Below the pieces are notes generated by a model. It was not told where the DNA came from. It worked only from the letters and a program-made list of their open reading frames with translations, and ran no database searches. From Acidobacteriota bacterium (lineage in GTDB: Bacteria; Acidobacteriota; Terriglobia; Terriglobales; Acidobacteriaceae): 35,863 bases of DNA. Made by a program: the position numbers and the translations under genes. Positions 1 to 35,863 of this stretch are shown here, piece after piece. The DNA is taken from positions 1-35,863 of the forward strand of contig JAJYSV010000042.1 of the NCBI GenBank assembly GCA_021793405.1, written 5' to 3'. Each line of letters starts with the position of its first letter. The stretch's first letter is position 1.

Positions 1-530
1 ACGCTCAGGTACGCCGAAAGCGCGCGCAACTCCTGATCGCTCAGTTGGAATTTCGGCATGCGTGGATCGGTGTCCACGCCGTCAACAGTCACGTTGCCAT
101 CCGCGTCGGTGAGTGTGCGCGGCTCTTTTAGCCACTTGTAGATCCATTCGCGGCTCACCTTGGTCCCCACGCTGGTCAGGTCCGGTCCCAGCATGGCGGG
201 GCGATCGATGTCCTGAAGGCGATGACATGCGATGCAATTGAACTTTACGATCAACTGCCGGCCATGGTTCAGACGGGGCGTCTGGTGAAGGTCATCTCGA
301 TGGCATGCTCCGCAGCTACCTTGTACGTATTGTGTTGGCAGGACCGGCTGCTTCCATGCGAGTATGCCGGGCCGCATGTCTACGGACCGGACGGGCCCCC
401 GCTTGTACTGTTTCCAAGCGTGCCAATCCGTTCTTGCCTGCCAGAAGATCAGGACCAGCAGAACTGCTATACAGAGGGCGAACACATAAGACGCCCAGGA
501 AAGGGCCTTTTGCAGTTTTTCAGATGACAT
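1..530 (-). CDS. Membrane-anchored diheme cytochrome c (C-terminus beyond window edge)
   Basis: Open frame from an ATG at 530 running off the left edge, about 176 residues visible. An uncleaved-looking N-terminal helix (residues about 10-30) anchors it in the inner membrane. Two haem c motifs follow: CGACH (Cys73, Cys76, His77) and CIACH (Cys99, Cys102, His103), and a DPRMPKF segment around Met158 may supply an axial methionine. A GGAG-like ribosome site sits about 6 nt before the start. It is the last visible gene of a minus-strand operon behind two copper proteins and an outer-membrane cytochrome-porin, which suggests it carries electrons between periplasmic copper proteins and the inner membrane. 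The haem motifs are seen directly; the electron-transfer role is known for the family; the direction of flow is inferred. Confidence 0.85.
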   Translation of the reverse strand, partial: MSSEKLQKALSWASYVFALCIAVLLVLIFWQARTDWHAWKQYKRGPVRSVDMRPGILAWKQPVLPTQYVQGSCGACHRDDLHQTPRLNHGRQLIVKFNCIACHRLQDIDRPAMLGPDLTSVGTKVSREWIYKWLKEPRTLTDADGNVTVDGVDTDPRMPKFQLSDQELRALSAYLS

Positions 531-675
531 GCCTGCTCCACGGCGAGGGTACGGCGTATCGTACGCAGCTTCGGCAGATTGAACGAGCATTCTTACATTT
601 GCAATTGAATTTCAATCCGCTCAGGTTCACAACTTTGCCTATAGCATCCACACGCAAACCTCCATTGCTCAACGC

Positions 676-1347
676 TTATTGCTTCACGGTCAGGTCCACG
701 TTCGTTGTCTGCCGCATAGGACAGCCGCATGGGACACAGTTGCAGCCAGGCTTGGCCCTGGCGCCCGTATCGACTTGCACGGTCAGCGCCTGCGTCGTAG
801 GCTTGGCGTTTTCGCTCCACGTCTTCAACGTGTACCGGCCTGGAGGGACATTTTTGATCGTGTAGATCCCTTCTTTGTCAGTCACCGCAAAATACGGTGT
901 CGGCACAACGACAATGTAGCCCGACATTTCGGAGTGGACTTTGCAGAGCAATGGGACGACGCCCAGTTCATCGAAGGTGAAGGACTTCACAATCCCTTGC
1001 GGCCATGTGCCCATATTGTGCGCCAATTTATGGTCGTTATTGATGGCGGGCCAATACACGTTGTGTTGGACATGGTCGTCGTTGAGAAAGTTGACGGAGG
1101 TCCCCTTCAAAATGACAAGTACATGCGGAACGAATTCCATCCGCGCCTGGTCCATGACCGCATGTAGCAGAGGCGGCGCAAATGTCTTCCCCGGAATGCT
1201 ATCGATATAAACAACGATATTTTCCGGGGAACGCAATCCTCGCGCTGTGACCTTTCCTTGCACATCCCCTGCCTTGGCAAAGTGCGCCAGCAATACCACC
1301 AGGACCAAAACAGCGGACAACACAGCGATCTTCTTGTGTTCGGACAC
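676..1347 (-). CDS. Secreted cupredoxin (type-1 copper protein) with C-terminal carboxypeptidase-regulatory-like domain, paralogue A
   Basis: A 223-residue exported protein. The GTG start at 1347 is preferred over an ATG 54 nt upstream because AAAGGAGA lies 6-7 nt before it and a signal peptide (residues 1-26, ending FAKAG) follows at once. Residues about 70-150 form a plastocyanin-like domain with His95, Cys135, His138 and Met141, the classic type-1 copper set (CKVHSEM). Residues about 150-192 resemble a carboxypeptidase-regulatory beta sandwich (TDKEGIYTIKNVPPG). It is a tandem duplicate of the next gene upstream, with all four ligands at identical positions. Unlike its twin it carries an extra segment near the end with four cysteines (CNCVPCGC, residues 202-209). 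Likely a periplasmic electron carrier; the extra cysteines could bind a second metal, which is inference. Confidence 0.82.
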   Translation of the reverse strand: MSEHKKIAVLSAVLVLVVLLAHFAKAGDVQGKVTARGLRSPENIVVYIDSIPGKTFAPPLLHAVMDQARMEFVPHVLVILKGTSVNFLNDDHVQHNVYWPAINNDHKLAHNMGTWPQGIVKSFTFDELGVVPLLCKVHSEMSGYIVVVPTPYFAVTDKEGIYTIKNVPPGRYTLKTWSENAKPTTQALTVQVDTGARAKPGCNCVPCGCPMRQTTNVDLTVKQ

Positions 1348-1404
1348 AGCTACGTCTCCTTTCAGGAGGTTGTGAAAGTTGCCAAAGTCTCCGCCGCTCA
1401 ATCA

Positions 1405-2016
1405 CTATCTCTTTACTGTCAAGTTGGCGTTCGCGATGCCGGCACCCACAGTCACCGCCTGGGTCGTAGGCTTGGCTTCTTCGCTCCACGTCGTCAAGGT
1501 GTACTTGCCGGGCGGAACATTCTTGATGGTGTAGTTGCCTTCTTTGTCCGTCAACGCAAAATACGGCGTCGGCACGACAATTATGTAGCCGGACATCTCC
1601 GGATGAACATTGCAGAGCAAGGGAACGTCGCCAAGCACATCGAAGGTGAACGGTTTCGAAATCCCCTGTGGCCAGGTACCCATATTGTGCGCCAGCTTGC
1701 GATTGCGGTTGATGGCCGGCCAATATATGTTGTGGCCGACCGGGTCCTCATTCGTGAAGTCGACCGTCGTTCCCTTCAGGATGACGAGCACATGCGGGAC
1801 AAACGCCAGATGGTGCTGGGCCATGACGGCATGCTGTGCCGGCGCAGGAAATGTCTTGCCCGGTATGGCATCGACGTAAACGGCAATGTTCTCCGGAGAG
1901 CGCAGACCCTGCGCAGTGACCTTTCCCTTCACATCTCCTGCCCAGGCAGAAGTCGCGATTGTTCCCAGTACAAGCAAAACGACGGCCGGAAAAACGATCT
2001 TCTTTAAATTGCTCAT
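1405..2016 (-). CDS. Secreted cupredoxin (type-1 copper protein) with C-terminal carboxypeptidase-regulatory-like domain, paralogue B
   Basis: A 203-residue exported protein. The second of two close ATGs (2016) is preferred: GAGGAG lies 8 nt before it but only 2 nt before the ATG at 2022. A signal peptide covers residues 1-26 (ending SAWAG). The cupredoxin domain shows His95 (GHNIYW), Cys135, His138 and Met141 (CNVHPEM), and is followed by a regulatory-like sandwich (TDKEGNYTIKNVPPG). It lies 59 nt after the cytochrome-porin gene and 57 nt before its paralogue, on the same strand, so the four genes are probably cotranscribed. Similar fused proteins are often annotated as methylamine-utilisation-like or plastocyanin-like. 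The copper ligands are seen directly; the role as an electron shuttle is inferred from the neighbours. Confidence 0.83.
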   Translation of the reverse strand: MSNLKKIVFPAVVLLVLGTIATSAWAGDVKGKVTAQGLRSPENIAVYVDAIPGKTFPAPAQHAVMAQHHLAFVPHVLVILKGTTVDFTNEDPVGHNIYWPAINRNRKLAHNMGTWPQGISKPFTFDVLGDVPLLCNVHPEMSGYIIVVPTPYFALTDKEGNYTIKNVPPGKYTLTTWSEEAKPTTQAVTVGAGIANANLTVKR

Positions 2017-2075
2017 TTGCATATCTCCTCAATGTAGTAGTTTGTGTTGGCTCGGGGCCGATCTATCGCGCGTTG

Positions 2076-3545
2076 TTAAAACACAAAATCAACCCCTGAT
2101 ATGAACTTGTTGTCGCGATAGAATGTGTTGGTCCCAGGGACAGGCTGTTGGTAGCTAAAGGAATACTGCGACTCCAACTTAATGTTGGGACGCGCAAAGA
2201 TTTGCAATCCAGGGCTATAGATGTTCCGCGTGTCGTAGCGGGAGATGCCATTCAGGCGGTCCGTGGGAGAGTTGACCCCGTCGTAGCGCATCAGACCGAT
2301 GAGCCACGGATAGAACCAGTATTCGGCTTCGAGGAAGCCCCCGGAGAAAGTCACCGGCGTGGCGGACACAAAGGCCGTGCCGGTTGGGTTCAGTGCCTCA
2401 TTGGAATCATGGGCATGCTCCATAAGGCCCCAGAGTTCAAAGTCTCCGCGGAACCTATAATCGAACGCGCCGCCGGCACGATAGAAGGGCTCGTGAATTG
2501 TCGGCAGCCCGGCGTATAGGGTCCCTCCCTGGTTAAGGGCGTTGCTGCCGAAGTATCCGAAGGCGTTGAACTTTATCCATGTGTGGTCATGAATGCCGGT
2601 CGGACCGGATGCCTGGATTTGTTTGCGGATCGCCGGATTCCGCTCCAGATTCCAGCCTTGCCAAAGATTGACATAGACGTCTTTGGAATTGCGCGCGGAC
2701 AGCGGCGCGGTTCCGTATAAGGCGTTCTCTCCGTCCACAATGGAGACTGTCCACCAGGAATACCCTTGATGCGGATACCCGCCAAACTCAATTCCACGCT
2801 GAGGCGATGCAAAGGTAAACGGGTTGGCCGTCGTCCCAGGGAGCGGGCCAGTACCGGTGGGGTTGATATAGGCCGTCTCGTCGTAAATTGCATAGTCGGT
2901 CAGGTTGATGGTGCGCGCCTGGGTAAATGGAAGATCAAGCTCAAATTGTCCATACCGGACATTGAGATCGTTTCTGGGAACATGCAGGTAATATCCGAGG
3001 AAATTGTTGGCCTTGATGTAAGCATCTCCCAAGCCTCCATCGGCCCCTGAACCGCCTGTGGTGAGATCGTCATCGATCCAGAATTCAAGGGAGGGACCTA
3101 GACTGCTGGCGGCAATGATGGTAAAGGTGTTGGGTTCAAAAATATCAGTTTGCGGAACAAATCCTTGTGTAGCAATTAGTGCAGGCGGCTGAGGGCTGTT
3201 GTAATTGAAGTAGCCGGAATAGCGGAAGGCGATTGGTAGAATTGGAAGTTCCCCTGGCCATATGGAATGGGGAAATGCCTCCTTTTGCGCCGGGGCCCCC
3301 AGCATAAGAGGCGGCTCTTTCACGAAATCTTCGTCATCCTTTGGAAACTTGAATCCATTTTCTTTGAATGCCAGCCCGAAATCATTGAGCTCTGGCCAAT
3401 TGCTGTGGCAGGTGGAGCATGCGGTGTGGTACTTTCGCGCGAAGGCCGGGATCGCCTCCGCACGCGGTGCTAAAACTTGAATCGCTAGCAAAATGCCTGC
3501 CACTAAGAACATTCTGGTAAGGGACAACCTGATTTCCCGATCCAC
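2076..3545 (-). CDS. Outer-membrane monoheme cytochrome-porin, Cyc2-like
   Basis: 489 residues from a GTG at 3545, with GGGAGGA about 9 nt upstream. The signal peptide ends near residue 31 (RAEA). Directly after it comes a single haem site CSTCH (Cys43, Cys46, His47) inside IPAFARKYHTACSTCH then WPELNDFG and FKENGF. This order (A/P-FAR, CxxCH, P-x-LN-x-FG, FK-x-x-G) is the signature of Cyc2-type fused cytochrome-porins. The remaining 430 residues are rich in alternating aromatic and polar residues, as in a beta barrel, and end in Phe, as outer-membrane barrels usually do. Cyc2 proteins pass electrons across the outer membrane, for example from Fe(II). Here the gene leads an operon with two copper proteins and a diheme cytochrome. 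The substrate cannot be read from sequence, and related monoheme barrels exist with no known role. Confidence 0.75.
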   Translation of the reverse strand: MDREIRLSLTRMFLVAGILLAIQVLAPRAEAIPAFARKYHTACSTCHSNWPELNDFGLAFKENGFKFPKDDEDFVKEPPLMLGAPAQKEAFPHSIWPGELPILPIAFRYSGYFNYNSPQPPALIATQGFVPQTDIFEPNTFTIIAASSLGPSLEFWIDDDLTTGGSGADGGLGDAYIKANNFLGYYLHVPRNDLNVRYGQFELDLPFTQARTINLTDYAIYDETAYINPTGTGPLPGTTANPFTFASPQRGIEFGGYPHQGYSWWTVSIVDGENALYGTAPLSARNSKDVYVNLWQGWNLERNPAIRKQIQASGPTGIHDHTWIKFNAFGYFGSNALNQGGTLYAGLPTIHEPFYRAGGAFDYRFRGDFELWGLMEHAHDSNEALNPTGTAFVSATPVTFSGGFLEAEYWFYPWLIGLMRYDGVNSPTDRLNGISRYDTRNIYSPGLQIFARPNIKLESQYSFSYQQPVPGTNTFYRDNKFISGVDFVF

Positions 3546-3626
3546 GCTGACAGTTCCTCCCGTGTCGTGTTTTATCTTGTTGTATTCCGGAGCGCTTGCC
3601 TTGAATTTCTTTGGTGCATGACTGCG

Positions 3627-4001
3627 TTACAGATGAGCGCCTACTTCACAGAGAGACCATGGGTGCTTACCTTGAATGTGTCGTTCGGGAGTAACTCGGC
3701 TGCAAGTGCGGCAAACCCCGCCGCCGTCACAGGCGGTCCCACGCTTGTCCCCGATGCCTTCAACATATATTCGACCGACCGGAAAACACCGGCAATAGAT
3801 GCCATGCGCCAGCAACGCACATCCATACTTGCCGCGCAGAAAGTCGTGCACCGTGCTTTGACAAACGCATCGGACTTCTCCGCATCGAGTAACTCCCGCA
3901 GTCGAGGGTAAAACGGGCGCCCCGGAGGCAACTACCAGTCCTGTGTGTGCAACCCACAAATCTTTCTGCCTTGCCCGCTGCTCTTGTCTGCCCATTGTCA
4001 T
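3627..4001 (-). pseudogene. Decayed N-terminal part of an IS1182-like (DUF772-type) transposase
   Basis: The N-terminus typical of these transposases is recognisable, but spread over two frames. One frame begins MTMGRQEQRARQKDLWVAHT at 4001. A second frame supplies RPFYPRLRELLDAEKSDAFV (about 3920-3850). The first frame then resumes with KYGCALLAHGIY, YVEGIGDKRGTA and TPERHIQG, matching the family pattern of P-G-I-Y-F-R, Y-F-E-G-I-D-S-E-R-G-I-A and T-P-D-H-S-T. So at least two compensating frameshifts have occurred, many residues are substituted, and the catalytic remainder is absent. It lies between the cytochrome-porin operon and a CRP-like palindrome and may have separated the two. Inverted termini were not found. 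Confidence 0.65.
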
Positions 4002-4067
4002 GTCCGTTAGACGCTTTCCAACGACTCTTGTATCCCTTCAATCAATCACTTTCACTACAAGCGTGAA

Positions 4068-4083
4068 TGTGATGGCCATCACA
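4068..4083. promoter_or_regulatory. Perfect CRP/FNR-family palindrome
   Basis: TGTGATGGCCATCACA is a perfect 16-bp palindrome matching the CRP consensus TGTGA-N6-TCACA. It sits 67 bp upstream of the transposase remnant and 523 bp upstream of the cytochrome-porin gene, so its present target is unclear. A related site lies in the universal stress protein promoter. Confidence 0.5.
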
Positions 4084-4258
4084 CCTATACTTGTGACTTA
4101 TGTAGTAGGCATTACCAGGACATGGGAATCCTGAAGTGGAGGATTTCCTTTGCGGCGCACTTTTTGTAAAACAGCACGGGCGAACGATGAAATTGGGGGG
4201 ATGAAGAATCTCATTTTTCCATTAACTGTGGCTTCCTGCAGGCATGGCCGGTTGGCCC

Positions 4259-4867
4259 CTATTGCCCCAAGTCAACAGAAAGCGTTCCTTCTGTCGTTCT
4301 ATTCTCCCAATTGCGAAACAGGTACGGAGCGGTCAAGAGAGCCTGAATTCCAATCCATGTTAGATAGCAAGCAGCTGCTGTCACGGCGCTGATGTCACTA
4401 AGGTTGGATTGTGTGGACAGAATAATTCCGATAACGGATGTTATCCCTGCAAGAACACACAGCACACCTGTCTTTCTTGGAGAGGCGTGCAAATGAAACG
4501 TCAGTCCTATATACAACAGGCTCCAAAAGAGACCATACAATCCAGCAAGCAGAACAAGTACATCCAAAGGGGCTAATCGGTACAGCCAAAAGACAAGCCA
4601 GCAAACAACGGAAAATATTCCAACCCAAAAGTAAATGTATAGCTCGCGACGGCGCCATGTCCTATTCGCCAACAGCCCGTTACAAGCAATAAGAGCTTGC
4701 CCAAGCAGGCACATGGCTGTCAGGAAGACAGCCACGATGTAACCGAATGCCTCAATCTTCGGTTTTGTCATAAAGGAACCCAAAGAACAAAGCGCCATTC
4801 CGACACATAGCGTGAACACACCCTGTCCCATCAAAAAACGATGGCCAACTTTCCATCCTTTTACCAT
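4259..4867 (-). CDS. Multi-pass membrane protein of unknown function
   Basis: A 202-residue, very hydrophobic protein. The ATG at 4867 is preferred over a GTG at 4903 because GAGAGG lies 8 nt before it. About six hydrophobic segments are visible, including GVFTLCVGMALCSLGSF, IVAVFLTAMCLLGQALIAC, YFWVGIFSVVCWLVFWLY, VLVLLAGLYGLFWSLLYIGL, GVLCVLAGITSVIGIIL and AVTAAACYLTWIGIQALL. The repeated spacing suggests short paired helices. No catalytic motif or known family is recognised. It lies just downstream of the universal stress protein on the same strand (147 nt gap), so the two may be cotranscribed. The base composition is more AT-rich than the neighbouring genes, which might indicate transfer. 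A real gene is likely; its function is unknown. Confidence 0.65.
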   Translation of the reverse strand: MVKGWKVGHRFLMGQGVFTLCVGMALCSLGSFMTKPKIEAFGYIVAVFLTAMCLLGQALIACNGLLANRTWRRRELYIYFWVGIFSVVCWLVFWLYRLAPLDVLVLLAGLYGLFWSLLYIGLTFHLHASPRKTGVLCVLAGITSVIGIILSTQSNLSDISAVTAAACYLTWIGIQALLTAPYLFRNWENRTTEGTLSVDLGQ

Positions 4868-5014
4868 TGCAAACACCTCTCTTTTTCCGAAAAGAGTCCT
4901 CACGAGAACTTACTGCTCGCTCAATCTACGGGGACCAAGGCGACGTCATTATCGCATCTCTGTTTGTTCTTTGGTCGTTACGGATTGCCTGTTGCTGCAC
5001 TTCATCTAAGTCGA

Positions 5015-5941
5015 TCATCCATGCGGAGCCAGAGTCGTCTGTCCCCAAGCCGACTCCTGTTTGAGCACAAGAACAGGACACTGAGATTCACACAACACAC
5101 GATACGCCGTCCCTGGAATAAAGCGCGAATCGAAGGCGGAGTGCGCGGAAGCGCCGAGAATGATCATGTCGGCGGAGTGCTGTTTAGCATATTCCAGAAT
5201 TGCACCTACCGGTTGTCCTTGCATAACTTCACACGATGGCCTGCTGTTTTTGATTGTTCTCATCGTGAGCAACTCCTGTAGCATAATTTTGGCGTAACCT
5301 GTCACACGCGCCGCAGTGGGATGCCCCTTCGCAACCTCTGGGCAGACATGCACGAGCGAAATGTCCGCACCATGGTTCTCTGCAACGCTGAGAGCAAATT
5401 CTGCCATCCGCCTGGAATCATGGTCTAAGGAGGCGGCAAACACGATCCGCATAGGTGTTTGTGACGGCGCTTTCTTGACGATCAATTTGGGGCCAACCGC
5501 CAGGGCCGGGATTTCTATGCTGTGGAAAATCGATTCCGCAACAGAGCCGAGAAGATGTAAATTGGGTTTCGCTTTCCCCTGAGAACCGGCAACCAGACGG
5601 TCCGCCTTCCATTTGTCTGCGATCCGTATGACTTCCTCTACCACTACCCCGGCCACTGTACTGGAGGAACACCGTATGCCAGCACGCTCCACCGTTGCGA
5701 CGGCCTTCTTCAACGTGTTCTCAGCGGCCTTTCGCATCCGCCCAGACGAGCAATATGCCATCAGCACAGGATCAATCTGTAGGGTGTTCAGATTGGGCAA
5801 GATATGTGCGATCTTCAACTCTGCTTTGTTTGCCAGCGCCTGTTGCATCGCAATTGGAAGCGTAAACTTCAAATCCGAGAGACTGGTTGCCAGAAGAATA
5901 CGGCGCGGATTGGCCCATCGCTGTATTCGGCTGCTGGACAT
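5015..5941 (-). CDS. Tandem-domain universal stress protein (UspA family)
   Basis: 308 residues in two Usp domains (about 12-152 and 162-299). Domain 1 starts RRILLATSLSDL and has VAGSQGKAKPNLHLLGSVAE, close to the ATP-binding G-x2-G-x9-G-S pattern. Domain 2 starts MRIVFAASLDHDSRRM and has ILGASAHSAFDSRFIPGTAY, in which the first part of the pattern is degenerate. Domain 1 is therefore the more likely nucleotide-binding half. The ATG at 5941 follows GAGGAA by about 6 nt. Usp proteins are cytoplasmic stress and survival factors, often induced by low oxygen or altered redox state. The upstream region carries two CRP-type half-palindromes at activator positions, which fits such control. Family assignment is firm; the stress it answers to is not known. 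Confidence 0.92.
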   Translation of the reverse strand: MSSSRIQRWANPRRILLATSLSDLKFTLPIAMQQALANKAELKIAHILPNLNTLQIDPVLMAYCSSGRMRKAAENTLKKAVATVERAGIRCSSSTVAGVVVEEVIRIADKWKADRLVAGSQGKAKPNLHLLGSVAESIFHSIEIPALAVGPKLIVKKAPSQTPMRIVFAASLDHDSRRMAEFALSVAENHGADISLVHVCPEVAKGHPTAARVTGYAKIMLQELLTMRTIKNSRPSCEVMQGQPVGAILEYAKQHSADMIILGASAHSAFDSRFIPGTAYRVLCESQCPVLVLKQESAWGQTTLAPHG

Positions 5942-5959
5942 TCGAATTCCTCAATTCGC

Positions 5960-6026
5960 ATCATATCTATCGATATTCACTATCCGTATGTGACGCGGCG
6001 CACGTTTGGACGTGATGGCTGTCACA
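5960..6026 (-). promoter_or_regulatory. Predicted activator-dependent promoter of the universal stress protein gene
   Basis: On the minus strand a TATGAT -10 box lies at 5965-5960 with no good -35. Upstream are two CRP/FNR-type sites whose centres are 22 bp (two helical turns) apart: a degenerate one at 5989-6004 (TGTGA-N6-GCACG) and a near-consensus one at 6011-6026 (CGTGA-N6-TCACA). Relative to the expected start near 5953-5955 they centre at about -42 and -64, close to class II and class I activator positions. Confidence 0.45.
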
Positions 6027-6575
6027 TTGGCACGTCTATGGAATTATGTTGGTATCTAGGTTTTGGGCGGATGGTCGGTGGGTCTGCACAAGCAAATCCA
6101 CGGCATCTTTGCGAAGGATTAAGTGATCGAGGACTGACGGTGGGAGCTTCGCAAGTTCGCAACGTGTTTTCTGCGATTGCAGCACGTAATCCCAATACAT
6201 CTAGAAACATCTGCGCTGCGTGTCGCGTATGCCCGAGATTACCTGATTCCGCGCAGACGGTAGCCCAACGATTGGGCCACCATGGGACAAGTAGGGTTGG
6301 ATGAAACAGTGCAGGGCCTTGTATCCGGCAGATGATCGACGCGGCGCTCCGTCCGCTGCCGGAAGCCGAGATTCCGCCGCAGGTCGAGAACTGGGCCGGG
6401 CTGCACCCGAACCAGCCGGATGGCACGCCAATTTTTGGGGGCCTCCGAAACCGCACGCTACCGGGACTTCTCAGAGGGGGATCCTGCTTGCGCCAACACG
6501 GGGAGAATCCCAGACGCATCTTCCGAAGTCTTCATTTCCGGGCGATTCTGAGACGCGGTAGGGACATGCTTCCAC
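6027..6575. other. Intergenic region, no gene recognised
   Basis: Nothing firmly recognised. A plus-strand stretch around 6332-6470 reads codon-like (PEAEIPPQVENWAGLHPNQP) but has no family match I know, no ribosome site and is short; it may be a gene remnant. Confidence 0.4.
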
Positions 6576-6932
6576 TTACATAGGCATGCCGTCCTTCATG
6601 CCACCCAGTACGCCACCCGTCTTTGTAATCTTGTCCACATGAATGCTCTTCCCAGACGGATTCACTTCTGCAACTACCTTCACGTTATAGCCATAGTAAT
6701 CTTTTACGGCATAGGGATTTTCAATCGCCCAAACCTTCTTCTGGGCATCGACGAAAACCGGAAAATATCCGTCCTCGATGCATTTCCGCACACAGCCTAG
6801 GCCATTGTCCATGTGCATGGAGCCGCACTTCGAATCGCTGATGTAGCCAGCAAGCGTTTGGGGTTTAGGGGTTTGGGCAGCACTAAATACCGTGATGCTG
6901 CCAAGGGCTAGGATGAGTGCCAGATGTTTCAT
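6576..6932 (-). CDS. Small secreted protein of the acidobacterial GYISDSKCG type
   Basis: 118 residues from the ATG at 6932, chosen because GGGAG lies 6 nt before it and a signal peptide (MKHLALILALGSITVFSAAQ) follows. Longer in-frame starts up to 7010 would bury that signal. The mature protein begins TLAGYISDSKCGSMH, then GLGCVRKCIEDGYFPVFVDA, and an OB-like strand pattern (VWAIENPYAVKDYYGYNVKV). Small exported proteins with this GYISDSxCG plus CVxxCI arrangement are common in Acidobacteriota and have no established function. The three conserved cysteines could form a disulfide or bind metal. It stands alone on the minus strand. The family resemblance is from memory; the function is unknown. 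Confidence 0.75.
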   Translation of the reverse strand: MKHLALILALGSITVFSAAQTPKPQTLAGYISDSKCGSMHMDNGLGCVRKCIEDGYFPVFVDAQKKVWAIENPYAVKDYYGYNVKVVAEVNPSGKSIHVDKITKTGGVLGGMKDGMPM

Positions 6933-7501
6933 GATCATCTCCCATGAATCTTTCGCCCCGCGAAGGACGATTTCTACCAGCGCACTATGTTGTATCCAGA
7001 CGCATGCCACGTTGGCAAGTTATCTGTGTAGCTGCATCAAGAAATATTGTATGCCGACGGAGACTAACCGATTGCGCCGCCCTTCTGATGAGACTTTTAG
7101 CTCGGCGACATACTGGTAGTCGCCTATGAAAAGGAGCGGATACGCCATTCGGCGCCCGGACTAAGGATTGGTTTTCACTTACCAGCCGTTGCGCCGGAAG
7201 AGCTCGGCGAGCATCTCCAAATACTCCTGCCCGCTCTGTGGGGTGTTGGATCCTTTGCTGCTCGATCCGGTTTTCTTCATCCAGAGGTGTGCCATCAATC
7301 AATATGGTGGCGGGCAAGTCGTATATTCCTTGCAAGGTTCGGGATCATAGTTTTCCTCTCGTTCTGAACCTCGATTTGTTTTCCGTATCAAGCGTGCCCG
7401 ATAGGGGCGTGATCACTCGTCTGCTCGCTTCTTGGTTGTCTCTTAACCCACACTTTGTGGAACAGTAAAAACACATCTATCTGAGACTGATTCTGTTCGA
7501 G
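6933..7501. other. Intergenic region with possible decayed coding sequence
   Basis: No intact gene. On the minus strand, 7195-7340 gives LQGIYDLPATILIDGTPLDE in one frame (reminiscent of a thioredoxin-fold Y-x-L-P-A-T-x-L-I-D motif) and SGQEYLEMLAELFRRNGW ending in a stop near 7180 in another. This may be a frameshifted remnant of one gene or two fragments; the evidence is weak. Confidence 0.3.
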
Positions 7502-7813
7502 TTAGGAGACCTGTTTTTCGAAGCCTTCTGGAACACCTGTCACGCCAGGTTTTCCTGGATCTGAGGCAGGCTTGTGAAGAACGCGATGAATGGTGGCACG
7601 TGAGACGCGATAGGACTTCGCCAACTGGCCCAGGCTCTGACCGTGGCTGCGGTCCCGCAGGATGCCGACGCGATCGAGGTCGAGCGGTTTGCGGCCGATG
7701 TGACGGCCTTCGAGCTTCGCGCGCCGCATGCCGGCGCGCACTCGCTCGACGATCAGGTTTCGTTCGAGTTCCGCGATGGCGCCGATAATCACCACGACCG
7801 CCCGACCCAGCGG
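7502..7813 (-). pseudogene. C-terminal fragment of a serine recombinase (resolvase/invertase family)
   Basis: The frame reads PLGRAVVVIIGAIAELERNL then IVERVRAGMRRAKLEGRHIG and ends in a resolvase helix-turn-helix (GQSLGQLAKSYRVSRATIHR). This is the long E helix plus the DNA-binding domain of Tn3/Hin-type serine recombinases. The N-terminal catalytic domain with its active serine and arginines is missing: intact proteins are about 190-210 residues and only about 103 are left. The family match begins abruptly near 7813, next to a sequence resembling an IS21 terminus, which suggests a deletion or insertion junction. An ATG at 7795 could in theory start a 97-residue product, but it could not catalyse recombination. 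DNA-binding activity alone cannot be ruled out. Confidence 0.8.
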
Positions 7814-7816
7814 CGC

Positions 7817-7841
7817 ACTGTGGCCTATTTTTACGCTGACA
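7817..7841 (-). mobile_element. IS21-like terminal sequence, solitary
   Basis: Read on the minus strand the segment begins TGTCAGCGTAAAAATAGGCC and continues ACAGT, like the tips of IS21-family elements. No istA or istB gene is nearby. It directly abuts the truncated recombinase, so it appears to be a leftover end. The resemblance is from memory and needs a search. Confidence 0.4.
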
Positions 7842-8182
7842 TTCTCACAAGATCTCTCGCTTCGACGACTGAATCAAATCATATAGAACTTGGTCAATCC
7901 GCCGTGCAGGAATTTGGCTTGCAGGAGAAGGACCTCTCCACAGCAATTCGATCGAGTGTTGTTTGTGCCATTGCGACAGTACCGACGAACAAACGTAGAG
8001 TGACGCCGCGAGTGCTTTTGATCGGACCAGCTTTTTTGTACCAAGCCTGGAGTTAGTCTTCGGCTGGTTTAGGTTGCAGTCAGTTCGCTGCTAGCCGCGA
8101 ACTGACTGGCGAATCCATTCCATCAGGTCAGATCATTATCGGGGCATCAATCGTGCTATGGCCGTACTCGGCGTACTCCTTC
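7842..8182. other. Intergenic region downstream of recombinase remnant
   Basis: No gene seen. It contains the stem-loop listed separately at 8077-8108 and otherwise appears to be non-coding. Confidence 0.4.
8077..8108. terminator. Perfect 12-bp stem-loop downstream of the GH106-like gene
   Basis: CAGTCAGTTCGC and GCGAACTGACTG pair perfectly around an 8-nt loop. It lies 75 nt beyond the stop of the minus-strand glycosidase gene, a plausible position for a transcript end. There is no T-run on either side, so it is not a textbook intrinsic terminator and could instead be a recombination relic. Confidence 0.4.
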
Positions 8183-11179
8183 TTATGATCCAACTAGCAC
8201 GGTTACCGGTCCAAGGAGGCCGGACGGCAGCAACTTCTGTGGTTTTGCCCGATCGTAATAGATCGGAATGTTCGTCTCCGTATAGCGCTTCTCCGGTGGG
8301 AGGAGACCATCGCCAATCATGCGGTTTGGCCAGAGATTCGCGACATTGATTTCCAAGCGGTTTTTACCATGGTGAGCCGCTGACGTAATTTCGACCCGAA
8401 AAGGTCGAGTCCACGCGATTCCGATTTTTTCTCCATTTAACCGGACTTCCGCCACATCCTTCACATCTCCAAGGTCTAAAAACACCTGCTGGCCGCTACG
8501 CACATCAAGCGTGAAGGTGTTGGAGTATGTCGCCGTGCCGGAGTAGTACTTAATTCCCTGCTGCGGGCTTTGCGTCCAATCTATGAGCTCCGGGAATTGA
8601 ACCGAAGCGGGTCCACCCCATTTCGGATCGAAATGGACGGTCCAGGGGCCGGCAATCGTGGTAGAAGGCGCAAGCTCTATCCTATTCATGCGTTGCGAGC
8701 CATGTTGCGTAACGGAAATCTTCTTATCGAAGATAACAAAGATAGACCCGAAGGGTGCGAATTCAAGCGGCAATGACGTACGCCCCTCGGACTGGTCGAA
8801 AGCTCGGGCATCGCGGATCGTCCCGCTAATCGGATCAAATATCCTCGGCTGCCGCCCACTTACTCGGAAGGTGCAGGTTCGAGCTTCCTCGCGCTGCCGG
8901 CGATTGACCACGAAATAGATCTCTCCAGAGGCATCGGTGCGGTGGATCCAGTCGATAAAGGTTTGCGCGTCGCCGTCATGCTCAAAGTCCGGCACAACTC
9001 CAGCTCGTGAAAGAATGTCACGCGGAGTGATGCCCCATACAACGCGCCCCGTTCCATAGGGATGCTCCTTGACAGTGTGCCCGTTGCAGTCACCCCACAA
9101 ATCGTCCGCCTCGGCCTGGAGCTGCCGATCGCGTGCGGGATAATCCGCCAAGCCAGGCGCTTGCTGGGGCTTGGGACCGATCAGGACCATTCCGGCCGCA
9201 ACCAGCTCCTTCAGCTTTTGCAACACCTCTAGTGGCATGTCTTTACGGTCGGGCAGAACCATCAGCCGGTAACTCATGCCATCCGGCAGGACAATCCGGC
9301 CCTTGCGGACCGAGAGGCGCGTCAGAAGGATTTCTGTGTTGCAGACGTCGTAATCGTAGCCCGGCCCCAAAGACGGGTCAACATGCTTTGGCGCTACGAA
9401 ATTCGGGCAGCCGTCGCCGTTATAAAACAGCACGTCAGCGGCGAACAGGCCTTGCTGCAGGAGGTGGCTGCACTGCGCGATGTAATCGTTGAAGGGCCGC
9501 ACCATGTCCCACCATGTAACTTTTCGGTTGAAATGAGTGCCGGCGATGAACTCCGTGCCGGGTGTGCCATCGCCGCTATGCGTAGCCGTCGAGTAGATCA
9601 CGAACTGATTGAAGCCTTCGCAGAACGCGCGGTCGGCAGTCGGCTTAAGCGTCGCAGGTGAATCCACCCAGTGCCAGAAAGAGGCAAAAGCCTCGGCGGC
9701 GGCAATCCGCCTTCCGTAGAGGTGCGACGCGCACGCAGTCTGCTTGCCATTCGTGTTCTGGTCGTTTTTCTCTCTCCATGCCGAATCTTGCCAGAATTCA
9801 CCCATGGGAACGGCACATCGGCCCAAGTTCTCCAAGGCATCCATGGACATGACCTTCGGGTAGCAGACACCCCCGGCCTCGCTCTGCTGGACAACGCCCG
9901 AACCTTGAAGCAGCGTCGTCAGCCGGCCATAGTAATTCTGCGCGACACAATCCCCAAGAGTCCTGCGAAAGTCATAGAGGAAGCGATCGCTGATTTCCGC
10001 GCTGCCGACGGTGCGGCCGGCAAGGACGGGCAGGTAGGGACGAGCGTCGTAGCCGCGGTATCGCCGGAAATCGTCCAAGAACTTCATGGTCCAGTTCGGC
10101 AGCCGGATCTCCCAGCTGTCAATTTCTACAGCCTGGAAAATCCTGCCGGCGGCAGGACCGGCATCCTTCAGCAAAATAACAGCAATGTGCTGGAACTGGG
10201 ACTCCATGGCTGCGGGGTCCAGAGGGTCGCCTTCGAGGCCCTCACCGGTCGGCGAGGACCAATGTGTCTTTTCTCCCGTCAGAGTGCAGCCCACACGATA
10301 CACCAACCACTTGCCTTCGGGAACAGACCACTCCAGCGTTCCGTTCTCGTTAAAATTGGCCGAAAGGTCGATGAAACTGGCTTCGTCAAGAAACGAGCCG
10401 TCGGGTTCCGGTGGCAGCGGCCGTAACGGAGCTTCGCAAATCTCCTCGATGGGAACCTTGCCCGATTGGCCAAGCGAATCGGTGCCGTTCTTGAGGGCAA
10501 GAAGGGCGTTCCGGGCTTCCACCTCTGCATGGTCCGGAGGAGAAGAGGGCTGATGCGAGAGAATGCGGAACGCCTGGACGGCAATGTCACGATAGAAGCG
10601 CGAATCTGCGGGGGGATGCGGCAGCGCGTCATGGAAGTGACTTGGGCCCGTAAGAGTTATTTCAGAAAACGTATACTTCTTGCATGCCAACTCCGGCGTG
10701 ATCCAGGGGCCGCCAGCATTCCAGCCGCTGCAGAGCATCGTTTTCACTCCCAAGCCTAGGCGCTTGGCCTCGCTGACCGTGTGCAGGAAAAGCTCGCGCC
10801 AGGCCGAGCTCATGTAAACCGGCCCCTGCAGCCGGGTGTCCACGCCGGGACCGCTGAGACTGTAAACGGTGACTCCACCAAGACCTTGGGCCTTCATCGC
10901 CTCAAGGTCCTGGGTAATGCTTCTTCGGTCGACGCGATCGGAGAGCCAGAACCACCAGGTCCACATGCGGGCGCTCTCAGGAGGAAGCAAGACACTCTGC
11001 CCAAAACCGTCGGCACCCAGTGCCAGAGAATTGAACGATGCCAGAGCGCCCAGCGCAGCAACGTCTTGCAAAAATGATCGTCGCGTGAGCGCGTATTGCG
11101 AATCGGAACGCTCAGCGACGCACTTTTCCTCGATAGCGTCTATGCCCTTATTGTCCTTATTGATATCGGCAGATCCCAT
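8183..11179 (-). CDS. Tat-exported GH106-like alpha-L-rhamnosidase
   Basis: 998 residues from the ATG at 11179 with GGAGGGG about 5 nt upstream. A twin-arginine signal (LTRRSFLQDVAALGALASFN, residues 31-50) predicts export in folded form. The mature start, PPESARMWTWWFWLSDRVDR then DLEAMKAQGLGGVTVYSLSG, is typical of GH106/rhamnosidase-like enzymes. The middle part contains long barrel-like segments (VKTMLCSGWNAGGPW, AVEIDSWEI, DFRRYRGYDARPYLPVLAGR). The C-terminal 150 residues look like a galactose-binding jelly roll of the beta-galactosidase type (YSNTFTLD, VFLDLGDVKDVAEVRLNGEK, IGIAWTRPFRVEI). It would release rhamnose from plant or exopolysaccharide. The Oar-like receptor and GH2 enzyme on the same strand suggest a shared foraging role. 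Catalytic residues were not assigned and other rhamnogalacturonan activities are possible. Confidence 0.8.
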   Translation of the reverse strand: MGSADINKDNKGIDAIEEKCVAERSDSQYALTRRSFLQDVAALGALASFNSLALGADGFGQSVLLPPESARMWTWWFWLSDRVDRRSITQDLEAMKAQGLGGVTVYSLSGPGVDTRLQGPVYMSSAWRELFLHTVSEAKRLGLGVKTMLCSGWNAGGPWITPELACKKYTFSEITLTGPSHFHDALPHPPADSRFYRDIAVQAFRILSHQPSSPPDHAEVEARNALLALKNGTDSLGQSGKVPIEEICEAPLRPLPPEPDGSFLDEASFIDLSANFNENGTLEWSVPEGKWLVYRVGCTLTGEKTHWSSPTGEGLEGDPLDPAAMESQFQHIAVILLKDAGPAAGRIFQAVEIDSWEIRLPNWTMKFLDDFRRYRGYDARPYLPVLAGRTVGSAEISDRFLYDFRRTLGDCVAQNYYGRLTTLLQGSGVVQQSEAGGVCYPKVMSMDALENLGRCAVPMGEFWQDSAWREKNDQNTNGKQTACASHLYGRRIAAAEAFASFWHWVDSPATLKPTADRAFCEGFNQFVIYSTATHSGDGTPGTEFIAGTHFNRKVTWWDMVRPFNDYIAQCSHLLQQGLFAADVLFYNGDGCPNFVAPKHVDPSLGPGYDYDVCNTEILLTRLSVRKGRIVLPDGMSYRLMVLPDRKDMPLEVLQKLKELVAAGMVLIGPKPQQAPGLADYPARDRQLQAEADDLWGDCNGHTVKEHPYGTGRVVWGITPRDILSRAGVVPDFEHDGDAQTFIDWIHRTDASGEIYFVVNRRQREEARTCTFRVSGRQPRIFDPISGTIRDARAFDQSEGRTSLPLEFAPFGSIFVIFDKKISVTQHGSQRMNRIELAPSTTIAGPWTVHFDPKWGGPASVQFPELIDWTQSPQQGIKYYSGTATYSNTFTLDVRSGQQVFLDLGDVKDVAEVRLNGEKIGIAWTRPFRVEITSAAHHGKNRLEINVANLWPNRMIGDGLLPPEKRYTETNIPIYYDRAKPQKLLPSGLLGPVTVLVGS

Positions 11180-11286
11180 TTAGTCCCCTCCAGCTTCAGT
11201 ACCGCATGTTCTCGACTTATCGGATTCAATCCTGCAGATGAAGTGACTCTTTCAGCACCCTTGGTCTGCCCGATGTTTTGTACCAG

Positions 11287-11317
11287 AAAGATAGTTCAGT
11301 GTAGCGCGGCTATCTTT
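11287..11317. repeat. Short inverted repeat upstream of the GH106-like gene
   Basis: AAAGATAG and CTATCTTT pair around a 15-nt spacer, about 110-140 nt upstream of the glycosidase start. It could be a repressor operator or a stem-loop; the sequence does not decide between them. Confidence 0.35.
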
Positions 11318-11338
11318 GTTGATTGATAGTCGCAGTCG

Positions 11339-11389
11339 GGGGTATGGAGAAGTGGGAAGCGCGTAGCGGTTTCCACTTCTCCATACCCC
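11339..11389. repeat. Large palindrome with 17-bp perfect arms
   Basis: GGGGTATGGAGAAGTGG (11339-11355) is the exact reverse complement of 11373-11389, around a 17-nt loop (11356-11372) that can pair further (GCG with a bulge). Such long near-perfect hairpins in non-coding DNA are typical of REP/BIME-like elements or small non-autonomous mobile repeats. No RAYT transposase is nearby. Confidence 0.7.
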
Positions 11390-11604
11390 AAGCACTTTGC
11401 CACCCAGGCCTCTGGCGCCGGTGGTCGATAGCCCAGCGAAGCGGCCCGCATACTCGGTCGTGTTGTTGCTGCCTCCACTGGCAATCGTCGTTCCGCCATA
11501 TGGATCGTAGGGGTATTTACGACTTTTCAGCTACATCATGGAGCCCAGTACATTCATCGATCAGCGTATAAGTGATGCGCAGCGTAATACAAAATTACGC
11601 AAAG

Positions 11605-11662
11605 TGGCTAAAATCGGACTCAAATCCACCGACCCTCGGGTCATGCGGGTTCGATTACAATC
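11605..11662 (+). pseudogene. Degenerate tRNA-Leu-like 3' fragment
   Basis: CGGACTCAAATCC resembles an anticodon arm with CAA anticodon (one loop base lost). It is followed by a long variable arm (GACCCTCGGGTC) and a T-arm start (GCGGGTTCGAT), as in class II tRNAs. The 3' acceptor strand is degraded and no 5' half is present, so it cannot be functional. Confidence 0.45.
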
Positions 11663-11694
11663 CTCAAGGAAGTGCTGATCGTGGCGCGGCCCTC

Positions 11695-11780
11695 AAATCT
11701 CGGTACTACTTCGGTACAAACGCGCGAGAAAAGAATGGTCTCCTGTTCCCTAAGCGACACCATACAAAGCACTTGGATTT
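11695..11780 (+). repeat. Diverged direct repeat, copy A
   Basis: About 86 bp sharing roughly 85% identity, by manual alignment, with 21121-21207 in the same orientation. Conserved blocks include AAATCTCGGTAC, CTTCGGTACAA and CACCATACAAAGCACTT. It lies immediately before a tRNA 3' fragment. It may be an attachment-site flank or the end of a lost integrase gene. Confidence 0.7.
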
Positions 11781-11794
11781 GGCCTTGCAAATTT

Positions 11795-11837
<43 letters not shown>

Positions 11838-11865
11838 ATCTGTCCGTGTCGCTGCTCAATTTCTA

Positions 11866-14800
11866 TCAATAGATAAGCTTGAGTGAAAACTGAATCTGCC
11901 TCGACGTGCCGGCGGTCTTGCTGACAATGCCAAATCCAGAGCCCTTGATGGTGTTCGCGGGCAGCCCCATGTTGACGACGTTGAAGAGGTTGAAGAACTC
12001 TCCGCGGAACTGCAGATCCGCCCGCTCGATACCGCTCCGCCGGTGCCCGATAGGTGTCGTCTTGATCAAGGCGTAGTCAAAGTCGTAATAAGCCGGCCCG
12101 CGGAAGGTGTTGCGGCCCAGTCTTCCGAAGCGCCCGGAATTCGGCCCGGAGCCTCCAGCAATCCCAACAGGGATGGAAAAGTAGCTGGCGTTGTTCGCGC
12201 CGCTGCCAAAATAGTCCTCCCTGCGGCGCGTTGCGCTGTGGGCGGTGGAAAGGTCCGGTTTGCCGATTTGATCCGGGCGGTCGGCGCCGATCGTCCCGTA
12301 GCCTGTTTGCTGGATCCCTGAATACACCGTGAAGGGCGATCCGCTTGTGATGGTCGAGATGCTCAGCAACTCCCAGCCTTTTATCAGCGCTCGCGCACTC
12401 GAAGGGAGAAATGCCAGACGGTCGAGGCGTAAATCCTGGTCCGCGCTCACGGTGAAGGCGTGCGTCACGTCGAAATTCGATGGCCCTTTCTCCGCGTGCG
12501 TGTCGAATGGATTCTGGGGGCTGAAGAGAACCACGGCGCCTGCCGATCCAGTGCCGGGCAGAAGGCCGCTGACATCGTCCAGCGACTTGCTCCACGTATA
12601 ACCAGCCTGCAAGGCCGGACCACCATGTCCAACCTGCCCAGCCAGCGACGTCTGGAGTGCGTTATAAGACGAGTGTGCTGTATCTGTAATCACGGACTCG
12701 AAGCCGAAGCCGCCCGTTACGGTGCCGCTGCTGTTGAAATCCGTGAACGGCGCAAAGCCGGCCTCGGCTCCAGGGTAAGCATTCGGATACGATAGGCGCG
12801 GCAGGCGGAATGACTCCGTGCCCACATAAGCCGCATCGGCCGTGAGCCCAGCAAACGTGCGCTCCGCTCCCAGCGTCCAGGATTGCAGAAATCCGTCTCC
12901 GAAGCGCCGATCGACCGCGCTCAGACTGAGCAAGGAAAGCTGGTGCCCAGGCGTCAGCGCGGCCAGGTCGTGCTGGTAGCGATTCACATCCATCACCGTG
13001 TTGGCTGGCACTTTCTTTGTACTGCCGCTCGCAAACACATTCTGGCCCTGCGGCGTATACGTTTGTGGAAGTTCATCCGGTGTAATACGGAATCCGTACG
13101 CAATCTCTCCACTCTTCGCCGCATTGACGCGCGGATAGACGCTAAATGGCGTCGTTCCCGTTAGAAAATTATCTTGCCAGATGTTCGGAGGAATCACCGT
13201 GATTGCGCCACCCACGTGCACCCGAACCCGACCCGGCGCATTCCAGTCGACCTGAACGCGCGGCCCCCAGCCGTTCCATCCGCTCTGGTACGCCGGTTGC
13301 GGATTAATCACATACTGTTGCCCCACGCCCGCCGGTGGGAACGCATCCAGAAAACTTGATGTCCGGTGCGCCCGCTCCGTGATCGGCGTGTACACCTCAT
13401 AACGAAGCCCGTAGTCCACAGCCCAGTGGTCGTTGATTTTCCACGTGTCCTGCACATACGTGTTCACGTTGTTACGGTTGATCGCCGCCGGTCCGATGTG
13501 AGCCCCATTTGAAAAGTAGGGCGGCGCGACGGCGATCGTATAGCCATACGGATAGCCGACAAGGAGACTGCTCAGAGTATCCGGCAACGGATCTCCCGGC
13601 TGCACATCGTGCTGGCCACTCGCAGAGGGGATGAACGTTGGCGAATACACAGTGCCGCCACCGAAGTCGTACTCCCCGTTTGGGCTGGTCCCGAAATAGG
13701 TCGTGTCGCGGTTGAGCCGTGCCTCCACGCCCCACTTCACAGCATGTTGCTCTGATGTCCACTCGAAGTTCAGTTGTCCCTGAAAGAGATTCCCAAACGA
13801 AGACATCACCGAGCCTGCCGCTGCATTGAAGGGCTCGAACAAGCCATCCGTGAACTTCAGCGCCGGATCGGTATGGTTCGGAGTGGGAAATGAAGGCGTC
13901 GTCCGCATGATGCTGAAGGACGCCGACCACAAATACCGCGGCGACATCGTGCGGGTATATGTAAACACCACGTTGCGCTGGCGGTCCACATACTGGACGC
14001 CAAAACTGGGATCGAGCAACGTCTGATCCGGATTGGTCGTCGGTCCCGTCAGATTGTCATAGGTAAACCGGCCCAGAAACTGGCCCTTTTCACCCAGCTT
14101 CTGGTCGATGCGAATCGAAAATTGATCGGCATTGGTCGCCACATTTGAGGGCGCCGCGTAGGTACGCGCTCCATAGGTGCCCGTCGGATTGTTCGGCAAG
14201 GGATAGCGCGCAAGCACCTGGGCGATTTGCGGGTCGACCGGCACCTGGAGCGTGTCCGTGCTGCCGTCGGGGTACGTGATCGTGTCCTGGCCCCCACGCT
14301 CCGCGGCCGTCGGCACTGCCAGCACCTGGGTTGTCCCCAGCACCTGCCGGAAGCCCTGATACTCGCCGAAGTAGAAGGTTCGGCCGCGACCGTCATAGAG
14401 ATGCGGCAGCACCACCGGCCCACCATTCGTGAATCCGAACTCATTCCTCCGAAAGGGCGGAATTCGGCCCGGTTCCGCGATGGACGGATGGTCGAAGTAG
14501 TTCCGGGCGTCGAGCGCCGAGTTGCGCAGGAATTCAAAAAACGAGCCGTGAAAGCCGCTGCTGCCGGAACGAGTGATGATGTTGGTGAAACCAGCTGCGC
14601 CTCGCCCAATCTCCGCCGGCATCCATCCGGAACTCGACTGCATTTCCTGGATCGCGTCCACGTTGAAATTTGTAAACGTGCTTCCGCCCATCTCCGGATC
14701 ACTGATATCTGCGCCATCCATCGCGAATACCGCCTCGACGCCCCGTTGCCCGTTGATGGCGAATTGCTGAGTGAAGTTGGTCGCGCCGTTGACATCGGTC

Positions 14801-15447
14801 ATCGTTCCGGCGGCCAGCAACAGCAGAGTGCTGAAGTCGCGGCCATTGAGAGGTAGCTCGCTGACGGACTGGCTCGACAGCTTTTCGCCGCCGGTCGCGC
14901 CTGTCGCGTTCGCGGTTGCGCTTGGGTTGGTATTCGGGACCACCGGTGCCGGCGCCAGCTGCTCAGCGGCGATGGTCAGTGTGTTTTGGTCGGAGACGGT
15001 AATGACCATCCTTACGTCCGTGACATTGATCGGAGACGATGCGGTCGGCGGTCGGCCTGGCAGTTGCACCGCGATGGTATAGGGTCCCGGAGGAACGAAG
15101 GCAAGCGTGAAATGCCCATCGGCTCGGGTGAACGCGGTGTGACGATCTTGGTGCGCCGTGGCGGCGACGACGGTCACCGTCGCGCCAGCCACGGCTGCGC
15201 CTGTGGTGGTGCGAACCACGCCTATCACAGAAATCACCTGCGCCCCAAGGGACGCCCCGAGCAGGATTCCCACCAGGCTGCCCACCAGCAAAAGCAGGGA
15301 GGTGTGCGTAATCCGCCGTTTCAATTGCTCGCGGACGGCAATGAAATTGGATGCGGAGCTTGACCCGTTCAGTTCCTTCTCGGAATGCGGCGACAAGAGC
15401 ATGCTCAACTCAGCCGGCCATTCTCTGGTCTGGTTCGCATACTCCAA
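11866..15447 (-). CDS. Oar-like TonB-dependent outer-membrane receptor
   Basis: 1193 residues from a TTG at 15447; an ATG at 15402 is an equally possible start, as neither has a strong ribosome site. A hydrophobic export segment lies at about residues 50-70 (LLLLVGSLVGILLGASLGAQ). A carboxypeptidase-regulatory domain follows (about 72-155, GVVRTTTGAAVAGATVTVVA, FVPPGPYTI), then a plug with SELPLNGRDFSTLLLLAAG and INGQRGVEAVFAMDGADISD. The rest is a large beta barrel ending QIQFSLKLIY. This is the standard layout of the Oar-like receptors that are greatly expanded in Acidobacteriota and thought to import or handle oligosaccharides and other large substrates. Its place between two exported glycosidases on the same strand suggests a sugar ligand, which is inference. 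No SusD-like partner is present. Confidence 0.92.
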   Translation of the reverse strand: MEYANQTREWPAELSMLLSPHSEKELNGSSSASNFIAVREQLKRRITHTSLLLLVGSLVGILLGASLGAQVISVIGVVRTTTGAAVAGATVTVVAATAHQDRHTAFTRADGHFTLAFVPPGPYTIAVQLPGRPPTASSPINVTDVRMVITVSDQNTLTIAAEQLAPAPVVPNTNPSATANATGATGGEKLSSQSVSELPLNGRDFSTLLLLAAGTMTDVNGATNFTQQFAINGQRGVEAVFAMDGADISDPEMGGSTFTNFNVDAIQEMQSSSGWMPAEIGRGAAGFTNIITRSGSSGFHGSFFEFLRNSALDARNYFDHPSIAEPGRIPPFRRNEFGFTNGGPVVLPHLYDGRGRTFYFGEYQGFRQVLGTTQVLAVPTAAERGGQDTITYPDGSTDTLQVPVDPQIAQVLARYPLPNNPTGTYGARTYAAPSNVATNADQFSIRIDQKLGEKGQFLGRFTYDNLTGPTTNPDQTLLDPSFGVQYVDRQRNVVFTYTRTMSPRYLWSASFSIMRTTPSFPTPNHTDPALKFTDGLFEPFNAAAGSVMSSFGNLFQGQLNFEWTSEQHAVKWGVEARLNRDTTYFGTSPNGEYDFGGGTVYSPTFIPSASGQHDVQPGDPLPDTLSSLLVGYPYGYTIAVAPPYFSNGAHIGPAAINRNNVNTYVQDTWKINDHWAVDYGLRYEVYTPITERAHRTSSFLDAFPPAGVGQQYVINPQPAYQSGWNGWGPRVQVDWNAPGRVRVHVGGAITVIPPNIWQDNFLTGTTPFSVYPRVNAAKSGEIAYGFRITPDELPQTYTPQGQNVFASGSTKKVPANTVMDVNRYQHDLAALTPGHQLSLLSLSAVDRRFGDGFLQSWTLGAERTFAGLTADAAYVGTESFRLPRLSYPNAYPGAEAGFAPFTDFNSSGTVTGGFGFESVITDTAHSSYNALQTSLAGQVGHGGPALQAGYTWSKSLDDVSGLLPGTGSAGAVVLFSPQNPFDTHAEKGPSNFDVTHAFTVSADQDLRLDRLAFLPSSARALIKGWELLSISTITSGSPFTVYSGIQQTGYGTIGADRPDQIGKPDLSTAHSATRRREDYFGSGANNASYFSIPVGIAGGSGPNSGRFGRLGRNTFRGPAYYDFDYALIKTTPIGHRRSGIERADLQFRGEFFNLFNVVNMGLPANTIKGSGFGIVSKTAGTSRQIQFSLKLIY

Positions 15448-15779
15448 CAGTTCGTGTGTTCAGCGGAGCGTCCTTAGTGAAATCATTTGGCCCAGCACCC
15501 TGCCATGAAAGCCGCAGTCAACCCACGATTATTGCACATGCGATGGAATGCCAGCCTGCACTCCTATGAGCGCTCCATCTCATTCTAAGGCTCAGGAAGT
15601 TTGGCCACTCGCCGTTTCCGGACAAAATTCGTCAATCGTGCTGCGGCCCCCAAGGGACTGTGATGGCAAGAAATATTTCTCAGGTCCATTCGGTTTAGAT
15701 TAATGCACCGAAATCGGGCACTATTCCAGCGAATCCATGAAGCGGTTGCGCGGGATCTCGATGAGTCCCAGATCGCAAC
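15448..15779. other. Upstream region of the receptor gene
   Basis: No intact gene. Around 15703-15779 a plus-strand frame (RIHEAVARDLDESQIATC) may be an earlier piece of the nucleotidyltransferase remnant that follows. Confidence 0.35.
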
Positions 15780-16001
15780 GTGCTTACTAGCACCGATTAC
15801 TACCGTTCAAGTCGGCTTCGCCGCGTCGAGAAGGCTGTCGATCGTCCGATCAACGAGACGATTTTCAATGAGAGAGATTTCAAAGATTCGCTCAAGAAGA
15901 AGAACCATTTTCTTCGCACCGTATTGCGTGGCGATAAGATCATGCTGAACGGATCTGAGGATGAGTTGGACGCAGTTGCTCGCGACGCGCAAAGTGCATA
16001 A
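15780..16001 (+). pseudogene. C-terminal remnant of a nucleotidyltransferase-domain protein
   Basis: The frame from a GTG at 15780 reads KAVDRPINETIFNERDFKDS, then KKKNHFLRTVLRGDKIMLNG and SEDELDAVA before a stop. This matches the tail of MNT-type nucleotidyltransferase proteins, often joined to a winged helix, with their R-P-I/V-N then N-H-F-x-x-x-V-L and I-G-S-E-x-E-L motifs. The catalytic G-S-x-A-R-G domain that should precede it is missing, and the preceding sequence is in another frame. The gene is broken; its original partner or function is not recoverable. Confidence 0.55.
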
Positions 16002-16019
16002 ACACCAGACCAACAAGCA

Positions 16020-16389
16020 TTGGCCGCGAAGGTCCACAACGGAAGGCTGGGATTCGATGAACTTCTCAATTTCTATCGGAGGTCCCGTGTCCAGGCTGTG
16101 CCGAGCACGTGCTTCGAACAATTCCCGCTCCTCATTCTGGAGGCGATGGCCCTGGGAGCGCCAGTAATCGCATCGAGGATCGGGGGGGGCCCTACGTGGT
16201 GGACGATGGCGTCACCAGGTCATTGTTCGAGCCATGCGACCCGGAGGATCCGGTGCAGCATACGCGCTGTCTGTGGAGGGACCCACAACTCTGTAATCTG
16301 TAATCAGATGGTGGAGAGGGGGCCAACAGAAGTTCATGCTGGAATACACCGAGGACGCGTATTTCCTCAATTTGAGGGCGGTCTACTAA
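16020..16389 (+). pseudogene. C-terminal remnant of a GT4-family glycosyltransferase with several frameshifts
   Basis: Three frames must be joined to read it. Frame one: GRLGFDELLNFYRRSRVQAV, PSTCFEQFPLLILEAMALGA, PVIASRIGG. Frame two: PYVVDDGVTRSLFEPCDPED and LWRDPQLC. Frame three: QKFMLEYTEDAYFLNLRAVY and a TAA at 16389. This is the donor-binding half of a GT4 (GT-B fold) glycosyltransferase, including the E-x7-E region (FEQFPLLILEA). The N-terminal half is absent. It ends 12 nt before the convergent stop of the GH2 gene. A relic of a surface-polysaccharide gene, now inactive. Confidence 0.8.
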
Positions 16390-16401
16390 ACAGCAATCGA
16401 T

Positions 16402-18945
16402 CTACCCGCGCATTTCCGGCGCGATGTCGTAAACGCTGCGGACTTCCAGCTTTCGTTGGAAATCAAACGGCGCCATAGGCTGGTCTAGCGTGATCCCGAT
16501 CTCCGCTGCCCGGCCGGGATGCAGGTCGATAAAGTTGTCTGAATAAGAGGCGTCGGTATCCTTTACATCGGCCCACACCCACAGGGCCGGAACGTCCGTC
16601 TCCATCAGCACATCGTACCGCCGCTCGCCACCGCTGGTCTGAACCGTCAGTTTCGGCTGCTTCAGCTTTAACTCCTTCGGCCGGCCGAACATCATCGTGT
16701 TCTCTGCCACCGTCCGGCCCTCGACGAGCACCTCGGGGAAGACCAGCAGATTGGCCGCTCCGTGGACGTGGACCAGATCCGAAAAATCGAGCGCCTCAGC
16801 CTGTCGGCTGGTTCGCGCTGGGATTTCAATCTGCTTGGAACCCTGACGGAGCACTTCGCCCGCCAGGCTGATCACGCTCCACTGCAGCTCCGCGGTTACA
16901 TCCTGCTGGCGGTCGCTGGTGACGTAGATCCCGGCCTGTCCGGTTTCCGCATCCGGCACGCCGCTTACCAGGATCGGAGCGAAAAAGTGCTTCGACTGAT
17001 AGAGCACGGCCTTCCAGCGACGGTAATAGTCAACCATGGACCATGTCGTGTCCGGCCAGCAGTCGTTATACTGCCAAATCGTCGCTGCCATGGACTTCGG
17101 CATGTCACGCCGCCAATGCTCGACGCCGTAACGCATGGCCCAGGCCTGGTTGACCTGCGTCAACCACAGCGTGTCGTCAAAACTTTCCGGCGACTTGCCA
17201 AAATCGGCCTCCGTGTAGTGCATGATGATGCCGATGCCATGGCCGCTGCCGTCCTGCTCGTGATAACGCATCATCGGGGAATGGACGCTTTGGCGGTTGG
17301 CGGCGTCGGTGTACGCGCGAACGGTCATCGGAACGGGTGTCGATTGCATGCCGAATTCCGTCACAAAGCCTTCGATTTTGCCGTACGACTCCACCGGCTG
17401 ATTTCCATGCCAGACGCCCCAGGTGTGAATATCGCCGCTTCCGTGGGCGCCGCTGCCCACTTCATAAAACGCGCCCGGCACCAGCCGGTGCACGATGTCG
17501 CCAATCACATCCTTGAATAGGTGGTTGTACCCCTTGAAGTATTCAATTTCGTTGTTTCCGCTCCAGATCACAATGGAAGGATGATTGCGGCACCGGCGTG
17601 TTTGCTGCTCGATCTCGGTCTGTAGATTGTTGATCCAGTCTTTATCATTGACGGGATAACTGGCGTTGGCGAACTTGAACTCAAACTGCAGCATCAGGCC
17701 CATTTCGTCGCACAGATCGAACAGTTCATCTTCTTCGTAGTACCCCCCACCCCAAAGCCGGATGAAATTGAAATTGCATTCCACCGCCTTGGTCATGTAC
17801 CAGCGCAGGATTTCCGGGGTGACGCGCGTCGGCATGTTGTCGGCGGGAATCCAGTCCGCGCCTTTGGCAAACACCGGCACGCCGTTCACCTGCACGTGCA
17901 TGGCGACGTCATCGGACGGCGGCAGCACGGCCACGGTTCGCAGACCGATCCGCCGGCTCGCCATGTCCAGGTTCTGGCCCTTTGAGTCCGTCAATCGAAC
18001 CGTGACGGTGTAAAGCGGTTGATCGCCCATGCCGTTGGGCCACCAGAGTTGCGGCTTGGGCACGGACGCGTGAAGAACAGCGGCGCCTTGATCCACTGAC
18101 CCCGTCGCTTCCGCAACGACATCGCCGGCCAGGAGCACTTGCGCCTTGACGCTCGATCCCTCGGAGTGGCCGTCTACCGTAGTGTGAATCTCCAACTGAA
18201 CGCTGCCATCCGGTTGATGATTCTGCACCACGTTCAGATCCGCAATGCGGGCGTCATAGCCAACAATCTCCATCTTTTTCCAGATGCCCTGCGTCAGCAC
18301 GGGGAGGCACCAATCCCAGCCCCACATATACGGTGCCTTCCGAACCCAGGAACGCGGATTGGGAAGGTCGATGCCATAGCGTTCCTTGTACGCCGTCTGC
18401 CGCTTCTCGACGTAAGGTGCGAGCGTGTCAAACCGGATACGAATGTGATTCGTTCCCTTGCGGAGGTGCGGCTTAATGTCGAATCTCCAGGTGCGGAACA
18501 TATTGTCCGCGCTCCCCACCTGCCGCCCGTTCAGCCACACCGTCGCCAGCGTGTCCAAACCGTGGCAGGCAAGCTCCACGTGCTGCTTGGCGTGCAGTTC
18601 GCCGGGGAGATCCATGGTGCGCTCGAAAAACCAGTTCTTCTCCGCGACCCATTGCACCTTGGCATTGTTCTCGCCGTAGAAAGGATCGGGTATTTTTTCG
18701 GCCTTCAACAAATTCGTGTAGGTGCTTCCCGGCACCAGCGCGGGAACGGTTCCCGACTTCCCGTCTTCTTCCATCGTCCACATATCGCCGCCTAAATCGA
18801 GCGATAGCAGACCGGTTGTCTCATCAGCCAAGACGATGCCGGACCGCTCCAGCGCCAGGCCCACGCCCAGGCTGGCCGCGGCCTGAAGTAGCTCCCGCCG
18901 TGTCAGGTGAGGCGTGAATACTTGTTGCAACGTGATTCTGTGCAT
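16402..18945 (-). CDS. GH2 beta-mannosidase, exported
   Basis: 847 residues from the ATG at 18945, with AAGGAG 7 nt upstream. A Tat-like signal (LTRRELLQAAASLGVGLALE, residues 14-33) is present. The protein follows the beta-mannosidase layout: an N-terminal sugar-binding domain (WFFERTMDLPGELH, VWLNGRQVG), immunoglobulin-like domains, then the TIM barrel. Acid/base Glu466 lies in WSGNNEIEYF and nucleophile Glu530 in VTEFGMQST; RLWGGGYYEEDELFDLCDE is also typical. The length is normal for the family. It would remove terminal beta-mannose from oligosaccharides (EC 3.2.1.25) in the periplasm or outside. The receptor and GH106-like enzyme on the same strand suggest joint use of a mixed plant or fungal glycan. 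Transglycosylating or glucosaminidase activities of related GH2 enzymes cannot be excluded. Confidence 0.9.
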   Translation of the reverse strand: MHRITLQQVFTPHLTRRELLQAAASLGVGLALERSGIVLADETTGLLSLDLGGDMWTMEEDGKSGTVPALVPGSTYTNLLKAEKIPDPFYGENNAKVQWVAEKNWFFERTMDLPGELHAKQHVELACHGLDTLATVWLNGRQVGSADNMFRTWRFDIKPHLRKGTNHIRIRFDTLAPYVEKRQTAYKERYGIDLPNPRSWVRKAPYMWGWDWCLPVLTQGIWKKMEIVGYDARIADLNVVQNHQPDGSVQLEIHTTVDGHSEGSSVKAQVLLAGDVVAEATGSVDQGAAVLHASVPKPQLWWPNGMGDQPLYTVTVRLTDSKGQNLDMASRRIGLRTVAVLPPSDDVAMHVQVNGVPVFAKGADWIPADNMPTRVTPEILRWYMTKAVECNFNFIRLWGGGYYEEDELFDLCDEMGLMLQFEFKFANASYPVNDKDWINNLQTEIEQQTRRCRNHPSIVIWSGNNEIEYFKGYNHLFKDVIGDIVHRLVPGAFYEVGSGAHGSGDIHTWGVWHGNQPVESYGKIEGFVTEFGMQSTPVPMTVRAYTDAANRQSVHSPMMRYHEQDGSGHGIGIIMHYTEADFGKSPESFDDTLWLTQVNQAWAMRYGVEHWRRDMPKSMAATIWQYNDCWPDTTWSMVDYYRRWKAVLYQSKHFFAPILVSGVPDAETGQAGIYVTSDRQQDVTAELQWSVISLAGEVLRQGSKQIEIPARTSRQAEALDFSDLVHVHGAANLLVFPEVLVEGRTVAENTMMFGRPKELKLKQPKLTVQTSGGERRYDVLMETDVPALWVWADVKDTDASYSDNFIDLHPGRAAEIGITLDQPMAPFDFQRKLEVRSVYDIAPEMRG

Positions 18946-19302
18946 GCTTAGGCTCCTTTTTTCTTCGCCATGGAGTGACCGGGTATTGACGCTTCGATCA
19001 TGAGCAAAGCTGTGGGTCTGGAAACAAACACAACTCAGCCCTCAGTAAAAGGAATCGGAATAGAAAACTAACGATACGATTTTTGAATTTGGGTGTCTAT
19101 GCGAAGAGGCGTAAAGCTGAGCTATCAGGCAGTTCGTTTATGCGGAAGGTATGCCCAACGTACAAGGAAGCGCTTGTTTCCCAGCGAATTCCGCGGAAAT
19201 CGAAGTCGGAGCGAAGCTCCGTATTCGCCCGCTAGGTCATGGGAGAAACTTGACGATGCGTCACTTGCTGATCTCACCTGCTCGATCGTCCCCAATTTTA
19301 CC
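18946..19302. other. Intergenic region between GH2 gene and secreted EEP gene
   Basis: Divergent promoter region, no gene seen. It has a small CGGAGC-GAA-GCTCCG hairpin at about 19208-19222. The promoter of the rightward gene begins just after this stretch. Confidence 0.4.
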
Positions 19303-19331
19303 TTGACACGAAAATTATTCCGCAGTATCCT
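19303..19331 (+). promoter_or_regulatory. Predicted sigma-70 promoter of the secreted EEP gene
   Basis: TTGACA (19303-19308) and TATCCT (19326-19331) are separated by 17 bp, with a perfect -35 and a 4/6 -10. The expected start near 19338 gives a leader of about 48 nt. Confidence 0.6.
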
Positions 19332-19385
19332 TGCGCCTTACATTCCGGGTGTAGTTCAACCGCTTGGCTCGCAAAAGGAGGCTCT

Positions 19386-20465
19386 ATGCTTCGCAAGATC
19401 CGCGCAGCCGCGCTAATCCTCACCGCCTGCTTGGCTACGCTTTCCGCCGCCCAGCAGAATCCCACCATCAAAGTCATGACCCAGAACATGGATGCCGGCA
19501 CTGACCTGGGCTTTGCCCTCTACGGTCTCCAGCAGCCCGACCCCCGGCCCTACATCGACCTCACGCTTGCCGAAGTCGATGCCAGCGGCATTCCCGAGCG
19601 CGCAACTTATCTCGCCAGGGAGATCGCCTCCCAAAAGCCCCAGATCATCTCCTTGCAAGAGGTGACCTTGTGGCGTACAGGCCCCACTCCCGAAACCGCC
19701 ACCACCGTCCGCTATGACCAGCTCCAGCTCCTGATGTCGGCGCTCGCAGACCTCGACGCCTCCTACAGGGTTGTAGAGGTCAACAATCTCACTGACATCG
19801 CTCTCCCAACTACCAGCGCAGGTCCCGGCGCCGTCCGCTTCACTGATCGCGACGTCCTGCTTGCGCGCTCTGACCTGTCCCCTGCCCAACTCCAGTTATC
19901 CGACGTTAAGGTGCACGTCTACCACGCATCGCTCACCTTCGGCGCCCTCACCGTGCGCCGCGGATTCATCTCCGCCCTGGCGCGGGTAAACAACCAGGTC
20001 TTTCGCATCGCCGACACCCATCTCGAAAATAAGTTCTCGGGCGTCCCAGATTCGGCAACGATCCAGAAACTCCAGGCGACCGAGTTGCTCAGCTTCATGC
20101 GCAAATGGCCGCTCCCCGTCATCATCGCCGGCGATTTTAATGCCGACGCGATTCACGGCATCAACGGACAAGGGCCCGATAACACCGACACCGTCTCCTT
20201 CATCGAGGACAACGGTTACGCCGATTCCTGGGCCGCCGCCAATTCCACTAATCCGGGAGCCACCTGGCCGCTTTTTCTCGAAGACCAGCAAGAACAGACG
20301 TATCCCTTTTACTTCGTCAACACCACGCCATGGGAACGCATCGACCTCATCTTCTTCAGCAAGCTGCAGGTAGTAAGTTCGGTTCAGGTCGGTGCGGGGC
20401 TTGGCTACCCGAGTGCGGCGTCTGACCATACCGGAGTCATCACCACATTCCGGCCCGAACAGTAA
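19386..20465 (+). CDS. Secreted endonuclease/exonuclease/phosphatase-family enzyme
   Basis: 359 residues from the ATG at 19386, with AAAGGAGG 5-6 nt upstream. A signal peptide covers residues 1-22 (ending LSAAQ). The metal-dependent EEP fold is shown by its motifs in order: TQNMDAG (Asn34), ISLQEV (Glu92), RIADTHLENK, IIAGDFNAD (catalytic Asp-x-Asn) and the C-terminal SDHTGV with the catalytic His. Family members hydrolyse phosphodiester or phosphomonoester bonds in nucleic acids, sphingomyelin or inositol phosphates using Mg2+. As an exported single-domain form it may scavenge phosphate from such substrates; the exact substrate is unknown. It stands alone with its own promoter. Family membership is firm. 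Confidence 0.9.
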   Translation: MLRKIRAAALILTACLATLSAAQQNPTIKVMTQNMDAGTDLGFALYGLQQPDPRPYIDLTLAEVDASGIPERATYLAREIASQKPQIISLQEVTLWRTGPTPETATTVRYDQLQLLMSALADLDASYRVVEVNNLTDIALPTTSAGPGAVRFTDRDVLLARSDLSPAQLQLSDVKVHVYHASLTFGALTVRRGFISALARVNNQVFRIADTHLENKFSGVPDSATIQKLQATELLSFMRKWPLPVIIAGDFNADAIHGINGQGPDNTDTVSFIEDNGYADSWAAANSTNPGATWPLFLEDQQEQTYPFYFVNTTPWERIDLIFFSKLQVVSSVQVGAGLGYPSAASDHTGVITTFRPEQ

Positions 20466-21120
20466 CATCAGGAGTGCTTATTGCATGCAGTACCTGAGTT
20501 AGGAACCTCGCTGCGGAGCGGGCCCGGCCGTCCTAGGCCAGACAGGAAGCCAGGGCCCGCTTGGCCGATCCAACCTCAACGCCCCTTTATCCCTATCCCT
20601 GCATCCGCCGTTGCGGATTTCCTGCTGCCAGTTGTCCCATGTCCCGATTTTGCGATGTGGGAAACCGCCAGAGCCCGGGCGTCTCAATAGTCGCCACACC
20701 TCCGTGCCCCCACCCATATCGCCGCCTGCTTCAGGTCCTTCCCCTCGGCAATAGCACTGCCATACGTAACCTTATATCGGGATCAGAAGAAGGCGTTTGA
20801 CACGGCCCCGATCGCCGTGATCCCAGAACCCGGGAGTCGATTGGGCATGGTGTCGCTCAGCTTCCATGTCGGCCTGGGCAAACTTGCGCCCGGAGAATAC
20901 CAGTGCCCAGTGAGCGTTCTTGATCCCGCGGGACCATCGAGCCGCTTTTTGGCAGGGCCCAATCATGCTGGTGCGCTGACAAATCACGCGACATTCGAAA
21001 TAGTTTGGCGATAGACAATGAAACGCCTCAGCACGGAGGAGTGCTCTTCCTGCGCCCACGACGGATAGCGCATCCGCCGGGCCTCTTGTTCTACTTCGAG
21101 GAACCAGTTTGGCTGCCCAT
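20466..21120. other. Gene-poor stretch after the EEP gene
   Basis: No protein gene is supported; open frames here are short, lack ribosome sites and match nothing I know. A hairpin near 20517-20561 is listed separately. It precedes the second copy of the diverged direct repeat and may be the far margin of an old island. Confidence 0.45.
20517..20561. terminator. GC-rich stem-loop after the EEP gene
   Basis: AGCGGGCCC (20517-20525) pairs with GGGCCCGCT (20553-20561) around a 27-nt loop containing further GGCC-type pairing, 50 nt after the stop codon. It lacks a T-run, so the terminator function is tentative. Confidence 0.35.
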
Positions 21121-21207
21121 AAATCTCGGTACAGCTTCGGTACAATTGAGCGAGAAAAAGAATGGTATTCTGTTCCCAAGCGTCACCATACAAAGCACTT
21201 AGAGTTT
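21121..21207 (+). repeat. Diverged direct repeat, copy B
   Basis: Partner of the repeat at 11695-11780, same orientation, about 9.4 kb away. It shares AAATCTCGGTAC, CTTCGGTACAA, GTTCCC and CACCATACAAAGCACTT blocks with several substitutions and small indels. No tRNA fragment follows this copy. Confidence 0.7.
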
Positions 21208-21261
21208 ACCTTTCAAACAGCCGCTGCATGTGTTGGCCAACGAACAGGATGTGGCTTAGTT

Positions 21262-21687
21262 TCAGGTGCGTCCGGTCGCCGGGTCGGTCTTTTCACGATA
21301 CGCTCGGATCTGGGCTTCCAACTCATCCAGATCCTTTTCCTTGACGGTCGCAGTCTCCAGCAAGTTGAGAAGCAGCCCGGTCGCGGAACCGCCAAAGTTC
21401 CGCGAAAGCAGCGACTGCACAGACTGTTGGTCGACCGTCTTGCGAGAGATTAGAGGCTTAAAGACGAAGACTCGCCCCCGGAGTTCGTGCTCAATGAACC
21501 CCTTCTGTTCCATAATGCGCAGCAAAGTCTGAGTAGTTTTGTAATTGGGCCGATCCCGCCTGGAACGCGCGTTGACGACATCCCCCACAGTAGCTTCGCC
21601 GTTTTCCCAGAGTATCTGAAGCAGCCGAAGCTCACTCGCGGTTGGAAGTTGAATTCCTCGTGATCCTTTGAGTTCCTTCGCTGGCAT
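21262..21687 (-). CDS. BlaI/MecI/CopY-family transcriptional repressor
   Basis: 141 residues from the ATG at 21687, with GAGG 6 nt upstream. The N-terminal winged helix has the family hallmarks: LPTASELRLLQILWENGEAT, VGDVV, NYKTTQTLLRIMEQKGFIEH, ELRGRVFVFKPL. The C-terminal half (VQSLLSRNFGGSATGLLLNL) forms the dimer and cleavage region. In other bacteria BlaI partners a BlaR1/M56 membrane protease that cleaves it when beta-lactam or another signal binds. No such gene lies in the window, so this is an orphan repressor, a common situation in Acidobacteriota. Its targets are unknown; a TCTTA-N6-TAAGA dyad upstream may be its own operator. Confidence 0.9.
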   Translation of the reverse strand: MPAKELKGSRGIQLPTASELRLLQILWENGEATVGDVVNARSRRDRPNYKTTQTLLRIMEQKGFIEHELRGRVFVFKPLISRKTVDQQSVQSLLSRNFGGSATGLLLNLLETATVKEKDLDELEAQIRAYREKTDPATGRT

Positions 21688-22123
21688 CTGCGCCTCACAC
21701 CTTCCGGTATCCGCATCAAATACATAATGACCGCAGTCTCTCGCGAGGAATCTTATTTTTCAGACATGCGGTTGATTTCTCAACTCTTAATATACTAAGA
21801 CATAAGAAGAGATCCTGTGACCGTAATTTGGATACACAGAATGTTCCTCACAGTCTGCGGCAACAGGCAAATATGCGCGAAGGACGACAGCTCGTTACCC
21901 AAAGGTGCCATTCAGGATAGTGGCCTCATATGAATACAGCGCGTGCGGTAGAACATCCGCGCGATCGTTGTTGTACCAAGCCGGTCCTTCGCATCTTCGT
22001 CTGCCCGCAAATTTTCGTGCCGCCTTTTCCGGTCGCGAATGCAAAAAAGAAGACGGGGTCGAGATCAGAAGTAATTTCTTTCAGGCGATCCTCACGAACG
22101 AACTGCATTGGCTTGGGATTTTC
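21688..22123. other. Upstream region of the repressor gene
   Basis: AT-rich promoter region followed by sequence without recognisable genes. Short frames on both strands (for example 21926-22108 minus) have no known match. Confidence 0.35.
21785..21800. promoter_or_regulatory. Candidate operator upstream of the BlaI-type repressor
   Basis: TCTTAATATACTAAGA has 5-bp inverted arms around an AT-rich 6-nt centre, about 100 nt upstream of the repressor start. It does not show the usual TACA/TGTA core of BlaI sites, so the assignment is tentative. Confidence 0.25.
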
Positions 22124-22231
22124 ATGGTTGATGATAAAGATATTCCGATCTCGTACATTTTTTACGTCCTCGCGGTGATTGCCGTGATGGCTTTTCTTAT
22201 TTGTGGAGGACTTTTTCTTTGCCTTCGGTAG
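22124..22231 (+). CDS. Possible 35-residue single-helix membrane peptide
   Basis: A short frame starting ATG at 22124: MVDDKDIPISYIFY followed by the helix VLAVIAVMAFLICGGLFLCL and an Arg at the end. An acidic start, one hydrophobic helix and a terminal positive residue are typical of real small membrane peptides. The ribosome site is weak (TTGGGA), and no family is recognised. It could also be the tail of a broken longer frame that reads through from 21905. Confidence 0.3.
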   Translation: MVDDKDIPISYIFYVLAVIAVMAFLICGGLFLCLR

Positions 22232-22263
22232 CCTCGAGGTATATGCCGCGACTGATCCATACC

Positions 22264-22617
22264 AGGTTGCAATCTGGCAATTGCACCCAAGGTGATGGAA
22301 CTGCGCCCGACGAGACTGTCTCGATTTTTACTGACCCCGCCGAGAGACTGGCCAAAGGCATGGCCAATGCACCCGATCTGCTTCTGTTGGATGTGCGTAT
22401 ATATGAGAAGCTCCATCCCCCGAATACGATCTCGACATCAATGCCAGAAAGGCGCTCATTGCTTTCCTTGCATCCACCACCACGGAAGATGCGCAGAATA
22501 TCCTGTGGCGCAGGAACCAGCTGTGGGGATCCCAGCCATGTTTGAGATTCCCCTTCGACGCGATTATGCTTAAGCAGTTAAGATTGGATGAAGCATTCTT
22601 ATGCCACTTAACGGGAT
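22264..22617 (+). pseudogene. Possible remnant of a response-regulator receiver domain
   Basis: One frame gives VSIFTDPAERLAKGMANAPD followed by LLLLDVRIYE, like the strand carrying the phospho-accepting aspartate (PDLLLLDV). After a frame change, 22437-22617 reads KALIAFLASTTTEDAQ and CLRFPFDAIMLKQL before a stop, resembling the L-x-x-S/T and K-P-F-D regions, with the conserved lysine replaced. No start or ribosome site is evident. A weak match; it could be an unrelated decayed gene. Confidence 0.3.
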
Positions 22618-22954
22618 AAACGCGAGGAAAATGAATGCTCATACAAAATTTCGCAGCGAATACGCGCATCCGATCTGGGTCAAGTTCCTCGATTCATTTG
22701 GAATGAACCTCCGATACACCCTTCCGGCGTCGCTGGACTGTACATCGACGGCGGCTACGTGATCCTTGCTTCCCTGCCTGATTATTGCGTCCATCTCGCT
22801 AGTTGCAGTCCAAGGGTTGCACTGACGATGCTGTACGCGGTGCAGAATGTTTCTTTTGAAGAGACCCGAATTGAGATGATATCAATCCCCAGCCGCAACC
22901 CTGTCGTTGCGACTGCGCTTCAGCACGATCCTTCTGAAAGGCACTGAACATATC
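22618..22954. other. Region upstream of the PAP2 gene
   Basis: A plus-strand frame through 22700-22945 reads GVAGLYIDGGYVILASLPDY, which looks codon-like but matches no family I know and lacks a clear start. It may be a gene remnant. It also serves as the leader of the phosphatase gene. Confidence 0.3.
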
Positions 22955-23980
22955 ATGCGCTTATCCTTTTCTGTTGCCGGATGCATTCTGTTTGCGTTTG
23001 GTGCTTCCTACGCACATGCACAAGCCGGCATGTTGCCGGTCAATCCGAAACCTACCCTTCAATCGGCGCAGAGCACACGGTGGATTCACAGCAGCTTCGA
23101 TTCAAGCCGTAACATGAACCCATATGCAACGCATTCGGATGCCTCCGCGCAAAGTTCCGCGCCCACGACACCGAATGCTTCCCTCCAGGGCAATCAGCCC
23201 ATCTGCGGCATCACGCATCTTGGCCGCTGCATTCAGGATTTGGGCGAGGACGAAAAGGGAATTTTCACGAGTCCGTTGCGTGTGCAGCCGAAAGACGTGT
23301 ACTGGATGGCGCCATTCGGCGCTGCCACAGGTCTGGCCTTCGCCTACGATGCCGATGCGGCACAAGCCGCGGGTGTGGACGCTAACCGGACCAACACTGC
23401 GAATAAAATCGCGGATTTTGGCTCCTTCTGGGCGACGGGTGCGGAAGGCGCAGGAATTTATTTCGTCGGCCTGGCACGAAAGAATCCAAAGCTGGCGGAG
23501 ACCGGACGGTTAGGCGCTGAGGCCATCATCGATTCAGGAACCGTAACCCTAGTCACGAAGCTTGTCACGAACCGACAACGCCCGCGCCAAGGCAATGGTC
23601 GAGGAGACTTCTGGCCCTATGGCACGCAGCATTGGGAATGGGACTCGTCCTTTCCATCGGACCACGCAACGGCGACCATGGCCCTGGCTCGCGTCATTGC
23701 TGGGGAGTATCCCCGCTGGTATGTCATGGTTCCCGCCTATGGATTTGTCGAGACGATCAGCATCTCCCGCATTCTGGCAAACCAGCATTTTCCATCCGAC
23801 ATACTTGTCGGCCAGGCCATCGGCTTTCTCACCGCGAGCTATGTGCTGAACCATCGCTCTCTCTATCGACCCGGGGCAAAGAAGACTCTCGCAAGTAGGT
23901 TGATAGGTTCAGTCAGTCCCATTGCCGATCCGCGAACGCGAAGCTTGGGAGCGTCCATGGAGATTCCATTCGGACGCTAG
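22955..23980 (+). CDS. Exported PAP2-superfamily phosphatase
   Basis: 341 residues from the ATG at 22955, chosen because it starts a signal peptide (MRLSFSVAGCILFAFGASYA, HAQA); a TTG at 22907 would hide it. The three PAP2 phosphatase motifs are complete: K202-x6-R209-P210 (KLVTNRQRP), P234-S-D-H237 (SFPSDHATA) and S271-R-x5-H278-x3-D282 (SRILANQHFPSD). His237 and His278 act in phosphoenzyme formation. Such enzymes remove phosphate from lipids such as phosphatidic acid or undecaprenyl diphosphate. The catalytic region sits in a membrane-associated helical domain (about residues 115-300), facing the periplasm given the signal. The exact lipid is unknown. It stands alone. Confidence 0.9.
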   Translation: MRLSFSVAGCILFAFGASYAHAQAGMLPVNPKPTLQSAQSTRWIHSSFDSSRNMNPYATHSDASAQSSAPTTPNASLQGNQPICGITHLGRCIQDLGEDEKGIFTSPLRVQPKDVYWMAPFGAATGLAFAYDADAAQAAGVDANRTNTANKIADFGSFWATGAEGAGIYFVGLARKNPKLAETGRLGAEAIIDSGTVTLVTKLVTNRQRPRQGNGRGDFWPYGTQHWEWDSSFPSDHATATMALARVIAGEYPRWYVMVPAYGFVETISISRILANQHFPSDILVGQAIGFLTASYVLNHRSLYRPGAKKTLASRLIGSVSPIADPRTRSLGASMEIPFGR

Positions 23981-24029
23981 CTGATTGCTATCGAGAAGCG
24001 CTTTCTGAATTGAAACTTCCCGTACGAGA

Positions 24030-24590
24030 CTACGGATGCGGATGGGTCAATTCCTGCAGGTGATTCTTTAGACGCGCATACATGGCATCGGAAAACGCCC
24101 CGGAGTTCATCCAGCGTATATTTCCAGATGGCCCCAGCAGAAGCACATAAGCACGGCTGACATCAGTTACGGCAAGCCGCTGTTTCCAAACTTCCTCGTC
24201 CCGAAACATCACGAGGGTTCGATCTTGCACGGAGACTGGCATGCTGCTCTTGATACCCGAAATCGCCAGCCCCCGAAAAACCTTCGGAGCCGACTCCAGC
24301 AGGATGATTCCGTAGGCGTGGACTGCATGCGGGAAGTCCATCGCCAGGTGCTCGTTCCACAAGCGCGCATCCTTACCCGCCTTTCTGCTGAAGGAGAAAA
24401 CCAGCACCGCGGACTTGTCCGTTGCTGCCGCGGGCAAGGTGAATGACCTTCCTGTAAGCGTCTGACCGGAAAATTCCGGGAACGCGTCTCCCGCGTGCAA
24501 AGGCGATGTGGTCAAGTGGGCAGCGTGGACGGGTCGCGTTAGGATAAGAACTCCGATCACAATCGCAATGAATATGGAAAATCGCTTCAT
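24030..24590 (-). CDS. Exported thioredoxin-fold protein without cysteines
   Basis: 186 residues from the ATG at 24590, chosen because GGGAGG lies about 8 nt before it and a signal peptide (MKRFSIFIAIVIGVLILTRP, VHA) follows. The mature part begins HAGDAFPEFSGQTLTGRSFT and SAVLVFSFSRKAGKDARLWN, which resembles the redoxin/ATP10-like fold start, and ends with YVLLLGPSGNIRWMNSGAFS, the usual strand and turn near the end of that fold. There is no cysteine at all, so it cannot act as a thiol oxidoreductase. ATP10-like proteins of this kind are known without a CxxC motif and are poorly understood. It is transcribed away from the b561-like/YceI pair. Confidence 0.65.
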   Translation of the reverse strand: MKRFSIFIAIVIGVLILTRPVHAAHLTTSPLHAGDAFPEFSGQTLTGRSFTLPAAATDKSAVLVFSFSRKAGKDARLWNEHLAMDFPHAVHAYGIILLESAPKVFRGLAISGIKSSMPVSVQDRTLVMFRDEEVWKQRLAVTDVSRAYVLLLGPSGNIRWMNSGAFSDAMYARLKNHLQELTHPHP

Positions 24591-24641
24591 GCACCCCGCC
24601 TCCCGGTTAAGAGAAATCGCCTGCATCTTTTTCAGGATCGC

Positions 24642-24669
24642 TTGACAGTCTTTCTTACTGGATTAAGAC
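24642..24669 (+). promoter_or_regulatory. Possible promoter of the b561-like/YceI unit
   Basis: TTGACA at 24642-24647 is a perfect -35, but the best -10 is TAAGAC at 24664-24669 with 16-bp spacing. Its place in the divergent region and 77 nt before the start codon make it plausible. Confidence 0.35.
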
Positions 24670-24745
24670 TAATAATTGAACGACGCTCGCCGCATCTCTC
24701 CTAAAAAAAATATCGTAGCTTGACGTTGACAGAGAAGGAGCGCCC

Positions 24746-25711
24746 ATGAAACGGAAAATGGAGAAGATCGCTGCGGGAGTAGGAATCGTAATCCTTTCCC
24801 TCCTGACGCAGAGTTCGTTGCGGGCTCAAACGGTCGCCACCATATCCGGAACCATCACCGACTCTTCACGCCAGGTCGTACCCCATGCGAGCGTCTCCAT
24901 CGAAGATGTCGACACGGGACAATCGATAGAAACTCAAACCGACTCGGCTGGCGTGTACACCGAGCCAAACCTGGCGCCAGGAAATTACACAGTTTCCGTT
25001 GCCGCTGAAGGGTTCAGCACAAAAACAGTCAAATCCACGCTTACCGGGGCCACGGAACAGAGTATAGACCTGGCCTTGAATGCCGCCCCGCCCCAGCAAG
25101 GAAATCCGGCGAATCAATTACCGGCAGCGCCGCAGCCAAATGCACCAAACGCTCCTTCGAACCCTCCGTCATCTCTTTCGCTGCAGGATCTGGGCTTTAC
25201 TTCGACTCAGACCCAGGGAAGCGCACAGCGACAGGCTCTTCTCAATAAGCGCACACACATGCTCAAAGTCCATCAAACGCTCGGCCTTATCACAGCGGTT
25301 CCGATGTTTGCGACATTGATTTCCGGTCCCCAAGCCAAGGCGAAAGGGAAAAACGGACAGCCGATCACGGAGCCTACCTCGGCGAATCTGGATCTCCACA
25401 TCGCTCTCGGCGGCCTGACCACGGGTCTGTATTTTACGACCGCATATTATGCCATGTTCGCGCCGAAAATTCCCGGCGTGAAGCCCAAGGGTGCGATCCG
25501 CCTGCACCGGGATTTGGAATGGATCCATGGTCCGGGCATGATCGCCACACCGATCCTGGGAATTATGGCTTACAAGCAGGAGAACGCGGGAGAAAAGGTC
25601 CACGGGATCGCCTCCGCGCACGCCCCGGTTGCCTATGCGACGGCCATTGCGTACGGGGCGGCAATTGTCGCCGTATCTTGGCCGATTCACTGGAAATTCT
25701 GGGAGCGATGA
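24746..25711 (+). CDS. Four-helix cytochrome-b561-like membrane protein with N-terminal carboxypeptidase-regulatory domain
   Basis: 321 residues from the ATG at 24746 (GAGAAGGAG 6-7 nt upstream). A signal peptide (ending SLRAQ, residue 28) precedes a carboxypeptidase-regulatory domain (about 32-110; SGTITDSSRQVVPHASVSIE, DSAGVYTEPNLAPGNYTVSV). A proline/asparagine-rich linker (about 113-145) follows, then four hydrophobic segments: LGLITAVPMFATLISG, ALGGLTTGLYFTTAYYAMFA, GPGMIATPILGIMAY and VAYATAIAYGAAIVAVSWPI. Histidines lie at the helix edges (KVHQTLG, DLHIALGG, RLHRDLEWIHGP, EKVHGIASAHAP), as expected for axial haem b ligands. It overlaps a YceI gene, recalling the E. coli yceJ (b561)-yceI pair. 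Haem binding and quinol linkage are inferred; no family was confirmed. Confidence 0.6.
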   Translation: MKRKMEKIAAGVGIVILSLLTQSSLRAQTVATISGTITDSSRQVVPHASVSIEDVDTGQSIETQTDSAGVYTEPNLAPGNYTVSVAAEGFSTKTVKSTLTGATEQSIDLALNAAPPQQGNPANQLPAAPQPNAPNAPSNPPSSLSLQDLGFTSTQTQGSAQRQALLNKRTHMLKVHQTLGLITAVPMFATLISGPQAKAKGKNGQPITEPTSANLDLHIALGGLTTGLYFTTAYYAMFAPKIPGVKPKGAIRLHRDLEWIHGPGMIATPILGIMAYKQENAGEKVHGIASAHAPVAYATAIAYGAAIVAVSWPIHWKFWER

Positions 25712-26259
25712 TAAAAACGATGAATAAGAAAATCCTGATTGCCTTTTTGCTGTTTGCGTTACCCATGTTTGCGCAAGCCGATACTCAATGGCTTCTGGAA
25801 CAGTCCACCCTCAGCTATCACATGTCTCATCCGATGCATGAGGTGGACAGCGTCAGTCATGCGGCGAAAGGCAAGGGCATTTGCCACGCTGGGCAATGCA
25901 ATTTCCTGATTGCTGTGCCGGTGAAGTCATTCGATTCAGGAGACAGCAACCGCGACCTTCACATGATTCAAACGACGCGTGGAGGTCAATTTCCCATGGT
26001 CATCGTACGCACGCAGTTTCCTGAAGCGGCAACTGCTTCGCCCACCATTTATGCAGACCTCGAGGTCCAGTTTGCTGGCCAGACCGCCCACTACAGCCAT
26101 GTGCCATTTCAGCGGGTGACCCAAGGCAACGAGGTCCGGATCACTGGAACGATTCCCGCAACCTGTTCCGATTTCAAGATCGAACGGCCGTCGTTCCTGA
26201 CGGTCCCCATCAAAAACGAAATTCCAGTAAAAGTGGATATGACTTGGCGGAAAATGTGA
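25708..26259 (+). CDS. YceI-family secreted lipid-binding protein
   Basis: 183 residues from the ATG at 25708, which overlaps the previous stop codon (ATGA), implying translational coupling. A second ATG at 25720 is possible. The signal peptide is MNKKILIAFLLFALPMFAQA. The mature protein shows the YceI lipocalin-like pattern: WLLEQSTLSYHMSHPMHEVD, IAVPVKSFDSGDSNRDLHMI, FPMVIVRTQF and VPIKNEIPVKVDMTW. YceI proteins bind polyisoprenoids or quinone-like lipids in a beta barrel in the periplasm. Together with the b561-like partner it may shuttle or sense a quinone, which is inference. The two cysteines at GICHAGQC could form a disulfide. Confidence 0.85.
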   Translation: MIKTMNKKILIAFLLFALPMFAQADTQWLLEQSTLSYHMSHPMHEVDSVSHAAKGKGICHAGQCNFLIAVPVKSFDSGDSNRDLHMIQTTRGGQFPMVIVRTQFPEAATASPTIYADLEVQFAGQTAHYSHVPFQRVTQGNEVRITGTIPATCSDFKIERPSFLTVPIKNEIPVKVDMTWRKM

Positions 26260-26274
26260 ACGTCGAGCTTCATG

Positions 26275-26522
26275 GTTAGCTGCAATGGCGGCAGGCGCCG
26301 ACCCTGTCGCCCCACTTGAACCGGAAGTCTACAATCCTCAAAGTCAATACGTGCGAGCAGGTATCTCCCCGTGGATGTAGCCCCTTCAAATCTGCTCAGT
26401 CCCGGAGCATTGTTCGCGCCCAGTCCAGCCCGTCCCTGGTAACGATAGAGACTACCCGATTCGAGCACGTAAGCAATCTGGTACGAGTTACTACTCCCGA
26501 ATCGCCTGTAGGTGTACCCGGC
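26275..26522 (-). pseudogene. Possible coding remnant downstream of the RbsD-like gene
   Basis: An open minus-strand frame begins directly after the RbsD-like stop: AGYTYRRFGSSNSYQIAY, VLESGSLYRYQGRAGLGANN, FEGATSTGRYLLARIDFEDC. It reads like protein, but it has no start codon with a ribosome site and no family I recognise. It runs into the convergent YceI gene. Confidence 0.25.
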
Positions 26523-27092
26523 TTATTGAGGCCCAAAATCTGGAGGAGCGGACACTCGACCCTTCATGGCCTGACGCAATTTCTTTTCCGCGGCATCGCT
26601 CCAATACTTACAATCCAACCGAACGAAAACCGACGTGTATGGAACCGTCAGGGTAGTCTTTAATATCAAAACGTGTAAAGTCCCACTGGACTGATTCATT
26701 TCCTGGATCAGTTGTTCGTGAAGCACAGAATGTACCGGAAGATTTCCGAGTGCGGCTTGGATCTGTCCACGATACTTCGTTATTCCCGGAGCATCCGGCT
26801 CGGGGACAAAGGGAAGCTCGGCATCCATATACACGACCGGCCTGACGTGACTGGAGTGGGAAATCGCATCGAGAACAGCTTTCACGACCGTAATCTGGTC
26901 CGCGCCGGTTTCTACTGTCTCGATGCCGGGAGATGCCTGCCACGGATAGGCCGAATCGACAATCACGATCCAATTGCGGTGCCCCAGTAAAGGCATCTCC
27001 TGCTGCACCTTCGTTTGCCAGGCAGTCGGTGTAGCAGCACAAATAGGTAACCAGGAAACCGCGAGCAACGGTAGTGCGAACAGAAATTTCAT
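26523..27092 (-). CDS. Secreted RbsD/FucU-like protein (putative periplasmic sugar mutarotase)
   Basis: 189 residues from the ATG at 27092, with GGGGAGG 7 nt upstream. A signal peptide is clear (MKFLFALPLLAVSWLPICAA). The mature part has LPLLGHRNWIVIVDSAYP-like sequence (MPLLGHRNWIVIVDSAYP, His38, Asp46), matching the RbsD/FucU motif L-L-G-H-x-D-x-I-V-I-x-D-A-x-F-P, then VRPVVYMDAELPF. RbsD and FucU interconvert ring forms or anomers of ribose and fucose in the cytoplasm; the catalytic His is kept here. Export is unusual and would place mutarotation in the periplasm, before uptake. It lies 106 nt downstream of the MFS transporter on the same strand, so they may share a transcript. The family call is by motif only. 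Confidence 0.6.
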   Translation of the reverse strand: MKFLFALPLLAVSWLPICAATPTAWQTKVQQEMPLLGHRNWIVIVDSAYPWQASPGIETVETGADQITVVKAVLDAISHSSHVRPVVYMDAELPFVPEPDAPGITKYRGQIQAALGNLPVHSVLHEQLIQEMNQSSGTLHVLILKTTLTVPYTSVFVRLDCKYWSDAAEKKLRQAMKGRVSAPPDFGPQ

Positions 27093-27198
27093 TGAACTTG
27101 CCTCCCCAAAATTCTCAAATGCGACGATTCCTTTTTACGGTAGCCCCTATCCAGTTGCACAACAACGCAAGATATTCAACTTCTTCGCCAATTCCATG

Positions 27199-28515
27199 TT
27201 AAAGATTTCCATTTGCATCCATTTCGGTTGCAGACCTTTTGTGCGGCGATTCTCGCAAGAACAGGATGATCAGCCCCGCGCCCATAGATGAGAAGGCCAT
27301 GAGCAGAAATCCCGGTCCGGAACTGCCCGTGTCTGCGCCGAGCAGACCTACAAGCCATGCACCGAAGAACGCCCCGAGCGCGCCGCAACTGTTGATCAGC
27401 GCCATGATCTCTCCAGCAACGTTGCTCGACAGCATTTCAGGAATCATGGCGAAAAAAGCTCCATACGGCGCATAGATTGCGCCACCGGCGAGTATCAGAA
27501 ACCCATATGCTGTCCAGAAGCTATGCCCGATGGCGAAGTAAGAGCCAAGCAGCGCAGCCGCAGCCAGCATAAGGCAAGGCCACACGAAGCGCTTGCGCTG
27601 GAGCGTTCTGTCGGAAAGATGCGAGACCAGCAGCATCAGCAGAATGGCCAGCAAGTACGGTGCGGCCCCGAGCAGGCCGGTCGTTTGGATGCTGCTGGAG
27701 GACCCTTGCCGGATAATCGTTGGCAGCCACAACACAAATCCGTAAACAGCGACGCTCCATAGAAAATACTGGACACAAAGCCACACGATGCTGCCATTCT
27801 TCAGCGCAGACCTGAAGTTCACTGCACGAGGAATGATCCCCTGTTCCTGCTCCAGTTGATGCTTGAGGGAATCACGCGCGCGCGGGCTCATCCACGGCGT
27901 ATCCTCGGGTCCGTCGTGAACCAGCACCAGCCAAACGAACGCCCAAAGAATGGACGGAATCCCTTCGTAGATGAACGCCTTTTGCCAGCCGACAGCCTCG
28001 ATCAGATATCCAGTAGCCGCGGACATCCACAGTACTGTTACGGGATTGCCGAGGAACAGCAGTGTATTGGTGCGCGACCGCTCCGCGCGGGTAAACCAGT
28101 TGGTCAGCAGGATCAGCAGGGCCGGAAGAATAACGCTTTCCGCAATGCCAAGCAGCAGGCGATCAATGGCCAGCAGCCAAAAATTCCAAATCACCCCGGT
28201 CAGTGCGGCGAGGGTTCCCCATGCGATCAGAGCAAAAAAAACGAGGCGCGAGGCACTGTTCCGTCGCGCGTAGGCCGCGCCCGGCACCTGAAACAAAAAA
28301 TATCCCAGGAAAAATAACGCCCCCAGCAGTGCCGAGCGAGAGTTGCTGATGTGCAGCGTGGTCGCTAATCCGGCAGCCGCGCCATAGCCGTAGTTGGTCC
28401 GGTCGAGATACGCCAGACTGTACGTGACAAAGACGCAAGGCACAATATACAGCCAGCGCTTCCGCATCTCGGATTGGATAGCTGGCGTGGTTCTGACTGG
28501 TGTGTTGACCGTCAT
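27199..28515 (-). CDS. MFS transporter, anion:cation symporter (sugar-acid) type
   Basis: About 438 residues from the ATG at 28515; a longer reading to 28602 would overlap the divergent promoter and lacks a better ribosome site. Twelve helices are visible. Motifs of the ACS/hexuronate branch are present: [70 protein letters not shown]. Members import glucarate, galactonate, hexuronates or similar acids with protons. Being divergent from the pentonate operon, it most likely brings in D-xylonate or a related acid, which is inference. The downstream RbsD-like gene fits a sugar-acid locus. Confidence 0.85.
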
Positions 28516-28660
28516 CCCGCGGCGTAATCCTTTCCGTTTTTCAGGCACGTCAAGTATGGACGCCTGTGCGCAGAGGGCTCGCGCAGGAATCCCAGCAACC
28601 ACAACGGAGGCGCTCCCACGTTTGCCGCAGAAGGACCGAGCAATCCAATCTATCCGTAAA

Positions 28661-28666
28661 TATAAT
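28661..28666 (+). promoter_or_regulatory. Predicted -10 box of the pentonate operon
   Basis: A perfect TATAAT 70 nt before the dehydratase start, in the divergent region. No good -35 (GAGCAA at 17-bp spacing), which suggests an activator; no operator was identified. Confidence 0.45.
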
Positions 28667-28735
28667 GGCGCTTCGCCTTTCCCGTCTTCGTCATTGGCGC
28701 AGAAGTTTCATTACACTTGCAGGGAGGAGCAGTGC

Positions 28736-30718
28736 ATGGCGGTCCGCGAAATATCTCTCCCATCCGTGCTGGAGACGGCAGATTTGGCGCTCGATGCAGT
28801 CGCCACGCATGCCAGGGGTCCTTCGGGTGTCCTGCCACTGACGCCTGAGATGCTGCTGACTCAGCCCTCGGGAAATCTATTCGGCTTGAGTCTGAACGTG
28901 GGCATGGGATGGGACCCGCTGCGTCTGCTGGGGCCGGAAGTATTGATCCTGAGCACGCATGGTGGCCTGCGCGCCGAAGACGGCACACCGATTGCGCTCG
29001 GCCTGCACACCGGTCATTGGGAAGTCGGAGCGCTGGTCGCCGAATCGGCACGCGAATTGAAAGAGTTGGGCGCCATTCCATTTGCCGGCGCGTGTACCGA
29101 TCCCTGCGACGGACGCACGCAGGGCACCAGCGGCATGCTGGACTCGCTGCCATTTCGCAACGATGCGGCGATTGTGCTGCGAAGGCTGATGCGCTCCTTG
29201 CCAACCCGCATGGGCGTCATTGGAGTTGCCACCTGCGATAAGGGACTGCCCGCCATGATGATGGCTCTTGCCTCGGCGGGAAAAATTCCCACAGTACTCG
29301 TTCCGGGCGGCGTGAGCCTGTTGCCGGAATCAGGCGAAGACGCGGGCAAAGTGCAGACCATCGGCGCACGGTTCGCGCAGAACCAGATCACTTTGGAAGA
29401 GGCTGCCGATGTCGGCTGCCACGCTTGCGCGAGCCCGGGTGGTGGTTGCCAGTTTCTCGGAACCGCCGCTACTTCTCAGGTGATTGCCGAGGCGCTTGGT
29501 CTGGCGTTGCCGCATACGGCGCTGGCTCCTTCTGGACAGCCTGTATGGCTGGACGCTGCGCGCCGTTCCGCTCTGGCCATGATGCGGATGCACCAGCTGC
29601 ACATCGGAACCCTGGATATATTGACGCAGGCCGCCGTGCAGAACGCGATGGTGCTCCATGCGGCCTTCGGCGGTTCCACCAATCTTCTGCTGCATCTGCC
29701 TGCAATTGCACATGCCGCTAATTTGAAGCGACCCGCCTCATCCGATTGGGCGCAGGTCAACCGTCTGGTCCCTCGGCTGGTGGATGCACTGCCCAATGGC
29801 CCCGGCAATTATGCGACGGTGCAGGTTTTTCTCGCCGGCGGCGCGCCGGAAGTCATGCTGCATCTGCGACGCGCGGGACTGCTCGATACAAGCGTCCGTA
29901 CGGTCTCTGGCGACACACTCGATGCGTGCCTGGATTGGTGGCAGCAGAGTCCTCGTCGCCACCAACTGAGAAAACTTCTGCGCGAAAAAGACGGTATCGA
30001 TCCCAACGATGTCATCCTGAATCCCGATCGAGCGAGATCTTGCGGACTTACGTCGACGGTGTGTTTTCCCATGGGAAATCTCGCGCCCGAAGGTTCCGTG
30101 GTAAAAAGCACGGCCATTGATCCAATGCTGGTGGATCCTGATGGTGTCTATCGGCACCAGGGCCCGGCAAAAGTTTTCATTTCCGAAGCGTCGGCCATGG
30201 AAGCCATCAAGCATCATCGCGTTGTAGAAGGGGATGTACTGGTCCTGATTTGCAGCGGACCGGCGGGAGCCGGCATGCAGGAGATTTATCAGGTCACCGC
30301 CGCGCTGAAGTTTCTTCCCTGGGGCAAGGATGTTGCAGTGCTGACCGATGCGCGTTTCAGCGGTGTTTCCACAGGAGCCTGCATCGGGCACATTTCGCCG
30401 GAGGCGCTCGCTGGAGGCGCAATAGGAAAAATTCAGGACGGAGACAGAATTGAGATTGTCATCGACCGCGCGAATCTGGTGGGCAGCGTGAATCTGATTG
30501 GCGATACGCGGGAAATCTTCGGCGCGGAAGAAGGTAGACGTCGACTGCACGAGCGTCCTTCGCGCGCCGATCTCAAACCGCATCCCGATCTACCCGACGA
30601 TACGCGCCTGTGGGCCGCGCTGGTGCAGGCCAGCGGCGGCGTCTGGGGCGGCTGTGTGTATGACGTGGATACGATTCTCGCAGTTGTGGAACGAGGACGA
30701 AAGGCGGAAGACCATTGA
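28736..30718 (+). CDS. yjhG: YjhG/YagF-type D-xylonate dehydratase
   Basis: 660 residues from the ATG at 28736, with GGAGGAG about 6 nt upstream; the frame is open much further upstream but only over the divergent MFS gene. It belongs to the IlvD/Edd Fe-S dehydratase superfamily: [49 protein letters not shown] (cluster cysteines), [35 protein letters not shown]. The [11 protein letters not shown] segment and length near 655 point to the YjhG/YagF branch rather than IlvD (about 560). It dehydrates D-xylonate (or another pentonate) to 2-keto-3-deoxy-D-xylonate (EC 4.2.1.82). It is the first gene of a three-gene operon that completes the Weimberg route. The exact sugar acid is not proven. Confidence 0.87.
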
Positions 30719-31542
30719 TTCTTTACCGGACAATGCAGGGACATTATGTCGAAGATGCGGGCAAATATTACCGGCTCCAAGAAACCTCCTGGGACGCATT
30801 GCTCATGCGACAGGAGTTATACGGATATCTGTCGGAAGTTACCAGAAAAAACCCGGCCATTGGAGATTCGCTGCCATGTGCGCCAGAAGCTCCCATTGAG
30901 AACCAGGAAGTATGGGCCGCCGGCGTCACCTACTATCGCAGCCGCAGCGCGCGGATTGAAGAATCGAAAGACGCGGGGGGAGGCGACTTCTACGACCGCG
31001 TGTACCTCGCCGACCGTCCTGAACTGTTTTTCAAGGCGACGTCGCACCGGGTCGCTGGTCCAAACGGCAAGGTGAGAATCCGCAAGGACGCGACCTGGAC
31101 TGTGCCCGAACCGGAGCTAACCCTCCTCATCAACTCGAAAGCGAAAATCATCGGCTATACCATCGGCAATGACATGAGTTCGCGGGACATCGAAGGCGCG
31201 AACCCTTTGTATTTGCCACAGGCCAAGGTCTATGACGGAAGCTGTGCTCTCGGCCCTGGTATTTTGATTGCTCAAGAGCCATTGGCACTGACAACGCGAA
31301 TCAGCATTGAAATCCTGCGCGGTACGAACATGGAATTTTCAGCGTCATGCTCACTGGCCGATATGAAGCGCGATCCCGTTACGCTGGTGGAGTATTTATT
31401 TCGCGACAATAGCTTCCCCCGCGGCTGCTTTCTGCTCACCGGAACAGGCATTGTGCCTCCAGATACTTTTACACTCCACAGCAACGACGAAATCAGGATC
31501 ACGATTGCCTCCATCGGGACGCTCATCAACGAGGTCGCCTGA
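30715..31542 (+). CDS. FAH-family 2-keto-3-deoxy-pentonate dehydratase
   Basis: 275 residues from a TTG at 30715 that overlaps the previous stop (TTGA). This start is preferred over ATG 30733 because MILYRT, G-x-x-V-E, KYYRL matches the family N-terminus. The fumarylacetoacetase fold shows its metal site: PEPEL (Glu132, Glu134) and Asp153 ([13 protein letters not shown]), with [14 protein letters not shown] following. In the Weimberg route this family (Caulobacter XylX, archaeal KDA dehydratases) converts 2-keto-3-deoxy-xylonate or -arabinonate to 2-oxoglutarate semialdehyde (EC 4.2.1.141). Its place between the xylonate dehydratase and the semialdehyde dehydrogenase supports that step strongly; an aldolase-like alternative is less likely. 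Confidence 0.87.
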
Positions 31543-33159
31543 ATGACATTCACCGGCCGATCCATCATTGGAGACCTGCCCGCGAAGGATGCAAAGCAGA
31601 ATGGAACGCATCGCGACGCTCCCTTCACGGCCATCGATCCTGCAACCGGACAGGTCCTCGATCCCGAATACCTGTCGGCCTCCGCGGAAGACGTCGAACG
31701 CGCCACGTCCGCAGCGGAGCAAGCATTTCCCGTGTATGGCCAATGCTCCGGCACGGAAAAAGCATTTCTTCTTCGAGCGATTGCGCAGGGGCTAGACGCC
31801 ATCCGAGATTCCCTGGTTGAACGCGCAAACCTGGAAACTGCGCTGCCTGTTCCGCGACTTCAAGGAGAAGTGACGCGCACCGCCAACCAGCTTCGCCTCT
31901 TCGCCGAAGTTGTGGAGGAGGGCTCGTGGGTCATGGCGCGCATCGATCGCGCACTTCCCTCCCGAACGCCTGCGCCCCGGCCAGATTTGCGATCCATGCT
32001 CCGGCCCCTCGGTCCCGTCGTGGTGTTCGGAGCCAGCAATTTCCCTCTTGCCTTTTCTGTTGCGGGCGGCGATACGGCTTCCGCCCTGGCAGCAGGCAAT
32101 CCTGTCATCGTGAAGGCGCACCCCGCCCATCCCGGGACCAGCGAACTTGTTGGCCAGGCGATCGCATCCTCCGTACGCGCAGCCGGCCTGCCATCCGGAG
32201 TTTTTTCCCTGCTCTTTGACAAGGGAACCACCATAGGAACTGCACTGGTTAAGCACCCGCGTGTGAAAGCTGTCGGTTTTACCGGCTCGCTTGCCGCAGG
32301 CCGTGCGCTGATGGATGTAGCGGCAGCGCGCCCCAATCACATTCCATGCTTCACGGAAATGAGCAGCACCAATCCGGTCTTCATCCTGCCCGGCGCTTTG
32401 CGCCAACGCAGAGAACAGATCGCGAAAGATTTATATGGTTCCATCATCCTGGGCGCGGGACAGTTCTGCACAAAGCCTGGTCTGGTGTTTCTCCCTCACG
32501 ATGAAGTCGATGGAATGCTCGATCAACTCCAGCATTTCGCCGAGCAATCTTCTCCGTTTACCATGTTGACCCAAGGTATCGCCGCGCAATTTTCCAAGGT
32601 CGTTGCAGAACGAAAAAAATCGAGCCACGTGCAATGTCGCTCGACGTCAGACAATCCAAATATTGGCAGCCCGTTCACGACTCACGCCACATTGCTGACT
32701 ACGGACGCAGCATCGCTTGAAGCTCAACCTAACTTGAGCGAAGAGATTTTTGGCCCGTCCGCTCTTCTCGTCTCCTGCAAAGATCGTGAACAGACACTTC
32801 GCGTCGCAGAATCACTCCACGGCCATTTGACTGCCACGGTACTCGGCACGACGGAAGACTTCGATCAGAACCGCGATCTCGTTGCAATCCTGGAACGGAA
32901 AGTCGGCAGGTTAATCTTCAACGGCTATCCCACAGGAGTCGAGGTATCCCATGCCATGGTGCATGGAGGCCCCTACCCCGCCACTTCCGATGGCCGTTCC
33001 ACCTCGGTCGGTAGCCAGGCCATCTTTCGTTTCGCCCGACCTGTCTGCTACCAGAACTTCCCCGAGCACGCATTGCCGCAAGAGCTTCGCAACAGCAACA
33101 CTTGCGGAATTTGGCGAATGATCGATGGCAATATGACTCGCGAAAGCCTCCCCGAATAG
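31543..33159 (+). CDS. 2-oxoglutarate semialdehyde (2,5-dioxovalerate) dehydrogenase, NADP-type
   Basis: 538 residues from the ATG at 31543, which follows the previous TGA with no gap. It is an aldehyde dehydrogenase of the long NADP-dependent class: VVVFGASNFPLAFSVAGGDT (Asn166), NPVIVKAHPAHPGTSELVGQ (Lys191), GFTGSLAAGRALM, TEMSSTNPVFI (general base Glu272), GAGQFCTKPG (nucleophile Cys309) and LSEEIFGPSALLV. This class is known from Weimberg, hydroxyproline and glucarate pathways, where it oxidises 2-oxoglutarate semialdehyde to 2-oxoglutarate (EC 1.2.1.26). As the last gene of the operon it would feed carbon into the TCA cycle. Xylose dehydrogenase and xylonolactonase are not in the window, so the locus starts from the acid. 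Confidence 0.9.
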   Translation: MTFTGRSIIGDLPAKDAKQNGTHRDAPFTAIDPATGQVLDPEYLSASAEDVERATSAAEQAFPVYGQCSGTEKAFLLRAIAQGLDAIRDSLVERANLETALPVPRLQGEVTRTANQLRLFAEVVEEGSWVMARIDRALPSRTPAPRPDLRSMLRPLGPVVVFGASNFPLAFSVAGGDTASALAAGNPVIVKAHPAHPGTSELVGQAIASSVRAAGLPSGVFSLLFDKGTTIGTALVKHPRVKAVGFTGSLAAGRALMDVAAARPNHIPCFTEMSSTNPVFILPGALRQRREQIAKDLYGSIILGAGQFCTKPGLVFLPHDEVDGMLDQLQHFAEQSSPFTMLTQGIAAQFSKVVAERKKSSHVQCRSTSDNPNIGSPFTTHATLLTTDAASLEAQPNLSEEIFGPSALLVSCKDREQTLRVAESLHGHLTATVLGTTEDFDQNRDLVAILERKVGRLIFNGYPTGVEVSHAMVHGGPYPATSDGRSTSVGSQAIFRFARPVCYQNFPEHALPQELRNSNTCGIWRMIDGNMTRESLPE

Positions 33160-33301
33160 TTCGCAGTCTCGCAACTTCAAAGCAATCTGTAGACCTTCGA
33201 TATCGTGTCGATCACGGTTGCAGTTGTGAACAGATGGTTTTGGTCACCGAACAGAGGGTCAGGATCTCCTGGCTTCCACGGTGTCAGGCAAATCCGCTTG
33301 G

Positions 33302-33766
33302 TCACCCGTAACATCGGCCTACTTTTCCAATTCCCATCGGTCTCCTGACTTTAAGAAGTTCGTCCACGAGCGGCGAGATCGCCGTCTCTGGCGCACTGTC
33401 CAGTAACAACAGACTCGATAGAAGAGTGGACTCGAACCCATGCCGTGGACGAGTCTGCAGCAGAGTTGCCTCAGTCGTCCGCGGGTTGATGATCAGGCCG
33501 GCGACCTTGAGCAACGACAAAGCCCCTTCGGTGCTGTACAGAAAAGAGGTCCACCAGAACGATTGCCAGATGCCGCCAGAGGTTTTGTGTTTGAGATCAT
33601 ACTCAATACCACGATCGACAGCTTCACTTTCGGCGCCATGGCTCGTCATCATGGCGAGAACCTGACGCGGGGTCACGTCAGTATGCGAGGCGCCCCATGC
33701 CCCAAGATTCGGCCGCGCGAATCCAAATTTCGCACCTGATGCCCCGGCTCTCTCAACTCGACCCAC
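33302..33766 (-). CDS. Cyclase/prenyltransferase-repeat-like protein, short and possibly broken
   Basis: 154 residues from a GTG at 33766, 3 nt after the stop of the hydrolase gene; the ribosome site is poor. Residues about 30-135 resemble alpha/alpha-barrel repeats of squalene-hopene cyclases and prenyltransferases: EAVDRGIEYDLKHKTSGGIW, SFWWTSFLYSTEGALSLLKV, ATLLQTRPRHGFESTLLSSL. Full enzymes have 500-700 residues and a DxDD motif, which is missing here, so this may be a fragment of a larger gene or a small protein using the same repeat. Tight spacing with the hydrolase suggests cotranscription. The family resemblance is weak; the protein may be of unknown type. Confidence 0.4.
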   Translation of the reverse strand: MGRVERAGASGAKFGFARPNLGAWGASHTDVTPRQVLAMMTSHGAESEAVDRGIEYDLKHKTSGGIWQSFWWTSFLYSTEGALSLLKVAGLIINPRTTEATLLQTRPRHGFESTLLSSLLLLDSAPETAISPLVDELLKVRRPMGIGKVGRCYG

Positions 33767-33769
33767 TGC

Positions 33770-35242
33770 CTACTGCACCGCCGCATACAGAGTCTTCGCC
33801 AGCAAATTCCCCTCCCAGTACTGCACATGCGCAATAAGCGGAATTGTTGCCGCAGGATCTTTCAAATTCTCAACCCGTCGAGGATCATTGCTTGCCCTCG
33901 GATAACTCGTGCCCAACGGATCCGCCGGATCCAGGGCTGCACCTGGGTCCAGCGCAGGCACATCATAGTACTCGAGACTTCCTGAGACCACATCCAGCGG
34001 CGACCACAGATTTGTCCAGAAATGAGGCTTCCTGAAAGTTGCATAGTCCAGAATCAATGGCTGAAATGCGCACGCCATTTGCTCCCGCAGTGGGTCCTTC
34101 ACATGGTTCGACTGGTTGCGAAACAGAAACGCAGTCTTGTCGAGCGGCGAGCCGAACGTGATCAGCTTCTTCGTCCGCTCGAACACGCGTTTCGATCCCG
34201 GTGTCGCTGAAGTCAGATCGAGATTGATCGCTGCATTCAGTGTGTCGTACGCCAGCACCGATCCGAGTGAGTGCCCCGCAAATACGATCCGTTCGTAGTC
34301 CGGGACAACCGTCGTATTCTCAAACCCGTAGATCACCTTCGCCACGTTCAGTCCGATTGCCTGGATCTTGTTACGGATATCTTCGAACTTAGAAGCCTTA
34401 TACGGGGATATATACGCCGCTACGTCACCGGCATATTCAATAAGGAAGTAGCGAGCAACTAGAATCTCGGCGACCACTAAGTACCAACCAAGCATGGCAA
34501 GCGCCGTCAGCAATTTCTGCTCCGGGCCGGTCGCCGAAGACCTTAGCACATGCACCCCGGGCAGCATAATTTCTATCACCTGCTTGATCGCAAAATGGGC
34601 GGTCTCCAGCTGCTTTACCTGGTCGGCGAGCTTGGCCAGAACAACCGCAATCGCCACGACCTGCGCGGCCAGAAAGAGTGCCACGAACAACAGCGCCACT
34701 TTCGTGCGGGAGTAAATCGTCATGTCTCGGAGTTTGTCGAACAGGTACCGTTGGAAAACGCAGGGCTTGAAGAATTTCGAAGACCTCCAACCTTTCCACG
34801 CCGCTGAGAACAGGAACGACACTGTCTCCCAGTAGGTCACTTGGCCTTCCGTAACCGGCGCCCAGTAAGCCTCGTACACATGCACGGAGTGCGGCCTGCC
34901 CAACGGGGTCGTCCAGTTGAGTTCTGCACGCGCCAGAAAACTTTCGTTCTGGAAAGAAAGGTTCACCCCGGTCTGGGCCACTGTGCACCCCTGAGCGGTA
35001 GCCTCCTTCAATAGTGACGCCGCAATCTGGCCAATGGTTTCGAACCGCACCTGCTCGCCCATGCCGTGGCACACCAGCAGCGCCACGGGTAACGGACGTT
35101 CTGTCGTCCCCGGCGGAATGCGTCGACCGTCCTCCGCTACTAGCCCCAGTGGTACCGGAACGGGCGTTGTCTCCGGGCTCGCTACTTTGCTGTAGTGAAA
35201 CTTCGCTGAGCGTGGAGTGGCTTTAAAATCCTGATCGGACAT
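33770..35242 (-). CDS. Membrane-embedded alpha/beta hydrolase (lipase/esterase-like)
   Basis: 490 residues from the ATG at 35242, with GAGG 8 nt upstream. The hydrolase fold is split by a membrane insert. VALLVCHGMGEQVRFETIGQ (residues 53-72) is the oxyanion-loop strand. Hydrophobic helices follow at about 181-204 and 246-266. The nucleophile elbow is GHSLGS with Ser325. TFGSPLDKTAFLFRNQ and the C-terminal IAHVQYWEG (candidate catalytic His) come later. It resembles membrane-bound class-3-like lipases of unknown substrate in soil bacteria. There is no signal peptide, so the catalytic part is probably cytoplasmic. It is followed closely by the cyclase-like frame. The general enzyme class is firm; the substrate is unknown. 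Confidence 0.75.
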   Translation of the reverse strand: MSDQDFKATPRSAKFHYSKVASPETTPVPVPLGLVAEDGRRIPPGTTERPLPVALLVCHGMGEQVRFETIGQIAASLLKEATAQGCTVAQTGVNLSFQNESFLARAELNWTTPLGRPHSVHVYEAYWAPVTEGQVTYWETVSFLFSAAWKGWRSSKFFKPCVFQRYLFDKLRDMTIYSRTKVALLFVALFLAAQVVAIAVVLAKLADQVKQLETAHFAIKQVIEIMLPGVHVLRSSATGPEQKLLTALAMLGWYLVVAEILVARYFLIEYAGDVAAYISPYKASKFEDIRNKIQAIGLNVAKVIYGFENTTVVPDYERIVFAGHSLGSVLAYDTLNAAINLDLTSATPGSKRVFERTKKLITFGSPLDKTAFLFRNQSNHVKDPLREQMACAFQPLILDYATFRKPHFWTNLWSPLDVVSGSLEYYDVPALDPGAALDPADPLGTSYPRASNDPRRVENLKDPAATIPLIAHVQYWEGNLLAKTLYAAVQ

Positions 35243-35756
35243 GCGAGAACCTCGTCGCGCGAAACCGAATCGAACCAGGGAGGATTAAATTTACCGCTTT
35301 CCCCTTCGCATCGCAACAGCAATCGATGCGACTTATCGCGTAGCCAGAGACAAATCTCCGGCGTTATCCGCCGAAATGCTCCCACGAATGAATAACTCTT
35401 CGAAGCTAGCTTCTAAGCTTTCACCAATCCGGATGGTGGATAGTCCGCCGGAATCGAAGCCCGCTCCTTGTTAGGCTTGCTGCCCATGCGAAAATACAAT
35501 CCCCCGCCGGCGACGATGGTAACGTGGTGCCCGCAGCTAGGTTATGAATCCTGACTCGATCCACAATTGGACTGCCGATGAGTGTGCACTAGGTCGACGA
35601 CCACTCCCTGCCTCGTCTGCGCCGGCAGCGTGGGGCAACGATACCGCTGCATACCGCAACGTGTTGTTGCTGTCAGCTCCGCCTGCACATCCGATGTTTT
35701 CAAATGTACGCTGTAATAACCAGCGCGAACTACCTCGCGCTCAGGGCAATCGCATT
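35243..35756. other. Intergenic region near the right edge
   Basis: No intact gene. A minus-strand stretch at 35535-35413 reads GHHVTIVAGGGLYFRMGSKP, NKERASIPADYPPSGLVKA and a TAG, without a start codon. It may be the tail of a decayed gene. The rest shows nothing recognisable. Confidence 0.35.
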
Positions 35757-35863
35757 TCAAAATAGCTCCAGTAGGCGGAATAGGTAGTGATCGTCCCACC
35801 CGGCGCGTTTGAACTTGCCGCGCAGGGAGCCTTTCGATCCCTTTTTTTGCATGGCGTTGATGG
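35757..35863 (-). CDS. C-terminal end of an unidentified gene (start beyond window edge)
   Basis: The last 34 residues of a minus-strand frame are visible, ending in TGA at 35757: INAMQKKGSKGSLRGKFKRA, GWDDHYLFRLLELF. The segment is strongly basic then aromatic/acidic, and does not match a family I can name. Either a true gene end or a fragment; its continuation lies outside the window. Confidence 0.35.
   Translation of the reverse strand, partial: INAMQKKGSKGSLRGKFKRAGWDDHYLFRLLELF

Follow-up and report, generated by a model that had tools for sequence, protein, structure and literature searches.

The window analysed here is the whole of contig C33 (JAJYSV010000042.1; 35,863 nucleotides) of an Acidobacteriota genome (Acidobacteriaceae; GCA_021793405.1), and it starts inside a cytochrome gene. 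An earlier note had proposed a four-gene extracellular electron-transfer operon at this end of the contig. ORF translations of the window revealed all four genes, all on the minus strand, with the following features:

2076..3545, minus strand: Cyc2-like fused cytochrome-porin, 489 aa, GTG start (AIPAFARKY-HTA-CSTCH-SNW-PEL, 16-strand model, OprP/OprO as best PDB matches)
3387..3455, minus strand: Cyc2-defining stretch, residues 31-53, with AXPXFAR[Q/K][T/Y], CXXCH and PXL (sequence compared with the motif in PMC8406198)
3405..3419, minus strand: single c-type haem motif CSTCH, residues 43-47 (sequence; both C and the H invariant in the alignment)
2082..3233, minus strand: predicted 16-strand beta-barrel, residues 105-488 (AlphaFold2 model)
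1405..2022, minus strand: exported type-1 cupredoxin with CarboxypepD_reg-type domain, copy 1 (Pfam and ligand reading)
676..1347, minus strand: exported type-1 cupredoxin with CarboxypepD_reg-type domain, copy 2 (Pfam; open frame to 1401)
715..750, minus strand: Cys-rich tail PGCNCVPCGCPM of cupredoxin 2, a possible extra metal site (sequence)
1..530, minus strand: N-terminal portion of a hexahaem cytochrome c with membrane anchor (Pfam Cytochrom_C; rest on contig C60)
447..503, minus strand: predicted membrane segment near the N-terminus of the cytochrome, long-frame residues 30-48 (hydropathy peak 2.5 over 19 residues)
300..314, minus strand: CGACH, corresponding to haem 3 of octahaem relatives (sequence and alignment)
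222..236, minus strand: CIACH, corresponding to haem 4 of octahaem relatives (sequence and alignment)

The GTG start of the porin is preceded by gggagg, and its C-terminal residue is F. Reading of the sequence bore out the earlier description of CSTCH at residues 43-47 followed by PELN-FG (here PELNDFG) and FK-x-x-G (FKENG). Cyc2 proteins are defined in PMC8406198 by the motif AXPXFAR[Q/K][T/Y]-CXXCH-PXL, by length and by a 16-strand OprO/OprP-like barrel. In the window protein, AIPAFARKY forms residues 31-39, five residues separate R37 and C43, and PEL (residues 51-53) lies 4 residues past CXXCH. The protein has one CXXCH in 489 aa and an N-terminal hydrophobic segment, taken as export signal from hydropathy alone; a single CXXCH, a signal sequence and at least 365 residues characterise Cyc2. 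An alignment of 33 rows showed P33, R37, C43, C46, H47 and L53 to be invariant.

The AlphaFold2 model of the porin showed 16 long strands (mean pLDDT 72, pTM 0.71), and its best PDB structure matches were OprP (2o4v; Z 25.8, rmsd 2.9, 308 aligned) and OprO (4rjw; Z 25.3, rmsd 3.1, 313 aligned), the porins named for Cyc2-PV1 in PMC8406198. Other porins reach Z 21-24, and the barrel likeness is therefore general and not specific to Cyc2. The expected 16-strand barrel was thus recovered, whereas for the haem plug region the model gives low confidence (pLDDT block means of 41-62 over residues 31-100). Among the best 50 Foldseek PDB matches there was no cytochrome-porin, which is no argument against the Cyc2 family. 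Searches of Pfam, NCBIfam and PDB sequences revealed no significant match, but the protein agrees with the published Cyc2 definition. Motif and spacing, length and predicted barrel identify the product of 2076-3545 as a Cyc2-like cytochrome-porin.

Copy 1 of the cupredoxins matched Pfam CarboxypepD_reg above the cut-off (35.5 bits) and Copper-bind below it (19.2 bits; cut-off 21.2). For copy 2, Copper-bind (24.0 bits) and fn3_3 (26.7 bits) were both above cut-off, and CarboxypepD_reg was just under it (32.1 bits; cut-off 32.3). Both proteins carry this C-terminal fn3_3/CarboxypepD_reg domain, and the label 'domain-fused' given to them before is therefore right. Copy 2 probably starts at the GTG at 1347, behind AAAGGAG, rather than at the frame start at 1401. 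The two proteins read GHNIY/QHNVY and C-x2-H-x2-M, which keeps the two His, one Cys and one Met ligands; the H...C-x2-H-x2-M pattern was found in 27/27 cupredoxins from the loci of 23 relatives. In a phmmer search of PDB sequences, the 15 matches of copy 1 (up to E 10) included amicyanins, copper nitrite reductases and plastocyanins; this search, by sequence alone, listed no rusticyanin. The tail of copy 2 has a C-x-C-x2-C-x-C pattern kept in all four tandem second copies examined (G002, G008, G021, G007), and it is possible that it forms an extra metal site, perhaps for copper. The description as 'twin' cupredoxins fits the two tandem copies of the window but does not extend to its relatives: we rejected the pair as a defining feature of the operon, as a tandem occurs in 5 of 15 named window-type loci. 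In two genomes (G003 and G004) a second copy sits on another contig.

The cytochrome ORF spans 3-590 with a likely start at 530 and has two CxxCH inside the window. The first 120 bases of the window recur exactly on another contig of this genome, C60, at whose end four further CxxCH are encoded. The whole protein hence has six, as do all five complete G-set relatives of window type. The cytochrome had been called diheme; this is rejected as an edge artefact, which arose because the window begins inside a gene that runs over the contig end onto C60. Aligned with two octahaem relatives, the hexahaem protein covers haems 3-8 and is without haems 1-2. Downstream on C60 follow a monohaem cytochrome and an uncharacterised exported protein; the next reading frame has the opposite orientation. 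The operon is thus longer than the four genes first described, which are all real, by two genes outside the window. For the trailing protein of ~420 aa, neither Pfam (E 0.01; two examples scanned) nor the PDB (E below 0.001) returned a match, and its model is of low confidence (pLDDT 69, pTM 0.46).

To analyse gene order we surveyed 100 genomes and used 25 full-length porin orthologues for neighbour counts. Two rows (G086 C44, G075 C151) were left out, each being the second fragment of a single gene, and porin-cupredoxin distances are those between the matches instead of between stop and start codons. A same-strand cupredoxin lies just downstream of the porin in 24 of the 25 orthologues, the 25th being at a contig end, so that the predicted linkage holds in all 24 testable cases. 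The cytochrome further down is hexahaem in 8 loci, octahaem in 13 and dihaem in 2, and one contig ends too early (n=24). In 14/24 loci a GltD/NfnA-like flavoprotein, a Rieske protein and cytochrome b come next, a context that the window itself does not reveal. These bc-type operons have a single fixed order (13 complete with the octahaem cytochrome, 1 cut by the contig end) and comprise a split cytochrome b with a subunit-IV-like protein, the Rieske protein, the octahaem cytochrome c and an NAD(P) oxidoreductase-like flavoprotein with Fe-S domains. In 2 loci a short dihaem cytochrome replaces the Rieske/cytochrome b and octahaem genes. Between cupredoxin and cytochrome, the window and the other 7 G-set genomes of window type have no Rieske, cytochrome b, subunit IV or NAD(P) oxidoreductase genes.

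The haem porin and copper proteins might instead handle metals or envelope redox stress (e.g. copper/NO detoxification) with cytochromes confined to the periplasm. The Cys-rich tail of cupredoxin 2 could bind copper, what divergent Cyc2 homologues do is unproven according to PMC8406198, and cupredoxin relatives occur in 89 of 100 genomes, far above the 26 with a porin orthologue (the cupredoxins listed across genomes amount to at least 50/111). We consider this improbable, given the near-constant adjacency of porin and cupredoxin together with multi-haem cytochromes and, in 14 loci, Rieske/cytochrome b; furthermore, neither a copper exporter nor a nitrite reductase is among the operon genes identified.

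In the porin tree, window-type sequences form one clade with support of 100/100 (13 rows; the contig of one, L045, ends before the operon can be seen). This clade is nested among bc-type rows with moderate support (89/98, 88/70, 87/66), a placement that rests on a long-branch outgroup. The window operon probably descends from a larger one with a Rieske/cytochrome b/NAD(P) oxidoreductase complex, which many relatives retain, and we infer that this core was lost in the window clade rather than gained in the relatives. With core and two haems absent, the operon could be a functionless, decaying remnant. Comparison with three relatives makes this very hard to credit: dN/dS lies at 0.05-0.07 in the porin and stays under 0.33 in each of the four window genes, which indicates purifying selection, and the porin-cupredoxin-hexahaem order is kept in 15/15 named window-clade loci whose contigs reach that far (in one, L047, the porin matches in two frames). 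Because of the low dN/dS (0.05-0.33) and the conserved gene order, the four-gene observation is not due to chance.

Protein families, motifs, barrel fold, gene order and absence of the core are read from sequence or prediction; from these we infer electron flow, its partners, direction and substrate. We favour, with reasonable though limited confidence, an extracellular electron conduit across the cell envelope, in which inward flow from Fe(II) to oxidases is more probable than outward flow. The outer-membrane monohaem cytochrome-porin would exchange electrons with an extracellular partner, most likely dissolved Fe(II)/Fe(III), and one or two periplasmic type-1 copper proteins would ferry them over the periplasm. 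The inner-membrane-anchored hexahaem cytochrome c and the small monohaem cytochrome would give electrons to, or take them from, the respiratory chain. That relatives encode the same wire with an energy-conserving complex hints at what it plugs into. As the quinone-facing core and two N-terminal haems are missing in the window clade, its wire is now likely to connect with either a terminal oxidase or a common pool of cytochromes.

Elsewhere in the genome we found four COX1-family matches and three Rieske/cytochrome b gene sets; two other haem-plug porins lead Rieske/cytochrome b operons. A search for RuBisCO revealed no match in the genome, and Calvin-cycle autotrophy is not supported. The conduit might also run outward: a Rieske/cytochrome b complex would take electrons from quinol or NAD(P)H, cytochromes and cupredoxin would relay them, and the porin would reduce Fe(III) or another extracellular acceptor under oxygen limitation. 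The complex is encoded in the operons of the 14 relatives and in the three sets just named, and the lack of a RuBisCO match fits a heterotroph shedding electrons. Fe(III) reduction is reported for Acidobacteria of acid waters and for Acidobacterium capsulatum and Acidicapsa ferrireducens, with which outward flow would agree, and in Acidithiobacillus ferrooxidans under anaerobic conditions Cyc2 itself has been proposed to be the terminal ferric reductase (PMC8790237). We regard outward flow as possible but rather unlikely, since the window clade is without exactly the quinol-oxidising core and the three Cyc2 proteins tested biochemically are all iron oxidases (PMC8406198). Inward flow from an Fe(II)-type donor to the haem-copper oxidases of a heterotroph is, we think, about twice as likely.

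The survey ties a Cyc2-like branch by fixed order to a copper carrier in 24/25 orthologues and to a Rieske/cytochrome b complex in 14. PMC8406198 describes the function of Cyc2 Cluster 3 homologues as 'most uncertain'; for the branch described here, whichever its cluster, the fixed order makes the direction of flow and extracellular iron as partner directly testable. The findings also point to iron-linked electron exchange as a perhaps common trait of Acidobacteria that look like heterotrophs in other respects. More speculatively, a Rieske/cytochrome b system coupled to the outer membrane may be widespread in Acidobacteria; via cupredoxin and Cyc2-type porin, redox reactions of metals outside the cell would then drive or balance the formation of NAD(P)H. 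In the full operon an anammox-like NAD(P)-linked complex would send high-potential electrons out, or take them in, and the window operon would be the stripped wire. If this is true, divergent Cyc2 homologues gain a defined respiratory partner.

The gene combination is not described in the titles or abstract openings of the open-licence literature searched. A search of a viral structure library gave no informative match. Fused cytochrome-porins of the Cyc2 type (Acidithiobacillus Cyc2, Mariprofundus Cyc2-PV1, Leptospirillum Cyt572/Cyc572) share, by published description, the N-terminal haem motif, OprO/OprP-like barrel and length with the window porin. Network neighbours of Cyc572 include Acidobacteria proteins (PMC10654088), and the window porin may therefore belong in or near this group. 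The partners differ from those in the published accounts of Cyc2 systems: here they are a fused-domain cupredoxin, a hexa- or octahaem cytochrome and, in relatives, Rieske/cytochrome b.

With the rus operon of Acidithiobacillus ferrooxidans (Cyc2, Cyc1, rusticyanin, aa3 oxidase) the window operon shares the logic of outer-membrane cytochrome-porin, periplasmic copper protein and c-type cytochrome, an acknowledged Fe(II) route in Acidithiobacillus (PMC8790237). The rus operon has a c4-type cytochrome, rusticyanin and cox genes, whereas the window operon has a hexahaem cytochrome and a copper protein with a CarboxypepD_reg-type domain and no rusticyanin among its sequence matches; neither cox genes nor a terminal oxidase are among its operon genes identified.

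The bc-type relatives have, by domain make-up alone, the same kinds of parts as Kustd1480-1485 and Kuste4569-4574 of the anammox bacterium Kuenenia (PMC12954380). These Rieske/cytochrome b complexes are proposed there to make NAD(P)H, and one of the two has no proposed favourable partner reaction. Unlike Kuenenia, the acidobacterial bc-type operons put cytochrome-porin and cupredoxin ahead of the complex, which the window operon does not have. Finally, the window cupredoxins share the H...C-x2-H-x2-M ligands and the Copper-bind match with amicyanin/plastocyanin-type proteins, to which they add the C-terminal CarboxypepD_reg/fn3_3 domain and, in copy 2, the Cys-rich tail.

The window spans contig C33 of genome G000 from end to end. 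The operon genes within it are listed here:

2076-3545, minus strand: Cyc2-like porin P0001, 489 aa
1405-2022, minus strand: cupredoxin copy 1
676-1401, minus strand: cupredoxin copy 2, likely start at 1347
715-750: Cys-rich tail (C-x-C-x2-C-x-C) of the second cupredoxin of the tandem pair
3-590, minus strand: N-terminal part of a c-type cytochrome, likely start at 530; the gene leaves the contig

Reading the upstream bases by eye revealed ribosome-binding sites before the likely starts of the porin and both cupredoxins. Searches with P0001 revealed no Pfam or NCBIfam family at E up to 10; PDB sequence searches gave two matches at E near 1 with the single sequence and none with the alignment. 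According to the definition in the consulted part of PMC8406198, a Cyc2 has at least 365 aa and an OprO/OprP-like barrel of 16 strands; its CXXCH is preceded at a distance of five residues by AXPXFAR[Q/K][T/Y] and followed at a distance of four by PXL. The corresponding stretch of P0001 is AIPAFARKY-HTA-CSTCH-SNW-PEL. An AlphaFold2 model (33 rows) showed 16 long strands (pLDDT 72, pTM 0.71), with the haem region and several loops at low confidence. Its top Foldseek match in the PDB was OprP (2o4v), which VIA-align 2 also ranked first (Z 25.8, rmsd 2.9, 308 aligned), followed by OprO (Z 25.3), with other porins close (Z 21-24). P0001 thus resembles Cyc2, as defined in that part of the paper, in motif, length and barrel, which bears out the Cyc2-like porin proposed in an earlier note.

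Both window cupredoxins match Copper-bind and CarboxypepD_reg/fn3_3 in Pfam, some of these matches lying just below the curated cut-offs. The ligand pattern H...C-x2-H-x2-M was found in all 27 cupredoxins from 23 loci of relatives and, by reading, in both window copies. The Cys-rich tail is shared by all four tandem second copies of the relatives' set and was found in none of the other cupredoxins examined; judged from its sequence, it may provide an extra copper site.

The cytochrome had been taken for a diheme protein. In complete relatives, however, the product has six CxxCH and is some 646 residues long or longer, and the missing part in the window's genome (G000), with the remaining four, was found at the end of another contig, C60. 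Window bases 1-120 have an exact copy on C60. The examined stretch of C60 leaves out the last two bases of the contig, and the copy begins 125 bases from the end of that stretch; the overlap of the two contigs is therefore probably 127 bases. Such a terminal overlap (window 1-127) is of the kind left by a de Bruijn assembler, and the window adjoins C60 at the cytochrome gene. The hexahaem gene is followed on C60 by a monohaem cytochrome (80% identical to that of a relative) and a protein of ~420 aa (72%). This exported protein, encoded by the last operon gene (10904-12187 of locus L109 on C60; 11621-12880 of L037 in a relative), gave no Pfam match and no clear PDB fold match.

In a set of 100 genomes (G000 included), 61 contained a P0001 match and 26 a porin orthologue at E < 1e-90, that of G005 being cut at 318 residues by a contig end. 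A cupredoxin lies 51-147 nt downstream (match to match) on the same strand in 24 of the 25 full-length orthologues; the remaining one, in G012, has a contig end 139 bases beyond its porin match. A listed cupredoxin lies no more than 5 kb away from at least 50 of the 111 porin-family matches used, on the same strand in 49 of these; were the genes placed uniformly in a 4-Mb genome, ~0.6 such cases would be expected. The 24 operons were sorted into three kinds, all containing the gene for the ~420-aa protein:

Window-type, 8 genomes (G000, G002, G003, G004, G007, G008, G021, G053): porin, one or two cupredoxins, hexahaem cytochrome, monohaem cytochrome, ~420-aa protein; the contigs of G004 and G007, the latter from the window's genus, stop within the hexahaem gene
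bc-type, 14 genomes (13 complete; G014 stops in cytochrome b): porin, cupredoxin, GltD/NfnA-like flavoprotein, Rieske, cytochrome b, subunit IV-like protein, octahaem cytochrome, monohaem cytochrome, ~420-aa protein
Dihaem-type, G018 and G023: a lone cytochrome gene (products of 313 and 341 aa, each with two CxxCH) stands where bc-type operons have the Rieske/cytochrome b and octahaem genes; the ~420-aa protein follows

Of the proposed four-gene linkage, porin and cupredoxin stay together in all 24; a hexahaem cytochrome lies farther downstream in the eight window-type operons. Pfam backs the gene assignments in those examples scanned, and the best PDB relatives of the bc-type flavoprotein include NfnA, NfnI alpha and the glutamate synthase small chain. 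Among 20 named loci, which overlap in part with the genome set, 15 are window-type, three are bc-type as far as their contigs reach and two (L045, L048) are too short. The monohaem and ~420-aa genes are also present in 12 of these 15; L034 and L035 stop earlier, and in L051 the monohaem gene is present and the last gene was not found. Record titles of the named relatives give Acidobacteria, Acidobacteriaceae or Terriglobia, except for one partial match titled Proteobacteria.

At L047 (PLZC01000148.1, 6001-7444) the porin matches as two pieces in different frames, so that its gene is frameshifted or misassembled. A reading frame with eleven CxxCH lies upstream of the bc-type operon of G059 (L064, 3220-5088). 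Upstream of the window operon, 4259-5941 (minus strand) encodes a universal stress protein and a membrane protein for which Pfam gave no significant match. Among 13 named window-clade loci with at least 2.5 kb of upstream sequence, a relative of this membrane protein lies 5' of the porin in eight and downstream of the operon in four, and was not found in L039. Farther upstream, a short open frame (7502-7795, minus strand) resembles by eye part of a serine recombinase (resolvase) and is perhaps a mobile-element remnant.

In the porin tree (33 rows) window-type porins form one clade (100/100), which nests among bc-type rows from other families (support 89/98, followed by 88/70 and 87/66); bc-type rows from the window's own family stand farther off. 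The simplest reading of these sequences is that the Rieske/cytochrome b core was likely lost once, with the rooting of the tree resting on long branches. The hexahaem protein aligns to two octahaem proteins at haems 3 to 8 and is without the segment of haems 1 and 2, which would fit loss of the part meeting the Rieske/cytochrome b complex.

The operon encodes what is shown or predicted to be an outer-membrane haem porin, copper carriers and an anchored multihaem cytochrome; its genes are under purifying selection and kept together. Electrons would pass in this order of gene products, or in reverse. Three points speak for inward flow: the three tested Cyc2 proteins described in the consulted part of PMC8406198 are all iron oxidases, the quinol-side core is absent from the window clade and the genome encodes haem-copper oxidases (four COX1-family matches). 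No RuBisCO match was found in G000. Three further G000 porins match P0001 at the haem region; by reading, the strict Cyc2 motif is present in that on contig C55, and those on C70 and C71 deviate at one or more positions. Two of the loci are:

L077 (C70), 1862-8804: haem-plug porin, monohaem cytochrome, GltD-like flavoprotein, Rieske, cytochrome b, hexahaem cytochrome
L078 (C55), 7247-11808: haem-plug porin, Rieske, 889-aa cytochrome b/tetrahaem fusion

A third Rieske/cytochrome b pair lies on C126 near a COX1-family gene. These sets at other loci, the bc-type operons of relatives and the Fe(III) reduction by cultured Acidobacteria described in the consulted part of PMC8790237 speak for outward flow through the same operon, but the window clade is without the quinol-side core, and inward flow is the reading we hold more probable.

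Cyc2-type conduits are known, and network neighbours of Leptospirillum Cyc572 include Acidobacteria (PMC10654088, consulted part). The terms "Acidobacteri" and "cupredoxin" are absent from the retrieved main text of PMC7029218 and PMC12442345, and none of the titles and abstract beginnings searched in the open-licence literature describes this gene combination; within the literature so covered, no description of these partners or of this operon was found. By domain make-up, the bc-type operons resemble the anammox complexes, for which the consulted part of PMC12954380 proposes that they make NAD(P)H from quinol and pair this with a second, favourable reaction at the cytochrome end. Our hypothesis is that such a reaction could come from an extracellular partner reached via the porin.
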